Source of the DNA: Clostridia bacterium
GTDB taxonomy: Bacteria > Bacillota > Clostridia > Christensenellales > Aristaeellaceae
Direction: 5' to 3'
Length of the DNA stretch: 64,000 nt
Assembly: GCA_017410455.1 (NCBI GenBank)
Contig: JAFQQT010000017.1
Coordinates: 1-64,000 of the forward strand
Shown: one piece after another, positions 1 to 64,000 of the stretch
Layout: each line of letters begins with the position of its first letter
How positions within the stretch are numbered: the stretch's first letter is position 1
Notes under the pieces: model-generated
What the model was told of the DNA's origin: nothing
The model's input: only the letters and a program-made list of their open reading frames with translations
Databases searched by the model: none
Position numbers and translations under genes: made by a program

Positions 1-45
1 AAATCTGCCGCGTCAGCTTCGGTGGTTCGAATCCACCCCTGCCCA
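1..45 (+). tRNA. 3' end of a tRNA, probably class II (Leu or Ser)
   Basis: Only the 3' half is in the window. A T-arm is visible (GGTGG, loop TTCGAAT, CCACC), then a 7-nt acceptor strand CCTGCCC and discriminator A45. CCA is not encoded. Upstream of the T-arm the strand reads AAA, a possible anticodon-stem strand TCTGC, and about 12 nt before the T-stem. That length suggests a long variable arm, so Leu or Ser with A at position 36 is likely. The anticodon itself lies outside the window. Confidence 0.75.
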
Positions 46-56
46 CACTTCTTTTC

Positions 57-143
57 GCGGGAATGGCGGAATTGGCAGACGCGCATGATTCAGGTTCATG
101 TGCTCGTACGAGCTTGCAGGTTCAAGTCCTGTTTCCCGCACCA
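57..143 (+). tRNA. tRNA-Leu (anticodon CAG)
   Basis: A complete class II tRNA. The acceptor stem GCGGGAA pairs with TTCCCGC. The anticodon stem CATGA/TCATG encloses the loop TTCAGGT, giving anticodon CAG. A long variable arm is present (GCTCGTACGAGC), followed by T-arm GCAGG-TTCAAGT-CCTGT. The discriminator is A140 and CCA is encoded at 141-143. It follows the preceding tRNA by 11 nt, so the two are probably co-transcribed, and it is followed directly by a terminator. Confidence 0.96.
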
Positions 144-147
144 GAGG

Positions 148-174
148 CCGGATGCAAATGCGTCCGGTTTTTTT
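148..174 (+). terminator. Intrinsic terminator of the tRNA cluster
   Basis: The stem CCGGATGC / GCGTCCGG (one T-G wobble) has an AAAT loop and is followed by seven T residues. It lies 4 nt after the CCA end of tRNA-Leu. Confidence 0.9.
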
Positions 175-315
175 GTGCGGAAATGGCAGGTGTGCGCTGT
201 TGTCAGGCTGCGACGGGGCAGGGGGCGCAAGCTTCTGTCCGGGCTGCTGACCGGGGCGGGAAAGGGAATGTCCGGCGGCCCCACTCCGCGCGACAGGAAA
301 AATACCGCCCGGATG

Positions 316-344
316 TTGAATGCTGTATACATCTGTGGTATAAT
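316..344 (+). promoter_or_regulatory. Sigma-A promoter of the WYL operon
   Basis: TTGAAT (316-321) and TATAAT (339-344) are separated by 17 nt. The stretch 175-315 upstream holds no gene I can support. The untranslated leader to the start at 411 would be about 60 nt. Confidence 0.75.
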
Positions 345-410
345 GGGAAAAATGCGCGGGACGGGTCGGATCGTGTCCTGCGGATGCCTTGCGCTCATGG
401 GGGGATACAT

Positions 411-1685
411 ATGGCGAAGAAAGAATTCAATGAGCTGGTGAAGCATTTCCAGCGCGTCCGCGCATACATGCAGCATTTTTATGTGTACGGATTTTACACC
501 CGCGAGGAGTTCGAGGGCCGCTCCAGCAGCACCTTTGACAACGAGAAGCGCCGCCTGGAGGGGTGGATGAACCCCTACTACGGCTTCCGCATGACCAGGG
601 GCGGCAAGGCGAACTTCATCTCCTTTGACAGCCGCAACGTCCGCCGCAACCCGCTCTACCGGGCGCTCAAGTCCCGCTCCTTCACCGAGAAGGACATCGT
701 GCTGCACTTCCTGATCCTGGATGTGCTGCATGACGGCCAGGAGCACGGCGTGCAGGAGATCCTCCACGGCTGCCTGGAGCGGCTGGACAACGCCGTGGAG
801 CCGATGTTCTTCGAGGAGAACACCCTGCGCGACAAGCTGAGCGAATACGAAACCCTGGGCGTGCTGAGCAGCCGCAAGCAGGGCCGCGACAAGTATTACC
901 ACATGCACCCCTGCGAGGATGTGGCGCCCCTGGCGGCGGCGCTGGCCTTCTTCTCGGAGGTGGCGCCCTGCGGCGTGGTGGGCAGCTATCTGGAGGATCG
1001 CCTGCAGGAGCCCTGCGAGCACTTCCGCATGAAGCACCACTACATCACCCAGACCCTGGACACGGAGCTGATGTGCACCCTGCTGGAGGCGATGCACGCC
1101 AGCCAGGACGTCATCATCGTCCACATGGGCAAGGATGGCCGGCAGGACAACCGCCAGACCGTTACCCCGCTGTACTTCATGCGCAGCGTGCAGGACGGCC
1201 GCATCTACCTGATGGCGATGAGCTGCAGGAGCCGCGGCTTCGTATCCACCCGACTGGATCACATCAGCGCGGTGAAGCCCGTCAAGCGCCAGAAGGGCGC
1301 CGACGCCGTGCAGGACGTGCGCGAGCTGCGCGCCCTTTACGATGCGACCCGCCCCAACCGCTGGGGAGCCTCCACATCGGGCAGAACGCCCCAGCGCATC
1401 ACCTTCACCATCCGCGTCAACCCCTGGGAGGAGCATGTGAAACGCCGCATGTACCGCGAGTGCCGCACGGGCCGCGTGGAGGAGCTGGAGGGCGGCAGCC
1501 TGCTGCGCTTCACCGCAGAGCTCTACGACCTGACGGAGATCCTGCCATGGATCCGCTCCTTCATCGGGCGGATCACCGAGTTTGAGTGCGAGAGCGAGTT
1601 CGCGGGCAACCGCTTCCTGGACGACCTGGCCGAGATGGCTGTTGTATACGGCCTGGACGCAGCTGAAGAGGAGGTGCAGGGCTGA
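411..1685 (+). CDS. WYL-domain transcriptional regulator, first of a tandem pair
   Basis: A 424-residue protein. The start ATG at 411 follows GGGGGA and lies downstream of the promoter; the frame stays open upstream into the tRNA, which is not coding. The N-terminal half looks like a winged-helix region. Around residues 245-290 there is a WYL-type barrel (TPLYFM, then RIYLMAM, then TRLDHI). The C-terminal part (about 335-410) resembles the WCX extension seen in WYL proteins. WYL proteins are usually ligand- or nucleic-acid-sensing regulators. It overlaps the next WYL gene by one base (TGATG), so the two are translationally coupled and may form a heteromeric regulator (inference). The ligand and target are unknown. 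Confidence 0.82.
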   Translation: MAKKEFNELVKHFQRVRAYMQHFYVYGFYTREEFEGRSSSTFDNEKRRLEGWMNPYYGFRMTRGGKANFISFDSRNVRRNPLYRALKSRSFTEKDIVLHFLILDVLHDGQEHGVQEILHGCLERLDNAVEPMFFEENTLRDKLSEYETLGVLSSRKQGRDKYYHMHPCEDVAPLAAALAFFSEVAPCGVVGSYLEDRLQEPCEHFRMKHHYITQTLDTELMCTLLEAMHASQDVIIVHMGKDGRQDNRQTVTPLYFMRSVQDGRIYLMAMSCRSRGFVSTRLDHISAVKPVKRQKGADAVQDVRELRALYDATRPNRWGASTSGRTPQRITFTIRVNPWEEHVKRRMYRECRTGRVEELEGGSLLRFTAELYDLTEILPWIRSFIGRITEFECESEFAGNRFLDDLAEMAVVYGLDAAEEEVQG

Positions 1686-2623
1686 TGCTGTTCAATGAGT
1701 TCTATGGCACCTACTACCGTGCGGTGGCCGAGATCCTGCGCAAGGCGCTGGAAGGGCCGGTGAAGCGGGCGGAGATGGTCCGGATCTGCCAGCAGCATTC
1801 CTTTGGCGATGCGTGGCTGAACATCCCCAAGGCGCTGACGTCGGGTGCGTGGCCGCTGATGACGGGGGAGGGCTGCAGCATCCTGGAAAGCGAGCCGTCA
1901 GCCCCGCTGACGCTGCTGGAGAAGCGCTGGCTGAAGGCCATCTCCCTCGACCCCCGCGTGCAGCTCTTCGGGCTGGATCTCTCCTTTGCGGAGGATGTGG
2001 AGCCGCTGTTCTACCCCGAGGACTTCATCTGCTTCGACTGCTACAGCGATGGCGACGACTACGCAGACCCGGCCTATCGGGCGCACTTCCGCACGCTGAT
2101 GCAGGCCATCTCCGAGGGCCGCAGCGTCAGAATGACCTACGCCTCCCGCCGCCGCAGGACGGTCACGGACGTGGTGACGCCCGTGCGCCTGGAGTACAGC
2201 GAGAAGGACGACCGCTTCCGCGTGCTGTGCGCAGAGGGGAGCAATGTGAAGGTGCGCAACCTTTCGGGCGTGGTGGAATGCACGCTGGGGGATGTGTTCG
2301 AGGGCGAACTGCCCGACCCCGACAAGCGCGAGAGTCGCCGCGTGGTGCTGGAGGTGCGCGACACCCGCAATGCCCTGGAGCGCGTGTCGCTGCACTTCAC
2401 CCACCTGCGCAAGGAGGTGGAGCGCGCCGGCGAGCGTACTTTCAAAATGACCCTGTGGTACGACGCCTCCGACGAGCCGGAGATGATCATCCGCGTGCTG
2501 CAGTATGGCCCGGCGCTGAAGGTGCTGGAGCCGGCGGGGTTCCGCAGCGAGGTGAAGAAACGCCTGGAAATGCAGCTGGAGCTGCTGCGCCATCGGCTGG
2601 AACCTGACGGGGATTCGCAATGA
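1685..2623 (+). CDS. WYL-domain protein, second of a tandem pair
   Basis: A 312-residue protein starting inside the stop codon of the upstream WYL gene. The N-terminal 130 residues are helical with no clear catalytic motif. Residues about 140-200 carry a WYL-like core (MTYASRRRR, then VTPVRLEYSEKDDRFRVLC). The C-terminus (about 220-305) resembles a WCX domain. Length and order match a WYL regulator whose N-terminal DNA-binding part is diverged. It probably acts with its neighbour. The next gene is a nucleotidyltransferase 59 bp downstream, which suggests one transcription unit. Confidence 0.78.
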   Translation: MLFNEFYGTYYRAVAEILRKALEGPVKRAEMVRICQQHSFGDAWLNIPKALTSGAWPLMTGEGCSILESEPSAPLTLLEKRWLKAISLDPRVQLFGLDLSFAEDVEPLFYPEDFICFDCYSDGDDYADPAYRAHFRTLMQAISEGRSVRMTYASRRRRTVTDVVTPVRLEYSEKDDRFRVLCAEGSNVKVRNLSGVVECTLGDVFEGELPDPDKRESRRVVLEVRDTRNALERVSLHFTHLRKEVERAGERTFKMTLWYDASDEPEMIIRVLQYGPALKVLEPAGFRSEVKKRLEMQLELLRHRLEPDGDSQ

Positions 2624-2682
2624 TTTTTTCGTGATTCCGGACAACGGCCGGGTTATCATGCGCCGTGAGAGGAGCTGATACC

Positions 2683-3450
2683 ATGAAGAAAACGATCATG
2701 AAGACCCTGCGGGAGATCGAGCGCAGACACGATATCCGCATCATCTATGCTGTCGAGAGCGGCAGCCGCGCCTGGGGCTTTGCCTCCCCGGACAGCGACT
2801 ACGACGTGCGCTACATCTACGTCCGCCGCCCGAAGGATTACGTCCGCGTGGACGAGATCCGCGACACCATCGAGGGCCCGCTGGATGACGTGCTGGACTT
2901 CTCCGGCTGGGATCTGCGCAAGGCGCTGTTCCTGCTGCGCAAGACCAACCCGTCGCTGATGGAGTGGGCGCATTCGCACGTCGTGTACCTGGAAACTGCG
3001 GTCTGGCAGCACTTCAGGCGGGAGATGCCCGCGTACTTCAGCGTCAAGGCGGAGATGCACCACTACCTCGCCATGGCGCAGGAGAACTGGAAGCTCATCG
3101 CGCCCACGGCCACGCCGAAGCTCAAGCGCTACCTTTACATGCTGCGGCCGCTGCTGTGCGCCCAGTGGCTGGAGCGCTTCGGCACGATGCCGCCGGTGGC
3201 CTTCTCGGAACTCTGCGCTGAGATGCTGACGGAGGACATGCGCCCCGTCGTCGCGGACATGCTGGAGCGCAAGAAGCACCTCGACGAGCGCGGCCTTGTC
3301 GACCGCATTGACGCGGTGGACGCGCTCTACCAGCGGGAATTCGTGCGTCTGAAGGCGTACGCAGACGCCATCGACGCGCCCGAGAGGACGGACTATGCCG
3401 CCATGAACGGCCTCTTCCGCCAGCTGATCGCTGAATGTTGGGCGGAGTGA
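2683..3450 (+). CDS. RlaP/YcgL-like nucleotidyltransferase
   Basis: A 255-residue protein. ATG 2683 is preceded by GAGAGGAG with 8-nt spacing; an in-frame GTG at 2665 is less likely because it lies upstream of this site. A polymerase-beta-type nucleotidyltransferase signature is clear near the N-terminus: GSRAWG (residues 27-32) followed by SDYD, with Asp38 and Asp41 as expected metal ligands. The overall form fits the family of predicted nucleotidyltransferases named after RNA-ligase association (RlaP). Such genes can sit with WYL regulators and RNA-repair ligases; here the WYL genes are present but no RtcB-like ligase is visible. The substrate is unknown. It is probably the last gene of the WYL operon. 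Confidence 0.75.
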   Translation: MKKTIMKTLREIERRHDIRIIYAVESGSRAWGFASPDSDYDVRYIYVRRPKDYVRVDEIRDTIEGPLDDVLDFSGWDLRKALFLLRKTNPSLMEWAHSHVVYLETAVWQHFRREMPAYFSVKAEMHHYLAMAQENWKLIAPTATPKLKRYLYMLRPLLCAQWLERFGTMPPVAFSELCAEMLTEDMRPVVADMLERKKHLDERGLVDRIDAVDALYQREFVRLKAYADAIDAPERTDYAAMNGLFRQLIAECWAE

Positions 3451-3492
3451 CGCGGGACCATCTGTGAATCTGGTTTTTCGCCGTGCCGGACA

Positions 3493-3521
3493 TTGACATT
3501 CCCGCGCAAACATGCTACAAT
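3493..3521 (+). promoter_or_regulatory. Sigma-A promoter of hisS-fic-aspS
   Basis: A perfect TTGACA (3493-3498), 17-nt spacer, and TACAAT (3516-3521). Transcription would begin near 3528, at the base of the T-box leader. Confidence 0.88.
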
Positions 3522-3524
3522 AAC

Positions 3525-3772
3525 AAGCTGTACGGCGATGAAGAGAAGACCGTGCAGGGGACGTCCACAGAGAGGGTGCCAGCGGCTGAAAGCACCTGTC
3601 CGACCCGCACGACCGACAGCTTGGAGCCTCCCGGTGAGAGCCGGGCGTGTCCGCACGTTACAGCGGTCAGGAGGCGTTATCTGCCGATAACGCGAAAATG
3701 GGTGGCACCGCGAAAGTCGCATTGATCGATGACTATCGCCCCATGCAGGATTCTTTTCTGCGTGGGGCTTTT
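3525..3772 (+). promoter_or_regulatory. T-box riboswitch of the hisS-fic-aspS operon
   Basis: The basal helix of Stem I is visible as AAGCTGT (3525-3531) pairing with ACAGCTT (3616-3622). An AGAGAGGGTG stretch marks the distal part of Stem I. The T-box core TGGGTGGCACCGCG is at 3699-3712. A terminator hairpin follows, GCCCCATGCAG / CTGCGTGGGGC (3738-3768), with a T run. The likely specifier region contains CAC (3608-3610, His) immediately followed by GAC (3611-3613, Asp), matching the two synthetases downstream. CAC is followed by a purine, as usual. The exact specifier is an inference, because GCACG can also pair with CGTGC on the 5' side. This element fills most of the 395-bp gap between genes. 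Confidence 0.9.
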
Positions 3773-3845
3773 CCGTTCCGGCGGCCATCACCACGCAAGC
3801 ATCCGCTGCCTGCAGCGGTTGACTACCATAAAGGAGGGATCAACC

Positions 3846-5111
3846 ATGTTGACCCAGGCACCCCGTGGCACCAAGGACGTACTGCCCACCGATTCCTACC
3901 GCTGGCAGCACGTCGAAGCCCACATGCGCAAGGCCGCTGCTGAGGCCGGCTTCCGCGAAGTCCGCACCCCCGTGTTCGAGCACACCGAGCTGTTCCTGCG
4001 CGGCGTGGGCGACACCACCGACATCGTTCAAAAAGAGATGTACACCTTCAAGGACAAGGGCGAGCGCTCCATCACCCTGAAGCCCGAAGGCACTGCCGGC
4101 GCCGTCCGCGCGTTCCTGGAGAGCAGCCTCTACGCCGATGCGCTGCCCTGCAAGATGTACTACCTCAACGCGCCCATCTTCCGCTATGAAGCGCCCCAAA
4201 ATGGCCGCCTGCGCGAGCATCACCAGTTCGGCCTGGAGTGCTTCGGTGCGCAGGGCGCCACCGCCGACGCCGAGCTGATCCTGCTGGCGTACAAGCTCCT
4301 GGGCACCCTGGGGGTGAAGAACCTCTCCGTCAACATCAACTCCATCGGCTGCCCCAAGTGCCGTCCGCAGTACCACGCGATGCTCAAGTCCTTCCTGGGC
4401 GAGCGCATCTCCTGCATGTGCGACACCTGCAAGACCCGCTTTGACCGCAACCCCCTGCGCGTGCTGGACTGCAAGGTGGAGAAGTGCCAGGAGCTGGTGG
4501 CAGACGCGCCCTCCATGCTGGATGTGCTGTGCGAGGAGTGCGCCGAGCACTTCGCCCAGCTGCAGGAGTGCCTGAAGGCTTCCGGCATCCCCTACCAGGT
4601 GGACAGCCGCATCGTCCGCGGCCTGGATTACTACACCAAGACTGTGTTCGAGCTGATCACCACCACGGACAAGGGCAACCTGACCGTCTGCGGCGGTGGA
4701 CGCTACGACAACCTGGTGGAGCAGCTGGGCGGCCCCAGCATGCCCGCTGTCGGCTTCGGCATGGGCATCGAGCGCGTGCTGATGCTGCTGGACTCCGAGG
4801 GCGTCGAAATCCCCAAGCCCGACCAGTACGACGTGTTCGTCACCTACATGGGCAATAACAAGATTCCCGCCTTCATGCTGGTGCAGAACCTGCGCAAGGC
4901 CGGTATCCATGCCGACATGGATCACACCGGCAGGAGCCTGAAGGCCCAGTTCAAGTACGCCAACAAGACCGGCGCGCCCCTGTGCATCACCCTGGGTGAC
5001 GACGAGGTGGCGAATGGCGTGGTCAAGATCAAGAACATGAACACCCGCGAGGAGCGGACGGCAGCGCTGGCGGATGCGGCGGCAACCGTGCGCGAAATGC
5101 TGGGGGAGTAA
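3846..5111 (+). CDS. hisS: Histidyl-tRNA synthetase
   Basis: A 421-residue class II aminoacyl-tRNA synthetase that charges tRNA-His in the cytoplasm. The N-terminus MLTQAPRGTKDVLP is typical of HisRS. Motif 2 is seen in APIFRYEAPQNGRLREHHQFG, and the histidine-binding signature RGLDYYTKTVFE is near residue 260. The C-terminal anticodon-binding domain begins around 330. ATG 3846 was chosen because AAGGAGGG lies 6 nt upstream and the family starts here; the longer open frame runs into the T-box. It is the first gene of a T-box-controlled operon with fic and aspS. Confidence 0.97.
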   Translation: MLTQAPRGTKDVLPTDSYRWQHVEAHMRKAAAEAGFREVRTPVFEHTELFLRGVGDTTDIVQKEMYTFKDKGERSITLKPEGTAGAVRAFLESSLYADALPCKMYYLNAPIFRYEAPQNGRLREHHQFGLECFGAQGATADAELILLAYKLLGTLGVKNLSVNINSIGCPKCRPQYHAMLKSFLGERISCMCDTCKTRFDRNPLRVLDCKVEKCQELVADAPSMLDVLCEECAEHFAQLQECLKASGIPYQVDSRIVRGLDYYTKTVFELITTTDKGNLTVCGGGRYDNLVEQLGGPSMPAVGFGMGIERVLMLLDSEGVEIPKPDQYDVFVTYMGNNKIPAFMLVQNLRKAGIHADMDHTGRSLKAQFKYANKTGAPLCITLGDDEVANGVVKIKNMNTREERTAALADAAATVREMLGE

Positions 5112-5114
5112 GCC

Positions 5115-5720
5115 ATGGCGCTGGAGAACAAGCTGGGCATCCGGAATTCAGCCGAGCTTGCCCGGCAGGAGGAATATCTGAGCAAGAAGCGGGCCCTGGC
5201 GCTCTTTGAGAGCGGCGCACTGGACAGGCTGCAGCCCGGTTCCGTGGCAGCTCTCCGGGAGATTCACCGGCACATGTTCTGCGATCTGTATGATTTTGCA
5301 GGAGAGATCCGAGCGGTGAATATTGCCAAAGGCAACTTCCGCTTTGCGCCGGTGATGTATCTGCAAAGCGCGCTGGAGAGCATCGAGCGGATGCCGCAGG
5401 CCACCTTTGAGCAGATCATCGCCAAATATGTGGAGATGAACATTGCCCACCCCTTCCGCGAAGGCAATGGCCGGGCGACCCGCATCTGGCTGGATCAGAT
5501 GCTCAAGGCCGGTGTCGGCCGGGTGGTGGACTGGAGCCGGGTGGACAAGGAGGACTACCTCCTGGCCATGGAGCGCAGCCCTGTCCGGGATACGGAAATC
5601 AGGGTGCTCCTGCGTGATGCGCTGACTGACAGAGTGAACGACCGCGAGGTTTTCATGAAGGGCATCGACCATAGCTACTACTATGAGGGCTACGCGGAAT
5701 TCAAGTCTGGCGAGCTGTGA
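5115..5720 (+). CDS. Fic-domain protein, class III (autoinhibited AMP transferase type)
   Basis: A 201-residue protein. The Fic active-site motif HPFREGNGR is complete at residues 112-120, including the catalytic His112 and the anion-binding and metal positions. The segment [19 protein letters not shown] (62-80) is the flap region typical of NmFic-like proteins. Near the C-terminus, S187-YYY-E191-G192 matches the (S/T)xxxE(G/N) inhibitory motif, and its C-terminal position defines class III enzymes, which are self-inhibited. Known class III Fic proteins transfer AMP to target proteins such as topoisomerase subunits; the target here is unknown. It lies 3 bp after hisS and 53 bp before aspS, an unusual position. 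Confidence 0.9.
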
Positions 5721-5773
5721 TCGACAAACACCCGTAGGGGCGAGCATAACAAATAAGAAAGAGGTACACATAC

Positions 5774-7546
5774 ATGCAGAACCGTACGCATACCTGTAAC
5801 GAACTGCGCATGGCCAATGTGGGCGAGCATGTGCAGATCTCCGGCTGGATGGAGAATGTCCGCGAAGTGTCCGCGAACCTGGCCTTCGTGGTCGTGCGCG
5901 ACTTCTACGGCACCACCCAGGTCGTCATCGAAAGCGAAGAGATGATGAAGGTCATCAAGGGCCTGAACAAGGAGTCCACCATCTCCGTCACCGGCGTGGT
6001 GCGTGAGCGCGACTCCAAGAACCCCAAGCTCCCCACCGGCGACATCGAGATCGTCCCGGAGAAGATCGACGTGCTGGGCCGCTGCCGCCACAATGAGCTG
6101 CCCTTCCAGATCAACCGCTCCACCGAGGCCGACGAGACCCTGCGCCTGAAGTACCGCTACCTGGACCTGCGCAACCCCGAGGTCAAGAAGAACATCATCA
6201 TGCGCTGCAACGTGGTGGCCGCCCTGCGCGCCGCCATGACGGAGCATGGGTTCCTCGAGATCACCACGCCCATCCTGACCGCCTCTTCCCCCGAGGGTGC
6301 GCGTGACTACCTGGTGCCCGCCCGCAAGCACCCCGGCCAGTTCTACGCCCTGCCCCAGGCCCCCCAGCAGTTCAAGCAGCTGCTGATGACCTCCGGCTTC
6401 GACAAGTACTTTCAAATTGCCCCCTGCTTCCGCGACGAGGACGCCCGCGGCGACCGCAGCCCCGGCGAGTTCTACCAGCTGGACATGGAGATGGCCTTCG
6501 CCTCCCAGGATGACATCTTTGCCGTGCTGGAGGACGTGCTGCCCCCCATCTTCGCCAAGTACGGCACCTACAACACCGCCTCTGCCGCGCCCTTCCAGCG
6601 CATTCCGTATCTCGAGGCCATGGACCGCTACGGCTCGGACAAGCCCGACCTGCGCATCGACCTCGAACTGACCGACGTGACCGACCTCATCGGCGGCTGT
6701 GGCTTCGGCCCCTTCGAGGGCAATGTGGTCAAGGCCGTCGTCGTCAGCGACATGACCGCCACCCGCAAGCAGATCGACAAGCTCTGCGCGGATGTCGAGG
6801 TCGTGTCCGGCAGCAAGGCCTACTGGTTCAAGGTGGACGAGAAGGGTGAGATTGCCGGCGGCATTGCCAAGTTCGTCAAGCCCATGGAGGCTGAAGTCAT
6901 CGCTGCGCTGAATCTTCAGCCCAACACCTTCGTGGGCCTGACCGCCGGTAAGCTCCTGGCTGCCCAGAAGACCGCGGGCGTCATGCGCAAGATGCTGGCT
7001 GACCTCTGCCCCCACCACATCGACCGCGAGAAGTACGAGTTCTGCTGGATCGTCGATTTCCCCATGTACGAGATGGGCGAGGAGAGCGGCGAGCTGGAGT
7101 TCTGCCACAACCCCTTCTCCATGCCCAACGGCGGTCTGGAGATCCTCAAGAAGGCCGAGGCCGGCGAGGTCGATCCCCTGACCATCACCGCCTTCCAGTA
7201 CGACCTGGTCTGCAACGGCGTGGAGCTGTCCTCCGGCGCGGTGCGTAACCACGACCCGGAGATCATGATCCAGGCCTTCAAGATGGTCCGCCTGGGCGAG
7301 GAGGACGTGAAGTCGAAGTTCCCGGCCATGTACAACGCCTTCACCTACGGTGCGCCGCCCCATGCCGGCATCGCCCCCGGCGTGGATCGCATGGTGATGC
7401 TGCTGGCCGGTGCGGAGACCATCCGCGAGGTCATCCCGTTCCCGATGAACAAGAATGCCCAGGATCTGATGATGGGCGCCCCCGGCTACGTGGAGCAGAA
7501 GCAGCTGGACGAGCTGCACATCGCCTGCGTGCCCGTGGAGGAATAA
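5774..7546 (+). CDS. aspS: Aspartyl-tRNA synthetase
   Basis: A 590-residue bacterial-type AspRS. In order: N-terminal OB-fold anticodon domain (about 15-105), class II core beginning LRYRYLDLR-like at about 125, motif 2 (FRDEDARGDR, near 217-226), an inserted GAD domain (about 285-420), and motif 3 near the C-terminus (GIAPGVDRMVMLL). It charges tRNA-Asp. The length is normal. It follows fic and is probably read from the T-box promoter upstream of hisS, so both tRNA-His and tRNA-Asp supply could matter to its expression (inference). Confidence 0.97.
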   Translation: MQNRTHTCNELRMANVGEHVQISGWMENVREVSANLAFVVVRDFYGTTQVVIESEEMMKVIKGLNKESTISVTGVVRERDSKNPKLPTGDIEIVPEKIDVLGRCRHNELPFQINRSTEADETLRLKYRYLDLRNPEVKKNIIMRCNVVAALRAAMTEHGFLEITTPILTASSPEGARDYLVPARKHPGQFYALPQAPQQFKQLLMTSGFDKYFQIAPCFRDEDARGDRSPGEFYQLDMEMAFASQDDIFAVLEDVLPPIFAKYGTYNTASAAPFQRIPYLEAMDRYGSDKPDLRIDLELTDVTDLIGGCGFGPFEGNVVKAVVVSDMTATRKQIDKLCADVEVVSGSKAYWFKVDEKGEIAGGIAKFVKPMEAEVIAALNLQPNTFVGLTAGKLLAAQKTAGVMRKMLADLCPHHIDREKYEFCWIVDFPMYEMGEESGELEFCHNPFSMPNGGLEILKKAEAGEVDPLTITAFQYDLVCNGVELSSGAVRNHDPEIMIQAFKMVRLGEEDVKSKFPAMYNAFTYGAPPHAGIAPGVDRMVMLLAGAETIREVIPFPMNKNAQDLMMGAPGYVEQKQLDELHIACVPVEE

Positions 7547-7551
7547 TCACG

Positions 7552-7660
7552 CGGGCGCAACCCCAACCGAAGGCGGGCAACCCGATCGCGAGAACGGGTC
7601 AAGGGGCGAAGCTCCTTGCGCAGGTGGAGGGCTGCGTAAGCCCTCCCCGCCGGAGGCAAA
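7552..7660 (+). repeat. Structured intergenic repeat, copy A
   Basis: A 109-nt element sharing ordered blocks with 30871-30980: CGCGGGCGCAAC, TCGCGAGAAYGGGT, CGAAG, CGCAGG and CCGCCGGAGGCA. Two hairpins are present: AAGGGGC-GAA-GCTCCTT (7603-7619) and GGAGGGCT/AGCCCTCC (7628-7648). Stem sequences differ from copy B while pairing is kept. It lies just after aspS. Its orientation and function are not known. Confidence 0.72.
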
Positions 7661-7676
7661 CGCCCCATGACGCCTT

Positions 7677-7701
7677 TGACGGATCTCCGATCCGTCAAAC
7701 A
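7677..7701. repeat. Perfect 11-bp inverted repeat
   Basis: TTTGACGGATC and GATCCGTCAAA are separated by 3 nt. There is no T run, so it is not a standard terminator. It lies between repeat copy A and the acetyltransferase. The remaining 7702-7836 holds no feature I can support. Confidence 0.5.
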
Positions 7702-7836
7702 GTCCGCCCCACTCGAAAGGAACAACCAACAAGGTGTAGTAACCAAATCGGCTGCTGCCTCATACACAAACAAAAGGAACCCCAAGCGGCGGTGGACGGA
7801 AATGTCTGCCGCCGCATGCCTTTACGGAGGAAAACC

Positions 7837-8373
7837 ATGGAAACCGAACGCCTCATTCTGCGTGCATTCCGACCTGAGGACGCTGATGACCTCTACGCCT
7901 GCCTGTCCCGCGAACCCGTCGTCCGCTACGAGCCCTACGAACCCTTCACCCGCCAGCAGGCTGCGGAGGAGGCCGCCCGCCGCGCCGGGGATCCGGCCTT
8001 CATCGCCGTTGTGCTGAAGGAAATCGGCCGCGTCATCGGCAATGTCTGGTTCGCGCCGGGCGAGTGGGACGCATGGGAGCTGGGCTATGTCTTCCATGAT
8101 GCCTGCTGGGGCAGGGGATACGCTGCTGAGGCCTGCCGCGCTGTGCTGGAGGACGGCTTCGTCCACCGGGGCGTCCGCCGCGTTGTGGCCATGTGCAACC
8201 CGGAGAACGCCGCATCCTGGCGGCTGCTGGAGCGCCTCGGCTTCATCCGCGAGGGGCATCTGCGCCGGAACGTGTTCTTCCGCCGGGACGAAAGCGGCGC
8301 GCCCTGCTGGCAGGATACCTTCGTCTATGGGCTGCTGCGGGAGGATCGCCCCGGGCAAGGATTCATGGATTGA
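7837..8373 (+). CDS. GNAT acetyltransferase, RimJ/RimL type
   Basis: A 178-residue GNAT protein starting METERLILR, the common opening of RimJ/RimL-like N-acetyltransferases. The acetyl-CoA loop appears as CWGRGYAAEA near residues 91-100, and NPENAASWRLLERLGF (about 121-136) is the conserved C-terminal motif. ATG 7837 has GGAGG 7 nt upstream. The substrate is not predictable; the family includes ribosomal-protein and small-molecule acetylases. It is probably a single gene, since the next gene has its own promoter. Confidence 0.85.
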   Translation: METERLILRAFRPEDADDLYACLSREPVVRYEPYEPFTRQQAAEEAARRAGDPAFIAVVLKEIGRVIGNVWFAPGEWDAWELGYVFHDACWGRGYAAEACRAVLEDGFVHRGVRRVVAMCNPENAASWRLLERLGFIREGHLRRNVFFRRDESGAPCWQDTFVYGLLREDRPGQGFMD

Positions 8374-8376
8374 AAC

Positions 8377-8405
8377 TTGCCAAGCGGCGTAATCTATGCT
8401 ATAAT
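8377..8405 (+). promoter_or_regulatory. Sigma-A promoter of the asp23-amaP unit
   Basis: TTGCCA (8377-8382), 17-nt spacer, TATAAT (8400-8405). The -35 box begins 4 nt after the acetyltransferase stop. Confidence 0.78.
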
Positions 8406-8511
8406 AAGCCGAATCCGTATGCGAAAATGCGGGTTCGGAATACATAAAGTCCGATTTCAGGTTGAAAAGAATTCTTTTCAGCCCTTTTCACCATTCAGGA
8501 GGTGTATTTTC

Positions 8512-9141
8512 ATGGCGAAGAAGGATAACCTGCCCCTGACCGTCGACGTGAACGATATGGAGCCCAGCAGCAGCATCACCTATGCCAGCGAGGTCGTGGC
8601 GATCATTGCCGGCATTGCTGCGGCTGAGGTGGAGGGCGTTGCCGCGATGGTCAACGTGCCCAGCGGCGGCAATCTCCTGGGCAAGAACCGCAACGTCACC
8701 AAGGGCGTGAAGGTCGAAGTGGGCACGGAGGAGGTCAATGTGGACCTCTACATGGTCATCGAGTACGGCCAGCCCATCCAGAAGGTGGCGCAGGATGCGC
8801 AGGAAAACGTGCGCCGCGCCATTGAGTCCATGACCGGGCTGCATGTGGTGCGCGTGGACGTGCATGTGCAGGAGGTCAGCTTCGAGAAGGAGAACAACGC
8901 CCTGTCCGCCGGCGCGAAGAACGCGGTGCTGGAGAGTGCGCCCACCGTGGCTGAGTCCGCCCCTGCGGAGGAGGCGGCCCCCGTGGCTGAGCCCGCGCCT
9001 GTGGCTGAGCCCGCGCTTGTGGCTGAGCCTGCTCCCGTGGCTGAGCCTGCGCCCGTGGAGGAAGCGCCCGTTGAGGAAGCGGAGACTGCCGCCCAGAGCG
9101 AACCCATGGCGGACGACGAGTCCGACATGATGCTGATGTAA
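8512..9141 (+). CDS. Asp23/Gls24 family envelope stress protein
   Basis: A 209-residue protein. Residues about 20-125 form an Asp23/Gls24 domain (ITYASEVVAIIAGIAAAEVEG, then VDLYMVIEYG and VRRAIESMTGL). The remaining 80 residues are an Ala/Pro/Glu-rich tail with four near-identical VAEPAP-type units, encoded by an 18-bp tandem repeat. Family members gather at the inner face of the membrane through AmaP and are linked to envelope stress. ATG 8512 follows AGGAGG. The next gene, 37 bp away, encodes an AmaP-like membrane anchor, which supports the assignment. The tail is an addition over the usual family length. Confidence 0.88.
   Translation: MAKKDNLPLTVDVNDMEPSSSITYASEVVAIIAGIAAAEVEGVAAMVNVPSGGNLLGKNRNVTKGVKVEVGTEEVNVDLYMVIEYGQPIQKVAQDAQENVRRAIESMTGLHVVRVDVHVQEVSFEKENNALSAGAKNAVLESAPTVAESAPAEEAAPVAEPAPVAEPALVAEPAPVAEPAPVEEAPVEEAETAAQSEPMADDESDMMLM
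8983..9054 (+). repeat. Four tandem 18-bp units within the Asp23-family gene
   Basis: Units start at 8983, 9001, 9019 and 9037, each beginning GTGGCTGAGCC and encoding VAEPAP or VAEPAL. Copies differ only at a few mainly third-position sites. Such a tract can gain or lose units in frame. Confidence 0.9.
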
Positions 9142-9178
9142 GCGTGTGTCCTCAGCTTCGGATGAAGGAGACGGAAAC

Positions 9179-10360
9179 ATGAACAAGAGTATTCCTGTCA
9201 GGATTCTGACGGTGCTGGGCGGCCTGGTGCTGCTGGCTGGCAGCGCCGGCGTTGTGGCGGAAGGCTTCTTTGGCGTGCCGGTTCTGCAGGGGATCAGCGG
9301 TCTGCTGGCCTCAGACGCCGCCGTGGCGGTGCTGGCGAAGATCGTTGCTGCGCTGGCGCTGGCGGTGCTTTCCGCGATGGCGGTGGTATGCGCCCTGCCC
9401 GGCAAGGCGCCCCAGCAGAGCGGCAGCATCATGCAGAAGGGCGAGGACGGCCCCATCGGCATCACCGTGGGCGCTATCTGCAAGATGGTTCAGACCTGTG
9501 TGGCGAAGCATCCTGAGATCATGCGCGCCGATGTGGACGTGCGTGAAGGCCGGGATGGCGTGATCATCCTCCTGGATGTGGAGCAGGTGGGCGGCGTGAG
9601 CATCCCCCTGTCCGTGGCGCGGCTGCAGAAGCAGATCCGCAAGTATGTCAACGGCCGCACCGGCCTGGATGTGACGGAAGTCCGCGTGATGGTGGATAAC
9701 CCCACGGACGATCAGGTGGCGTCCGAGTTCGCGGTGGAGGATGGCATGCATCCCTCGGCACCGGTGCATACGGAAGAGTATGTCCAGCCGGGCAGCGCCC
9801 CCGCCGAGCCCCTGGCCGAGCAGCTGAGGCAGATGGCGGAGATGACCACCCAGCCCCTGCCGGCGGAGCCTGCCCCCGTGCACGAAGCCCCCGCCCTGCC
9901 GGAGCAGCCTGCGCAGCCGGCGGAACCCCAGGATCTGGATGAGCTGGTGCCCGTGGTGACCCAGCCGCCGCTGGAGATCCCCGACGAAGAGGATAAGCCG
10001 CTGCATCAGCGCGTGTTCGGCGCGGAGGAGATGCCGCTGACGGTGCCCATGCCGCCGGAAATGGCTGCGGAAGCCGCCGCTGAAAAGCAGGAGGAAGCTG
10101 CAACACCGGCCCCTGAACAGCAGGAAGCCCCGGTTGAGGAAGCTGCTGAGGACGCCAATGAGGACGCTGCCGGGCAGGAGGACTGGACGGATCCTTCCAT
10201 GCAGGCGGCTGCTGAAGCGGTGCTGAGCGGCGATGCGGAGCCCGACGGCGGGGAAGCGTCTGCAGAGGAAGCGGCTGCCGATGCGGAGGAAGCCCCCGAA
10301 GAGGCTGCCTCCGAAACCAGCAGCGAAGAGGAAGCAGAATTGCCCCCGAGCCTGATCTGA
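9179..10360 (+). CDS. AmaP-like alkaline shock membrane anchor with long acidic tail
   Basis: A 393-residue protein. Two hydrophobic segments (about 8-28 and 47-73) form a membrane hairpin. Residues about 88-180 form the AmaP/Asp23-like soluble domain (GPIGITVGAICKMV, then ADVDVREGRDGVIILLDV). From about 190 to the end the chain is Pro/Ala/Glu-rich and probably disordered, roughly doubling the usual family length. ATG 9179 follows GAAGGAGA; an in-frame GTG at 9146 is upstream of that site. Its role is to anchor the Asp23-family partner at the membrane (family knowledge). The acidic tail is shared in style with that partner. Confidence 0.82.
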   Translation: MNKSIPVRILTVLGGLVLLAGSAGVVAEGFFGVPVLQGISGLLASDAAVAVLAKIVAALALAVLSAMAVVCALPGKAPQQSGSIMQKGEDGPIGITVGAICKMVQTCVAKHPEIMRADVDVREGRDGVIILLDVEQVGGVSIPLSVARLQKQIRKYVNGRTGLDVTEVRVMVDNPTDDQVASEFAVEDGMHPSAPVHTEEYVQPGSAPAEPLAEQLRQMAEMTTQPLPAEPAPVHEAPALPEQPAQPAEPQDLDELVPVVTQPPLEIPDEEDKPLHQRVFGAEEMPLTVPMPPEMAAEAAAEKQEEAATPAPEQQEAPVEEAAEDANEDAAGQEDWTDPSMQAAAEAVLSGDAEPDGGEASAEEAAADAEEAPEEAASETSSEEEAELPPSLI

Positions 10361-10426
10361 CCGGGTGGCAGCTATATATGAAGGAGTGCCGGCAGTGCCG
10401 GCCGAAGGGATAGGAGTGTCAGTTTT

Positions 10427-10894
10427 ATGGCTCGTAGTACCGCCCGTGCGGCAGTGATGCAGATGATTTTTGAGAACCTGGCCGGGGGCGAGGGCGGCGA
10501 GGAAACGCTGCAGATGGTGTATGAAGCCCTCCGCGAGGAGAATACCGGCGCGCCCATCGGTGAGAAGGAGCCCGGCAAGAGCGACCGCGCTTACATCACC
10601 CGGGTGCTGGAGGGTGTGCTGAACAACCTGGATGACCTGGACGCGGAGATCCAGGCGGCCAGCCCCCGCTGGCAGGTGAGCCGCATGGCCAAGGTGGATC
10701 TGACCATCCTGCGCCTGGCCACCTGGGAGATCCTCCACGAGGAAGACGTGCCCGGCAGCGTGGCCATCAATGAGGCCGTCAAGCTGGCCAACCGCTACTC
10801 GGAGCCCACCAGCGGCCGCTTTGTCAACGGCGTGCTGGGCGCGATTCTGCGCAAGAAGGACGGCGTACAGCCCGTCCGGCAGGATCAGCAGTGA
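10427..10894 (+). CDS. nusB: Transcription antitermination factor NusB
   Basis: A 155-residue NusB. The N-terminal ARSTARAAVMQMIFE and C-terminal PGSVAINEAVKLANRYSEP, then GRFVNGVLGAIL, are hallmark segments. NusB joins the Nus complex on boxA RNA during rRNA transcription. It starts at ATG 10427 after TAGGAG. It overlaps the next gene by one base (TGATG) and probably shares a transcript with the Asp23/AmaP genes, a common clostridial order. An insertion of about 15 residues near position 45 is mildly unusual. Confidence 0.95.
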   Translation: MARSTARAAVMQMIFENLAGGEGGEETLQMVYEALREENTGAPIGEKEPGKSDRAYITRVLEGVLNNLDDLDAEIQAASPRWQVSRMAKVDLTILRLATWEILHEEDVPGSVAINEAVKLANRYSEPTSGRFVNGVLGAILRKKDGVQPVRQDQQ

Positions 10895-11859
10895 TGGCGC
10901 CGGAGAAGATCGTCATCGGCGTGGACACCAGCTGCTACACCACCTCCGTCGCTGCGGTGACGGTGGAGGGTGCGGTGCTGGCCAGCTGCAGGAAGCTCCT
11001 GCCCGTCCCTGAGGGCGAGCGGGGCCTGCGGCAGTCCGAGGCCGTTTTCATCCATGTGCGCCAGCTTCCGGAACGCTTTGAGGAGCTGGCGCCCTTCGTG
11101 CGTGACCGGGAGATCGCCGCCGTGTGCGTCTCCCGCACGCCCCGCGACGATGCGGAATCCTACATGCCCGTGTTCCACGCAGGGGACGCTCAGGCTCGCG
11201 GTCTGGCTGCGATGCTGGGCGTGCCCTGTTTTGCTACGACGCACCAGCGCGGCCACATCGCTGCGGCAAAGGTGGACAGCGGCGTCCGCGGGGGCGATTT
11301 GCTGGCCGTGCACCTCTCCGGCGGCACGACGGAGCTGCTGTCCCTCAGGGACGGCGAGCTGACGCTGCTGGGCGGCACGCTGGACCTGCATGCGGGTCAG
11401 GTGGTGGACCGCACGGGGGTGGCCCTGGGGCTGCCCTTCCCGGCGGGGCCCCATCTGGAGGCGCTGGCCCGGCAGGGGCGCAGCGAAGCGCGGCTGACCA
11501 TGACCACCCGCGACGGCGGGCTGCACTGCCACTTTTCCGGCGCGGAGACGCAGGTGCAGCGCTGGATCCGCGAGGGCGCACTGCCGCCGGAGGACGTCGC
11601 CCGGGAGGTCTACGACCTGCTGGCACGTACAGTCGCCCGGATGATCTGCGCCGGCGCGGAGAAGACCGGCATCCGGCAGGTGCTGATGGCAGGGGGCGTG
11701 GCGTCGTCGGCCCTGTTCCGCGAGATGGTGCGTGAGCGCATCGCAAAGCGCGACCGGAACCTGCATGTCTGCTTCGGAAGGCCCGAGTATTCCGGGGACA
11801 ATGCGGTGGGCGTGGCGCTCATCGGCGCGGAAATGCTGAAAGAGCAGGAGCAGAAATGA
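10894..11859 (+). CDS. TsaD paralogue (peptidase M22/Kae1-like protein)
   Basis: A 321-residue protein of the ASKHA/Kae1 fold. It opens VIGVDTSCYTTSVA, has the metal-site HxxxH as THQRGH (about residue 110), a nucleotide-binding LSGGTTE near 136, and a C-terminal SGDNAVGVALIG. It is shorter than TsaD and lacks parts of the usual TsaD signatures, so it is probably the second M22-family protein found in clostridia rather than the t6A enzyme itself. Its function is not established. It is coupled to nusB through TGATG and to the next gene through ATGA. Confidence 0.75.
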   Translation: MAPEKIVIGVDTSCYTTSVAAVTVEGAVLASCRKLLPVPEGERGLRQSEAVFIHVRQLPERFEELAPFVRDREIAAVCVSRTPRDDAESYMPVFHAGDAQARGLAAMLGVPCFATTHQRGHIAAAKVDSGVRGGDLLAVHLSGGTTELLSLRDGELTLLGGTLDLHAGQVVDRTGVALGLPFPAGPHLEALARQGRSEARLTMTTRDGGLHCHFSGAETQVQRWIREGALPPEDVAREVYDLLARTVARMICAGAEKTGIRQVLMAGGVASSALFREMVRERIAKRDRNLHVCFGRPEYSGDNAVGVALIGAEMLKEQEQK

Positions 11860-12218
11860 TGAACATGAAACCATTCCATGACCGCATTGCGGAAGAGATC
11901 GTCGAACCGATGCTTGACTTCATGAAGGAATGCGGCGAGGACGCGGAGTTTTCCGCAGATGATGTGGAGCGCTGCAGGCAGATCCTTGCGGCATATGTTG
12001 ACGCCCTCGGGGCGCTGAACACGCCGGCGGACGAGGCCATCATGGCGCAGGTGGAGAGGGCCGTGCTGGCGCTCAATGACCTGAACGAGGCGACGGACTA
12101 CGCCCTGATCGAGACCTCGGAGCGCGAGTCCATCTGCATGCTGATCCAGGACGCAGCGGTCGAGTGCGGCCTGAAGGCTGATGTGGACGATGTGACCGGG
12201 GAATGGCGCGAATGGTGA
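11856..12218 (+). CDS. Small helical protein of unknown function
   Basis: A 120-residue protein starting in the stop of the TsaD paralogue (ATGA). It is rich in Glu, Asp and Ala with no signal peptide, no membrane segment and no known motif; the pattern suggests an alpha-helical fold. The acidic C-terminus ends GEWREW. The tight coupling suggests a role linked to its neighbours, but no function can be assigned. Confidence 0.65.
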   Translation: MMNMKPFHDRIAEEIVEPMLDFMKECGEDAEFSADDVERCRQILAAYVDALGALNTPADEAIMAQVERAVLALNDLNEATDYALIETSERESICMLIQDAAVECGLKADVDDVTGEWREW

Positions 12219-12233
12219 CGCGCGGAGGCTGAC

Positions 12234-13058
12234 ATGCTGATCCCCGTTGAACATCCGGATGCGCACATTGCCGCGTTCTGGCCCGTCGCCCTCGACCTGA
12301 CCCACTCGGCCTACCCCACCTACACCGATGGTATCAAGACCCGCGCAGACTTCGCGGAGGCCGTCCACCGGGCGCATCGGGCGGACTGGGGCGAGGTGCT
12401 CGTCCACCTTCATGAGGGCGAGGTCAACGGCCTGCTCGTCATCGACGTGGCGGACGACGAATTCGTCTCCCTGCACGTCTGCCTGACCCATGCGCACCAG
12501 CCGGAATGTCTCGCGGAGGCGCTGGACTACATCGCAGGGAAGCACCCCGGCAAGACGCTCTGGCTGGGCTTCGCGCCGGAGAACGCGGAGATGCTGACCT
12601 TCGCGGAGAAAAGCGGCTTCACGCTGCTGGATGATACGGTCAACTGGAACATCGCTCTGGCGGACTGGCAGCCCCTGGAGCTGGAAATGCCTGTACAGCC
12701 TGTCAGCCGGGAGAACTACGCTGCCTTCCGCGCCCTGTGGACGGATGCAAGCATGTACTGGAACGCCGAGCGCATCGAAGCGGCGCTGGACCGGTGGATG
12801 CTCTTCGTCACGGCGGACGGGCGCGGCGCGGTGGCCTGCCTGGACGAGGGCGTGATGCTGGAGATCTTCGGCTTCCAGTATCGCGACGGCTACGATGAGG
12901 CCGTCCACCGGGCGCTCATGACCGCCTGCCTGAACGCATCGAAGGCGAAGGGCGCACAGTACCTGACTTACTTTTCCGACCGGTGCGAGGCGGCTGTGAT
13001 GCAGTCGCTGGGGTTCCGGCGGGTATCCGATTACCGCTGCTACGAAAAGAAATTGTAA
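12234..13058 (+). CDS. GNAT-like acetyltransferase, two-domain
   Basis: A 274-residue protein with two diverged GNAT-like halves. The C-terminal half contains EAVHRALMTACLNASKAKGAQYLTYF followed by AAVMQSLGFRRVSDYRCYEK, the usual GNAT ending; the first half ends APENAEMLTFAEKSGF. The acetyl-CoA-binding loop is not well conserved in either half, so activity is uncertain. GGAGG lies 5 nt before ATG 12234. It lies between a hypothetical gene and folD in a same-strand run. Confidence 0.65.
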   Translation: MLIPVEHPDAHIAAFWPVALDLTHSAYPTYTDGIKTRADFAEAVHRAHRADWGEVLVHLHEGEVNGLLVIDVADDEFVSLHVCLTHAHQPECLAEALDYIAGKHPGKTLWLGFAPENAEMLTFAEKSGFTLLDDTVNWNIALADWQPLELEMPVQPVSRENYAAFRALWTDASMYWNAERIEAALDRWMLFVTADGRGAVACLDEGVMLEIFGFQYRDGYDEAVHRALMTACLNASKAKGAQYLTYFSDRCEAAVMQSLGFRRVSDYRCYEKKL

Positions 13059-13073
13059 TGGAGGATGAATGAT

Positions 13074-13925
13074 ATGTCTGCACGGCTGCTTGATGGTAAG
13101 GTGATGTCCGACGCGCTCCGGAGCGAGATCGCCCAGCGCGTTGCCGGCCTGAAGGAAAAGGGGATCCACCCCGGCCTGGCGGTCATCCTCGTGGGTGAGG
13201 ATCCGGCCAGCCAGATCTACGTGCGCAACAAGGGCATCGGCTGCGAGCAGGTGGGCATCCACTCCGTGACCATCCGCATGCCCGAAACCACCACGCAGGA
13301 GGAGCTGGAAAGCCAGATCCGCCAGCTCAACGCGGACGAGAGCATCCACGGCATCCTCGTGCAGCTGCCCCTGCCCCGTCACCTGGACGAGGCCGCCGCG
13401 CTGGCGGTGATCGTCCCGGAGAAGGACGTCGACGGCTTCCACATCCAGAACGCGGGCAAGCTCCTCAATGGCCTGAACGGCGTCGTCGCCTGCACCCCCA
13501 AGGGCGCGCTGGAGATGATCCGCCGCACCGGCGTTGACCTCTCCGGCAAGGAGGCCGTGGTCGTGGGCCGCTCGAACATCGTGGGCAAGCCCATGGCGAT
13601 GCTGCTGCTCCAGCAGAACTGCACCGTCACCATCTGCCACAGCCGCACGGCTGACCTGGCCGCCCACACCCGCCGCGCGGACGTGCTGGTGGCTGCTGTG
13701 GGCAAGGCGAAGTTCATCACCGCCGACATGGTCAAGCCCGGCGCGATCGTCATCGACGTGGGCATCAACCGCCTCGAATCCGGCAAGGTCGTGGGTGATG
13801 TGGACTTCGATGCGGTGAAGGAGGTCGCCTCCTGGATCACCCCCGTGCCCGGCGGCGTGGGGCGCATGACCATCACGATGCTGCTGGAGAACACTGTCGA
13901 GGCGGCGGAGAAGCTGCTGGGCTGA
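13074..13925 (+). CDS. folD: Bifunctional methylenetetrahydrofolate dehydrogenase/cyclohydrolase
   Basis: A 283-residue FolD, which interconverts 5,10-methylene-, methenyl- and 10-formyl-tetrahydrofolate. Conserved features are [14 protein letters not shown] (catalytic Lys region), [21 protein letters not shown], the NADP-binding [14 protein letters not shown] and the C-terminal [14 protein letters not shown] 13074 is preferred because GGAGG (13060-13064) lies 9 nt upstream; an ATG at 13065 directly abuts that site. The next gene, xseA, begins 31 bp downstream. Confidence 0.96.
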
Positions 13926-13956
13926 TTGCTGACATATCCGGAAAGGAGGTCGCCCC

Positions 13957-15225
13957 TTGCCTGAGTGGATCATCGAGGTCAGCGACCTCAACGAGTACGT
14001 CCGGCGGACGCTGGCGGCTGATCCGACCCTGCGAAGCGTACGGCTGCGCGGGGAGATCAGCAACTTCAAGCGGCACTCCTCCGGCCACTGGTACTTCACC
14101 CTCAAGGACGATCGCTGCCGCATCAGCGCGGTCATGTTCCGGCAGAACGCCATGCGCCAGTCCATCCGCCCGATGGACGGCATGAGCGTCATCGTGTCCG
14201 GGCAGGTCAGCCTGTACGCGGAGAGCGGCACCTACCAGATTTATTGCGAGAACATGCGCCCGGACGGCGTGGGCACGCTGTACCAGCAGTTCGAGGCGCT
14301 GAAAAGGAAGCTGCAGCTGGAGGGCCTCTTCGACGCGGCCCGCAAGCAGCCCTTGCCGTGGCGGCCCCGCAAAATCGCCGTGGTCACCTCGCGCACCGGC
14401 GCGGTGCTGCACGACATCCGCAAGGTGAGCGCCCAGCGCGACCCCGGCGTGCCGCTGGTGCTGCTGCCCGTGCAGGTGCAGGGCGCGGGTGCGGCGGAGG
14501 AGATTGCCGCGGCCATCCGCCATGCGGGCGAACTGCCGGAGGTGGATGTGATCATCACCGGGCGCGGCGGCGGCTCGATGGAGGACCTGTGGGCCTTCAA
14601 CGAGGAGATCGTCGCAAGGGCCATCGCCGAGAGCACCATCCCCGTCATCAGCGCGGTGGGGCACGAAACGGACGTCACCATTGCGGATTTCGTGGCTGAC
14701 GCCCGGGCATCGACCCCGTCCAACGCGGCGGAGATGGCCGTGCCCGACCGGCGGGAGATCATCGCCGGGCTGCGCGGCATGCGCGATCACCTGACCGAAG
14801 CGGTCGGTACCCTGCTGCGGGAGAAACGCCTGACGCTGCTGACCCTGCAGCGACGCATGGCCGCCAGCGACCCGGAGCGGCGCATCCACGCGCTGCTGAC
14901 CCGGACGGCCGCCCAGCGGATGCGGCTCAATGCGGCCATCGACGCGCGGCTGCCCCAGCTGGCGCAGCGCATCGCCATGGCGGGCATGCGGCTGGATTCC
15001 GCCATTGACCGGCGGCTGACCGGGCCTCAGGAGCGCATCGACCGCGCAAGGGCGCGCCTGGCAGCCCTGAACCCGTCCGCCGTGCTGGAGCGCGGCTATG
15101 CGCTGGTGCTGGACGGCGAGAGTGTCGTCGGCAGCGCGGAGGGCGCAAAGAAGCTTGACCACATGACCCTGCGCTTCCACGACGGGAGCGTGCGGGTCGT
15201 AAAGGAGGATACCCATGGCGGCTAA
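13957..15225 (+). CDS. xseA: Exodeoxyribonuclease VII large subunit
   Basis: A 422-residue XseA, the catalytic subunit of a single-strand-specific DNA exonuclease. The N-terminal OB fold (VSDLNEYVRRTL, then GEISNFKRHSSGHWYFTLKDD) is followed by the catalytic domain (VTSRTGAVLHDI; ITGRGGGSMEDLWAFN; SAVGHETDVTIADFVAD) and a long helical C-terminal part. The start is TTG 13957, with GAAAGGAGG 7 nt upstream; no better ATG exists. It overlaps xseB by 11 nt. Confidence 0.95.
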   Translation: MPEWIIEVSDLNEYVRRTLAADPTLRSVRLRGEISNFKRHSSGHWYFTLKDDRCRISAVMFRQNAMRQSIRPMDGMSVIVSGQVSLYAESGTYQIYCENMRPDGVGTLYQQFEALKRKLQLEGLFDAARKQPLPWRPRKIAVVTSRTGAVLHDIRKVSAQRDPGVPLVLLPVQVQGAGAAEEIAAAIRHAGELPEVDVIITGRGGGSMEDLWAFNEEIVARAIAESTIPVISAVGHETDVTIADFVADARASTPSNAAEMAVPDRREIIAGLRGMRDHLTEAVGTLLREKRLTLLTLQRRMAASDPERRIHALLTRTAAQRMRLNAAIDARLPQLAQRIAMAGMRLDSAIDRRLTGPQERIDRARARLAALNPSAVLERGYALVLDGESVVGSAEGAKKLDHMTLRFHDGSVRVVKEDTHGG

Positions 15226-15451
15226 GAAGAAGCTGACCTTCGAGGAGCGGCTGGCCCAGGTGGAGGCGCTCATCGGCCAGATGGAGTCCGGCGCGCTGCC
15301 TCTGGAGGACGCGCTGAAGCAGTACGAGGAGGGCATGAATGCCCTCACCGCGCTGGAAAAGGAGCTGCAGAGCGCCCAGCAGCGGCTGACGGTGCTACGC
15401 CGCGCCGCCGATGGCACGGAAGAGGAAGTCCCTCTGGAGGAGGACGAATGA
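15215..15451 (+). CDS. xseB: Exodeoxyribonuclease VII small subunit
   Basis: A 78-residue XseB. The pattern LTFEERLAQVEALIGQMESG, then LPLEDALKQYEEGM, is typical of the small helical subunit that decorates the XseA rod. The start ATG 15215 lies inside the end of xseA and follows AAAGGAGG. It overlaps ispA by 4 nt (ATGA), giving a coupled xseA-xseB-ispA unit. Confidence 0.95.
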   Translation: MAAKKKLTFEERLAQVEALIGQMESGALPLEDALKQYEEGMNALTALEKELQSAQQRLTVLRRAADGTEEEVPLEEDE

Positions 15452-16323
15452 GGACGTACGCGGAGTATCAGCAGCTGGTCGAAGGGGCCCTGAGCGCCCA
15501 GCTGGCCTCGCTGGGGGAGATCCCCGCGCTGCTTTTTGAGGCGATGGACTACTCGCTGTCCGCCGGCGGCAAGCGGCTGCGCCCGGTGCTGCTGCTGGCG
15601 GCCTGCGACACGCTGGGCGGCGACGTGAACGAAGCGCTGCCCTTCGCCTGCGCGCTGGAGATGATCCACACCTACAGCCTGATCCACGACGACCTGCCGG
15701 CCATGGACAACGACGATCTGCGCCGGGGCCGCCCCACGAACCACAAGGTGTACGGCGAGGGCATGGCGATCTTGGCGGGCGACGGCCTGCTGAGCGCGGC
15801 GGCGGAGCTGGTGCTGCGCGCTGCGGTGTGCATGGGCGATCTGCGCGGAACGAAGGCAGCGGAGGCCATCCTGCGCCGCGCGGGCGTGACGGGCATGGTG
15901 GCCGGTCAGGTCATGGATGTGACGGGCGAGGGCACGGAGCCCACGGCGGAGAAGGTCGCCTACATCCACCTGCACAAGACGGCGGACCTGCTGACGGCGC
16001 CCATCGAGGCGGGCCTGATCCTCGCCGGCGCGACGGATGAGCAGGTGTCGGCGGGCTGCGAGTACGGCAAGCGCCTGGGCCTGGCCTTCCAGATGGTGGA
16101 TGACCTCCTGGACGTGGAGGGCGAGACTGCCGTGCTGGGCAAGACCACCGGCAAGGACGCCGCCGTCGGCAAGCTCACCTGGGTGGCCGTCCACGGGATC
16201 GAAAAGACCCGTCAGGACGCCCGCGAACAGGTGCGCCTGGCCGTGGAAGCGCTGAAAAGTCTTCCCGGGGAGACAAATTTCCTGAAAACCCTTGCGCAAA
16301 GCACGCTGAACAGGGTACAATAA
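15448..16323 (+). CDS. ispA: Farnesyl/geranyl diphosphate synthase
   Basis: A 291-residue short-chain trans-prenyltransferase making C10-C20 isoprenoid diphosphates. The first Asp-rich motif is DDLPAMDND (about 80-88) and the second is FQMVDDLLD (about 212-220); GGKRLRPVLL is near residue 36. The length and the location after xseB fit the usual IspA context. No dxs follows, unlike many relatives. The exact chain length cannot be read with certainty. Confidence 0.92.
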   Translation: MRTYAEYQQLVEGALSAQLASLGEIPALLFEAMDYSLSAGGKRLRPVLLLAACDTLGGDVNEALPFACALEMIHTYSLIHDDLPAMDNDDLRRGRPTNHKVYGEGMAILAGDGLLSAAAELVLRAAVCMGDLRGTKAAEAILRRAGVTGMVAGQVMDVTGEGTEPTAEKVAYIHLHKTADLLTAPIEAGLILAGATDEQVSAGCEYGKRLGLAFQMVDDLLDVEGETAVLGKTTGKDAAVGKLTWVAVHGIEKTRQDAREQVRLAVEALKSLPGETNFLKTLAQSTLNRVQ

Positions 16324-16371
16324 GACACGAATGTCCCGGAGTGATCCGGGAGAGGAGCGGAGGTTATCGAG

Positions 16372-16824
16372 TTGAACGCCATTCAGGCTTTCTTTTCCAA
16401 TCAGGTGCTCTGGTGTGCTGTGGCGGCGTGGTTTGCAGCGCAGGCGCTGAAGATCCCGATCTACCGGCTGGTGGAGAAGAAGTGGGATCTGGGCCGCTTC
16501 TTCGGCAGCGGTGGCATGCCCTCTTCCCACACGGCGTTCTGCGTGTCGCTGTCGATCATGACCGGCTGGACGGCCGGGTTCGATAAGCCTGAGTTCGCCG
16601 TGGCGGTGGTGCTGGCGGCCATCGTGATGTACGACGCCTCCGGCGTGCGCCGCGAGACGGGCCTGCAGGCCGAGGTCATCAACGACATCATCGAGAAGGT
16701 GTTCGTCAATGGCGAACCCATCACCGATGTGGAACTCAAGGAGCTCATCGGCCACACGAAGCTGGAGGTCTGGGGCGGCTTTATCGTGGGCGTGCTGATT
16801 GCGCTGCTGTTCGTATTGATTTGA
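16372..16824 (+). CDS. YuiD/DUF212 family divergent PAP2 membrane protein
   Basis: A 150-residue protein. The signature GSGGMPSSHTAF (about 45-56) and YDASGVRRETGLQAEVIN (about 86-103) are diagnostic of the YuiD family, a divergent branch of PAP2-type phosphatases. There are hydrophobic segments near the N-terminus, the middle and the extreme C-terminus (GGFIVGVLIALLFVLI). The start is TTG 16372, with GGAGG 8 nt upstream. The substrate is unknown; the position next to ispA makes an isoprenoid phosphate possible (inference). Confidence 0.86.
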   Translation: MNAIQAFFSNQVLWCAVAAWFAAQALKIPIYRLVEKKWDLGRFFGSGGMPSSHTAFCVSLSIMTGWTAGFDKPEFAVAVVLAAIVMYDASGVRRETGLQAEVINDIIEKVFVNGEPITDVELKELIGHTKLEVWGGFIVGVLIALLFVLI

Positions 16825-16871
16825 TATTGCTGTGTATAGAGAGAGAAGCACATCATAGGAGGACGTTTGCC

Positions 16872-17408
16872 ATGGATCGTTTTCTGGAGGAAGTCGTTGT
16901 CAAGCATGACCGGAAGTTTGATGAGATCATGTACTGGGTGTCGCTGCTGGTGATGGGAGCCTGCGGCCTGGTGGCGCTGCTGCAGTTCATGATGCTTGCC
17001 TATTCCTCGAACCTGCTGGTGGATATCGCCCTGATGGTGGCCATGGGCGGCCTGGCGGTGTACACCTTCTTCTTCCGCGACAGGCTGCGCACGGAGTATG
17101 AGTACACCTTCACCAATGGCTCCATCGATTTTGCCATGGTGTACAACAACAAGCGCCGCAAGAATCTGGGTGCGCTGAACGTGACCAAGGTGGACGCCTT
17201 CGGCAAGGTCAGCAGCGGCTCCTTCCACCGGCACACCTCCGCGCCGGATGTGAAGCACCTGCGCTGGTTCCTCAACCGCGAGGCCGAGCTGTACTACTTC
17301 GCCTTCTCCAAGGATGGCAAGAAGTCCGTCATCGTCTTCGAGCCCAGCGAGGAGATGGTGGGCCACATCAAGCACTACCTGCCCCGCGGCGTCTATCAGG
17401 AGAACTGA
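16872..17408 (+). CDS. DUF6106-like two-helix membrane protein
   Basis: A 178-residue protein opening MDRFLEEVVVKHDRKFDEIMYW, a start I associate with a small clostridial family (DUF6106, from memory). Two membrane helices lie at about 20-42 and 47-67. The rest is a soluble, basic, beta-rich domain (YEYTFTNGSIDFAMVYNNKRR). AGGAGG lies 9 nt before ATG 16872. No enzyme motif is visible. It sits 5 bp before the cysteine desulfurase gene and may be co-transcribed with it. Confidence 0.65.
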   Translation: MDRFLEEVVVKHDRKFDEIMYWVSLLVMGACGLVALLQFMMLAYSSNLLVDIALMVAMGGLAVYTFFFRDRLRTEYEYTFTNGSIDFAMVYNNKRRKNLGALNVTKVDAFGKVSSGSFHRHTSAPDVKHLRWFLNREAELYYFAFSKDGKKSVIVFEPSEEMVGHIKHYLPRGVYQEN

Positions 17409-17413
17409 GCCCC

Positions 17414-18592
17414 ATGAGCGAGAAAAACGCGGCCGCCAAGCCGGTCGTCTATCTTGATAACAGCGCCACCACCCGTCCCTCGGATGCGGTGGTGGCTGCT
17501 ATGCTGCAGGTGCTGCAGCAGAACTGGCATAACCCCTCGGCGCTCTATGCGCCCGCGATGCAGGCGGAGAAGGGGATGACCGCCGCTCGGGAAACGATCT
17601 TGAAGGCTGCAGGTGCAGCGGGGCATAAGCTGGTCTTCACCGCCGGCGGCACCGAGGCGGACAACCTGGCCATCCTCGGCTACATGAAGACCGTGCGCCG
17701 CCCTGGCCGTGTGCTGCTCTTCTCTGCTGAGCACCCGGCGGTGCTCAACTGCCAGCAGGAGCTGGAGCGCATGGGACACAGGGTGCAGCACATCCCCGTG
17801 ACCCGTACGGGCGTGTGCGACCTCGCCGCCCTGGAGGGCATGCTGGGGGAGGATGTCCACCTGATTGCCATCATGCAGGTGAACAACGAGGTCGGCGCCA
17901 TCCAGCCCATCGAGGCCGTTGCGGCCCTGCGCGACCGCCTGTGCCCCAAGGCCGCCATCCATGTGGATGGTGTGCAGGGCTTCCTGCGCGTGCCGATGAA
18001 CTTCTCCCGGGTGGGCATCCAGTCCTACGCCTTCTCCGGCCACAAGATCCACGCCAGCAAGGGCGTGGGCGGCCTGATCATCCGCAAGGATCACCGCATA
18101 GCCCCCATGGTCTACGGCGGCGGTCAGGAGAGCGACCTCCGCTCCGGCACGGAGAATGTCCCCGGCATTGTGGGCCTGGGCGAAGCCGTCCGCACCTATC
18201 CGGCGGAGGGCTGCCAGCACATGGCCGCCATGAAGCGCCGCCTGTGGGAGGGCCTGCGCGAGGCTGTCCCTGCGGCGAAGATCAACGGGCCGGAACTGGA
18301 TGACCCAGCCAGCGCGCCCCACGTCCTCAACGTGAGCCTGCAGCCCGTCCGCAGCCAGACGATGCTCTTCGCCCTGGAGGGCGACGGCGTCTACGTCAGC
18401 GCGGGAAGTGCCTGCGCAGCCCACAAGCAGAAGGTCTCCGGCGTGCTGACGGCCATGGGCCTCACCACCGCCGAGGCGGACTGCGCCCTGCGCTTCAGCC
18501 TCTGCCCGGAGGTGACGGCGGAGGAAATCGACTACACCATTGCCACCGTGAAGAAGCACTACGACATGCTCAAGGCATTCGTAAGACGATAA
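17414..18592 (+). CDS. Cysteine desulfurase, NifS/IscS family (ThiI partner)
   Basis: A 392-residue PLP enzyme that takes sulfur from cysteine onto its own Cys. Features: VVYLDNSATTRPSD at the N-terminus, TAGGTEADNLAI (cofactor phosphate contact), IHVDGVQGF, the PLP lysine in SGHKIHASKG, RSGTENVPG, and the catalytic Cys in SAGSACAAH. It is 12 bp upstream of thiI, so it probably supplies persulfide for 4-thiouridine in tRNA, as NifZ does in Bacillus (family knowledge). Confidence 0.93.
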   Translation: MSEKNAAAKPVVYLDNSATTRPSDAVVAAMLQVLQQNWHNPSALYAPAMQAEKGMTAARETILKAAGAAGHKLVFTAGGTEADNLAILGYMKTVRRPGRVLLFSAEHPAVLNCQQELERMGHRVQHIPVTRTGVCDLAALEGMLGEDVHLIAIMQVNNEVGAIQPIEAVAALRDRLCPKAAIHVDGVQGFLRVPMNFSRVGIQSYAFSGHKIHASKGVGGLIIRKDHRIAPMVYGGGQESDLRSGTENVPGIVGLGEAVRTYPAEGCQHMAAMKRRLWEGLREAVPAAKINGPELDDPASAPHVLNVSLQPVRSQTMLFALEGDGVYVSAGSACAAHKQKVSGVLTAMGLTTAEADCALRFSLCPEVTAEEIDYTIATVKKHYDMLKAFVRR

Positions 18593-18604
18593 GGAGCCAT
18601 CAAC

Positions 18605-19750
18605 ATGCGTGAATTGCTGCTCGTCCGCTATGGCGAGATTTTCCTCAAGGGCCTGAACCGCCCGAGTTTCATCCGCGCGCTGGTCAAGCGCATCAAGTAC
18701 GCCGTGAAGGACCTGGGCGGAAATGTCACCATGAACGACAGCCGCATCTTCGTCACCGACGTGACGGACATGGACGAGGCCATCCGCAAGGTCACGAAGG
18801 TCTTTGGCGTCCATTCCGTCTGCCCGGCCATCGAGATGGACAAGTCCGACTTCGAGGCCGTCAAGGCCCAGGCGGTGAAGATGACGGCGGACCTGCGCGG
18901 CACCTTCAAGGTGTCCAGCCGCCGCTCCGACAAGCGTTACCCCCTGGACAGCCCGGCCCTCAACGCCCATCTGGGCCACGCCATTCTCGTGGCCAACGAG
19001 AACCTGACCGTGGACGTGAAGAACCCCGATCATGTGCTGAACCTGGAGATCCGCGACCAGGCGTACCTGTACGTGAAGGTCGTGCCCGCCGTGGGCGGCA
19101 TGCCCGTGGGCACCAACGGCCGCGCCACGCTCCTGCTCTCCGGCGGCATCGACAGCCCGGTGGCCGGCTGGATGATCGCCAAGCGCGGCGTGCACATCAG
19201 CGCCGTGCACTTCCACTCCTACCCCTACACCTCCGACCGCGCGAAGGAAAAGGTCCTTGACCTGGCCCGCATTCTGGCCGAGAGCTGCTGCGGCATCCGC
19301 GTGCACATTGTGCCCTTCACGAAGATCCAGATGGAGATCCACGAGAAGTGCCCCGAGGAGTACACGACGCTGATCATGCGCCGCTACATGATGCGTATCG
19401 CCGAGCGCGTGGCCCGCATCGAGAAGGCTGAGGCGCTGATCACCGGCGAGTCCATCGGCCAGGTGGCCAGCCAGACCATGACGGCCCTGGGCACCACCGA
19501 CATGGTCGTCGATATGCCCGTGTTCCGCCCGCTGATCGGCTTTGACAAGCGCGAGATCATCGACATCGCCGAGAAGATCGGCACCATGGAGACCTCCAGC
19601 CTGCCCTATGAGGACTGCTGCACGGTCTTCACGCCCCGCCATCCCGCGACCCACCCGAAGATGGAGAAGATCCTCGAGGGCGAGAGCAAGCTGGACTCCG
19701 AGGCGCTGATCCAGGAGGCCCTCGACGGCATTGAAATTGTTTGCTGCTAA
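18605..19750 (+). CDS. thiI: tRNA 4-thiouridine synthase ThiI
   Basis: A 381-residue ThiI. N-terminal ferredoxin-like and THUMP domains (about 1-165) are followed by the PP-loop ATP-pyrophosphatase domain with LLSGGIDSPVAGW near 180. Conserved EDCCTVFTPRHPATHP lies near the C-terminus. The rhodanese extension of E. coli ThiI is absent, so sulfur must come from the adjacent desulfurase through another cysteine. The start at 18605 follows AAGGAG. Last gene of its run. Confidence 0.95.
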   Translation: MRELLLVRYGEIFLKGLNRPSFIRALVKRIKYAVKDLGGNVTMNDSRIFVTDVTDMDEAIRKVTKVFGVHSVCPAIEMDKSDFEAVKAQAVKMTADLRGTFKVSSRRSDKRYPLDSPALNAHLGHAILVANENLTVDVKNPDHVLNLEIRDQAYLYVKVVPAVGGMPVGTNGRATLLLSGGIDSPVAGWMIAKRGVHISAVHFHSYPYTSDRAKEKVLDLARILAESCCGIRVHIVPFTKIQMEIHEKCPEEYTTLIMRRYMMRIAERVARIEKAEALITGESIGQVASQTMTALGTTDMVVDMPVFRPLIGFDKREIIDIAEKIGTMETSSLPYEDCCTVFTPRHPATHPKMEKILEGESKLDSEALIQEALDGIEIVCC

Positions 19751-19763
19751 GCAGATAATTTCA

Positions 19764-19887
19764 ATTATTATTCATTATTCACTATTCATTCGTGGCCGTT
19801 TTCTGCACAGCTGGCCGGATGAGTACGCAGGAATGAATAATGAATAATGTAGTCGCTTCGCTAATGAATAATGAATAATTGATAATG
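19764..19887. repeat. AT-rich inverted repeats of an ATTATTCATTATTCA type
   Basis: The left arm (about 19764-19791) reads ATTATTCATTATTCA and related units. Two right arms (19831-19849 and 19862-19887) carry the complement TGAATAATGAATAAT. Between the right arms is GTAGTCGCTTCGCTA, which holds a GCTTCGC mini-hairpin. The block is markedly AT-rich against a GC-rich genome and lies between the convergent thiI and bofA genes. Confidence 0.75.
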
Positions 19888-19894
19888 CGGGGCG

Positions 19895-20149
19895 TCAGGG
19901 GAGGAGATTGGCCACCGCCATCAGCCCCAGGCCCGGCAGCCCCAGCGCACCGGCGGTCATCACCGAGATCGGGTTCACCCCGATGTGCGGCAGGGGCAGC
20001 AGATTCCACCCCAACAACAGCATCAGCCCCACCACCCCATGCCGGAGCACCCGCGCATGGGGCTTTTTCGGGTCGTAATGCGGGCACATCAGGGAAAGAA
20101 CCGCCGCCGCGGCAGGCAGCATCAGCAGGGAAACAGTGGAAACAGACAC
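19895..20149 (-). CDS. bofA: BofA-like pro-sigma-K processing inhibitor family protein
   Basis: An 84-residue membrane protein. Its C-terminus GVNPISVMTAGALGLPGLGLMAV is the conserved BofA signature, preceded by two hydrophobic segments. BofA holds the SpoIVFB protease in check in the sporulating mother cell in Bacillus (family knowledge). The start chosen is GTG 20149, because AGGAGG lies 7 nt upstream; ATG 20167 has no ribosome site. It points to a sporulating or spore-former-derived lineage. It is convergent with thiI and divergent from cggR. Confidence 0.82.
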   Translation of the reverse strand: MSVSTVSLLMLPAAAAVLSLMCPHYDPKKPHARVLRHGVVGLMLLLGWNLLPLPHIGVNPISVMTAGALGLPGLGLMAVANLLP

Positions 20150-20242
20150 GCGCAGCACCTCCTGCATGCATCGTATGCAAGGAAGTTCGTGAAAATTCTG
20201 TCGAAATTCGCGCCGAAAGTGTATTTCGGAGCCTCTGCCCCC

Positions 20243-20271
20243 TTGCCATTTGCGGCAGAACGTGGTAATAT
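20243..20271 (+). promoter_or_regulatory. Sigma-A promoter of cggR
   Basis: TTGCCA (20243-20248), 17-nt spacer, TAATAT (20266-20271). It leaves a leader of about 50 nt before the cggR start. Confidence 0.68.
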
Positions 20272-20327
20272 AGGAGGGACGGCCTGTCCCCACCGGGACG
20301 AATCATGCCCGCAGGGAGGCGCTGCCG

Positions 20328-21359
20328 ATGCAATCCGATTTCATTCAGCTGATGCAGAGCCTTGCACCGGATCTGCTGCATGAGATGTCGCTGCGGGCGC
20401 TGGTGCTGGAACGCATTGCGATGATGGCGCCTGTGGGCCGGCGGCAGCTGGCGGCGAAGCTGGGGCTGACGGAGCGGGAGATCCGCGCCGCATCCGGCGA
20501 GCTGCGCGAGGGCGGGTTCATCCACCCGGACGCATCGGGCATGACGCTGACGGAGCGGGGCCGGGACGTGCTGGAGCAGGTGCGGGAGTTTACCCGCGCG
20601 CTCCACGGCCTGGCGCAGATCGAGAATGAACTGTCCGCCGCGCTGGGCGTGGGCCGCGTGTGCGTCGTGACAGGCGATGCGGATGCGGACGAGAGCGTCC
20701 ACCAGGAGGCCGGCCGCGTGGCGGCGCAGCGGGTGAAGAGCCTGCTGCACAACGGTTCCACCCTGGCGGTAACCGGCGGTTCGACCATCGCGGCGGTTGC
20801 CCGGGCGATGCAGTCCAACACGCCCATGCGGGTGATGGTGGTGCCGGCCCGGGGCGGCCTTGGCCGCGCGGACGTGACCACCCAGGCCAACACCCTGGCG
20901 GCGGAGATCGCCGGGCGGCTGGGCGGTTCTCACCGGCTGATCCACCTGCCGGACCACATGGACGAGGCCGCCAAGCAGGAGATGCTCCGCCTGAGCGATG
21001 TGCGCGAGGTGATCGAGCTGATCCAGCGTGCGGACGTGATCCTCCACGGCATTGGCTGCGCGGAGGAGAACATCCGCGATACGAAGCTCAGCCCCTCGCA
21101 GGCGAGGAAGCTCCTTGCCGATGGCGCGGTGGGCGAGGCCTTCGGCTCCTACTTCGACAGGGAAGGCAGGTGCCTGCTGGAGTCCTCCTCCATCGGCGTT
21201 GACCTGGCCCGCCTGTCGTCCTCCAGCCGGATGATCGCCGTGGCCTGCGGCAAGCGCAAGGCCGAAGCCATCCTCGCTGTGCTGAGGCATGATCGGCATG
21301 CGCTGCTCGTTACCGACGAGGGCGCCGCCCGGGAGATGCTGCGGCTGATCAACACCTGA
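20328..21359 (+). CDS. cggR: Central glycolytic genes regulator (SorC family)
   Basis: A 343-residue regulator. The N-terminal winged helix (about 25-85; VGRRQLAAKLGLTEREIRAA) precedes a SorC-type sugar-phosphate-binding domain with TLAVTGGSTIAAVA (about 146-159) and a C-terminal GKRKAEAILAVLR. CggR in Bacillus represses the gapA-pgk-tpi-pgm-eno operon and is relieved by fructose-1,6-bisphosphate. Here it precedes pgk and tpiA, supporting the same role, but no gap gene lies between. The start is ATG 20328 after GGGAGG. Confidence 0.9.
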   Translation: MQSDFIQLMQSLAPDLLHEMSLRALVLERIAMMAPVGRRQLAAKLGLTEREIRAASGELREGGFIHPDASGMTLTERGRDVLEQVREFTRALHGLAQIENELSAALGVGRVCVVTGDADADESVHQEAGRVAAQRVKSLLHNGSTLAVTGGSTIAAVARAMQSNTPMRVMVVPARGGLGRADVTTQANTLAAEIAGRLGGSHRLIHLPDHMDEAAKQEMLRLSDVREVIELIQRADVILHGIGCAEENIRDTKLSPSQARKLLADGAVGEAFGSYFDREGRCLLESSSIGVDLARLSSSSRMIAVACGKRKAEAILAVLRHDRHALLVTDEGAAREMLRLINT

Positions 21360-21431
21360 TTTGTCCGCCGTTGCGGCGTACAGATATACAACAACGACAC
21401 TTTCACGATTTTTGAAGGAGTGTGCATTCCC

Positions 21432-22628
21432 ATGGCCAAGAAGACGATTGATTCCGTTTCTTTTGCCGGCAAGCGCGTTCTGGTTCGCGTTGACTTCAAC
21501 GTGCCCATGAAGGACGGCAAGATCACCAATGACAAGCGCATCGTGGCGGCTCTGCCCACCATCAAGAAGCTGATCGCTGAGGGCGCGAAGGTCATCCTGT
21601 GCAGCCACCTGGGCAAGCCGAAGAACGGCCCGGAAGAGAAGTTCTCCCTGGCGCCCGTGGCTGTCCGCCTGGCCGAGCTCCTGGGCCAGCCTGTTGTCTT
21701 CGCCAATGACGATACCGTCGTGGGCGAGAACGCCAAGGCTGCCGTGGCCGCCATGCAGCCCGGTGACGTGGTGCTGCTGCAGAACACCCGCTTCCGCAAG
21801 GAAGAGACCAAGAACGTCGAGACCTTCTCCCAGGAGCTGGCCTCTCTGGCGGATTGCTTCGTGTCCGACGCTTTCGGCTCCTGCCACCGCGCGCACTGCT
21901 CCACCGCTGGCGTGACCGCCTTCCTCAGCCCCAACGTGGCTGGCTACCTGATCGGCAAGGAACTGGCCGTGATGGGCAAGGCTCTGGAGAATGCTGACCG
22001 TCCCTTCGTGGCCATCCTGGGCGGCGCGAAGATCGAGGACAAGCTCAACGTCATCAACAACCTGCTGGAGAAGGTCGACACCCTGATCATCGGCGGCGGC
22101 ATGGCCTTCACCTTCCTGCGCGCCATGGGCTACGAGATCGGCAACTCCCTGCTGGACGAGAGCAAGATCGAGTACTGCAAGGACATGATGGCCAAGGCGG
22201 CTGCCAAGGGCGTCAAGCTCCTCCTGCCCATCGACACCGTGTGCGTGCCCGAGTTCACCTTCGATCCCGCTGTGCCCACCACCGTGTGCGATTCCGACAA
22301 GATCCCCGCGGACCAGGAAGGCTGCGACATCGGCCCCAAGACCTGTGCGCTGTTCGCTGAGGCCATCATGGGCGCCAAGACCGTCATCTGGAACGGCCCG
22401 ATGGGCGTGTTCGAGAACCCCACCCTGGCCAAGGGCACCCTGGCTGTGGCGCAGGCGATGGCCGACTCCGAGGCTGTCACCATCATCGGCGGCGGCGACT
22501 CTGCGGCGGCTGTTGAGCAGATGGGCCTGGGCGACAAGATGACCCACATCTCCACCGGCGGCGGCGCTTCCCTGGAGTACCTGGAGGGCAAGGTCCTGCC
22601 CGGCGTTGCGGCTCTGGACGAGGAGTAA
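21432..22628 (+). CDS. pgk: Phosphoglycerate kinase
   Basis: A 398-residue PGK, which makes ATP from 1,3-bisphosphoglycerate in glycolysis. Signatures: [40 protein letters not shown], the nucleotide-binding [12 protein letters not shown] and C-terminal [13 protein letters not shown], then [16 protein letters not shown] 21432 is preceded by AAGGAG with 11-nt spacing. The frame starts 72 bp after cggR, consistent with one operon. Confidence 0.97.
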
Positions 22629-22638
22629 GCTGACGCTT

Positions 22639-22855
22639 TCGCAAAAATTCTTGAGGGATTTTTGCGAGGTTGCACTCCCTCACTGGTCGGACAGCAAAGC
22701 TGTCCTCCCGGCCGTTCGGTCGTGTAAGGAATGTTTTCGGCGAAGCCGAAAACGCCCCGCGCCGCCGGGAAACCCGGCGGACACGAATGGAGTCTGCCGA
22801 CGGCGAATGACTGAAACCTTTACCGTCCCCGTGAATCCTTGCGGGGACGGCTTTT
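22639..22855 (+). repeat. Hairpin-rich pgk-tpiA intergenic block ending in a terminator-like stem
   Basis: Successive inverted repeats: TCGCAAAAAT/ATTTTTGCGA (22639-22667), GGACAGC-AAA-GCTGTCC, TTTTCGGC-GAA-GCCGAAAA, CGCCGGG-AAA-CCCGGCG, and finally CCGTCCCCG/CGGGGACGG (22823-22850) followed by TTTT. The last could end or attenuate transcription before tpiA. The 266-bp gap holds no gene. Confidence 0.75.
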
Positions 22856-22894
22856 CCCTGCAATCTTTGCGAATAAATGAATGAGGTGATTCCA

Positions 22895-23647
<753 letters not shown>

Positions 23648-23663
23648 TCCTTTGCAAACACAG

Positions 23664-23692
23664 GGCTGCATCGTTGCCGGTGCAGCCTTTTT
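23664..23692 (+). terminator. Intrinsic terminator after tpiA
   Basis: The stem GGCTGCA / TGCAGCC (23664-23687) is followed by TTTTT. Confidence 0.85.
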
Positions 23693-23694
23693 GC

Positions 23695-23723
23695 TTGCCT
23701 GCGTGCATCAGATGTGGTATCAT
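23695..23723 (+). promoter_or_regulatory. Promoter of the methyltransferase unit
   Basis: TTGCCT (23695-23700), 17-nt spacer, TATCAT (23718-23723). It lies directly after the tpiA terminator. Confidence 0.6.
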
Positions 23724-23748
23724 GAACGGGAAGAAGGAGGTGGCTGGC

Positions 23749-24507
23749 GTGCATCAGATGCAGCACGATTCCTCGACCCGCTCCTGGAATGCCATGGGGG
23801 AGGAGTGGCTGACCCTGGCCCAGAACGGCGAGAGCCGCATGCGCTTCATCATGCCGCATATGCTGCGGTACATGGGGGATGTGCGGGGATTGCGCATCCT
23901 GGACCTTGGCTGCGGCGAGGGCGGCTATGCCCGCCGTCTGGCGGCAGCAGGGGCACGGGTGACGGCGGTGGACTGCTCGGAGGCGGCCCTGGCCTATGCG
24001 CAGCGTCAGGCGTCGGCGGAGGGGCTGGACATCGCGCACCACCTCCGCAACAGCAACGATCTCTTCGGCTTCGCAGATGCGTCCTTTGACGTGGTGCTGT
24101 CCTCCATGATGCTCATGGACGTGGAGGATCTCGCCGGTACGCTCCGGGAGGCGGCGCGGGTGCTGAAACCCGGCGGGCGCATGCTCGTCAGCATGCTGCA
24201 CCCTTGCTTCGACGGCAATCACGAAACCGGCATCGGCCGCCAGGGTGCCGGGGAGACCCGCGAGGTGGTGGTGAAAAACTACTTTGAGCCCCGCGCCTGG
24301 TCTGCGCCCCTGCCCAACGGCAGCACGCCGGTGATCTGGCGGCACCGGACGCTCAGCGAGTATGTGAAGGCCTTCCTCGCGGCGGGCTTTGTCATCTCCG
24401 ACATGCACGAGCCCCGCGCCACGCAGGAGGAAGCGGCGACGTACCCTTCGCTGACGATGATCCGGCGCATCCCACTGTTTCTGTACTGGGAGCTGATGAA
24501 ATGCTGA
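23749..24507 (+). CDS. SAM-dependent methyltransferase, class I
   Basis: A 252-residue protein with the Rossmann methyltransferase signature LRILDLGCGEGGYARRLA (motif I, about 46-63), an acidic loop VTAVDCSEAAL, and FDVVLSSMMLMDVEDL with ARVLKPGGRMLVSMLHP. The start is GTG 23749, 8 nt after AAGGAGG; the first ATG (23758) is too far from it. The substrate is unknown; the form resembles UbiE/Methyltransf_11 enzymes acting on small molecules. It overlaps the next gene by 7 nt. Confidence 0.83.
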   Translation: MHQMQHDSSTRSWNAMGEEWLTLAQNGESRMRFIMPHMLRYMGDVRGLRILDLGCGEGGYARRLAAAGARVTAVDCSEAALAYAQRQASAEGLDIAHHLRNSNDLFGFADASFDVVLSSMMLMDVEDLAGTLREAARVLKPGGRMLVSMLHPCFDGNHETGIGRQGAGETREVVVKNYFEPRAWSAPLPNGSTPVIWRHRTLSEYVKAFLAAGFVISDMHEPRATQEEAATYPSLTMIRRIPLFLYWELMKC

Positions 24508-24797
24508 TCCGCAACGCCATGATCGACGGCCGCCTCACCGACCTGCGCCTGATGCACGGTCGGGTGCAGGAGATGGGTGTGGGCCTGCAGAAGGGCCTGT
24601 ACGAATCCGAGCTGGATCTGGCCGGGGACGAGCTGCGTCCCCTGACGGCGGACATCCCCCTGCCGCCCCGCCTGCGCCGCTTTTCCCGGCGGGTGCAGCC
24701 CCCGGGCGCACACATCACCCCCGGTACGCCCGCGCCCCTGACCCGCTGGCGTGGGGGCGTGCTGACCGGGTATATCGACGAACACGCGGCGGACTGA
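24501..24797 (+). CDS. Small protein resembling the N-terminal part of an amidohydrolase
   Basis: A 98-residue protein. The opening MLIRNAMIDGRLTDLRLMHG, then RVQEMGVGLQKG and ELDLAGDELRPL, follows the beta-sandwich start of dihydroorotase/amidohydrolase proteins. No metal-binding HxH barrel follows; the chain ends instead in a Pro/Arg-rich segment. It is either a stand-alone domain or a remnant. It overlaps the methyltransferase by 7 nt and lies 21 bp before the next gene, so it is probably translated in the same operon. Function unknown. Confidence 0.55.
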   Translation: MLIRNAMIDGRLTDLRLMHGRVQEMGVGLQKGLYESELDLAGDELRPLTADIPLPPRLRRFSRRVQPPGAHITPGTPAPLTRWRGGVLTGYIDEHAAD

Positions 24798-24818
24798 CGC
24801 CGCAGAAAGGAGCTGGCC

Positions 24819-26021
24819 ATGGCGACAATGCGGGATTCTCTGCCGTGGCGCATTCCCCATGAGGCGATGCGCTTTTCCGGCTACCGCGCCATGCGGGAAA
24901 TGGCGGCGCGCGGGGCGGATGATTCACCCGTCGGCTATGCTGCGCTGGGGATGTATGTGCTGTCCCACGCGCTGTGGCTGGCGGAGGAGATGCAGCGCGG
25001 CGGCTTTGACCGGCTGAATTTCCTTGCCCGGGACGGCCATCTGATCCGGACAGCCTTTGACCTGATCACCCGCGGGGCGGGGCTGAAGGTTGAAACCGGC
25101 TATGTGCGCGTTTCGCGGCAGGCGGTGTTCCCACTGCATTTCCATGCCCCGGAGGAGCTGGCAGCGCTGCCGGAATGGGTGCAGATGACCGCTCACACGG
25201 AGCGCTCCCTGATGCGGCTGCTCGCAGCGAACCTTTCGCGGGGGGCAGCGGATTCCGCTGATGATACCCGTCTGCTGACGGAGGCGGACCTGCCCGGACT
25301 GATCCGCAGGTGTGCCGATCTCTGGGACGCAGAGCGTGCAGCGGTTTACCGCCGACATGCGCAGGACTACCTGCAGCCTTTCTTTGAAGGCTGGTGCGCC
25401 ACCTTTGATGTGGGGTACAACCTGCGCAGCGAGAGCGTCATCCGCGCGGTGACCGGGGCGGATATCACCGCCTTCATCACCCATACGGACAGCGGTGCGC
25501 CCTATGCCCGCGGGGTTCCCTTCCGCACGCTGTACGGGCAGTCGCCCTATGTGAGCTGGGTGGCGCGGGAGCAGTTCCTGCTGGAGGATGCGCCGCTGTG
25601 TACTGGCTATGATGCGCAGGGACCCGTGCTGGCCGGCAGGAAGCCGGACAGGAATCCGTATATTGCGGCCTGTCAGGCGCAGGCGCTGCAGTTCGTGGCC
25701 GATATGGCAGAGAAGTATGGCGCGGAGCTGCTGAGAATGCCGCTGCGTCCGGCGGATGGCTGTGCGGCCTTTGAGGAGTTCCTGCACTGCGCAAGGCGGC
25801 AGGAGATGCTGCCCTTCCGGGACAGCCGCGTGGAGAATGCCTTCCACGCCGGCACGGCAGGGGAGGACAGCGCCTTCCTCCAGTGGCGGCTGATGCAGAC
25901 CGATCTCCTGCTGGCCCGGGGTATGCCCCCGTGGCGCGTGCGACTGAAAAGGGCGCTCATCCGCCTGCAGGAGGATCCGCGGAGCTTCTGGCGCAAGGTG
26001 AATCCGTTCGCGTCCGAATAA
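24819..26021 (+). CDS. Conserved protein resembling COG5610-type HAD-like proteins
   Basis: A 400-residue soluble protein with no signal peptide. Residues about 65-75 read LNFLARDGHLI, a motif I associate with large HAD-like proteins from polysaccharide-synthesis clusters (COG5610, from memory); the rest is not recognised. A segment near 200 (FDVGYNLRSESVIRAVTGADITAFI) resembles the second domain of such proteins. The catalytic DxD of HAD enzymes is not evident. The start ATG 24819 follows GAAAGGAG. It is the last gene of the methyltransferase unit. The role is unknown. Confidence 0.5.
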   Translation: MATMRDSLPWRIPHEAMRFSGYRAMREMAARGADDSPVGYAALGMYVLSHALWLAEEMQRGGFDRLNFLARDGHLIRTAFDLITRGAGLKVETGYVRVSRQAVFPLHFHAPEELAALPEWVQMTAHTERSLMRLLAANLSRGAADSADDTRLLTEADLPGLIRRCADLWDAERAAVYRRHAQDYLQPFFEGWCATFDVGYNLRSESVIRAVTGADITAFITHTDSGAPYARGVPFRTLYGQSPYVSWVAREQFLLEDAPLCTGYDAQGPVLAGRKPDRNPYIAACQAQALQFVADMAEKYGAELLRMPLRPADGCAAFEEFLHCARRQEMLPFRDSRVENAFHAGTAGEDSAFLQWRLMQTDLLLARGMPPWRVRLKRALIRLQEDPRSFWRKVNPFASE

Positions 26022-26079
26022 AGACGTGAAAGGGCTTCCGATTCGTGAAGGGAATGCGCCACTTTTTCCGAAAATGACA

Positions 26080-26108
26080 TTGTATTCCACGGCGATTGGT
26101 GGTATAAT
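26080..26108 (+). promoter_or_regulatory. Sigma-A promoter of pduL
   Basis: TTGTAT (26080-26085), 17-nt spacer, TATAAT (26103-26108). It leaves a leader of about 30 nt. Confidence 0.75.
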
Positions 26109-26145
26109 GTATAAACGAAAATACCCCGAAAGGAAGGATATACCA

Positions 26146-26718
26146 ATGGCTAAGTTCATCGTTGAGACCTCCGCCCGTCACGTCCACGTTTCCCAGGCTG
26201 ATCTGGAGACCCTTTTCGGCGCCGGCTACCAGCTGACCCACAAGAAGGATCTGTCCCAGCCCGGCCAGTATGCCTGCGCTGAGCGCGTGGACGTCGTCGG
26301 CCCCAAGAAGACCCTGACCGGCGTGTCCATCCTGGGCCCCGTGCGTCCCGCCACCCAGGTCGAAATTTCCCTGACCGACGCCCGCTCCATCGGCTGCGCC
26401 GCCCCCATCCGTGAGTCCGGCGACACTGCCGGTTCCGGCGCCTGCAAGCTGGTGGGTCCCTGCGGCGAGGTCGAGCTGACCGAGGGCGTCATCGCCGCCA
26501 AGCGCCACATCCACATGACCCCCGCCGACGCTGAGGTCTTCGGCGTTCAGGACAAGGAGATCGTGTCCGTCAAGATCGACAACGAGGGCCGTGCCCTGAT
26601 CTTCGGCGACGTGGTCGTCCGCGTGAGCGAGAAGTTCGCCCTGGCCATGCACATCGACACCGACGAAAGCAACGCTGCCGCCTGCGGCCGCGAGGTCTAC
26701 GGCACCATCGTCAAGTAA
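26146..26718 (+). CDS. pduL: Phosphate acyltransferase, PduL family
   Basis: A 190-residue PduL, which exchanges CoA for phosphate on acetyl- or propionyl-CoA. The two conserved zinc-binding His patterns are present: SARHVHVS near the N-terminus and AKRHIHMTPADAE in the middle. No encapsulation peptide is evident. With ackA 1.7 kb downstream it gives an acetyl-CoA to acetate plus ATP route in place of Pta. GGAAGGAT precedes ATG 26146. A strong terminator follows. Confidence 0.93.
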   Translation: MAKFIVETSARHVHVSQADLETLFGAGYQLTHKKDLSQPGQYACAERVDVVGPKKTLTGVSILGPVRPATQVEISLTDARSIGCAAPIRESGDTAGSGACKLVGPCGEVELTEGVIAAKRHIHMTPADAEVFGVQDKEIVSVKIDNEGRALIFGDVVVRVSEKFALAMHIDTDESNAAACGREVYGTIVK

Positions 26719-26748
26719 GAGGCAATCGCAGATTCCGCCTCCCGACGC

Positions 26749-26777
26749 CCGGCGGAGCGCATATCTCCGCCGGTTTT
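26749..26777 (+). terminator. Intrinsic terminator after pduL
   Basis: The stem CCGGCGGAG / CTCCGCCGG with a 7-nt loop is followed by TTTT. Confidence 0.85.
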
Positions 26778-26873
26778 CGGCATTTCCCTGGGAAATTGCC
26801 AGAATGATGAAGCGTTTTCCGCCTCTGGTGCGTTATTATCTGCAAAGGGATAACCCCACCAACAGGAAAGCGA

Positions 26874-28331
26874 GTGAAAATCATGAAGAAACGTCTTTTT
26901 TCCCTGCTCACGGCGCTGCTGCTGATCTGTGCGGCCTGCCCGGCTCTGGCGCGTTCGTCCCAGAAGGCCTCCATCCCGCTGGGGGACGCTTACCCCGTGA
27001 ACGCGGGCGACAACGCCTGGTTCGAGGTGCCCATGGCGCTGGATGCGTACGAGACGCCCAGCTCCTTCCCGGTCATCGGCATTGCGGATTACGTCGCCGA
27101 TGACCTGCTGTCCGCCAACGCTGTCTTTGCGTACATGCCCGAGGGTCTGACGATCCAGGAGGGCGACATGGACGTGCGGGGCTTCATGGAGGAGGGCCGC
27201 CTGGTGCTTTCCGGCACGGAGGACACCGGCGTCAGCCGCGTCATCGAGCGCTACACCATCAATGACCTGCCCGCTGTCCGCGTGGAAATGCTGGGCCAGG
27301 GGTTCGAGATGATCTGGGTGGGCGACTGCGGGGACATGTACTTCTTCATGTACCCCACGGCGGATGAGGACTTTGCCCAGGCCATCCGGGAGGTGGCGGC
27401 GACGCTGCACCTGGTGGAATCCCGCACAGCCCCGGTCTGCAATCCTGATGATTACATCTGGACGGATGACGAAAACGGCGTGACCATCGCGGGATACACC
27501 GGCACGGCCACCCGCATTGCCATCCCGGCGGAGATCGGCGGCAAGCCCGTCGTCGCCCTGAACGACGCGGCCTTCTACGAGGCGGATGTCACCTGGGTCT
27601 CCGTTCCCGACAGCGTCACGCGCATCGGCCGGTACTGCTTCAGCGGCTGCACGCTCCTGCAGACGCTGCATCTGCCCGCGGGCCTCAAGGAGATCTCCGA
27701 GGGCATGCTGGAGAGCTGCATGCGCCTGTACGCCCTGGAGATCCCTGAGGGCGTCACGTCCATCGGCAAGTACGCCTTCTGGTGCAATTTCTATCTGACG
27801 GAGCTGCACCTGCCGGCCAGCCTGACGGACATCGCCGGCTTCAACTTCGTCAGCTGTGACTGCCTGGAGCGCTTCACCCTCGCCGAGGGCAACACGGCCT
27901 ACAAGCTCCTGGACAATGGCAAGGTGCTGCTGACTGCCGACGGCAAGCGTCTGGTGCATTACTGTGCTTACCAGAGCCGCGGCATGTACATCGTCCCTGC
28001 GGGCGTGGAGGTCATATCGGCCTTCGCTTTCGGGCGGCAGGAGAGCCTGCGCACGGTCATTCTGACCGACTCGGTCACGACCATCGAGGGTGCGGCGTTC
28101 CTGTCGGTGACGGGGCTGCAGAGCATCATGATCCCGGGCAGCGTCACCAGCCTGGGCAAGGCGCGGGTCATCCTGCAGGATGGCATCCTGCTGCCCGACC
28201 CTGAGGGCGAGGAACGGGATATCACCATCTCCATCTGCGTGGACGCGGTCATTGTCGCCCCGGAGGGCAGCGCGGCTCAGACCCATGCCGAGCGGTTCAA
28301 CCTGATTTTCGAAGCGGCCCAGAGCCGCTGA
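26874..28331 (+). CDS. Secreted BspA-type leucine-rich-repeat protein
   Basis: A 485-residue exported protein. A signal peptide MKIMKKRLFSLLTALLLICA with likely cleavage after PALA is clear; no lipobox is seen. Residues about 30-185 form an unknown domain. From about 195 on there are BspA/LRR_5-type units (VTWVSVPDSVTRIGRYCFSGCT, then LKEISEGMLESCMRLYALEIP). Such proteins bind surfaces or ligands outside the cell. The start is GTG 26874 or ATG 26883; the AGGAAAG site lies 3 or 12 nt away, so the choice is open. No anchor motif is seen. It lies between pduL and ackA. Confidence 0.82.
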   Translation: MKIMKKRLFSLLTALLLICAACPALARSSQKASIPLGDAYPVNAGDNAWFEVPMALDAYETPSSFPVIGIADYVADDLLSANAVFAYMPEGLTIQEGDMDVRGFMEEGRLVLSGTEDTGVSRVIERYTINDLPAVRVEMLGQGFEMIWVGDCGDMYFFMYPTADEDFAQAIREVAATLHLVESRTAPVCNPDDYIWTDDENGVTIAGYTGTATRIAIPAEIGGKPVVALNDAAFYEADVTWVSVPDSVTRIGRYCFSGCTLLQTLHLPAGLKEISEGMLESCMRLYALEIPEGVTSIGKYAFWCNFYLTELHLPASLTDIAGFNFVSCDCLERFTLAEGNTAYKLLDNGKVLLTADGKRLVHYCAYQSRGMYIVPAGVEVISAFAFGRQESLRTVILTDSVTTIEGAAFLSVTGLQSIMIPGSVTSLGKARVILQDGILLPDPEGEERDITISICVDAVIVAPEGSAAQTHAERFNLIFEAAQSR

Positions 28332-28375
28332 AAATACCAACCATCATACAACACAACATAAAGGAGTGCATTCCC

Positions 28376-29575
28376 ATGAAGATCCTGATCGTGAATGCTG
28401 GTTCTTCCTCCCTGAAGTACCAGCTGGTGGACATGGACAACGAGAACGTCATCGCCAAGGGCGGCGTGGAGCGCATCGGCCTGGAGGGCGCGAACCTCAA
28501 GCAGAAGGGCAGCGACGGCGAAGTGAACGCCAAGTACGAGCAGCCCATCGAGAACCACGTCGTGGCCTGCGACCTGATGATCAAGGCTCTGCTGGAGTCC
28601 AAGGTCATTGCCTCCATGGACGAGATCGGCGCGGTGGGTCACCGCGTGCTGCACGGCGGCGAGGAGTTCACCGCCTCCTGCATCATCACCGAGGAAGTCA
28701 AGGCGGCCATCCGCAAGTACATCCCCCTGGGCCCGCTGCATAACCCCGCGAACCTGATGGGCATCGAGGCCTGCGAGAAGGTCATGCCCACCACCCCCCA
28801 GGTGGCCGTGTTTGACACCGCGTTCCATCAGACCATGCCCCCCAAGGCCTTCATGTACGGCGTGCCCTACGAGTTCTACAAGGAGATGGGCCTGCGCCGC
28901 TACGGCTTCCACGGCACCTCCCACCGCTACGTGTCCAAGCGCGTGTGCGAGTTCCTGAACATCGATCCCGTGGGCAAGAAGATCATCGTCTGCCACCTGG
29001 GCAACGGCTCCTCCCTGTCTGCGGTGGTCGATGGCAAGTGCGTGGACACCTCCATGGGCCTGACCCCCCTGGAGGGCCTGCTGATGGGCACCCGCTGCGG
29101 CTCCTGCGATCCCGCGGTGGTGCAGTTCATCGCCAACAACAAGGGCATGACCCCCGACCAGGTGCTGAACCTGATGAACAAGCAGTCCGGCCTGCTGGGC
29201 ATCGCCGGCGAGGGTACCAGCGACATGCGCGACATCGACGCCCTGGCTGACGGCGGCCACGAGCGCGCTGCCCTGGCCCGCAACATGCTCTACTACCAGC
29301 TCAAGAAGCTCATCGGCTCCTACATCGCCGCCATGAACGGCGTGGACGTGATCTGCTTCACCGCTGGCATCGGCGAGAACGGCCCCGAGCTGCGCGAAGC
29401 CGTCATGGAAGAGTTCGGCTGGCTGGGCATCAAGATCGACAAGGAAGTCAACAACTGCAAGGGCAAGGAGATCATCATCTCCACCCCCGACTCCAAGGTC
29501 ACCGTGTGCGTCATCCCCACCAACGAGGAGATCATGATCGCCCGCGATACCAAGGCGCTGGTTGAGGGCAACTGA
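28376..29575 (+). CDS. ackA: Acetate kinase
   Basis: A 399-residue ASKHA-fold kinase forming ATP from acetyl phosphate. Signatures: ILIVNAGSSSLKYQL at the N-terminus, VGHRVLHGG (catalytic Arg), FDTAFHQTMP, YGFHGTSH, HLGNGSS and FTAGIGENGPELR. ATG 28376 follows AAGGAG with a leader sequence very similar to that of pgk. It works with PduL upstream. Confidence 0.97.
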   Translation: MKILIVNAGSSSLKYQLVDMDNENVIAKGGVERIGLEGANLKQKGSDGEVNAKYEQPIENHVVACDLMIKALLESKVIASMDEIGAVGHRVLHGGEEFTASCIITEEVKAAIRKYIPLGPLHNPANLMGIEACEKVMPTTPQVAVFDTAFHQTMPPKAFMYGVPYEFYKEMGLRRYGFHGTSHRYVSKRVCEFLNIDPVGKKIIVCHLGNGSSLSAVVDGKCVDTSMGLTPLEGLLMGTRCGSCDPAVVQFIANNKGMTPDQVLNLMNKQSGLLGIAGEGTSDMRDIDALADGGHERAALARNMLYYQLKKLIGSYIAAMNGVDVICFTAGIGENGPELREAVMEEFGWLGIKIDKEVNNCKGKEIIISTPDSKVTVCVIPTNEEIMIARDTKALVEGN

Positions 29576-29602
29576 TCCTGAGAATCCCTGAAGGAAATGC
29601 TC

Positions 29603-29639
29603 ACCGGGGGAGAAATTCCCCCGGTCTTTCCCTTTTTTC
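29603..29639 (+). terminator. Intrinsic terminator after ackA
   Basis: The stem ACCGGGGGA / TTCCCCCGGT with a short loop is followed by CTTTCCC and a TTTTTT run. Confidence 0.85.
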
Positions 29640-29652
29640 TTGCGGAAAGGTG

Positions 29653-29681
29653 TTGACAAATCCGCGAGAAAATTCTATAAT
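29653..29681 (+). promoter_or_regulatory. Sigma-A promoter of yceD-rpmF
   Basis: TTGACA (29653-29658), 17-nt spacer, TATAAT (29676-29681): both boxes match consensus exactly. Confidence 0.92.
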
Positions 29682-29712
29682 ATCAGACGGTATGATTTGA
29701 GGTGATGAGCAC

Positions 29713-30225
29713 TTGAAGCTGGATGTTCTTCATGTACTGCGCAGCCCCGGCACGCAATACCCCTTCTCTGTGGAGCAGACCATGGCTCCGCTGGATATCA
29801 GCGGTCAGGAGGTTTCCTTCGACCCGGTGAAGCTGGAAGGGACGATGATGGCCGGCAGCGACGGCAGCGTAACGGTGGACGGCAGCCTCTCCACGGTGGC
29901 TCACACTTCATGCGCCAACTGTCTGGCGCCCGCGTCCGGCACGATAGCAGGCGAGTTCCGGGAAACGTTCCTCTTTGAGGGCGATCCGGAGGATGACGAG
30001 ATCTTTGCCTACACAGGCAGCGCTCTCGATCTGGAAAAGCTCACCCTGACCTATGTGCTGCTCAATATGCCCTCGCGCTTCCTTTGCCGGGAAGACTGCG
30101 TTTTCGCATATGAGGACGAGGACGAGGACGTGATGATGCTTTGCCAGGACGATTTGAATGTTCAGCGTCCTTTTGCGGCATTGCAGCAGTTGCTGGCTGA
30201 AAAGTCTGACAACGCAGAAAACTGA
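29713..30225 (+). CDS. YceD/DUF177 family protein
   Basis: A 170-residue protein whose gene almost always precedes rpmF, as here (42 bp gap). Conserved Cys pairs occur as TSCANCLAP and FLCREDCVF, the usual metal-site-like pattern of the family. It is linked to 23S rRNA accumulation in other organisms (family knowledge). The start is TTG 29713 after AGGTGAT with 6-nt spacing; no ATG fits better. The acidic run EDEDEDV near the end is normal. Confidence 0.9.
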   Translation: MKLDVLHVLRSPGTQYPFSVEQTMAPLDISGQEVSFDPVKLEGTMMAGSDGSVTVDGSLSTVAHTSCANCLAPASGTIAGEFRETFLFEGDPEDDEIFAYTGSALDLEKLTLTYVLLNMPSRFLCREDCVFAYEDEDEDVMMLCQDDLNVQRPFAALQQLLAEKSDNAEN

Positions 30226-30267
30226 GGTCAGCAAGGGCTGCACCATTAAGGACGAGGAGGTGTAACA

Positions 30268-30459
30268 ATGGCTACTCCTAAGGGAAAGATCTCTAAGGCT
30301 CGCAAGCACAGCCGTCAGGCTAACTGGAAGCTCACCCTGCCCGGCATCGTTGAGTGCCCCCAGTGCCACGAAATGAAGCTGGCTCACCGCGTGTGCAAGC
30401 ACTGCGGTTACTACAAGGGCGTTCAGGTCGTCGCGAAGAACGAGGAGAAGGACGCTTAA
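30268..30459 (+). CDS. rpmF: Ribosomal protein L32
   Basis: A 63-residue L32. The N-terminus MATPKGKISKARKHSRQANW is typical. A zinc-ribbon is intact with CPQC and CKHC (about residues 29-48). GAGGAGGTG precedes ATG 30268. Co-transcribed with yceD. Confidence 0.97.
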   Translation: MATPKGKISKARKHSRQANWKLTLPGIVECPQCHEMKLAHRVCKHCGYYKGVQVVAKNEEKDA

Positions 30460-30479
30460 TTCCATCATTGGAATTGGAA

Positions 30480-30748
30480 TAACCACATACCACTCGCAAA
30501 TGGAGAGGAGTACCCCATCGTCCGTGCGGACAGAGAGAGCGGCTCACCGGCTGGAAGGCTGCTCACGCGTCGGGTGGGGGAAGGTCGCTTCACAGAGCGC
30601 GGGGTGAAGCGCGGCGCAGGCCGTGTTAGCTCCGTGCGGGCCGCGCCCGTTACAGCGCGTCAGAGGCAACCATGCCTGTTTCAGGCTATGTTTGCGAAGT
30701 AAGGTGGTACCACGGCGCAGCTCCGTCCTTCGGGATGGGGCTGCCTTC
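30480..30748 (+). promoter_or_regulatory. T-box riboswitch of valS
   Basis: Stem I shows the AGTA/GAA loop-E pair: AGTA before CCCC and GAA after GGGG. The specifier GTC (Val) is at 30584-30586 and is followed by G. AGAGAGAGCGGC marks the distal bulge. The T-box core AAGGTGGTACCACGG is at 30701-30715. The terminator is GCAGCTCCGTCC-TTCG-GGATGGGGCTGC (30717-30744) plus a short T run. It occupies the first half of the 546-bp gap before valS; the second half holds the repeats listed next. Confidence 0.93.
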
Positions 30749-30752
30749 GTTT

Positions 30753-30778
30753 AATTCGGAATTTAGAATTCGGAATTT
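30753..30778. repeat. AATTCGGAATTT direct repeat
   Basis: Two identical 12-nt units (30753-30764 and 30767-30778) are separated by AG. This is an AT-rich insert in GC-rich surroundings, directly after the valS T-box terminator. Confidence 0.7.
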
Positions 30779-30870
30779 GAAAGGTGGTGACCCGTATGAA
30801 CTGCACAGCCAACCGCTTTGCGGGCGCGGTCGCCTGCAGGGGAATGTGAGCATGCATCCCCCGAGCCCCA

Positions 30871-30980
30871 CGCGGGCGCAACAGAAAAAGCGAAATCAAC
30901 GTAAGTCGCGAGAATGGGTGTCGAGAGGGTCGAAGACCCTTCGCAGGGTGCAGGGACGGAGTCCCTGTCCGCCGGAGGCA
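30871..30980 (+). repeat. Structured intergenic repeat, copy B
   Basis: A 110-nt element matching copy A (7552-7660) in block order and spacing. Hairpins: AGGGTC-GAA-GACCCT (30926-30940) and CAGGGAC-GGA-GTCCCTG (30951-30967). The conserved end CCGCCGGAGGCA lies at 30969-30980, 25 nt before the valS start. It is in the transcribed leader of valS, past the T-box terminator. Confidence 0.72.
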
Positions 30981-31005
30981 CCCCTGCATAAGGAGAGTGA
31001 CAACC

Positions 31006-33702
31006 ATGGAAATGGAAAAGACGTATAATCCCCAGGCCATCGAGACCGAGCTCTATCAGGCCTGGGAGGAGGCTGGTGCCTTCACCGCCCACCGCGTGGA
31101 GGGCAAGAAGCCCTTCACCATCGTGATGCCCCCGCCCAACATCACCGGCCAGCTGCACATGGGCCATGCCCTGGACTGCACCCTGCAGGATGCGGCCATC
31201 CGCTACCACCGCATGAAGGGCGACCCCACCCTGTGGCTGCCCGGCACTGACCATGCGGCCATCGCCACGGAGGTCAAGATCGTGGCCGCGATGGAGAAGG
31301 AGGGCCTGACCAAGGAGAGCCTGGGCCGCGAGGGCTTCCTCGACCGCGCCTGGCAGTGGAAGAAGGAGTACGGAGGCCGCATCGTGCATCAGCAGCGCCG
31401 CATGGGCATCTCCTGCGACTGGAGCCGCGAGCGCTTCACCATGGACGATGGCTGCTCCAAGGCCGTGCGCGAGACCTTCTGCCGCCTGTACGAGAAGAAC
31501 CTGATCTACCGCGGCGCGCGCCTGGTCAACTGGTGCCCCTGCTGCATGTCCGCCATCTCCGACGCCGAGGTGACCTACGAGGAGAAGCAGGGCAACTTCT
31601 GGCACCTGCTCTACCCCGTGAAGGAGACGGGCGAGATGCTGGAGCTGGCCACCACCCGCCCCGAAACCATGCTGGGCGATACCGCCGTGGCCATCAACCC
31701 TGCCGATGAGCGCTACGCCCACCTGCACGGCTGCCATGTGGTGCTGCCCCTGATCGGCCGCGAGATCCCGATCATCTGCGACGAGCATGCCGACATGACC
31801 AAGGGCACCGGCGTGGTGAAGATCACCCCCGCCCATGACCCCAACGACAACATGGTCGGCGCCCGCCACAACCTGCCCCTGGTGCGCGTGTTCACCTACG
31901 ACGGCCACATGACCGGCGCGGCGGACGTGCAGGCGCACCTGGAAGATCAGGACGCGGTGGAGAACCTCGAGATCCTGGACTGCGGCAAGTACGCCGGCAT
32001 GACCACCGCCGAAGCCCGCAAGGCCATCGTGGCGGACATGACCGAGCTGGGCCTGCTCAAGTCCATCGAGCCTCTCACTCACGAGGTCGGCTGCTGCTAC
32101 CGCTGCAACACCGTCATCGAGCCCATGATCTCCAAGCAGTGGTTCGTGCGCATGGAGCCTCTGGCCAGGCCCGCCATCGAGGCGGTGACCAGTGGTGCGA
32201 CCAAGTTCGTGCCTGAGCGCTTCTCCAAGCAGTACATGAACTGGATGACCAACATCCGCGACTGGTGCATCTCCCGTCAGCTCTGGTGGGGCCACCGCAT
32301 CCCCGTGTGGTACTGCGATGACTGCCGCGAGATGATGGTGCGCCGCGAGGATCCCTGCTGCTGCTCCAAGTGCGGCGGAAAGAACATCCGCCAGGACGAG
32401 GACGTGCTGGACACCTGGTTCTCCTCCGCCCTGTGGCCCTTCTCCACGCTGGGCTGGCCGGAGAATACCGAGGATCTGCAGTACTTCTATCCCACCAGCA
32501 CCCTGGTGACCGGTTATGACATCATCACCTTCTGGGTGAGCCGCATGATCACCATGGGCGTGGAGGAAATGGACGGCGTGACGCCCTTTGACACCGTGCT
32601 GATCCACGGCCTGGTGCGCGACGAGCTGGGCCGCAAGATGTCCAAGTCCCTGGGCAACGGCGTGGATCCGCTGGAGGTCATCGACGAGTTTGGCGCGGAC
32701 GCCCTGCGCTTCTCCCTGGTGATGGGCGTGTCCCCCGGCAACGACACCCGCTATTCCAAGCGGAAGGTCGAGGCTGCCCGCAACTTTGCCAACAAGATCT
32801 GGAACGCCAGCCGCTTCGTGCTGATGAACGTGACGGAGAAGGTGGAGATGCAGCCCGAGATGCTGACCGAGGCGGACAAGTGGATCCTGACCCGCTTCCA
32901 GGACGCCGCCCGCCAGATCTCCGGCAACATGGAGGAAGGCGAGTTCGGCCTGGCCGCCGACCGCATCTACGACTTTGCCTGGAGCGAGTTCTGCGACTGG
33001 TACATCGAGCTGGCCAAGCCCCGTCTCAATGGCGAGGACGAGGCCGCCAAGAAGGCCGTGCAGGGCGTGCTGCTCTACGTCCTGGAGGGCCTGCTGAAGC
33101 TCCTGCACCCCTTCATGCCCTTCCTGACCGAGCAGGTGTACAAGGCCCTGCCCGGCTCCGAGGGCTTCCTGATGCTCAAGAGCTGGCCGGAAGTGAAGGC
33201 TGAGCTGGACTTCCCGGCCCAGGAGAAGCAGATGGACGGCGTGATCGAGATGATCCGCGCCATCCGTAACCTGCGCACCGAGATGAACGTGGCCCCCAGC
33301 AAGCGCACCCGCATGATGTTCGTGGCCAACGAGGGCTGGGCCGACGTGCTGACCGGCTCCGACATGTACTTCCGCCGTCTGGCCGGCGCCAGCGAGACCG
33401 TGGTGATCGCCGCTGACCAGCTGGGCACCGAGAAGACCGTGTCCGCCGTGACCGAGGCCGCCACCGTCTACATCCCCCTGGGCGACCTGGTGGACTTCGA
33501 CAAGGAGCTGGCCCGCCTGGCCAAGGAAGAGGAGAACCTCGCCAAGGAGATCGCCCGCGCCGAGGGCAAGCTGGGCAACCCTGGCTTCGTGGCCAAGGCT
33601 CCCGCTGCTCTGGTGGAGCAGGAGAAGGCCAAGCTGGCCCTGAACCAGCAGAAGCTGGAGCAGGTGCGCACCCGCATCGCCGAGCTGAAGGCCTCCATGT
33701 AA
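31006..33702 (+). CDS. valS: Valyl-tRNA synthetase
   Basis: An 898-residue class I synthetase. The HIGH motif appears as PPPNITGQLHMGHAL and the KMSKS motif as GRKMSKSLGNG (near 546). An editing domain (CP1; TTRPETMLGDTA, then PLIGREIPI) and a C-terminal coiled coil (about 830-898) are present. ATG 31006 lies 9 nt after AAGGAGAG. It charges tRNA-Val and is controlled by the T-box upstream. Length normal. Confidence 0.97.
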   Translation: MEMEKTYNPQAIETELYQAWEEAGAFTAHRVEGKKPFTIVMPPPNITGQLHMGHALDCTLQDAAIRYHRMKGDPTLWLPGTDHAAIATEVKIVAAMEKEGLTKESLGREGFLDRAWQWKKEYGGRIVHQQRRMGISCDWSRERFTMDDGCSKAVRETFCRLYEKNLIYRGARLVNWCPCCMSAISDAEVTYEEKQGNFWHLLYPVKETGEMLELATTRPETMLGDTAVAINPADERYAHLHGCHVVLPLIGREIPIICDEHADMTKGTGVVKITPAHDPNDNMVGARHNLPLVRVFTYDGHMTGAADVQAHLEDQDAVENLEILDCGKYAGMTTAEARKAIVADMTELGLLKSIEPLTHEVGCCYRCNTVIEPMISKQWFVRMEPLARPAIEAVTSGATKFVPERFSKQYMNWMTNIRDWCISRQLWWGHRIPVWYCDDCREMMVRREDPCCCSKCGGKNIRQDEDVLDTWFSSALWPFSTLGWPENTEDLQYFYPTSTLVTGYDIITFWVSRMITMGVEEMDGVTPFDTVLIHGLVRDELGRKMSKSLGNGVDPLEVIDEFGADALRFSLVMGVSPGNDTRYSKRKVEAARNFANKIWNASRFVLMNVTEKVEMQPEMLTEADKWILTRFQDAARQISGNMEEGEFGLAADRIYDFAWSEFCDWYIELAKPRLNGEDEAAKKAVQGVLLYVLEGLLKLLHPFMPFLTEQVYKALPGSEGFLMLKSWPEVKAELDFPAQEKQMDGVIEMIRAIRNLRTEMNVAPSKRTRMMFVANEGWADVLTGSDMYFRRLAGASETVVIAADQLGTEKTVSAVTEAATVYIPLGDLVDFDKELARLAKEEENLAKEIARAEGKLGNPGFVAKAPAALVEQEKAKLALNQQKLEQVRTRIAELKASM

Positions 33703-33713
33703 TTGCATACCCC

Positions 33714-33745
33714 GGGCGGAGAGGCTTCGGCTTCTCCGCCCTTTT
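33714..33745 (+). terminator. Intrinsic terminator after valS
   Basis: The stem GGGCGGAGA / TCTCCGCCC with a GGCTTCGGCT-type loop is followed by TTTT. Confidence 0.88.
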
Positions 33746-33791
33746 GCGTGCAAATGATAAGAGCATGCCCTGTGCGGACATGCCCGTGCGG

Positions 33792-34637
33792 TCACTCGTC
33801 GGTGAAGGCTTTCGCCAGCTGGTCAATGGCGCTGGCGGGAAGGAAGGGCAGCAGCATATGGACGCTCTGTCCCTGCTGGACGCGCTGCCGGAGGATGCGC
33901 ATGAGCGCGCCGCTGCTGAGGAAAGGGAGATACTCGGAAAAGCCCTCGCCCTTTTCGCTGCACTCGATGGCCATGCGGTCCACGTCCGCCGTGGGGAGGA
34001 AGGGGAGGAACTCGGCGGCGGAATGCCCCTGCGCGGCGCGGGCGTCCCAGGCGGCGCGCAATGCGGCGCTGGACAGGAAGGGAAGGAAGGGCGCGATGCT
34101 CTGGCCGGACTCAAGCCGCGCTTGAACCGCCGCGTCGATGGCGGTGGTGGAGCAGAAGGGGAGCAGACCCGCGTAGTCGTTCGTGGCAAGGCGTTTCTGC
34201 AGGAGGGCGTCCACCTGCGTGGTGCTCATGAAGGGCAGCAGGTCGGAAAGGGCGAGGGAATCGTCAGGCGGTGCGGTGCTGACGGCATGTTCCACGAGGG
34301 CCTCGGCCTGATCCGGCGGCAGGAGCGGCGCGGCCTCGGCAGCTTCCTCGATGGTGACGGCGGCGCTTTGAAGATGCTCGTCCAGGCGACCCGCCGCGGC
34401 CTGCTCAATCACCGGGCAGCGGCGGCCCAGCAGCTCGTCAATGGTGGCGTCAAACAGGGCGGCCAGCTCCGGAAGCTTCGAGATATCGGGCATCGACTGG
34501 CCGCGCTCCCAGTTCGATACAGCCTGATAGCTGATGCCGAGCGCGTCGGCCAGCTGCATCTGGGTCATGCCGCGTTCCTTGCGCAGGCGGGAAATCAGCG
34601 CACCCGTGCGCTGCATGTCAAAGGGAATGTCGATCAT
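33792..34637 (-). CDS. XRE-family regulator with a 26-residue LPF repeat domain
   Basis: A 281-residue protein. Residues 12-68 form a helix-turn-helix of the XRE type (LISRLRKERGMTQMQLADAL, then YQAVSNWERG). From about 105 on the chain is a repeat array: the LPF tripeptide recurs with Pro at 135, 160, 186, 212, 238 and 264, a period of 25-26 residues. Each unit continues S-x-x-A-I/V-D and a short helix, so a helical solenoid is likely. No known ligand. The start at 34637 has GGAGG 7 nt upstream. Its promoter and a small palindrome lie just upstream. It is convergent with valS. Confidence 0.82.
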   Translation of the reverse strand: MIDIPFDMQRTGALISRLRKERGMTQMQLADALGISYQAVSNWERGQSMPDISKLPELAALFDATIDELLGRRCPVIEQAAAGRLDEHLQSAAVTIEEAAEAAPLLPPDQAEALVEHAVSTAPPDDSLALSDLLPFMSTTQVDALLQKRLATNDYAGLLPFCSTTAIDAAVQARLESGQSIAPFLPFLSSAALRAAWDARAAQGHSAAEFLPFLPTADVDRMAIECSEKGEGFSEYLPFLSSGALMRILRQRVQQGQSVHMLLPFLPASAIDQLAKAFTDE

Positions 34638-34655
34638 GGGAAGACCTCCGTTTGT

Positions 34656-34665
34656 GTGATATCAC
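34656..34665. promoter_or_regulatory. Candidate operator palindrome of the LPF-repeat regulator
   Basis: A perfect 10-bp palindrome GTGATATCAC between promoter and start codon of the regulator gene, followed by CGGTGTGG. Autoregulation is an inference. Confidence 0.35.
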
Positions 34666-34677
34666 CGGTGTGGCTTT

Positions 34678-34706
34678 ATGATAGCATGGGTGGGCAGGTT
34701 TGTCCA
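34678..34706 (-). promoter_or_regulatory. Promoter of the LPF-repeat regulator
   Basis: On the minus strand: TGGACA (34701-34706), 17-nt spacer, TATCAT (34678-34683). Confidence 0.65.
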
Positions 34707-34805
34707 TCAAGCGCTGGTTGAGTGCTGTGGCGATTCTTCCGGGGCATCAGCATGACGACCGGAGGAAAGATGTGTGCATATAAACAATTTGTGGTTTTTT
34801 TCGTG

Positions 34806-34835
34806 TTGCCCGCTGAATCGTGTGTATGTTATGAT
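34806..34835 (+). promoter_or_regulatory. Promoter of the polysaccharide island
   Basis: TTGCCC (34806-34811), 18-nt spacer, TATGAT (34830-34835), about 33 nt before the GH115 start. It is the only clear promoter before 46533, so the island may be one long transcript. Confidence 0.55.
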
Positions 34836-34867
34836 GAGAATAACATGGTACGATTGGAGTTGATGAT

Positions 34868-37800
34868 ATGGTCTTGTTCAGCCGTACAGGCGCACCGGGC
34901 AGTATTTTCATTCCGGCGTCAGAGGACAGCGCCGTGCAGATCGCTGTGTCGAATCTGGCTGCGGATATCGAAAGGGTCTGCGGCGTGCGTCCGCAGGTGG
35001 TGCACCAGCGGCAGGCGGATACCCGCATCATCGTCAGCACGCTGGAGCATGCCGATGTGCCGGAGGGGGTCAATACCGCCGCCCTGCTGGACGGGGATGG
35101 CAAACCCCTGTGGGAAGCGTTCCTGCAGCAGATGCAGGAGGGCGTCCTGTATCTCATCGGCAATGGCCGACGCGGGGCGATTTATGCGGTATATGATCTG
35201 TGCGGGCGAATCGGAGTATCGCCCTGGTACTACATGGCGGATGTGCCGGTCAGGACGGCCACACACATCGAGCTGCCGGAGGATTTCTTCCGCTGCGACT
35301 GGCCGCGGGTGAAGTATCGCGGCATTTTCCTCAACGATGAGGAGGAGCTGGATCACTGGGCCCGCACGATGAACGGCGAACCCACCATCGGCCCAAAGAC
35401 ATACGAGCGGATCTTCGAGCTGATCCTGCGCCTGAAGGGCAATTACATCTGGCCTGCCATGCACGTCAACGCCTTCAACATCAATGAGGAAAACGGCCGG
35501 CTGGCGCAGCGCATGGGCATTGTCACCGGCACCAGCCACTGCGACATGCTTCACCGCAGCAACCAGAACGAGTGGAATCACTGGAAACAGCAGACCGGCT
35601 GGCATGACGCGGAATACGACTACACCATCCCGGGTGAAAACAGGGAGCATCTGCTGGAATACTGGCGCGGCTCCCTCCGGCAGCACAGGGAGCACGAATG
35701 CTGCTACACCATCGGCATGCGCGGCATCCATGACAGCGGCTTCGTCACAAGGAACCTGACCGGCGATGAAGCGCTGTCGGAGGAGGAAGTCATGGCCCGC
35801 AAGCGCGCGCTGCTGGAGGAGATCTTTGCGGTGCAGCGGGGCTTGATCGACGAGGTTCACCCGGGCGAGGAGGTTCCCCAGGCCTTCGTGCCCTATAAGG
35901 AGGTGCTGCCGATCTATGACAGCGGCCTGCGCGTCCCGGAGGACGTGACGCTCATCTGGGTGGATGACAACCATGGCTATGTCCGCCGTTATCCCAGCAA
36001 GGCGGAGCAGCAGCGCAGGGGCGGCAATGGCCTGTATTATCATTCGTCCTACTGGGCGCCGCCGGGCATGAGCTGGCTGTTTGTGTGCTCCGCGCCGCTG
36101 GCCCATCTGGGCAACGAGCTGAAAAAGTGCTACGAGCAGAACATCCGTCAGATCTGGGTGGACAACGTGGGGGCGCTCAAGCCGATTGAGCTGGACATGG
36201 CTTATTTCCTGCGCTGCGGCTGGGAAGGGGACCGGGTGGGCAGCGTCATGCTGGATGCGGACCGCTTCCTGCAGGAATTCACGGACGCTTCCTTCTCCGG
36301 AGGACATGGCACGGAGATGGCCCGCATTCACGGTGCATTCCGCCAGCTGAGCAATCTGTGCAAGCCGGAGCATATGCGCGCGGATGTGTTCAGCCAGACC
36401 GCCTATGGCGATGAGGCTGCCGCGCGTCTGCATCGCATGCACGAGCTGACCGGCGAGGCCGAGGCCATCTGCCGCACCCTGCCCGAGGCGGAGAAGCCCG
36501 CTTTCTTCCAGCTGTTCCTGATGCAGATGAAGGCCAGCTTCTTCATTGCCGTATCCTATTACTACGCGGATCGCAGCCGCGCCGCCTACGCCCTGGGCGC
36601 CATGCGGGCTGCGGACGAAAACACCGTCAAGTCCCGCGAAATGGATGACCTCAAGCGCATGCTGCTGCATTACTACAATGAGGTCATGCTGGACGGCAAG
36701 TGGCGGAATATCCTGACCCCGGAGGACTTCCCGCCGCCTCCGCTGGAGCTGTACCCGGCCTGCAGGCCCGCACTGAAGGAGGGCAGCGGCGGACTGATCA
36801 TCCGCCTGCCGGAGGAAGGGCTCGGCCATGGCCTGCACTTCTCCCCGGATGACGACGCCAGGTGGATCGACCTGTTCAACGGCGGCAGTGCGGATATGCC
36901 CTACACCATCCATGCCGACAAGGGCATTGTCCTGTCTGCGGCGGAGGGCGTGCTGGAGGCGCAGGCGCGTATCCTTGTCCGTGTCAGCCCCGATTTCACA
37001 CGGGGGACGATCACCATCCGCGCAGACGGGCAGGCATATGCGATTCCCGTCACCCGGAGCAGGGCGCACAGCGTGATTCACCTGCCTGCCACGGATGCTG
37101 CTGCGTCGGGCTTCCGGCTGGTGAAGGGCATCGGGCGCGGCACAGGCGATGCGATGGAAGCGCCCCAGGATACATGCCCGGAGAAGCCCGCTGCGCTGCG
37201 GTTCGTCTTTGATTTGGCGGCGGATGGCGCCCCCGAACTGGAAATCATCCGCTTCCTGACGCTTCGCTCCAACGGTGCGATCCGCCTGCGCGTCTGCGTG
37301 GACGGAGTTGAAACGGCGCGCCTGTCCTCTGTAACACTGGATGAATATGTCGGAGACTGGGTGGACGCTGCCATGCACAATGGCGAGAAGCTGCGCGTGA
37401 CGCTGCCCTTCCTGTCCGCCGGGCGGCATGGCCTGACGGTGGAGGCGCTGGATCCCTATATCACCCTTTGCGCGGTGAACATCTACACGGCGCCCCGGCA
37501 GGAATGTCTGCTGGGCCCCGGCGTGCTGGATGGCGGCGCGGCGCTGCCGGTGTATGATCCGGCGGAAGAGGGGGCAATGTTCGGGCTGCGGGCGGAGGAG
37601 GTTCCGCTGCCCTGGGAGGTGTACTGCGGGGACGCCTTCTGGCAGCAGGAGATGCTGTACCACCGCAACGAGCGGTATCGCCCGGAGGCGCGGGGCAAGC
37701 CGCGGAACTGGTGCAATGCGCAAGGTCAGAAGGACGTGATCGCCTGCCTGGATGGCGGCGTCATACAGGAGACGGATGGCCGCCTCTGCTGGGAAGCGGA

Positions 37801-38254
37801 GAACGCCCTGACCCAAACTGACAATGCCTCCATGACCGGCGCGTGGACGCACCGTCAGGCAGAAACCAATGGCCGCAGCGGTCTGGCGATGGTGGCTGAA
37901 AGTCCTGTTGACGACGCCGGAGCGGCCCCTGCGCTGACCTACCGCATCCATTGTGCGCAGGACGCCGTGTATCACCTGTGGGTATTGGCGAAGTATGATG
38001 ACGCCGCCCGGTTCCACCTGCGGTATCTGGTGGATGGCCGGCCTGCATCGGAGGCGGCCCTTGTCTGCCGGGAGAAGTTCCACACCTACCGCAGCGTCTA
38101 CATGTGGTGCTGGCAGAAGGTGCTGACAATTCCGCTGACAAAGGGCGGGCATACCCTCTCCTTCGAGGCGCGAACTGCAAAACTCGCCATCGATCGCTTC
38201 TACATGACCACCGGCGGCGAGAATCCGCCCTCTGACGCTCAGTGGCCTGTATAA
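34868..38254 (+). CDS. Glycoside hydrolase family 115 (xylan alpha-1,2-glucuronidase type)
   Basis: A 1128-residue protein with no signal peptide. The GH115 core is recognised by VKYRGIFLNDEEELDHW (about 155-171), LRLKGNYIWPAMH, GIVTGTSHCDMLHR and CCYTIGMRGIHDSG. The last 180 residues, beginning near GRLCWEAENA, match the family's C-terminal beta-sandwich domain. GH115 enzymes remove (4-O-methyl)-glucuronic acid from xylan and some other glycans. Location: probably cytoplasmic, acting on imported oligosaccharides. The start ATG 34868 follows GGAG. It is followed within 15 bp by a truncated sensor kinase. Confidence 0.9.
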   Translation: MVLFSRTGAPGSIFIPASEDSAVQIAVSNLAADIERVCGVRPQVVHQRQADTRIIVSTLEHADVPEGVNTAALLDGDGKPLWEAFLQQMQEGVLYLIGNGRRGAIYAVYDLCGRIGVSPWYYMADVPVRTATHIELPEDFFRCDWPRVKYRGIFLNDEEELDHWARTMNGEPTIGPKTYERIFELILRLKGNYIWPAMHVNAFNINEENGRLAQRMGIVTGTSHCDMLHRSNQNEWNHWKQQTGWHDAEYDYTIPGENREHLLEYWRGSLRQHREHECCYTIGMRGIHDSGFVTRNLTGDEALSEEEVMARKRALLEEIFAVQRGLIDEVHPGEEVPQAFVPYKEVLPIYDSGLRVPEDVTLIWVDDNHGYVRRYPSKAEQQRRGGNGLYYHSSYWAPPGMSWLFVCSAPLAHLGNELKKCYEQNIRQIWVDNVGALKPIELDMAYFLRCGWEGDRVGSVMLDADRFLQEFTDASFSGGHGTEMARIHGAFRQLSNLCKPEHMRADVFSQTAYGDEAAARLHRMHELTGEAEAICRTLPEAEKPAFFQLFLMQMKASFFIAVSYYYADRSRAAYALGAMRAADENTVKSREMDDLKRMLLHYYNEVMLDGKWRNILTPEDFPPPPLELYPACRPALKEGSGGLIIRLPEEGLGHGLHFSPDDDARWIDLFNGGSADMPYTIHADKGIVLSAAEGVLEAQARILVRVSPDFTRGTITIRADGQAYAIPVTRSRAHSVIHLPATDAAASGFRLVKGIGRGTGDAMEAPQDTCPEKPAALRFVFDLAADGAPELEIIRFLTLRSNGAIRLRVCVDGVETARLSSVTLDEYVGDWVDAAMHNGEKLRVTLPFLSAGRHGLTVEALDPYITLCAVNIYTAPRQECLLGPGVLDGGAALPVYDPAEEGAMFGLRAEEVPLPWEVYCGDAFWQQEMLYHRNERYRPEARGKPRNWCNAQGQKDVIACLDGGVIQETDGRLCWEAENALTQTDNASMTGAWTHRQAETNGRSGLAMVAESPVDDAGAAPALTYRIHCAQDAVYHLWVLAKYDDAARFHLRYLVDGRPASEAALVCREKFHTYRSVYMWCWQKVLTIPLTKGGHTLSFEARTAKLAIDRFYMTTGGENPPSDAQWPV

Positions 38255-38269
38255 CCCAGACAAAAAGGC

Positions 38270-39463
38270 ATGGAGCGCATCCTGGACCGTGCTGATGTGG
38301 GCAACACGGTGAACTATATGGTGTTGGCAGATGATCGGGTTGTGTTTGACTCTGAGGGCTTGTGCTACGGAACGAGCTATGATGACGGCTGGCTGCAAGG
38401 CGAGGGAAACGTCTTTACTGATGCCGCAGGAAAGCGGTGGTATGTCGGCAGCATCCGCAATGCAGGCCGCGAATTCACCTGCCTGTACATGTACCCATGG
38501 CTGCAGGGCTTTCTCTGGGCAATGGCGGATACGCCTATGCTGCTGGGATTGCTGGTGGCGTTTACGGCGATGGCATTGGTGCTCTACATCGTTTCCTCCC
38601 GCCGGATTTTCAGGCGGGTGAAGCAGATCAATGAAGGCTTGACGGTCATCGGTCAGAACCATCTGGATCACCGTTTGCTGATCAGCAGCGTCAGCGATGA
38701 GTTCGATGAGATCTCCAAGAGCATCAACGTCATGACGGAAATGCTGCAGACGGCTGTGGACGAGGAATATGAAATGCGCCTGAAGCACATGCATCTGCAG
38801 CTGACGCAGATTCAGGCCCGCTTCAATCCCCATTTCCTGTACAACACGCTGGAGATGATCCGGGGCCGCCTGTTTGAAAGCGGAGATCTGGAATCGGTGG
38901 ACTACATTGAAAAGCTGGCACGCATCTTCCGCAACCTGACGGATGCTAAATCCGTCATCAAGCTGCGGGACGAGCTGTCCTTCTGCTCGCTGTATGTGGC
39001 GCTGCTTCAGCTGCGGTCATCGGGCGATGTGAATGTGTCCTATGATGTGTCGCCGGAGCTGCTGGACTGCGGCATCATCGCCAACCTGATCCAGCCTGCA
39101 ATCGAGAACTATTTCGTCCATGCACTGGATGACGAAAGGGAATCCAAAGAGCTGGAAATCATCTGCCAGCCAAAGGGTGAAAGCGATGTGCAGATCATCG
39201 TGGCCGACAATGGTACGGGCATTACAACCGGGCGCATGACGGAGGTCAATCGTCAGCTGGCCACCCCTGATCTGGCGGTATCGCATTATGGCCTGATGAG
39301 CATCGCCAAGCGCATCAAGCTGTTCTATGGCGATCCCTACGGCGTGCATCTGGAACAGAACCCGGCTGCGGGCGTCCGCGTGGTGATCGACATTCCGCGC
39401 ATGAGCATGAAGGAACACGAATCGAAGCTCATGCCCACGAAATACGGAGGAACATGCAGATGA
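38270..39463 (+). CDS. YesM-type sensor histidine kinase, N-terminally truncated
   Basis: A 397-residue protein. A short piece of an extracytoplasmic sensor domain (1-75) is followed by a membrane helix (about 87-109), HAMP linker (110-165), a His_kinase domain with phosphoacceptor His188 in QARFNPHFLYNTL, and an ATPase domain (NLIQPAIENYFVHAL; VADNGTGI). The family normally starts with a first membrane helix and a sensor domain of about 250 residues; these are missing. The start ATG 38270 has only AAAAAGG, almost touching it. No AraC-type response regulator is nearby. It may be a decaying or rearranged gene, though its kinase motifs are intact. Confidence 0.8.
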   Translation: MERILDRADVGNTVNYMVLADDRVVFDSEGLCYGTSYDDGWLQGEGNVFTDAAGKRWYVGSIRNAGREFTCLYMYPWLQGFLWAMADTPMLLGLLVAFTAMALVLYIVSSRRIFRRVKQINEGLTVIGQNHLDHRLLISSVSDEFDEISKSINVMTEMLQTAVDEEYEMRLKHMHLQLTQIQARFNPHFLYNTLEMIRGRLFESGDLESVDYIEKLARIFRNLTDAKSVIKLRDELSFCSLYVALLQLRSSGDVNVSYDVSPELLDCGIIANLIQPAIENYFVHALDDERESKELEIICQPKGESDVQIIVADNGTGITTGRMTEVNRQLATPDLAVSHYGLMSIAKRIKLFYGDPYGVHLEQNPAAGVRVVIDIPRMSMKEHESKLMPTKYGGTCR

Positions 39464-42051
39464 AGCTGCATTTGCTGGAAAACAGAAACATCGGCAGCTA
39501 CACCACCTTCGGCACCTACTGGGACAAGGGCGAAACGGCGCAGACCGCCTTCCGCCTGACAGGTGCGCAGGGGGAGGTCATCCCCGTGCAGACGGAGATC
39601 GCCGCCCGCTGGCCCGATGGCAGCGTCAAGTGGGCCCGCCACACGGCGGACGCCCGCGTGATGGGCGATGCGGTAGAGGTGCTGCCCGGCGAGGCTGCTG
39701 TGCCCGCCCGTGCCATCCGCATTGAGGAAAACGCTGACGGCTGGCATATCGACGCAGGGCAGGTTGTGCTGGACATTCCTCAGTCCGGCAGCGATGTGCT
39801 GGCGGCAGATGTGCGCCTGGACGGCAAGCTCCGCGTGGCGCGGATTACGCCGGTGTTCCTGCTGGAACGCCGCGAACAGCAGCCCGACGGCGAGGACATC
39901 CGCGTCCGCCGCACCTGCACCCGTGTGCAGACGGTGGCCATCGAAGCCCCCGGCCCGCTGGAATGTGCCGTCAAGTATACCGGCTATTACGAGGATCGGG
40001 AGAAGCTGATGCCCTTCGTCATCCGCATGTATGTCGGGCTGGATGCGGCGGATGTCCGCTTCGACCACACCTTCGTCTACAACGGCGTGGAGGAGCGGGA
40101 CTTCCTCAAGGGCATGGGCTTGCGCTTCCACGCGCCGCTGGCGGGGGCGAAGTACAACCACCGTGTCAAGTTCGTGACCGACGCAGGCGTGTTCCACGAG
40201 CCTGCCGTCCTGATGGAGGCGCGGATCCCCCGCACGGGCAGCGCAATGAAGGAAGCCCTGCTGCGCGGCGAAAACCTGACCTTCACCCCTGGTACGCCCG
40301 AGGCAGAGCTGGCAGAAAAGGTTGCCTCCGACCTTCCCGTCTGGAACAGGTACGCCCTGACCCAGCTGACGGCGGACTCCTACACCCTTCAAAAGCGCAC
40401 CAGGCCCGGCCGCTGCATGCTGAACTGCCGCTATGGCCGCCGCACCGACGGCGCGATGGCCGTCACCGGCGAGGACGGCGGCATCCTGCTGGCTTCCCGC
40501 GATTTCTGGCAGCGCTATCCTTCCGGCCTGGAGGTGGAGGGCCTTGGCAGCCATGAGGCGGAGTGCACGGTCTGGTTCCATTCACCGGAGGCGCAGGCCT
40601 ACGACTTCCGCCATTATGATGACCGGGCCTATCCCTACTCCAATTACGAGGGCTTTGAGAAGTACGGCGCGTCGGCGGACGGAATTGCGACGACCAGCCA
40701 GTGCGCTATGCTGCTGGTGAACGGCTATCCCACAGATGAGGCGCTGACCGCCTTCTCCGCAGCCACGCAGAAGCCTGCCGTGTATGTCGCCACTCCGGAG
40801 GAATTCCACCGGAAGCGAACCCTGGGCTGCTGGAGCCTGCCCTGCACGGACAATGACGCGGAGCGCTCCCTGGAGGGCGTGCTGGACAAGGCCATCGCCT
40901 TCTATCAGGGGCAGATTGAGCAGCGCCGCTGGTACGGCCTGTTTGACTACGGCGACTTCATGCACTCCTACGATCCCTTCCGTCACACCTGGAAGTATGA
41001 CATCGGCGGCTGCGCCTGGCAGAACACCGAACTGGTGCCGACCTACTGGCTGTGGCTGTATTTCCTGCGCACGGGTCGGGAGGATGTGTTCTCCCTGGCG
41101 GAGGCCATGTCCCGCCATTGCTCCGAAACGGACATTTACCATCACGGCCCGATGAAGGGCATCGGCTCCCGGCACAACGTGCGCCACTGGGGCTGCCCCT
41201 GCAAGGAGCCCCGCGTGTCCATGGCGGGACATCACCGGCCCATGCTCTACCTGACCGGCGACCGGCGCATCGGCGATGTGCTGGACGAGGTGGTCTGCGC
41301 GGCGGAATCGCTGGACAACCTGTACTTCTACCACGGCGGCAAGGGCGAATTCCCCAAGCCCAACGCCCGCACCGGCCCGGACTGGTCGTCCTTCGTGTCC
41401 AACTGGATGACCGCTGACGAACGCCACAGCAATGAGGCGCTCCGGAGCAAGATTCTGACCGGCATTGCGGACATCAGCAGAGCCCCCATGCGTCTGGGCT
41501 CCGGCCCCGCGTTCAACTTTGACGCGGCTACCGGCGGCATGTCCTACATCGGCGAAGCGCACCATGACATCCACCTGTCCCTGTGCATGGGCGCGCCCCA
41601 TGTGTGGATGGAAACGGCAGACGCCCTTGACCACAGCCTGTTCAAGGACATGCTGGCGGAATACGGCCACATTTATCTCATGACCGATGAGGAACGCGAG
41701 GCGGCTTACGGCGAGTCCCCCAAGGGAAAGCCCTATGTGATGGACTATGTGGCGGCGGGCCTTGCGGCATACAGTGCGAACCGTACCGGCAACGCTGAGC
41801 TTGCCCGCCGCGCATGGCATACTCTGCTGCTGGCCAGCCCCCGCCGCTACACGGACAAGCCCTTTGAGGGGGATGTGTATGCCGTCACCACCGACGGCAG
41901 GGCACTCACCGAGCACGACTGGCTGTCCACCAACTATGTGTCCCAGTGGTGCCTGAATGTGATCGTCTGCCTGGAGCTCATCCGCGAGCATCTGCCTTCC
42001 CTGGAAGAAGCAGACCGCATTGCTGCCATTCCCGCGAACATTGGAAAATAA
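39460..42051 (+). CDS. PcRGLX/YetA-like exo-rhamnogalacturonan lyase (PL26 type)
   Basis: An 863-residue protein without a signal peptide. Its length and order (N-terminal beta-rich domain, central beta-sandwich with VRFDHTFVYNG, helical C-terminal barrel with WQNTELVPTYWLWLYF and YYHGGKGEF-like segments) match the YetA/PcRGLX family. A characterised fungal member releases unsaturated galacturonosyl-rhamnose from rhamnogalacturonan ends. ATG 39460 is preferred: GGAGG is 9 nt upstream and it overlaps the kinase stop as ATGA; ATG 39454 is too close. The GH105 enzyme follows, the expected next step. Confidence 0.85.
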   Translation: MKLHLLENRNIGSYTTFGTYWDKGETAQTAFRLTGAQGEVIPVQTEIAARWPDGSVKWARHTADARVMGDAVEVLPGEAAVPARAIRIEENADGWHIDAGQVVLDIPQSGSDVLAADVRLDGKLRVARITPVFLLERREQQPDGEDIRVRRTCTRVQTVAIEAPGPLECAVKYTGYYEDREKLMPFVIRMYVGLDAADVRFDHTFVYNGVEERDFLKGMGLRFHAPLAGAKYNHRVKFVTDAGVFHEPAVLMEARIPRTGSAMKEALLRGENLTFTPGTPEAELAEKVASDLPVWNRYALTQLTADSYTLQKRTRPGRCMLNCRYGRRTDGAMAVTGEDGGILLASRDFWQRYPSGLEVEGLGSHEAECTVWFHSPEAQAYDFRHYDDRAYPYSNYEGFEKYGASADGIATTSQCAMLLVNGYPTDEALTAFSAATQKPAVYVATPEEFHRKRTLGCWSLPCTDNDAERSLEGVLDKAIAFYQGQIEQRRWYGLFDYGDFMHSYDPFRHTWKYDIGGCAWQNTELVPTYWLWLYFLRTGREDVFSLAEAMSRHCSETDIYHHGPMKGIGSRHNVRHWGCPCKEPRVSMAGHHRPMLYLTGDRRIGDVLDEVVCAAESLDNLYFYHGGKGEFPKPNARTGPDWSSFVSNWMTADERHSNEALRSKILTGIADISRAPMRLGSGPAFNFDAATGGMSYIGEAHHDIHLSLCMGAPHVWMETADALDHSLFKDMLAEYGHIYLMTDEEREAAYGESPKGKPYVMDYVAAGLAAYSANRTGNAELARRAWHTLLLASPRRYTDKPFEGDVYAVTTDGRALTEHDWLSTNYVSQWCLNVIVCLELIREHLPSLEEADRIAAIPANIGK

Positions 42052-42064
42052 GGAGAAATGCCTT

Positions 42065-43153
42065 ATGATGACGCCCCTTGATTACGCCCGCGCTGCCTGT
42101 GATACCCTGATGCGCCGCTACGCCGCCCCCGATCTGCCGCCCAGGCGTCACTTCCACTACCACCAGGGCGTGTTCCTCTCCGGCATGTATGAGACCTTCA
42201 AGCTCTGCGGGGAGGAGAAGTACTTCCGGTACATGAAGGACTGGGTGGATTCCGTCTTCGATGCAGACGGCAACATCCTCGAATACGCCCACGCCGATCT
42301 GGATGACATCCAGCCGGGCATTCTGCTCTTCCCCCTGTGGGACAGGACGAAGGATGTGCGCTATCTGCACTGTTTGAAGTCCGTCTGGCAGGAAGTGCGG
42401 GATATTCCGCGAAATAAGGAAGGGGGCTTCTGGCACAAGGTTAACATGAAGGATCAGATGTGGCTGGACGGCCTGTACATGTCCGGGCCCTTCATTGCGG
42501 AATACGCCGCCCGCTGCAACATGCCCCACATGGCGGAGACTGTTGTGCAGCAGGCGCTGATGATGCAGGATAAAACCCTCGACGAGCGCACCGGCCTTCT
42601 GTATCATGCCTGGGACGGCGCGAAGGAGGAGGACTGGGCCGATCCCGTCACCGGACGTGCCAGCGAATTCTGGGGCCGCGCGATGGGCTGGGTGCCTGTG
42701 GCGCTGCTGAATGACCTGGATTTCCTGCCCGGGGATGTGCAGGGCAGAGGTGAACTGATCGGCATGTGTACGAATCTGCTGAAGGCGCTGTGCCGCTATC
42801 AGAGCGAGGACGGCCGCTGGTATCAGGTGGTGGACAAGGGCGACCAGCCGGGCAACTGGCTGGAGAACTCCTGCTCCTGCCTGTATGTGGCGGGACTGTG
42901 CAAGGCCATGCGCATGGGCCTCCTCTCCGGCGAGTACGCCGATGCAGCCAAGCGAGGCTATGAGGGCGTGATCCGCTCCATCGGCTGGGACGGCGAGGAC
43001 ATCCAGATCGGCAATGTCTGCATCGGCACCGGCGTGGGTGACTATGAGCACTACTGCAAGCGCCCTGTCAGCACCAATGACCTGCACGGCGTGGGCGCAT
43101 TCCTGCTGATGTGCACCGAAATGCAGCAGTGGCTGGATACCTGCAAGGCATAA
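42065..43153 (+). CDS. Unsaturated rhamnogalacturonyl hydrolase, GH105
   Basis: A 362-residue (alpha/alpha)6-barrel enzyme. GGFWHKVNMKDQMWLDGLYM (about 120-139) holds the likely catalytic Asp135, and GRASEFWGRAMGWVPVALL and RWYQVVDKGDQPGNWLENS are further family signatures. It hydrolyses the unsaturated uronyl-rhamnose made by rhamnogalacturonan lyases. No signal peptide. ATG 42065 lies 9 nt after AAGGAG. It follows the PL26-type gene by 13 bp, a logical pathway order. Confidence 0.93.
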   Translation: MMTPLDYARAACDTLMRRYAAPDLPPRRHFHYHQGVFLSGMYETFKLCGEEKYFRYMKDWVDSVFDADGNILEYAHADLDDIQPGILLFPLWDRTKDVRYLHCLKSVWQEVRDIPRNKEGGFWHKVNMKDQMWLDGLYMSGPFIAEYAARCNMPHMAETVVQQALMMQDKTLDERTGLLYHAWDGAKEEDWADPVTGRASEFWGRAMGWVPVALLNDLDFLPGDVQGRGELIGMCTNLLKALCRYQSEDGRWYQVVDKGDQPGNWLENSCSCLYVAGLCKAMRMGLLSGEYADAAKRGYEGVIRSIGWDGEDIQIGNVCIGTGVGDYEHYCKRPVSTNDLHGVGAFLLMCTEMQQWLDTCKA

Positions 43154-43160
43154 GGAGAAA

Positions 43161-43249
43161 ATGAGATTCCTGCTGCTGCCCCTCGACTTCGCCATCGGCG
43201 AGGATAACGAAAAATGATCCTTACACTCGCTGCCAATATGACATACTGA
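43161..43249 (+). other. Two tiny overlapping reading frames, possible remnant
   Basis: ATG 43161 opens an 18-codon frame (MRFLLLPLDFAIGEDNEK). ATG 43214 overlaps its stop and opens an 11-codon frame. A GGAG lies before the first. The 109-bp gap otherwise holds only the ribosome site of the next gene. These could be leftovers of a deleted gene or nothing. Confidence 0.2.
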
Positions 43250-43262
43250 GGAGGAACACACC

Positions 43263-44222
43263 ATGCCCATGCTTGACATGCCCCTGCACGAACTGAAACA
43301 GTACCAGGGCCGGAACCCGCGCCCCGGGGATATCGACGCCTTCTGGGATGCTTCCATCGCCGAGATGGAGGCCCTCGGCACCGCCTGCGAGCTGGTGAAG
43401 GCTGGCTTCCAGGTGCCGAATGTCGCCTGCTATGACCTGTATTTCACCGGCGTGGAGGGCGCGCGCATCCATGCCAAGCTGTGCATCCCCAGAGCGGACA
43501 AGCCCCTGCCGGCGGTGTGCCACTTTCACGGCTACACCGGCCGCGCGCCGGATTTCAGCTGGATGCTGAGCTGGGCGGCGGCGGGCTTTGTCATCGCGGC
43601 GATGGACTGCCGTGGTCAGGGCGGCGAATCCGAGGATGTGGGCGGCGTGAAGGGCAACACCTACTGCGGCCATTTCATCCGCGGCCTGGCGGAGGGCAAG
43701 CCGGAGAAGCTGCTGTTCCGCCATATCTTCCTGGATACGGCCCAGCTGGCCCGCATCGTGATGACTCTGCCCGAGGTGGATGCGGGGCGCGTGGGCGCCT
43801 TCGGCGGCAGCCAGGGCGGCGCGCTGACGCTGGCCTGCGCAGCACTCACGCCGAACCTCAACCGCATTGCGCCCACCCATCCCTTCCTGTGCGATTACCA
43901 GCGCGTGTGGGAGATGGATCTGGCCAGGGACGCCTATCAGGAGCTGAAGGACTACTTCCGTCACTACGATCCCTGCCATGAGCGCGAGGCGGAGCTGTTC
44001 ACCCTGCTGGGCTACATCGACAACCAGCACCTGGCTCACCGCATCAGGGCGAAGACGCTGTGGTTCACCGGCCTGATGGACAATATCTGCCCGCCGTCCA
44101 GCCAGTTCGCAGCCTACAACAAGCTCACCTGCGAGAAGGACGTGGTCATCTACCCCGACTTCGGCCATGAAAACCTGCCTTACAGCGGCGACAAGGCCAT
44201 GCAGTTCATGCTGGAAATGTGA
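43263..44222 (+). CDS. Carbohydrate esterase family 7 (acetylxylan/cephalosporin C deacetylase)
   Basis: A 319-residue alpha/beta hydrolase. All CE7 signatures are present: DCRGQGG (115-121), GGSQGG (181-186) with nucleophile Ser183, Asp273 in GLMDNICPPS, and His302 in GHE. CE7 enzymes deacetylate xylo-oligosaccharides and other small acetylated molecules, often inside the cell. No signal peptide is present. GAGGAGG precedes ATG 43263. In this island it would remove acetyl groups from imported oligosaccharides (inference). Confidence 0.93.
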   Translation: MPMLDMPLHELKQYQGRNPRPGDIDAFWDASIAEMEALGTACELVKAGFQVPNVACYDLYFTGVEGARIHAKLCIPRADKPLPAVCHFHGYTGRAPDFSWMLSWAAAGFVIAAMDCRGQGGESEDVGGVKGNTYCGHFIRGLAEGKPEKLLFRHIFLDTAQLARIVMTLPEVDAGRVGAFGGSQGGALTLACAALTPNLNRIAPTHPFLCDYQRVWEMDLARDAYQELKDYFRHYDPCHEREAELFTLLGYIDNQHLAHRIRAKTLWFTGLMDNICPPSSQFAAYNKLTCEKDVVIYPDFGHENLPYSGDKAMQFMLEM

Positions 44223-44231
44223 GGAATGACG

Positions 44232-46391
44232 ATGTACACACTTGATCTGCGCCGCGTCGCGCCCAAGGAAATCTATGACATTGGCCCGAAGTTCTCCGGC
44301 AGGAACCCCGAAGGCCGGGAGATCAGCTTCACCAACTACTACATGCAGGTGGACAACAAGCCCTTCTTCGGCGTCAGCGGCGAGATGCACTACTGCCGCG
44401 TCAGCCCCGACCAGTGGGAGGATGCTGTCCTCAAAATGAAGGCGGGCGGCATTAACATCATCAGCACCTATGTCTTCTGGATCGCCCACGAGGAAGAGGA
44501 AGGTATCTTCCGCTTCGACGGCTGCCGGGATGTGCGCCGCTTCCTCGACATCTGCGAGAACCACGGCATGATGGTCATCATGCGTATCGGCCCCTTCGAC
44601 CACGGCGAATTCCGCAACGGCGGCCTGCCGGACTGGCTCTACGGCAAGCACTTCGACGTGCGGGACAACACCCCCGGCTTCCTGGAAGCGACGCGCAAGT
44701 TCTTCCGTGCCCTGCACAGCCAGATGGACGGGCACTACTTCAGCCAGGGCGGCTGCATCGTCGGCACGCAGATCGAGAATGAGTATCAGCATTCCTCCGC
44801 GCCCTGGGAGATCACCACCGGCGTGTCCAGCGAGTGGGTCAACGGCGGGCATTCCGGGCTTGAATACATGCTGGCGCTGAAGAAGATCATGCAGGAGGAG
44901 GGCATCGTCACGCCCTTCTACACCACGACCTCCTGGGGCGGTGCCATTACCCCGGTGGAGGAGGCGCTGCCGCTGTGGGGCGGCTATTCCTACCAGCCGT
45001 GGATTTTCTACAACCGCACCGGTGAGCATCCTGCCACGCCCGAGTACATCTACCGCGACAACCACAACAACGCCGTCCCGAAAACCTACAACTTCGAGCC
45101 CGCCTATGCCCCGGAATCCCGGCCCTACGCCTGCTGCGAGATGATGGGCGGCATGATGTGCTCCTACAACTATCGCTTCCGGATGGACATGCGGGCCATT
45201 GACGCCCTGGCCAACACCAAGCTGGGCAGCGGCTGCAACCTGCTGGGCTATTACATGTACAAGGGCGGCACCAATCCCACCGGCCTGCGCACGCCCTTCC
45301 TCAACGAGAGCCAGGTCAGCAAGATCAGCTATGATTATCAGGCCGCCCTGGGCGAATTCGGCCAGGTGCGCGAGAGCTACGGCCGCCTGAAGGCCCTGCA
45401 CCTGTTCTGCCAGACGTTCGCGGATGTGCTGTCGGAGGCCAAAACGGTCCTGCCGGAGCACATGCATGACCTCCAGCCGGATGACCTCGGCCCGCTGCGC
45501 TGGTGCGTGCGCGTCAAGGGCGACGCAGGCTTCCTGTTCGTGAACAACTTCCAGGATCACATCGGCATGATAGACCGCAGGGATGAAACCGTCAAATTGC
45601 AGCTGCCCTCGGGCGAGGTAACCTTCCGCTTCGACCTCGCGGCAGGGGAGAACGCCGTGCTGCCCTTTGGCGTGATGCTGGGCAGCGTCCGCCTGGACTG
45701 GGCCACCGCCATGCCCATGGCGCACATCGGCGATGCCTGGTTCTGCCTTGCTCCCGACGGCATGAAGCCCGTCTACTGCATCGGCGGCAAGGAATACGCC
45801 CCGCAGCCCGGCGAAGTCCTCCGCGTGGACGGCCTGACCCTCGTCACCCTGACCCGCGAGGAGGCCAATCACTTCTACCTCCTGGGCGGCAAGGCCTACC
45901 TGTGCGACAAGCCGCTGATGCTGGACGGCTCCGCCCTCCGCGCGGAAACCGACGATGTCCTCGTCACCCTCCGCACCTGGGAGGACGGCGCGTGGCAGAC
46001 CTGCCTCCTCGGTGAGAAGAGGGAGAACGTACAGGCCGCCTTCCGTCAGGTGGGCATCGGCCGCTATGTGGTGGATGTGCCCCCGGGCATCCTGCGCGGC
46101 CACAAGCAGGTGCTGCTGCGGGTGAATTACGTCGGCGACATCGGCCATGCCTTCGTGAACGGCCACATGATCAGCGACAACTTCGCCAACGGCGCGGCCT
46201 GGGACGTCCGCCTGGACTGCTATGCCGATGAGCTGGCTGCGGATCCGCTGGTCATCTACATCACGCCCCGCAAGGCCCACGTCACGGTGGACGTGTCCTC
46301 CGCCATGGCGGGTCGGATGGAGCATGCCACCGGCCTGACGGCGGAGATGTTCTCCGCGGAGATCATCGCGGTGGATGAAGTGAGTTTGTAA
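44232..46391 (+). CDS. Beta-galactosidase family GH35
   Basis: A 719-residue GH35 enzyme. The N-terminal barrel shows FFGVSGEMHYCRVSPDQWED, then ISTYVFWIAHE, then the active-site TQIENEY with probable acid/base Glu184. CCEMMGG near 303 probably holds the nucleophile. Later domains are beta-rich, with a jelly-roll C-terminus (FVNGHMISDNF). No signal peptide. ATG 44232 was chosen over ATG 44226 because the AGGA site fits its spacing. It probably trims galactose from rhamnogalacturonan or other side chains. Last gene of the island. Confidence 0.9.
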   Translation: MYTLDLRRVAPKEIYDIGPKFSGRNPEGREISFTNYYMQVDNKPFFGVSGEMHYCRVSPDQWEDAVLKMKAGGINIISTYVFWIAHEEEEGIFRFDGCRDVRRFLDICENHGMMVIMRIGPFDHGEFRNGGLPDWLYGKHFDVRDNTPGFLEATRKFFRALHSQMDGHYFSQGGCIVGTQIENEYQHSSAPWEITTGVSSEWVNGGHSGLEYMLALKKIMQEEGIVTPFYTTTSWGGAITPVEEALPLWGGYSYQPWIFYNRTGEHPATPEYIYRDNHNNAVPKTYNFEPAYAPESRPYACCEMMGGMMCSYNYRFRMDMRAIDALANTKLGSGCNLLGYYMYKGGTNPTGLRTPFLNESQVSKISYDYQAALGEFGQVRESYGRLKALHLFCQTFADVLSEAKTVLPEHMHDLQPDDLGPLRWCVRVKGDAGFLFVNNFQDHIGMIDRRDETVKLQLPSGEVTFRFDLAAGENAVLPFGVMLGSVRLDWATAMPMAHIGDAWFCLAPDGMKPVYCIGGKEYAPQPGEVLRVDGLTLVTLTREEANHFYLLGGKAYLCDKPLMLDGSALRAETDDVLVTLRTWEDGAWQTCLLGEKRENVQAAFRQVGIGRYVVDVPPGILRGHKQVLLRVNYVGDIGHAFVNGHMISDNFANGAAWDVRLDCYADELAADPLVIYITPRKAHVTVDVSSAMAGRMEHATGLTAEMFSAEIIAVDEVSL

Positions 46392-46400
46392 GCAATAAGG

Positions 46401-46437
46401 CCGTCAGGGCTTCCATCCGGGAACCTGACGGCTTTGT
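46401..46437 (+). terminator. Terminator-like hairpin after the polysaccharide island
   Basis: A perfect 9-bp stem GCCGTCAGG / CCTGACGGC (46401-46433) is followed by a short T-rich tail (TTTGTGC). Confidence 0.65.
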
Positions 46438-46532
46438 GCTGTCATGAATCCGATGTGCAGACCGTGTCCGGAGAAGTCCCGTCAACGGGGCGCGTCAGAA
46501 TCAGCAAATTCGGCGAAATGCCGCCTGTCGGA

Positions 46533-46561
46533 TTGCAACCTGCAGCGACCTGTGCTATAAT
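46533..46561 (+). promoter_or_regulatory. Sigma-A promoter of folC
   Basis: TTGCAA (46533-46538), 17-nt spacer, TATAAT (46556-46561). Confidence 0.78.
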
Positions 46562-46594
46562 ATATCGGTTAATACAGAATGGGGAGGTGTTGCC

Positions 46595-47887
46595 ATGCTG
46601 AACGCGCAGCAGGTTATCGACGCCATCCACGGCAGCTATCAGACCGGCAGCAAGAACGGCCATCGCAATGTGCTGGCGCTGCTGGACGCGCTGGGCGTGG
46701 ACATGGCGCGACCGGATGGCCCGAAGGTCATCCATGTGGCCGGTACCAACGGCAAGGGCAGCACCTGCGCCATGCTGGCGGCCGTGCTGAAGGCGGCGGG
46801 CTACCGCGTCGGCCTGTATACCTCGCCCTTCCTGCAGCATTATCAGGAGCGCATCCGTATCGGCGGCGTTCCCCTCACGGACGACCTGATGGTGAAGTAC
46901 GGCAATCCTCTGGTGGAGGCCGCCAAAACCATGGAGGCTCAGGGCGATTTCGTCACCCCCTTTGAGATGGGCACGGCCCTGGCCCTGGCCGCCTTTGAGG
47001 GCGAGAAATGTGATTTTGCCGTCATCGAGGTGGGCATGGGCGGACGCCTCGACCCGACGAATATTGTCCGGCCCGTCGCCTGCGCCATCACCGCCATTGG
47101 CCTGGATCATATGGGCTACCTCGGCGACACGCTGGAGCAGATCGCCGGGGAAAAAGCGGGCATCATCAAGGAAAACGTGCCCGTGGTGTGCTACCCGGCG
47201 GAGTCGGGCGTGCGGCAGGTGTTTGCGGATGCGGCGGCGCGGCAGAAGGCGCCGCTGGTGCAGCTGGACGAAAGCGGGATCCTCCGTGCGGAGGGCGACG
47301 CCCACGGCTCCACCGTGACGTATCGGCTGGGGCGGCTGTGGCCGGATATGCGCATCGGCCTGCCCGGACAGTACCAGCAGCGCAACGCCATGACGGTACT
47401 GGCGCTGGTGGAGACGCTGACGGCGCAGGGCCATGCCATCCCGGAGGAGGCCGTCCGCCGGGGTCTGGCGGAGGCCGTGTGGCCCGCGCGCCTGGAATGG
47501 GCCGGGAATGTATTGATCGACGGCGCGCACAACCCCCAGGGCGTGGATGCGCTGGTGCAATATGTGGATAACTATCTGCCCGACCGGCGGCGGGTGCTGC
47601 TGACGGGCGTACTGAGCGATAAGCTCCAGCCGGAGATGCTCGCGCAGATGATGCACATCGCCCGGGAAATCGTGACGGTCACGCCGGATACGCCCCGGGC
47701 CATGCCTGCGGCGGAATACGCGGCGCACCTGAACGCGCTGGGCGCCCGGGCTGTCCCGGCGGATACGCTGGCGGAGGGCTTGGCAATGGCGCAGGAGCTG
47801 GCAGGGCCAGATGGCGTGGTGATTGCGGCGGGCTCGCTGTACTTCGCGGGCGGGCTGCGGAGCGTGATGAACCTCCCGTGGAAATGA
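46595..47887 (+). CDS. folC: Folylpolyglutamate/dihydrofolate synthase
   Basis: A 430-residue Mur-ligase-like enzyme adding glutamate to folates. The P-loop is HVAGTNGKGSTCAML (about 48-62); GLYTSPFLQHYQERIRIGG, EVGMGGRLDPTN, GLDHMGYLGDTLEQIAGEKAGI and DGAHNPQG follow. GAGGTG precedes ATG 46595. It starts a run of rRNA-modification and unrelated genes. No folP or other folate genes are next to it; folD is far away. Confidence 0.95.
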   Translation: MLNAQQVIDAIHGSYQTGSKNGHRNVLALLDALGVDMARPDGPKVIHVAGTNGKGSTCAMLAAVLKAAGYRVGLYTSPFLQHYQERIRIGGVPLTDDLMVKYGNPLVEAAKTMEAQGDFVTPFEMGTALALAAFEGEKCDFAVIEVGMGGRLDPTNIVRPVACAITAIGLDHMGYLGDTLEQIAGEKAGIIKENVPVVCYPAESGVRQVFADAAARQKAPLVQLDESGILRAEGDAHGSTVTYRLGRLWPDMRIGLPGQYQQRNAMTVLALVETLTAQGHAIPEEAVRRGLAEAVWPARLEWAGNVLIDGAHNPQGVDALVQYVDNYLPDRRRVLLTGVLSDKLQPEMLAQMMHIAREIVTVTPDTPRAMPAAEYAAHLNALGARAVPADTLAEGLAMAQELAGPDGVVIAAGSLYFAGGLRSVMNLPWK

Positions 47888-47920
47888 TCTGAAATGAAGG
47901 GTGCGAAAGGAGGCGCGGAC

Positions 47921-48448
47921 ATGTCCGATTTCGAGGCGCTGATGCGGTCGCTGAGCGGGAATGATGACCCGGATCGCATCGTCCGCGCCGACCTGAGCCA
48001 TATCGACGTGATCGCGGACATGCGCGTCCGCCAGCAGGTGGAGCACTGGACGCACACCCTGGGGGAGGACTTCTCCGTCTACGCGCAGCAGTACCGGGAG
48101 GTGACTGCCTCCTACCTGCGCAGGCGGCTGAACCATTCGCTGTTCTACGTCATCAAATACGCTGCCGGGGAGCCGGTGGCCATGTGCGCCCTGGAGGAGC
48201 AGGACGAGCTGCCGCCCATCACCGTGTGCCTGAAAAACAAGCGCCACGGCTGGGTCGTGAGCGTTTATACAAAGCCGGAGCATCGCGGGCGCGGCTATCA
48301 GCAGGCGCTGATGCAGGAGCTGCTGGCCCTGGCGCGGGAACGCGGCTTCGGCGACGTGACGCTGACCACCAACCGCCCGGACGCCATCCATGTATACGAA
48401 AAAGCCGGGTTCCGGCATGTGTCTGACAAGTACTTTCTGGAGCTGTGA
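47921..48448 (+). CDS. GNAT acetyltransferase
   Basis: A 175-residue GNAT protein. The acetyl-CoA loop is VVSVYTKPEHRGRGYQQALMQELL (about 115-138, here split by its core RGRGYQ), and the ending ATNRPD-like TTNRPDAIHVYEKAGFRHV is typical. ATG 47921 was chosen because AAAGGAGG is 7 nt upstream; ATG 47894 lies before that site. The substrate is unknown. It precedes rsmH by 13 bp. Confidence 0.85.
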   Translation: MSDFEALMRSLSGNDDPDRIVRADLSHIDVIADMRVRQQVEHWTHTLGEDFSVYAQQYREVTASYLRRRLNHSLFYVIKYAAGEPVAMCALEEQDELPPITVCLKNKRHGWVVSVYTKPEHRGRGYQQALMQELLALARERGFGDVTLTTNRPDAIHVYEKAGFRHVSDKYFLEL

Positions 48449-48461
48449 GGGGGAAATGACG

Positions 48462-49406
48462 ATGGAATTCATCCACGAGCCGGTGCTGCTCAGCGAAGTC
48501 CTGGAATGGATGGACGTGAAGGAGAACGGCGTCTATGCCGACGGTACCCTGGGCGGCGGCGGCCACAGCGGGGCGATGCTGCGGGCCTCCGGCGGTACGG
48601 CGCGCCTTTTCGGCATTGACCGCGACCTGACGGCCATCGCCGCAGCCAGCGAGCGGCTGAAGGATTTCCCCGGCTTCCGCGCCCTGCACGGCAATTTCCA
48701 CGACGGCAAGGCGCTGCTTGAGGCGGCGGACGCGCCCCTGCTGGACGGCGTGCTGCTGGATCTGGGCGTGTCCTCCCCGCAGCTGGATGTGGGCGAGCGC
48801 GGCTTTTCCTATCATGAGGACGCGCCCCTGGACATGCGCATGGACCGCACCCAGGGCATGACCGCCGCAGACCTCCTCAACACCTGGAGCGAGCGGGAAA
48901 TCGCCCGTGTCATCAAGGATTACGGTGAGGAGAAGTGGGCCGCCCGCATCGCGCAAATCATCTGTGAGCACCGGGCGAAGAAGCCCTTCGCCACCACCTT
49001 CGACCTGGTACACGCGGTGGACGCGGCGATTCCCAAGGCCGTGCGCCGCAAGGACGACGGCCACCCCGCCCGACGTACCTTCCAGGCCATCCGCATCGCC
49101 GTCAATGATGAGCTGGATCCCCTCGATAAGGCCCTGTGCGACTTTGTCGATTGCCTGAAGCCCGGCGGACGGCTGCTGGTCATCACCTTCCATTCCCTCG
49201 AAGACCGCCTGGTGAAGCGCTGCTTCCAGCGGCTGCAAAACCCCTGCACATGTCCGCCCAAAGCGCCCATCTGCACCTGCGGCAAGAAGCCGATGGTGAA
49301 GGTGCTGGCCAGGGGCGCGGTGCCTCCCACGGACGAGGAAGTGGCGCGCAACCCCCGCGCCCGTTCGGCCAAGCTCCGCGTGTGCCAGAAGCTGGAGGTG
49401 GAGTGA
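48462..49406 (+). CDS. rsmH: 16S rRNA (cytosine1402-N4)-methyltransferase
   Basis: A 314-residue RsmH (MraW). FIHEPVLLSEVLEWM opens the protein; DGTLGGGGHSGAML is the SAM motif; LDLGVSSPQLD, GFSYHEDAPLDMRMD and FHSLEDRLVKRCF are family signatures. ATG 48462 fits both the family start and the GAGGGGG spacing (8 nt). It modifies C1402 with RsmI, whose gene follows with a one-base overlap. It is not in a dcw cell-division cluster here. Confidence 0.96.
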   Translation: MEFIHEPVLLSEVLEWMDVKENGVYADGTLGGGGHSGAMLRASGGTARLFGIDRDLTAIAAASERLKDFPGFRALHGNFHDGKALLEAADAPLLDGVLLDLGVSSPQLDVGERGFSYHEDAPLDMRMDRTQGMTAADLLNTWSEREIARVIKDYGEEKWAARIAQIICEHRAKKPFATTFDLVHAVDAAIPKAVRRKDDGHPARRTFQAIRIAVNDELDPLDKALCDFVDCLKPGGRLLVITFHSLEDRLVKRCFQRLQNPCTCPPKAPICTCGKKPMVKVLARGAVPPTDEEVARNPRARSAKLRVCQKLEVE

Positions 49407-50263
49407 TGCCCACGCTGTACGTCGTTGCCACCCCCATCGGCAACCTGAATGACATGACGCCCCGCGCCATCGAGACGCTGCGCTCCGTCGCCCTCATCGC
49501 CGCGGAGGACACCCGCGTCACCATGAAGCTGCTCAACCGCTTTGAAATCAGCACGCCCCTGACCAGCTGCCATCAGCACAACGAGGAGTCGAAGGGCGCG
49601 TGGCTGGCGGAGAAGATGCTGGCGGAGGGCATCGACGTGGCCGTCACCACCGACGCCGGTACGCCCTGCATCTCCGACCCCGGCTACGGGCTGGTGAAAG
49701 CCTGCGTGGAGCGGGGGATCGGGGTCATTCCCGTGCCGGGCTGCTGCGCGTCGGTCAGCGCCATGTCCGTCAGCGGCTTTGACACCCGCGAGTTCGCCTT
49801 CTACGGCTTCCTGCCCCGGGAGAAGAAGGAGCTGCGCGAAAAGCTGCTGGACATGGCCAAGGGCGTGAAGGTCGCCGCCGTCCACGAAAGCCCCTACCGC
49901 GTCACCGAGCTGACGGAGGTCATCGCCGACCTCCTGCCGGACTGCCGCATTTCCTGCTCCTGCGACCTGACCAAGCTCCACGAAAAGACCATCCGCGGCA
50001 CGGCGGCGGAGGTTCTGCAAATGCTGCGCGACAACCCCAAAACCGAAAAGGGCGAGTACTGCCTGGTGCTGGACTTCCACGACGTCGTGCTGCCGGAGGA
50101 AAAGGCCCCGGCCGCCGAGGTCTCCCTGGAGGCGCAGCTGGTGGAGGCGATGCTGAAGGACGGCCTCGACCTGCGGGACGCCCAGAGCGAGCTGATGCTG
50201 CAGGGCGCAAAGAAGAACGCCGTCAAGCAGGCGGCGCTGCGGCTGAAGAAGCTGTTTGATTAA
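49406..50263 (+). CDS. rsmI: 16S rRNA (cytidine1402-2'-O)-methyltransferase
   Basis: A 285-residue tetrapyrrole-methylase-fold enzyme. LYVVATPIGNLNDMTPRA, AEDTR, SCHQHNE, TTDAGTPCISDPGY and the VHESPYR segment are all present. It starts in the stop of rsmH (TGATG). RsmH and RsmI together give the N4,2'-O-dimethylcytidine at 1402 of 16S rRNA, so the pairing is logical. Confidence 0.95.
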   Translation: MPTLYVVATPIGNLNDMTPRAIETLRSVALIAAEDTRVTMKLLNRFEISTPLTSCHQHNEESKGAWLAEKMLAEGIDVAVTTDAGTPCISDPGYGLVKACVERGIGVIPVPGCCASVSAMSVSGFDTREFAFYGFLPREKKELREKLLDMAKGVKVAAVHESPYRVTELTEVIADLLPDCRISCSCDLTKLHEKTIRGTAAEVLQMLRDNPKTEKGEYCLVLDFHDVVLPEEKAPAAEVSLEAQLVEAMLKDGLDLRDAQSELMLQGAKKNAVKQAALRLKKLFD

Positions 50264-50290
50264 GGTCGGAGCTTGCTACGACGAGCGATA

Positions 50291-50338
50291 GCGATTCAAG
50301 GAATCGCAGAGCGAAGCCTGCGACAGAGCATGGCTCTG
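50291..50338. repeat. Hairpin cluster between rsmI and the fumarase genes
   Basis: GCGATTC-AAG-GAATCGC (50291-50307) is followed by CAGAGC-ATG-GCTCTG (50324-50338). An alternative stem TCGCAG/CTGCGA encloses a GCGAAGC core. The 101-bp gap contains no gene. Confidence 0.6.
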
Positions 50339-50364
50339 GCGTGGGCCGGAAAGGAGGACGAGCG

Positions 50365-51204
50365 ATGCGCGAGATCTCTGCTGCCCTCATCACCGAAACC
50401 GTCGCCCGCCTGTGCGTGGAGGCGAACCGCAACCTGCCGGAGGACGTGTGCGCGGCGCTCCATCAAGCGGCATCAAGCGAGCCCTTCGTCCCCGCGCGGG
50501 ACATCCTTGATATTCTCGTGCGCAACGAGGGCATCGCGCGGCGGGAAAATATGCCGATCTGCCAGGACACCGGTATGGCCATCGTCTTTGCGGATGTGGG
50601 CCAGGAGGTGCACATCGTGGGCGACTTCGAGGCGGCTGTCCATGAGGGCGTCCGGCGCGGCTATGTGGACGGGCTCCTGCGCAAGAGCGTGGTGGCCGAC
50701 CCTCTGCGCCGCGTCAACACGGGAGACAACACCCCGGCCATTATCCACACCCGGCTCGTCCCCGGCGACAAGGTGACCCTGACCGTGGCCCCCAAGGGCT
50801 TCGGCAGCGAAAACATGAGCCGCCTGGCCATGCTGACCCCGGCGGCGGGTGTGGAGGGCGTGAAGGCCTTCGTGCTGGAAACCGTCCGGCTGGCGGGGGC
50901 GAATCCCTGTCCGCCGATGGTGCTGGGCGTTGGTATCGGCGGCGACTTTGAGCAGGTGGCGGAAATGGCCAAGCGGGCGCTGATGGTGCCGCTGAACGAA
51001 AGCAACCCAGACCCCTCCTATGCCGACCTGGAGCAGGAGCTGCTGGCGGCCGTCAACCAGACCGGCATCGGCCCCCAGGGCCTGGGCGGCAAAACCACCT
51101 GCCTGGGCCTGCACATCCTGCAAAAGCCCACCCACATCGCCGGTCTGCCGGTAGCGGTGAACGTCAGCTGCCATGTGACGCGGCATGCGACCGAAGTGTT
51201 GTAA
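50365..51204 (+). CDS. fumA: Class I fumarate hydratase, alpha subunit
   Basis: A 279-residue subunit of an oxygen-sensitive [4Fe-4S] fumarase interconverting fumarate and malate. PICQDTGMAIVFADVG carries a cluster Cys, and GSENMSRLAMLTPAAG and QGLGGKTTCLGLHI further family signatures. GAAAGGAGG precedes ATG 50365. The beta subunit follows after 13 bp. The two-gene form is common in anaerobes. Confidence 0.93.
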   Translation: MREISAALITETVARLCVEANRNLPEDVCAALHQAASSEPFVPARDILDILVRNEGIARRENMPICQDTGMAIVFADVGQEVHIVGDFEAAVHEGVRRGYVDGLLRKSVVADPLRRVNTGDNTPAIIHTRLVPGDKVTLTVAPKGFGSENMSRLAMLTPAAGVEGVKAFVLETVRLAGANPCPPMVLGVGIGGDFEQVAEMAKRALMVPLNESNPDPSYADLEQELLAAVNQTGIGPQGLGGKTTCLGLHILQKPTHIAGLPVAVNVSCHVTRHATEVL

Positions 51205-51217
51205 GGAGGGGAATGCA

Positions 51218-51772
51218 ATGAAAAAACTGACTGCCCCCCTCAGTCGTGAGGACGCACTGTCCCTGCGCGCCGGCGAGCACATCCTGCTCTCCGGCACGGT
51301 CTATACCGCCCGGGACGCGGCGCATCTGCGCATGCTTTCCCTCATCGCGGAGGGCAAGCCCCTGCCGGTTGACCTGGAGGGCCAGGTGATCTACTACGCC
51401 GGGCCCACCCCCACGCCGGAGGGCAGGCCCGTGGGCTCCATCGGCCCCACCACCTCCGTCCGCATGGACTCTACGACTCCGACCCTGCTGGAAAAGGGCC
51501 TGCGGGGCATGATCGGCAAGGGCGAACGAGGACAGGCGGTCATCGACGCAATGAAGCAGCACGGCGCGGTGTACTTCGCGGCCATCGGCGGCGCGGCGGC
51601 TCTCATGGCCAGCTGCGTGACGGACTTGCAGGTCATCTGCTGGGATGACCTGGGCCCGGAGTCGGTCAAGCGCCTGACGCTGCACGAGCTGCCGCTGATC
51701 GTCGCCATCGACGCGCAGGGCAATGACGCCTTCGCGATGGGGCAGGCGGAGTATCTGACCACTGCGGAATAA
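51218..51772 (+). CDS. fumB: Class I fumarate hydratase, beta subunit
   Basis: A 184-residue subunit. LSGTVYTARDAAHLRM, YYAGPTPTPEGRPVGSIGPTTS, RMD, GKGERGQAVI and the HELPLIVAIDAQGND end match the swivelling domain. ATG 51218 lies after AAGGAGGGG. It completes the alpha/beta enzyme. The same family includes tartrate dehydratase, so substrate is assigned from likelihood. Confidence 0.92.
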   Translation: MKKLTAPLSREDALSLRAGEHILLSGTVYTARDAAHLRMLSLIAEGKPLPVDLEGQVIYYAGPTPTPEGRPVGSIGPTTSVRMDSTTPTLLEKGLRGMIGKGERGQAVIDAMKQHGAVYFAAIGGAAALMASCVTDLQVICWDDLGPESVKRLTLHELPLIVAIDAQGNDAFAMGQAEYLTTAE

Positions 51773-51784
51773 TTGGTAAGCCAA

Positions 51785-51824
51785 AACCCGGAAGCCTGCA
51801 AAACAGCGGGCCTCCGGGCTTTTT
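51785..51824. terminator. Terminator between convergent fumB and pncB
   Basis: The stem CCCGGAAGCCTGC / GCGGGCCTCCGGG is followed by CTTTTT on the plus strand. On the minus strand the stem is followed by TTTTGG, so it could act both ways. Confidence 0.85.
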
Positions 51825-51842
51825 ACATGCTGGGGAAGGGGA

Positions 51843-53045
51843 TTACCGCTTGTCCTTTTCCCTGCGTAGGCGGAAGTCCACCGAGCGGCGCAGGTACTCC
51901 AGGAAGTCATCGTCGCGGCACATGGCCTTGCCGGGGGTGTCGGAGAGCTTGGCCACGGCGCGGCCGTTGACACTCTGGAGCTTGATGACGATGTTCAGCG
52001 GCCTCACGCAGGTGTCGTTGGAGCAGAAGGTGCCGATGCCGAAGGAAACGCGGGCGCGGCCTGCAAAATAGTCCTGCAGCGCCTGGGCCTTGTCGAAGTC
52101 GAGGCTGTCGGAGAAGAGCAGCTGCTTGGACATGGGGTCGGCGTCGTACCTCTGGTAATGGGCGATGATCTTGTCGCCCCACTGGAAGGGGTCGCCGGAG
52201 TCGTGCCGGACGCCGGAGAAGTTGTTGACCATGGAGCGGTCGAAGTCCAGGAGGAAGAGGTCGGTGGTGATGGTGTCGGTCAGGGCCGTGCCGTTGTCGC
52301 CGCGGTACTCGTCGTACCAGTCCTGCAGGGCGTAGTGGTTGGTGTAGGCCAGGGGAATGGCGTCAATGCCCTGGTACATCTGCACATATTCGTGGGCGTA
52401 GGTGCCGATGGGCTTGATGCCGTACTTCATTGCCAGATACACGTTGGAGGTGCCGATGCAGTTATCCGTCTCCTGCGCAAAGCGGCGGACGACCACATCC
52501 TGCCATTCCCGGGAGAGGCGGCGGCGGCAGCCGAATTCGGCAAACTGGAAGCTGTACTTGCCCGAGCGGAAGTCGGCAATCTTCTGTTCCAGCTTTTCCT
52601 CGGCCGAGGCGCGCAGGGCAGCGTAATCGTACTTCATGCGGAAGTAGACCTCGTTGACGATTTCCAGCAGGTAGATTTCAAACTGCATCGCGGAAAACAG
52701 CGGGCCGCGCACGGCGATGTGCAGATGGCCGCTGACGCCCAGGCGGGTCTCCACATAATCGCGGATGGGCCGCCACAGGCGCAGGAACTCCACATAGTCA
52801 TTCTTGATGAAGCGGATGGAGCGCAGGTAGTCCAGCTCCGCCTTGGTGAAGGTCAGCGTGCAGAGGTGGTCGATCTGCGCGTTGATCTCGTCGAACATCT
52901 CCTTGGTGAAGGTCACATCCGTGTTGCGGCAGCGGAAGTAGTACTCGCCGCTGAGGTCGGTATGCTTATGGAAAATGACCTGATCCATGTTGAACTTGTA
53001 CAGGTCGGTGTCCAGCAGGGATGTGATGATGGGTTCCAGCTTCAT
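51843..53045 (-). CDS. pncB: Nicotinate phosphoribosyltransferase
   Basis: A 400-residue PncB, which makes nicotinate mononucleotide from nicotinate and PRPP. The length equals that of E. coli PncB. Features: LLDTDLYKFNMDQVIFHK, FAEFGCRRRLSREWQD, GTSNVYLAMKYGIKPIGTYAHEY, and VRHDSGDPFQWGDK. The start at 53045 has AAAGGAGG 7 nt upstream. Last gene of the NAD-salvage operon. Confidence 0.96.
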   Translation of the reverse strand: MKLEPIITSLLDTDLYKFNMDQVIFHKHTDLSGEYYFRCRNTDVTFTKEMFDEINAQIDHLCTLTFTKAELDYLRSIRFIKNDYVEFLRLWRPIRDYVETRLGVSGHLHIAVRGPLFSAMQFEIYLLEIVNEVYFRMKYDYAALRASAEEKLEQKIADFRSGKYSFQFAEFGCRRRLSREWQDVVVRRFAQETDNCIGTSNVYLAMKYGIKPIGTYAHEYVQMYQGIDAIPLAYTNHYALQDWYDEYRGDNGTALTDTITTDLFLLDFDRSMVNNFSGVRHDSGDPFQWGDKIIAHYQRYDADPMSKQLLFSDSLDFDKAQALQDYFAGRARVSFGIGTFCSNDTCVRPLNIVIKLQSVNGRAVAKLSDTPGKAMCRDDDFLEYLRRSVDFRLRREKDKR

Positions 53046-53086
53046 GTTTTTTCCTCCTTTGCCGCCCTTTGCTGCAGTGTACCCGG

Positions 53087-53878
53087 TCAATCTGCCCTGG
53101 GCATGAAGTCAGCGGGGTCGATGACCGGCGGACGGCTGCGCTTGTGCATGCCGGCGCGCTCCAGCCGGGCGATGCGGGCGTCGGCGGCTTCGTCGCCGGA
53201 GGAGCCGCGGCGGACATAATCGTGAATCTGCTGGTAGGTGACGCCCAGGCGCTCCTCGTCGGACTTGCCGGAGAGGCCGTCAGAGGGCGTCTTGACCACC
53301 AGATCACGGGGGAGCTCCTCCAGCGTCAGGCCCACCTGCACCACTTCGATGCTGGTCAGCGCGGCCAGGAGCGCAAAGTCGGAGGAGGTGTCGCCGTCCT
53401 TGGTGCAGTAGCCCACGGTGATCTCCGACAGATTGCCGGTACCCACCAGGCGGGCGTCCAGCGCCTGGGCGATGTAGCGCAGGGTGGTCATGCGCAGGCG
53501 GGGGCCGACATTGACGTCGCTTTCCCGGTGGGGGGCGACGGCGAATTCGCCCGGGGCCGCCACGCAGCCCAGCTGATCGGTCAGGCGGCGCAGCTCCCGG
53601 TGCATTTCGCCGATGTTGACGGTGCGGCGCTGGATGCCCAGCACGTCGCACACGCGCTGGCTGTCGGAGATGTCCTTCTGTTCGCCGTCGGGGAGCATCA
53701 CGCCGTAGACATTCTCCCGGCCCAGGGCGCGGGTGCACAGGGCAGCGCAGACGGTGGAGTCCTTGCCGCCGGAAATGCCCAGCACAACGCGGCTGAAGCC
53801 CTGACGGGCGGCCATGTCACGGATTCCGGCAACGAGGGCGTCGCGGGTTTTCACAGCATCAAAACGGTCATTGCTCAT
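53087..53878 (-). CDS. nadE: Ammonia-dependent NAD synthetase
   Basis: A 263-residue NadE, which turns nicotinate adenine dinucleotide into NAD. The PP-loop LGISGGKDSTVCAAL, GTGNLSEITVGYCTKDGD and the KTPSDGLSGKSDEE segment are clear. There is no glutaminase domain, so it uses ammonia. Start at 53878 with GGAGG 5 nt upstream; it overlaps the methyltransferase gene by 11 nt. Confidence 0.95.
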   Translation of the reverse strand: MSNDRFDAVKTRDALVAGIRDMAARQGFSRVVLGISGGKDSTVCAALCTRALGRENVYGVMLPDGEQKDISDSQRVCDVLGIQRRTVNIGEMHRELRRLTDQLGCVAAPGEFAVAPHRESDVNVGPRLRMTTLRYIAQALDARLVGTGNLSEITVGYCTKDGDTSSDFALLAALTSIEVVQVGLTLEELPRDLVVKTPSDGLSGKSDEERLGVTYQQIHDYVRRGSSGDEAADARIARLERAGMHKRSRPPVIDPADFMPRAD

Positions 53879-54713
53879 AAGCGCCTCCATGTTCTTCATT
53901 GTCCAGGGAAATGGCGGGAACGGCGTCCCGGCGGGCAAGAATGAGGGAATAATGGGTGGTGAAGCTGCTGCCCAGGTCGATGCCCAGGGTGTTCTTCGCG
54001 TCGTGGCGGCACCAGGGCAGGATGTAGCGGCTGAGCAGGATGGGGGCGTAGGCACCGTCGGGGTTCAGCAGGGCGGTCAGCTCCTCCATGCCGTAGGAGA
54101 AGTAGTTCTCGCGGCACTCCCGCTCCCAGTTCTCGGTGTACTTGTATTTCAAGATCAGGTGGACAAGGTTTTTCCTGACGCCGATGGAACCCCAGGCGGC
54201 CTCGAAGTCCGCCACCTGCCAGGCGGGCAGCACGCGGCGCAGCTGCTCTGCGGCGGCCTGCGGGGCAGGGGCTGCAGGGTCGGCGGAAGCGTACATCATG
54301 TCGCGCACCACCAGGTATCCTGGCCCGATCTGGCCGATCAGCCGGGTGATGCTCTCCCGGTCGCAGTCGTAATGGAAGATCTCATGCAGGACGGAGGAGA
54401 AGTTGACCGCGATGCGCTTTTTCTCGATGCCCAGGGCGCGGATCTTGTCCAGCAGCTCTGCCTGGTCGCTGAAGAACCAGGCGTTCTCCGGGCAATGCTG
54501 CCGGGCGGCGGCGATCATGGCGGGGTCGATGTCGTAGCCGATGTAGCGGATGCTGGGAAACAGCTCGTGCAGGAAGCGGATCAGCGACCCATCCGCGCAG
54601 CCGAAGTCGATGATCAGCTCCGTCCCCGGCACCTTGTCCATGAAGAAGGCCTTGTCCCACATGGAGCGGCGCATGCGGTCGTTGTAGACCTGGTAGTTGT
54701 CGATGTCGGGCAT
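53868..54713 (-). CDS. SAM-dependent methyltransferase embedded in the NAD operon
   Basis: A 281-residue protein. Motif I is ELIIDFGCADGSLIRFL (about 32-48), followed by YIGYDIDPAMIAAAR with the acidic residue that binds the SAM ribose, and AVNFSSVLHEIFHYD. The C-terminal 100 residues are not recognised. It lies between the nicotinamidase and nadE genes and overlaps nadE by 11 nt, so it is firmly part of the NAD operon. A substrate in NAD or nicotinate metabolism is possible but not shown. Confidence 0.78.
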   Translation of the reverse strand: MPDIDNYQVYNDRMRRSMWDKAFFMDKVPGTELIIDFGCADGSLIRFLHELFPSIRYIGYDIDPAMIAAARQHCPENAWFFSDQAELLDKIRALGIEKKRIAVNFSSVLHEIFHYDCDRESITRLIGQIGPGYLVVRDMMYASADPAAPAPQAAAEQLRRVLPAWQVADFEAAWGSIGVRKNLVHLILKYKYTENWERECRENYFSYGMEELTALLNPDGAYAPILLSRYILPWCRHDAKNTLGIDLGSSFTTHYSLILARRDAVPAISLDNEEHGGAYEQ

Positions 54714-54725
54714 GGCGGCCTCCCT

Positions 54726-55262
54726 TTACACGACGTCGATCTGGCAGCAGCCCATGGTGGCCAGCGCGGCCTCGTGGGTGGCGGGGGTCACACCCGCGCA
54801 GCAGCTGCGGCGCACGGCGATGTCCGCCTCCGTGAAGTGCGCCTTGAGCAGCAGCGCGTTGCTGACCACGCAGATGTCCGTGCACAGGCCCAGCAGCTCG
54901 ATGCGCACATGCGCTGCGTCCTGGGTGAGGTCGGCGAGGAGCCAGGGCAGCTGCGTGCTGCCGAAGGTGGGCTTTTCCACCAGCATCACATCGTCGCCCA
55001 GGGCGGCGGCGACCTCCGCGTTCAGCTGCCAGCCGGGGGTTCCCTTGATGCAGTGCGGCACGGGCAGTTTCTTGCCTTCGGGGGTGTCCATGTAGTTTTC
55101 GCCGTGAGTGTCCAGGGTGGCGATGAGCGTCCAGCCGGCCTCGCGGCACTGGCGGATGCGTTCCGTTACGGCGGGCACGATGGTCTGCGCTTCGGCAGTG
55201 CCCAGCGCGCCGTCGATGAAGTCATTCTGCATGTCCACAACAATCAGGATCTTCTTTTCCAT
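54726..55262 (-). CDS. pncA: Nicotinamidase, isochorismatase family
   Basis: A 178-residue cysteine hydrolase turning nicotinamide into nicotinate. The triad is visible: Asp10 (VVDMQNDF), Lys97 (VEKPTFGS) and Cys131 (CTDICVV). The metal ligands Asp51, His53 and His70 are also in place. ATG 55262 is preferred over 55265 because GGAGG lies 7 nt upstream. The operon context (pncB, nadE, nrtR) supports nicotinamide as the substrate. Confidence 0.92.
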   Translation of the reverse strand: MEKKILIVVDMQNDFIDGALGTAEAQTIVPAVTERIRQCREAGWTLIATLDTHGENYMDTPEGKKLPVPHCIKGTPGWQLNAEVAAALGDDVMLVEKPTFGSTQLPWLLADLTQDAAHVRIELLGLCTDICVVSNALLLKAHFTEADIAVRRSCCAGVTPATHEAALATMGCCQIDVV

Positions 55263-55274
55263 CATGACGCCTCC

Positions 55275-55724
55275 TTACAGGTCGGTGGCTTTGCTGGCGG
55301 CCAACAATTCGGCGCGCACCTTCATCAGAATGATGCCCAGGCGGTTCTCGCCCTTGCCGGTGCGCAGGTCAATGCCCCAGCAGGTGTCGCCCCAGGTGGT
55401 GCCCTCCACCAGCTGCGCGTCGCCGGTGGCCAGCAGGCGGGCGGCAAGGTCGGGGTTCTGGGTGAACTTGGCCCGGACGATCTCCTCCATGACGCCGGTC
55501 TTGACCTGCTCCCAGTCCGGACGGAGGGCGACCTGACGGCCGCGGCGCTTGGCCTTGGTGGGATTCAGCTCCGTGAAGGGCAGCCGCTCCTCCCGGGTGA
55601 GCACCTTGGCGGCCTGGAATGCGGCCTCGTTGCTGGGGTAGGTCAGCCCTTCCCAGGTGACGGGCGCCTCGTAGAAGTTGGAAAGGTAAAAATACTCGCC
55701 GAGAAACTCATTGATCATGTTCAT
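55275..55724 (-). CDS. NADAR/YbiA-like protein
   Basis: A 149-residue NADAR-family protein. FYLSNFYEAPVTWEGLTYPS, NEAAFQAAKV, LRPDWEQVKTGVMEEIVRAKF, LLATGDAQLVEGTTWGDTCWG and ENRLGIILMKVR cover the family signature. NADAR proteins are N-glycosidases: YbiA acts on riboflavin intermediates, and others remove ADP-ribose from nucleic acid (family knowledge). Its place in an NrtR operon suggests a link with NAD or ADP-ribose. Start at 55724 with AGGAG 7 nt upstream. Confidence 0.87.
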   Translation of the reverse strand: MNMINEFLGEYFYLSNFYEAPVTWEGLTYPSNEAAFQAAKVLTREERLPFTELNPTKAKRRGRQVALRPDWEQVKTGVMEEIVRAKFTQNPDLAARLLATGDAQLVEGTTWGDTCWGIDLRTGKGENRLGIILMKVRAELLAASKATDL

Positions 55725-55804
55725 AATGGTTCTCCTGATTCTGTGCAGTATAGTCGTTTCCGGAGGCGCCTGCATCGGGCGGATACAGGCGACGGCGGGC
55801 GGAT

Positions 55805-56515
55805 TTATGGATCGAAGCGGTACAGCGCGGCGGGTCTGCCCCGACCCTGCTTCTTGGCAATTGAGGTCTGCACGATGCGTCCTATGCTTTCGTACTTGGC
55901 CAGGATGCCCCGGCGAAAGTTGCTCGCGTCCAGCGACTGGTTCAGCACCGCCTCGAAGACCGTTTGCAGCTCGCTCAGGGAGAAGGCCTGCATGTCCTGC
56001 AGGAGGTGGAAGGACACGTCCGTGTAGTCGATCTTGCCCTGCAGGCGGGTGACGCCGGTGCGCAGGATCGTGCCGTGGTCGAAGGCGAGGTCATCGGGGG
56101 AGAGCGGATGGCCGTCCGGCCTGATGAGGGCGATCCCCTCCGGCCCCTGCCCGATGCGGAAGCATTGCAGCGTCACTTCAGGCAGCGCCAGCGCGTCCTG
56201 GAGGTGCTCCCACGGCGAAAGGATCAGGTAAGCGATGGAGACCACCCGCCCGCGGGGATCCCGGTCCGCTCGGGTGAAGGTGTAGAGCTGCTCGCTGTAG
56301 GCGTTCACGCCGGGGAGCATCTCCTGCAGCAGCTGCCTGGCAGCCTCGTCCGCGGATTCATCCAGCGCCACCAGGCGGCCCGGCAGAGCCCACACCCCCT
56401 CGCAGGGCGGATGGCTGCGCCGCGAAAGCAGCACCGACAGCTGCCCTTCGCAGATGGTGAGGATCAGCCCGTCCACGCTCAGGTGGAGCCGGTCGGGTTC
56501 GAGTTGCCTGTGCAT
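55805..56515 (-). CDS. nrtR: NrtR-type NAD-metabolism repressor (Nudix plus winged helix)
   Basis: A 236-residue protein. The N-terminal Nudix-like domain (about 8-145) has a degenerate Nudix box: GRLVALDESADEAARQLLQE lacks key catalytic Glu residues, as expected of a sensor rather than a hydrolase. The C-terminal winged helix (about 150-236) ends SIAKKQGRGRPAALYRFDP. NrtR represses NAD genes and is released by ADP-ribose or related ligands (family knowledge). It is first in the operon, with a candidate operator just upstream. Confidence 0.88.
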   Translation of the reverse strand: MHRQLEPDRLHLSVDGLILTICEGQLSVLLSRRSHPPCEGVWALPGRLVALDESADEAARQLLQEMLPGVNAYSEQLYTFTRADRDPRGRVVSIAYLILSPWEHLQDALALPEVTLQCFRIGQGPEGIALIRPDGHPLSPDDLAFDHGTILRTGVTRLQGKIDYTDVSFHLLQDMQAFSLSELQTVFEAVLNQSLDASNFRRGILAKYESIGRIVQTSIAKKQGRGRPAALYRFDP

Positions 56516-56540
56516 GGCGTTGCCTCCTTGCCCATGATTA

Positions 56541-56555
56541 TGGTCTTTCTGACCA
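56541..56555. promoter_or_regulatory. Candidate NrtR operator
   Basis: The inverted repeat TGGTC-TTTCT-GACCA lies directly downstream of the minus-strand -10 box, at the expected start of transcription of nrtR. Position and symmetry fit repression by NrtR. Confidence 0.65.
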
Positions 56556-56562
56556 CAATTGA

Positions 56563-56591
56563 ATCATATCACGTTCTGCGGCGGTTGTCAA
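56563..56591 (-). promoter_or_regulatory. Sigma-A promoter of the NAD-salvage operon
   Basis: On the minus strand: TTGACA (56586-56591), 17-nt spacer, TATGAT (56563-56568). Confidence 0.85.
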
Positions 56592-56672
56592 TAGATTTTT
56601 TGAGATTCTGACAAAAAATATTGCAGGCAGATTCTGCCCGCAGAACAGGGGAGTGGATCGCCAGCTGCGCGC

Positions 56673-56701
56673 TGGACTCTCCGGCGGCGATGTGCTATGA
56701 T
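56673..56701 (+). promoter_or_regulatory. Promoter of the XRE regulator at 56743
   Basis: TGGACT (56673-56678), 17-nt spacer, TATGAT (56696-56701). Confidence 0.6.
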
Positions 56702-56742
56702 GGAACCACAGCGCTGAAGAATCCACCACAGGAGGAATGCAT

Positions 56743-57546
56743 ATGGAAATGCTTGCAGCAAACATCGCCCGCCTCCGCCGGGAGCGGGGCATGACCCAGG
56801 AGGCCCTGGCCGAGGTGATCGGCGTATCGGCCCAGACCATCAGCAAGTGGGAGAACAGCACCACCTGCCCGGACATCGCGCTCCTGCCGCTGCTGGCGGA
56901 TGTGTTCGGCGTGACGGTAGACGCGCTCTACGGCCGGGAGGCGGGGCATGCCGCCGTTACGCCGGAGGAAGCCATCGACCGGGTGATCGAGTGTGTCCGG
57001 GAGACCATTGTGGGCGCATGCTGGGAGCCGGCGCGGGATGGCAGCTTCCGCGAGGAGCTGGCCCAGTACAAGCGGGTCATGAAGCAGGATGGGCAGACCC
57101 GCTCGATCATCGAAAACGACCGGGATGTATTGTACTTCCGCGAGGCGCTGGGGGCGCTGGCGCTGCGCAGGCCGGAGGCAGGGTGGAGCAGCCTGTTTGC
57201 ACGGCAGGACGCGGCGGCGATGCTGCGTCTGGCATCGGAGGACGCCTTCCGCAGGGCCATGCAACATATCATCAGCCGGAGGATGCTGACCTTCACCCTG
57301 CCGTCGCTGATGAAGCAGTGCGGCCTGACGGACGAAAAGGCCCTGGAGGCACAGCTGACGGAAAGCGGCCTCTTCAGCCGCCGGGAGCTGCTGATTGATG
57401 ATGCGCCGCTGACGTATTTTGAGCTGACGGGCGGGGAGCGCCGGTTGTACCTGGTTTACGCAATGCTGGCCTTCGCCGCGGAGGCCGCCGGTTATCAGCC
57501 GGTGCATTACTGCTTCATCGGCAACATGAATTACTTCACGCCCTGA
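56743..57546 (+). CDS. XRE-family transcriptional regulator
   Basis: A 267-residue protein. Residues 3-62 form an XRE helix-turn-helix (IARLRRERGMTQEALAEVIG, then SAQTISKWENSTTCPDIALL). The remaining 200 residues are helical and unrecognised. ATG 56743 is preferred to ATG 56737 because GGAGG then has a 7-nt spacing. It is divergent from the NAD operon. The target is unknown. Confidence 0.85.
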   Translation: MEMLAANIARLRRERGMTQEALAEVIGVSAQTISKWENSTTCPDIALLPLLADVFGVTVDALYGREAGHAAVTPEEAIDRVIECVRETIVGACWEPARDGSFREELAQYKRVMKQDGQTRSIIENDRDVLYFREALGALALRRPEAGWSSLFARQDAAAMLRLASEDAFRRAMQHIISRRMLTFTLPSLMKQCGLTDEKALEAQLTESGLFSRRELLIDDAPLTYFELTGGERRLYLVYAMLAFAAEAAGYQPVHYCFIGNMNYFTP

Positions 57547-57549
57547 CGC

Positions 57550-57578
57550 TTGAATGCTTATGTTTTCTGTGCTATAAT
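57550..57578 (+). promoter_or_regulatory. Sigma-A promoter of the SDR gene
   Basis: TTGAAT (57550-57555), 17-nt spacer, TATAAT (57573-57578). It places the transcript start near 57585 and so rules out the longer open frame that begins at 57550. Confidence 0.78.
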
Positions 57579-57624
57579 GAAGAAAACGCGGCACAGGATG
57601 CAGCGGAAACGGAGGCATACGGGG

Positions 57625-58431
57625 ATGAAGACGGTTGTGATCACCGGCAGCGGACGCGGGCTGGGATTTGAGATGGCGAAGCGCTTCCGGGCGCAGGGCA
57701 TGAACGTGGTGCTTAACGACATCCATGCGGAGCGCCTGTCTGAAGCAAAGGCGGAGCTGGAGAAGCTCCCCGGCGCGGGGAAGGTCTGCGCCTTTGCGGG
57801 CAACGCGGCGGCATATGCGGACCTGCAGGCCCTGGCGGCCCATGCGGTCAGCCAGTGCGGCGCGGTGGATATCTGGATCAACAACGCCGGCGTCAACCAG
57901 CCGATGAAGGCCGTGTGGGAGCTGACGGTGGAGGAGATCGGCGTGCTGCTGGACGTTGACCTCAGGGGCGCGATCCTTGGCTGCAAGGCGGCCATGGAGG
58001 TCATGCTGAAGCAGGGCCATGGCGCCATCTACAACCTGGAAGGCTACGGCAGCAACGACGCGATGATGCTGGGCCTGAACATGTACGGCACCACCAAGCG
58101 CGCGGTGACCCACTTCACCCAGGCGATGGCGAACGAATGCGAGGAGCGCGGCACGGGCGTGATCGTCGGCCGGCTCAGCCCGGGCATCATGATCACAGAC
58201 TTCACCGTGAAGGCCCTGGGCGACAAGGAGGCCATCGATCTTCCGGAGAAGACGAAGAAGGTCTACAACATCCTGGGCGATTACCCGGACGTGGTGGCGG
58301 ACTTCCTCGTCGCCCGGGTGATTGCCAACACGAAGAACAACGCCCACATCCAGTGGCTCACCGGCGGCAAGGCCATGTGGCGCTTCATGACGGCGGGGTT
58401 CAGCAAGCGGGATTTTTTTGCGGGCAAGTGA
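57625..58431 (+). CDS. Short-chain dehydrogenase/reductase
   Basis: A 268-residue classical SDR. The cofactor motif TGSGRGLGFEMA is at about 7-18, INNAGVNQP near 90, and the catalytic Tyr/Lys pair in MYGTTKRA near 153-160. An unusual GxxxS step: the catalytic Ser region reads YNLEGYGSND. The substrate is unknown. ATG 57625 follows GGAGG at 9 nt and is downstream of the promoter. A hairpin cassette ends the gene. Confidence 0.86.
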   Translation: MKTVVITGSGRGLGFEMAKRFRAQGMNVVLNDIHAERLSEAKAELEKLPGAGKVCAFAGNAAAYADLQALAAHAVSQCGAVDIWINNAGVNQPMKAVWELTVEEIGVLLDVDLRGAILGCKAAMEVMLKQGHGAIYNLEGYGSNDAMMLGLNMYGTTKRAVTHFTQAMANECEERGTGVIVGRLSPGIMITDFTVKALGDKEAIDLPEKTKKVYNILGDYPDVVADFLVARVIANTKNNAHIQWLTGGKAMWRFMTAGFSKRDFFAGK

Positions 58432-58439
58432 AAATGAAA

Positions 58440-58681
58440 GGGGAGCAGCCATCACGGCTGCTCCCTCAGACCATCAAAAAAGCCCGCAACCGCATCCCTT
58501 CCGGCAAGGGTGCCGGAAAGGATGCTTCCTGCGTTGGCCGCAGCTGCAAATCCGGTCATTTACCGCGAAGTAAACTCCCGAATTTGCAGCTTTGCCGCCT
58601 TGGCTTGCAGACTTTTTTGAAGGTCTGCAAACCATCGACTTTGTCGATGCTTTGGGGGAGCAGCCATCACGGCTGCTCCCT
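58440..58681. repeat. Hairpin cassette flanked by 27-bp identical direct repeats
   Basis: The same 27-bp sequence, itself a hairpin (GGGGAGCAGCC-ATCAC-GGCTGCTCCC), occurs at 58440-58466 and 58655-58681. The second copy ends in TTTT and can act as terminator. Between them are stems at 58492-58525, 58542-58591 (with inner TTTAC/GTAAA), 58605-58630 and 58633-58649. The second copy overlaps the 3' end of the phosphatase gene on the other strand. The gap holds no gene. Confidence 0.85.
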
Positions 58682-59254
58682 TTTCTGTGCATCAAGCATA
58701 TCGAGAAATGCGCCCATGTACTCTGCCTTCGGCGTACAGACGGCAATGTCGGCCTCCGGGTGGCGCTGGAGGAACGCTTTGAACATCTCCTGCAGATTGT
58801 CGCCTGAGCGGACGTAGTCGGCGATGATCTCCTCACGTGCCATGCCTGCCTGCCGCTGCAGGAGCGCTGCTACCACGCCCGTGCGATCCTTACCGGCGGT
58901 GCAGAAGAACATCACGCCGCTTTCAGCATCCCCGATCGTGCGGAGAATGCGCGCCATCTGCCCGTCGACCATGCGCAGGTAGGACTGCGGCACCATTTCA
59001 GGCGAGGCGGGCAGGGCGTTGCCCCCGGTGACGGGCAGGTGCAGGTATGTGAAGCCGGGGTGCTCCGCGATGGGGCAGGGCCGCCGCTCCCGCTCTGCCC
59101 CGGAGCGCAGATCGATCAGCAGCGTCACGCCGTGGGCCTGCAGGAAGGCAATGTCCTCCGGCGTCGGTGTGGTGGGGGCGTCCGAGCGCAGAAGCCGCAG
59201 GCTTCCGGGCAGCACGGGCCGGGTGTTGGCGGTGGATTGCAGCAGGCTGGGCAT
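58667..59254 (-). CDS. Tyrosine-type protein phosphatase
   Basis: A 195-residue protein of the cysteine phosphatase fold. The P-loop FFCTAGKDRTG holds Cys118 and Arg124 (CX5R), and IDLRSGAERERRPCP is the family's substrate-side segment near 47-61. It resembles bacterial tyrosine or phosphoinositide phosphatases of the LipA/IphP kind. No signal peptide, so cytoplasmic. Start at 59254 with GGAGG 8 nt upstream. Its last codons lie in the second terminator repeat, with the stop codon in the hairpin loop. Confidence 0.85.
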   Translation of the reverse strand: MPSLLQSTANTRPVLPGSLRLLRSDAPTTPTPEDIAFLQAHGVTLLIDLRSGAERERRPCPIAEHPGFTYLHLPVTGGNALPASPEMVPQSYLRMVDGQMARILRTIGDAESGVMFFCTAGKDRTGVVAALLQRQAGMAREEIIADYVRSGDNLQEMFKAFLQRHPEADIAVCTPKAEYMGAFLDMLDAQKREQP

Positions 59255-59287
59255 AATGGCGTCCTCCCCGGTGTTTGGGATGACATC

Positions 59288-59316
59288 AGTATAGCCCTGC
59301 CTGGGCGTCTTGTCAA
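59288..59316 (-). promoter_or_regulatory. Sigma-A promoter of the phosphatase gene
   Basis: On the minus strand: TTGACA (59311-59316), 17-nt spacer, TATACT (59288-59293). It lies immediately after the LysM gene. Confidence 0.82.
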
Positions 59317-59318
59317 CG

Positions 59319-60128
59319 TCAGGGGATGCAGATGACCGCGCCCTGCGCGAAGTCGCTGGGAAGCAGGGTGGGGTTCAGCGACAGCAGGCGGCCCCGCGAC
59401 ACGCCCAGGTCGGCGGCGATGGTGTCCAGGGTCTCCCCGGCCAGGACGGTATAGGCCTGCGTGCCCGTGCAGACGGCGCGGGTGCCGTGGGGCGGGGCGC
59501 AGTAGGTCTGCCCGGCGATGAGCCCGCCGGGGGTCAGGCGCGGGTTGGCCGTGCGCATGGCGCGGTAGCTGACGTTGTGCTTCACCAGCAGGTCTGCGTA
59601 TGTTTCTCCGGCGGTCACGGCCGTGCGGGTGTAGCCGGCCGGGCAGGCGGGCTGCGTGGGAATGACGACCACCGGCGGCGTGGGCTGGGTCGGCCGGGAG
59701 GGCTGCGAGGGTTGCGAGGGCGTGGGCAGGTCGGGGGTGTCCGGCTGGGCGGGCTGGCCATCGCCGGGATCAGCATCGCTGGATGCAAAAGGGACGCAGA
59801 TGACCTGACCGACCATCAGGTTATCCGGTGCGACGCCGGGGTTGCGCTCCAGCAGTTCGTAGGTGGTGATGCCCAGGGCCGCGGCGATGGATGTAAAGGT
59901 GTCGCCCGGCTGCACGGTGTAGGGCGCGCCGGAAATGCAGGTGTAGGACTGGCTGGGCAGGCAGATCTCCGTCCCGGCGGGGAGGGTGGCGAAGTTCACG
60001 TCCGGGTTGAGCACCTGCAGGGCCTGCACGGTGGTGCCGCTGGCCTGCGCGACGGCCTGCGCCGTGTCGCCGGCCTTCCAGACATAGTAGCTTGCCCCGC
60101 GGGGGCAGATGCGTCCCTGATACTCCAT
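59319..60128 (-). CDS. Four-LysM-domain protein without signal peptide
   Basis: A 269-residue protein with four LysM modules, at about 13-57, 69-112, 166-210 and 222-268 (for example YTVQPGDTFTSIAAALGITTYELLERNP). A Pro/Thr/Gln-rich linker (about 118-160) separates two pairs. Six or more Cys are spread over the modules. No signal peptide and no catalytic domain are seen. In spore-formers such proteins can be coat or spore-assembly proteins that reach their place without the Sec route; that is inference. GGAGG precedes the ATG. Confidence 0.85.
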   Translation of the reverse strand: MEYQGRICPRGASYYVWKAGDTAQAVAQASGTTVQALQVLNPDVNFATLPAGTEICLPSQSYTCISGAPYTVQPGDTFTSIAAALGITTYELLERNPGVAPDNLMVGQVICVPFASSDADPGDGQPAQPDTPDLPTPSQPSQPSRPTQPTPPVVVIPTQPACPAGYTRTAVTAGETYADLLVKHNVSYRAMRTANPRLTPGGLIAGQTYCAPPHGTRAVCTGTQAYTVLAGETLDTIAADLGVSRGRLLSLNPTLLPSDFAQGAVICIP

Positions 60129-60208
60129 GTTATGCCTCCTTGATGGGATGATGGGGGGGCGCGGTATGTTTTTTCGCAGTTTGCGCCCGATGTCGGGCGG
60201 GTTTCCCC

Positions 60209-60237
60209 TTGCCCTTGCTGCTAATCTATGCTATAAT
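60209..60237 (+). promoter_or_regulatory. Sigma-A promoter of argF-carA-carB
   Basis: TTGCCC (60209-60214), 17-nt spacer, TATAAT (60232-60237). It leaves a leader of about 95 nt. I looked for an arginine-repressor box there and saw none that is convincing. Confidence 0.75.
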
Positions 60238-60338
60238 GCAGGGTGGGTGCGCAGGCGTGCTGTATTTTGTGTGCCGCAGCCCGGATAAAAGATTGCGATT
60301 CTATCAATTCAGATATCGGAAAGGTGGAGTATCCAACT

Positions 60339-61241
60339 ATGAAGCACCTGCTGAAGCTGCTGGATCTGAGCAAGGAGGAAATCATCGACCTGCTGGATCT
60401 GGCGGACAAGCTCAAGGCCGAGAACAAGGCTGGCATCCCGCACCCGATCCTCAAGGGCAAGACCCTGGGCATGATTTTCCAGAAGTCCTCGACCCGCACC
60501 CGCGTCAGCTTTGAAACGGGCATGTACCAGCTGGGCGGTCAGGCGCTGTTCCTGTCCAGCCGCGATCTGCAAATCGGCCGCGGCGAGCCCGTGCAGGACA
60601 CCGCCCGCGTGCTGAGCCGGTATCTGGACGGCATCATGATCCGCACCTTCGCCCAGCAGGAAGTCGAAGACCTGGCGAAATTCGGCTCCATCCCGATCAT
60701 CAACGGCCTGACGGATTTCTGCCATCCCTGCCAGGTGCTGGCGGACCTGCAGACCGTCCGCGAGCACAAGGGCACCCTGGACGTGAACATGTGCTACATC
60801 GGCGACGGCAACAACATGGCCAATTCGCTGATCGTGGGCTTCCTGAAGGTGGGCGCGAAGGTGTCCATCGCCTGCCCGGATGCGTATCAGCCCGATGCGC
60901 AGATCCTGGAGTTTGTCAAGGCCTACCCCGGCCAGTTCTTCATGACCGACAAGCCCCTTGAGGCTGCGAAGGACGCGGACGTCATCTTCACCGACGTGTG
61001 GACCTCCATGGGCCAGGAAGAGGAGCGCATCGCCCGCGAGAAGGCCTTCGCCGGCTATCAGGTCAACGCGGAGCTGATGGCGGTGGCCCATCCCGGCTGC
61101 ATGGTGCAGCACTGCCTGCCCGCCCACCGCGGGGAGGAGATCACCGAGGAGGTCTTCGAGGCTCATGCCGATGAGATTTTCGACGAGGCGGAGAACCGTC
61201 TGCATGCGCAGAAGGCCGTTCTGGTCGCCTGCATGAAGTAA
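60339..61241 (+). CDS. argF: Ornithine carbamoyltransferase
   Basis: A 300-residue enzyme making citrulline from ornithine and carbamoyl phosphate. The carbamoyl-phosphate motif is SSTRTRVSFE (about 50-59), the FCHPCQVLADL motif near 128, and the ornithine-binding MVQHCLPAHRG near 260. AAGGTGGAG lies about 10 nt before ATG 60339; longer frames start upstream without a site. It is followed by carA after 19 bp, so carbamoyl phosphate made next door is probably used for arginine. Confidence 0.96.
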   Translation: MKHLLKLLDLSKEEIIDLLDLADKLKAENKAGIPHPILKGKTLGMIFQKSSTRTRVSFETGMYQLGGQALFLSSRDLQIGRGEPVQDTARVLSRYLDGIMIRTFAQQEVEDLAKFGSIPIINGLTDFCHPCQVLADLQTVREHKGTLDVNMCYIGDGNNMANSLIVGFLKVGAKVSIACPDAYQPDAQILEFVKAYPGQFFMTDKPLEAAKDADVIFTDVWTSMGQEEERIAREKAFAGYQVNAELMAVAHPGCMVQHCLPAHRGEEITEEVFEAHADEIFDEAENRLHAQKAVLVACMK

Positions 61242-61260
61242 ATATCAGGAGGGAAACAGC

Positions 61261-62364
61261 ATGGAAAAGAAAGGCTACCTCTTGCTGGCGGACGGCCAGC
61301 TCTTCGAGGGTGTGCTGCGCGGCGCGGCGAAGGCTTCCACCGGCGAAGCGGTGTTCCTGACCTCTGTCGTGGGCTACATGGACACGCTGACCGACCCTGC
61401 CTATGCCGGGCAGATCGTGGTGCAGACCTTCCCTCAGATCGGCAACTACGGCGTGGTGCCGGAGGCTGACCTGGCTGTTAAGCCGAGCCTTGCGGGTTAT
61501 GTCTGCCGCGAGCTGTGCGATGCGCCCTGCAACTTCCGCTGCGAGGGCACGCTGGAAAAGTACCTGATCGACAACGGCATCCCCTGCCTGACGGGTGTGG
61601 ATACCCGCGCCATCACCCGCCGCATCCGCGAGAAGGGTGCGATGAACGCCGCCATTCTCACCGAAAAGCCCGCGGATGTGGCCGCTGCTGCCGCTGAGCT
61701 GGCTTCCCTGGTCATCCCGGCGGAAACCGAGACGGGCGTGGAGGACATCGTTCCCGCCGAGAAGCCCGGCAGGTACCATGTCGTCCTGTGGGACATGGGC
61801 GCGAAGGCCGACACCGTGGCCCAGCTGGAAAAGCGCGGCTGCGCGGTGACGATGGTGCCCGCCAACGTGACGGCGGAAGCCATCGCTGCCCTGGAACCTG
61901 ACGGCGTGGTCATCACCAATGGCGCTGGCAACCCCGAGGACTGCCAGGACGTGGCGGACGAAATCGCCCGGCTCCTGAATGATAAGCACCTGCCCGTGAT
62001 GGGCATCGGCCTGGGCCATCAGCTGATCGCCATCAGCCAGGGCGCGGCCATCCGCAAGCTGCCCTATGGTCACCGCGGCGGCAATCAGCCCATTGAGGAT
62101 CTGAAAACCGGCGTGTGCGGCATCACCAGCCAGAACCATGGCTACGAGGTGGATAAGGAAAGTCTGCCGGAAAATGTCTCCCTGCGCTATATCAACCGCA
62201 ACGACGGCTCCTGCGAGGGCATTGATTATCTGGACATGCCCGTGTTCTCCGTGCAGTTCCAGCCCGCCATGACCGGCGGTATCCATAATGGGGTCAAAAT
62301 TGGCACCCACACCCTGTTCGACCGCTTTATTGCGCTGATGGGAGGTAACAAGGAATGCCGCTGA
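61261..62364 (+). CDS. carA: Carbamoyl-phosphate synthase small subunit with dead glutaminase site
   Basis: A 367-residue CarA by length and order (N-terminal domain, then GATase fold with GHRGGNQP and SQNHGYEVD). The glutaminase triad is gone: the nucleophile elbow usually reading GICLGHQ is GIGLGHQ here (Gly250 for Cys), and the usual HPE is QPA (Gln334 for His and Ala336 for Glu). The normal GPGDP segment is also changed to GAGNP. The frame is otherwise intact and its ribosome site is normal. It probably still binds CarB but cannot hydrolyse glutamine, implying ammonia as the nitrogen donor. Overlaps carB by 10 nt. Confidence 0.92.
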   Translation: MEKKGYLLLADGQLFEGVLRGAAKASTGEAVFLTSVVGYMDTLTDPAYAGQIVVQTFPQIGNYGVVPEADLAVKPSLAGYVCRELCDAPCNFRCEGTLEKYLIDNGIPCLTGVDTRAITRRIREKGAMNAAILTEKPADVAAAAAELASLVIPAETETGVEDIVPAEKPGRYHVVLWDMGAKADTVAQLEKRGCAVTMVPANVTAEAIAALEPDGVVITNGAGNPEDCQDVADEIARLLNDKHLPVMGIGLGHQLIAISQGAAIRKLPYGHRGGNQPIEDLKTGVCGITSQNHGYEVDKESLPENVSLRYINRNDGSCEGIDYLDMPVFSVQFQPAMTGGIHNGVKIGTHTLFDRFIALMGGNKECR

Positions 62365-64000
62365 ATCCTTCGCTCAAGAAAGTTATGATCATCGGCTCCG
62401 GCCCCATCGTCATCGGTCAGGCGGCGGAGTTCGACTACGCGGGCTCCCAGGCCTGTAAGGCCCTGAAGGCCGCGGGCCTGGAGGTGGTGCTGGTCAATCC
62501 CAACCCCGCCACCATCATGACCGACCACACTTCCGCCGACCAGATCTACATCGAGCCCCTGACCCTGGAGACCCTGCGCCGCATCATCATCAAGGAAAAG
62601 CCTGACTCCCTGCTGTCCACCCTGGGCGGCCAGAGCGGCCTGACCCTTTCCATGCAGCTGGCCAAGGAGGGCTTCCTGGATCAGCACGGCGTGAAGCTTC
62701 TGGGCGCCAAGTGCGAGACCATTGAGAAGGCCGAGGATCGCCTGCTGTTCAAGCAGACCATGGAATCCATCGGCCAGCCCTGCATCCCCTCCGATGTGGT
62801 GGAGAACCTGCCTGACGCCATCAAGCTGGCCGCGAAGATCGGCTATCCCGTTATCGTGCGCCCGGCCTTCACCATGGGCGGCGAGGGCGGCGGCATCTGC
62901 CAGAACGAGGAGGAGCTGCGCGAGATCGCCGCGAACGGCCTGCGCCTTTCTCCCATCACCCAGGTGCTGATCGAGAAGTGCGTCTCCGGCTGGAAGGAGA
63001 TCGAGTTCGAGGTCATGCGCGACGCCAAGGGCAACGTCATCGCCGTCTGCTCGATGGAGAACATCGACCCCGTGGGCGTGCACACCGGCGACTCCATCGT
63101 CGTGGCCCCTGCGCTGACCCTGTCCAATGACGAGTATCAGATGCTCCGCCGCGCTGCGCTGGACATGGTGTCCGCCCTGGAGGTGGAGGGCGGCTGTAAC
63201 TGCCAGTTTGCGCTCAAGCCTGACAGCTTTGAGTACGCCGTCATCGAGGTCAACCCCCGCGTGAGCCGTTCCTCCGCCCTGGCCTCCAAGGCCACCGGCT
63301 ATCCCATCGCCAAGACCGCCGCGATGATCGCCATCGGCTACACGCTGGACGAAATTCCCAACGCCATGACCGGCAAACCCCTGGCGGGCTTTGAGCCCAC
63401 GGTGGACTACATCGTGGCCAAGGTGCCCAAGTGGCCCTTCGACAAGTTCGTTTACGGCAAGCGCACCCTGGGCACCCAGATGAAGGCGACGGGCGAGGTG
63501 ATGTCCATCGGCGTGAGCGTGGAGCAGGCGCTGATGAAGGCTGTGCGCGGCGCGGAGATCGGCTGCGACACCCTGCGCATGAAGTCCCTGCTGGAGCTGA
63601 CGGACGAGGAGCTGCTCGACCTGATCGGCCGCTGCACCGACCAGCGCATGTATGCCGTTTATGAGGCCATTGCCCGCGGCGTGAGCCTGGAAACGCTGCA
63701 TGACATCACCAGGATCGACTACTACTTCCTGAGCAAGTTCCAGAACCTGTGGAACATGGAAGCCCGCCTGATGCAGGGCAATGTCGATTGCGACCTGTAC
63801 ATGAAAGCCAAGAAGATGGGCTTCCCGGACAAGGTGATCGAGCGCCTGTCCGGCGAGAAGGTGCCCATGCACCGTGACCCCGTCTACAAGATGGTGGACA
63901 CCTGCGCGGGCGAATTCGAGGCCCAGCGCCCCTACTTCTACGCCACCTACGATGAGGAGAACGAGGCTGCGGACTTCCTCGCCAAGCGCGAGAAGAAGCC
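62355..64000 (+). CDS. carB: Carbamoyl-phosphate synthase large subunit (partial, 5' part)
   Basis: The first 548 codons are present; the gene runs off the window. The N-terminal carboxyphosphate ATP-grasp domain is intact: IGSGPIVIGQAAEFDYAGSQ, NPATIMTD, RPAFTMGGEGGG, SGWKEIEFEVMRD, and the metal-binding segment VIEVNPRVSRSSALASKATG. The oligomerization domain begins near 400. ATG 62355 follows GGAGG at 9 nt and overlaps the end of carA. The carbamate-kinase half and the allosteric domain cannot be checked here. Confidence 0.96.
   Translation, partial: MPLNPSLKKVMIIGSGPIVIGQAAEFDYAGSQACKALKAAGLEVVLVNPNPATIMTDHTSADQIYIEPLTLETLRRIIIKEKPDSLLSTLGGQSGLTLSMQLAKEGFLDQHGVKLLGAKCETIEKAEDRLLFKQTMESIGQPCIPSDVVENLPDAIKLAAKIGYPVIVRPAFTMGGEGGGICQNEEELREIAANGLRLSPITQVLIEKCVSGWKEIEFEVMRDAKGNVIAVCSMENIDPVGVHTGDSIVVAPALTLSNDEYQMLRRAALDMVSALEVEGGCNCQFALKPDSFEYAVIEVNPRVSRSSALASKATGYPIAKTAAMIAIGYTLDEIPNAMTGKPLAGFEPTVDYIVAKVPKWPFDKFVYGKRTLGTQMKATGEVMSIGVSVEQALMKAVRGAEIGCDTLRMKSLLELTDEELLDLIGRCTDQRMYAVYEAIARGVSLETLHDITRIDYYFLSKFQNLWNMEARLMQGNVDCDLYMKAKKMGFPDKVIERLSGEKVPMHRDPVYKMVDTCAGEFEAQRPYFYATYDEENEAADFLAKREKK

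Follow-up and report, generated by a model that had tools for sequence, protein, structure and literature searches.

The 64,000-nucleotide window analyzed here comes from a Clostridia MAG (G000; 3.30 Mb, 93 contigs, 92% complete; window contig C93) and carries a carA gene for the small subunit of carbamoyl-phosphate synthetase (CPS) in which the catalytic residues of the glutaminase are replaced. This raises the question of where such an enzyme obtains its nitrogen and which pathways it serves. The features of the locus are:

60339..61241, + strand: argF, ornithine carbamoyltransferase (NCBIfam, 431.8 and 413.3 bits, above cut-off)
61261..62364, + strand: carA, pseudo-glutaminase CPS small subunit, 367 aa (translation, profile matches, predicted fold)
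61399..61401, + strand: CarA codon 47, GCC, Ala; Ser47 in E. coli (phmmer alignment, codon reading)
61789..62286, + strand: class I GATase domain of CarA, residues 177–342 (Pfam PF00117)
62008..62010, + strand: CarA codon 250, GGC, Gly; nucleophile Cys replaced (alignment, codon reading)
62080..62082, + strand: CarA codon 274, GGC, Gly; equivalent to E. coli Gly293 in the tunnel, where CPS1 has Gln318 (alignment, codon reading)
62260..62262, + strand: CarA codon 334, CAG, Gln; catalytic His replaced (alignment, codon reading)
62266..62268, + strand: CarA codon 336, GCC, Ala; catalytic Glu replaced (alignment, codon reading)
62355..64000, + strand: carB, CPS large subunit, 5' part within the window (NCBIfam, Pfam; end at C93:66383)

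The small subunit of the window

The gene order agrees with the original prediction, which placed argF directly upstream of carA and considered the carB start intact: the gap from the end of argF (61241) to carA is 19 bases, and carA and carB are separate frames overlapping by 10 bases (carB start 62355). The carB frame continues unbroken past the window edge to C93:66383 and encodes 1342 aa with a CarB and a DapF-like domain (L047:2355-6383).

The translation of carA reads GIGLGHQ around Gly250 and SVQFQPAM around Gln334 and Ala336. In a phmmer alignment with E. coli CarA (1c30, 1cs0), from which all E. coli numbers were counted, these residues fall on Cys269, His353 and Glu355, and Ala47 falls on Ser47; the proposed loss of the Cys-His-Glu triad at positions 250, 334 and 336 was thus borne out. 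The protein scored above the NCBIfam cut-offs of TIGR01368 (348.7 bits vs 307.35) and PRK12838 (363.3 vs 221) and matched both PF00988 and PF00117 above cut-off, the match being full-length with both domains; the predicted structure retains the CarA fold. With its full-length match, both domains, this fold and the adjoining carB, it belongs with the small subunits described by TIGR01368, PRK12838 and PF00988, and it lacks the triad that marks a glutamine-hydrolysing CPS (CPS II). As the "glutamine-hydrolyzing" family model accepts a triad-less CarA above cut-off, annotation will mislead. In the pocket motifs GHQ and QNHG, Gln254, Asn292, His293 and Gly294 are still invariant. The best reading of sequence and predicted fold is that CarA still folds and is conserved as the partner of CarB but would be unable to hydrolyse glutamine by the Cys-His-Glu route. 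The search for a second, intact carA that had been proposed gave a single CarA match in G000; since the MAG is 92% complete, it may possess another small subunit unseen.

Distribution and origin of the triad-less CarA

A CarA match was found in 17 of 18 genomes sampled from the genus, G014 being the one without. Aligning these close relatives at the three sites, as had been suggested, we found that 15 of the 17 lack both Cys and His and that G015 and G017 keep Cys-His-Glu. Gly at site 250 and an altered His site are common to all 15, and Glu is gone as well in 14, the exception being G008; the states at the Cys, His and Glu sites are GQA (n = 9), GMQ (n = 4), GLQ (G001) and GQE (G008). None of the 15 genes contains an in-frame stop. 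The Gly codon at site 250 differs among genomes (GGC, GGT, GGG), and this synonymous variation indicates that Gly250 is old and fixed. In the CarA tree, which took in 64 of 120 CarA rows, the 15 sequences form one clade (support 100/99), with G017 just outside it (100/97), followed by G015 (96/79, not starred). To call these "three independent losses," as the original prediction did, is too strong for a single clade that shares Gly250 and a changed His throughout and has one member with Glu.

To look beyond the genus, we read 120 CarA loci (118 distinct) from the genus, the best family matches and 79 GTDB contigs, a sample of near relatives that gives no measure of the loss frequency across Clostridia. 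The family-level search gave a CarA match in 107 of 150 genomes and none in 43, and loci were read for the best 30 matches. The triad was present in 103 of the 120 loci and absent from 17, the two outside the genus coming from a sheep rectum MAG (L147; GNE, Glu kept) and a water deer colon MAG (L155; GMN). In each of these two loci the carA frame and the fused carB frame are complete. All 17 have Cys replaced by Gly, and such a recurrent Gly may suit the strained turn at the nucleophile. Site 47 is Ser in every triad-bearing locus (103/103) and has been lost from 16 of the 17 broken ones, L147 excepted, with six different residues in its place. The AU test rejected a single origin for all 17 (p-AU 2.8e-7) and a clade of the 15 genus sequences with L147 (p-AU 2.7e-98). 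These results call for some caution, as the branch of L155 is long and the tested group was named after the tree was seen. The sequences support two separate losses and make a third possible, given the long branch of L155 and a potentially shared origin of L147 and L155.

The broken genes are under purifying selection, as judged by dN/dS of 0.09–0.18 in close CarA pairs, and CarB is 88–99% identical in the pairs compared. Relative to CarB, CarA evolves faster in the broken group, the glutaminase (GATase) half being its faster and less conserved half. In the fused CarB-DapF protein, the first catalytic Cys of the DapF part (CGNG) is Ala, Ser, Pro or Gly in 18 aligned copies from the genus, three near relatives, L147 and L155. 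A separate DapF in G000 has both Cys, and the fused DapF of Ruminococcus bicirculans (L118) retains the first.

Pathways served and the source of nitrogen

The CPS had been proposed to be devoted to arginine, and on this point the prediction fails. One stretch of G000 (L240; NCBIfam) contains pyrB, pyrI, pyrE, pyrF, pyrD and pyrC (dihydroorotase), together with a pyrK whose best match, a dihydroorotate dehydrogenase electron transfer subunit, is below cut-off. These genes rule out an arginine-only enzyme. PF02729 matched two G000 proteins, ArgF and the PyrB of L240, and a single one, PyrB, in the sister genome G001 (94% complete, broken CarA), where no ArgF or other transcarbamoylase was detected with this profile. 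No other CPS was found in G000 at its 92% completeness, so the enzyme must feed both arginine and pyrimidines; in G001, with its broken CarA, a PyrB and no ArgF detected, it would serve pyrimidines.

As CarA has no triad and the search gave no further CPS, the nitrogen most likely comes from free ammonia. We consider it probable (roughly 0.8) that the G000 CarAB, the only CPS found there, uses bicarbonate, ATP and free ammonia and feeds ArgF and PyrB. An ammonia-using CPS paralleling CPS I, as first proposed, is accordingly retained as what the sequences best suggest. In this mechanism the pseudo-glutaminase would stay as the partner of CarB, glutamine no longer being cut via the triad, and CarAB would convert bicarbonate, ATP and, presumably, free ammonia to carbamoyl phosphate for both transcarbamoylases. 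Ammonia would reach the carboxyphosphate site, perhaps by entering the vacated glutaminase pocket and following the original tunnel.

The equivalents of E. coli R129, R169, E215, H243, Q285, E299, N301 and R303, which we take to be the site residues of CarB, are invariant in 14 CarBs of the genus. The Gly293-equivalent tunnel position is Gly in all 15 broken genus rows, and the five intact rows closest to them have Ala; Gly274 leaves the tunnel unblocked there, and entry through the emptied pocket is thus possible. Eight of the 15 broken CarAs have 5–9 extra residues immediately after the equivalent of Gly359, mutation of which in E. coli reportedly creates an escape route for ammonia (title of PDB 1m6v). 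Both the tunnel Gly and these insertions are sequence leads, not proof. In CarB, 14 columns have a residue that all 4 intact rows share and none of 13 broken rows has; one of them is S177 of the glycine-rich loop, which has become Glu in broken rows, Ala in G001 and, for comparison, Leu in CPS1; that such changes go with the CarA loss is suggestive only. The invariant GHQ and QNHG residues count against ammonia as the donor, and so do the glutamine use shown by PurL and HisH (below) and the triad-bearing second CarA of G016, on a probably foreign contig. Moreover, E. coli CPS requires very high ammonia (PMC6245113), and the enzyme described here would need a higher ammonia affinity.

The closest parallel is human mitochondrial CPS1, the ammonia-specific CPS I, which likewise retains an inactive glutaminase domain, as judged for G000 from sequence and predicted fold. 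The two differ in several respects: CPS1 is a single chain comprising both the small and the large part and works in the urea cycle, whereas G000 has separate carA and carB frames and its CPS stands beside arginine and pyrimidine genes; and the G000 CarA combines Cys-to-Gly with the loss of His, Glu and Ser47 and is of separate origin. The old tunnel of CPS1 is blocked by Gln318 at the position of E. coli Gly293 (PMC4655335), where G000 has Gly274. Frog CPS1, of the same superfamily, is ammonia-specific, as the G000 enzyme probably is, but keeps the whole triad and is blocked by another residue (PMC4655335), whereas in G000 the triad is gone. The E. coli C269S mutant of CarAB (1c30) is an engineered counterpart; the dead site of G000 arose naturally and has become fixed throughout a clade.

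Four other explanations are less likely. Another glutaminase or amidotransferase subunit might dock on CarB and supply nascent ammonia, replacing the dead CarA or acting beside it. Glutamine is used in the cell (PurL and HisH, below) and G000 has a 237-aa protein resembling class I GATases (C24, L046), yet PF00117 found only CarA, HisH and this protein in G000, and the last reads like a gamma-glutamyl-GABA hydrolase; with CarA itself holding the role of CarB partner and no second copy found, we regard a docked substitute as improbable. We give similarly little credence to a CPS on its way out, in which the CarA site decays because arginine and pyrimidines come from the gut and carbamoyl phosphate is little needed. 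The faster evolution of the broken CarA and the 43 of 150 family genomes with no CarA match, which indicate that CarA loss does occur in the family, would fit such decay, but the stop-free frames, the low dN/dS, the conserved CarB and the retention of argF and the pyr genes speak against it.

The invariant pocket motifs would also agree with CarA acting as a sensor that binds glutamine or another metabolite without cutting it and gates an ammonia-using CarB. Against this, Ser47, universal among triad-bearing loci, has been replaced so variously in the broken ones, and conservation is lower in the GATase half of CarA than in the other, which makes a sensor very unlikely. An assembly, binning or sequencing artefact comes to mind because all the genomes are of MAG type and G016 has a second, triad-bearing CarA. 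That copy is on contig C103, beside an unfused CarB, a full-length GuaA and a CTP synthase (L018, L174, L203), and as G016 is given 7% contamination, the contig is probably foreign. The recurrence in 15 genomes, the graded states and the synonymous changes at site 250 refute an artefact, to which we assign a negligible chance; together with the lack of stops they uphold the original view of a fixed change rather than an error. Ammonia-dependent synthesis by CarAB thus remains our preferred explanation.

Glutamine enzymes elsewhere in the genus

Related changes were seen in other enzymes of nucleotide synthesis. In a search of 27 genomes with PF00958, full-length GuaA (GICYGMQ, FHPE) was found in G015, G017, G025, G049, G042, G112 and G089 and on G016 contig C103, and in none of the 15 broken-CarA genomes outside that contig. 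Twelve of the 15 have a GATase-less GuaA, mostly in frames of 331–366 aa; G002, G006 and G010 gave only weak matches to a divergent longer paralogue, a minority of such weak matches being read. G000 itself encodes a 494-aa protein, GuaA-like but divergent (L079:1474-2955 on G000:C77, − strand), with an N-terminal part that has no Pfam GATase match, and frames of about this length match weakly in many relatives. The NAD synthase of the window (53087-53950, − strand) is a frame of the ammonia type, having no glutaminase domain. In this short NAD synthase and the GATase-less GMP synthetase, both encoded by G000, the glutaminase domain is missing altogether, whereas CarA retains the domain in a dead form.

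CTP synthase (PF06418) is absent from 13 of the 15 broken-CarA genomes, among them G000, although the genes of UMP synthesis are present there. The remaining two are G016, with the copy on contig C103, and G001, with a copy of its own. The latter (L204) and the second copies of G015 (L207) and G049 (L206) read IGYGMQ or IGFGMQ in place of the canonical ICLGMQ and keep HPE, a Cys-to-Gly change at the glutaminase nucleophile; G001 gave no CTP synthase other than this paralogue. In the genomes of L147 and L155, whose completeness is not given, PF00958 and PF06418 matched no GuaA and no CTP synthase. PurF keeps Cys1 in the four copies read from G000, G001, G009 and G013 (L249-L252), with the altered motifs RYAPKD, LYGTKE, RYAAAD and LYGSIG; the three read from G015, G017 and G025 have RYATTG, RYGTTG and RYGTMG at this motif of the glutamine-binding site. 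PF13522 gave one match each in G000, G001 and G013, which is PurF; the only genomes in which a GlmS was read are G009, G015 and G017.

The triads are intact in PurL (G000, G013) and HisH (G000), so glutamine is still used in the cell and a general loss of glutamine use is ruled out. The losses of GuaA and CTP synthase are not strictly tied to CarA, as G150 combines an intact CarA with no CTP synthase and only the short type of GuaA, and G019 (CarA intact, 79% complete) has no full-length GuaA seen; within the genus, these losses count as about one event. One enzyme after another, the genus may have gone over from glutamine to free ammonia for much of its de novo nucleotide synthesis, with the CarA triad lost, the PurF site changed around a kept Cys1, a GATase-less GMP synthetase in place of full-length GuaA, CTP synthase lost or altered from Cys to Gly, and PurL and HisH still on glutamine. 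We hold this linked switch tentatively, at somewhat under even odds, and rate it slightly lower because of the loose tie to CarA.

Glutamine is the physiological donor of E. coli CarAB, a role extended to all bacterial CPSs in PMC6245113, and all CPS types but CPS1 use glutamine according to PMC4655335; the G000 CarA has no glutaminase site. In open-access literature screened by title and the start of the abstract, most subscription journals lying outside this scope, we found no report of a natural bacterial CarA without the triad. A bacterial clade in which the one CPS detected has no glutaminase site would break the rule of glutamine as CPS donor and would be a two-subunit counterpart of human CPS1. 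The graded series CHE, GQE, GLQ, GMQ and GQA offers material on the evolution of ammonia affinity and tunnel entry, and the enzyme-by-enzyme switch, if true, would make the genus a natural series of cells giving up glutamine channelling.
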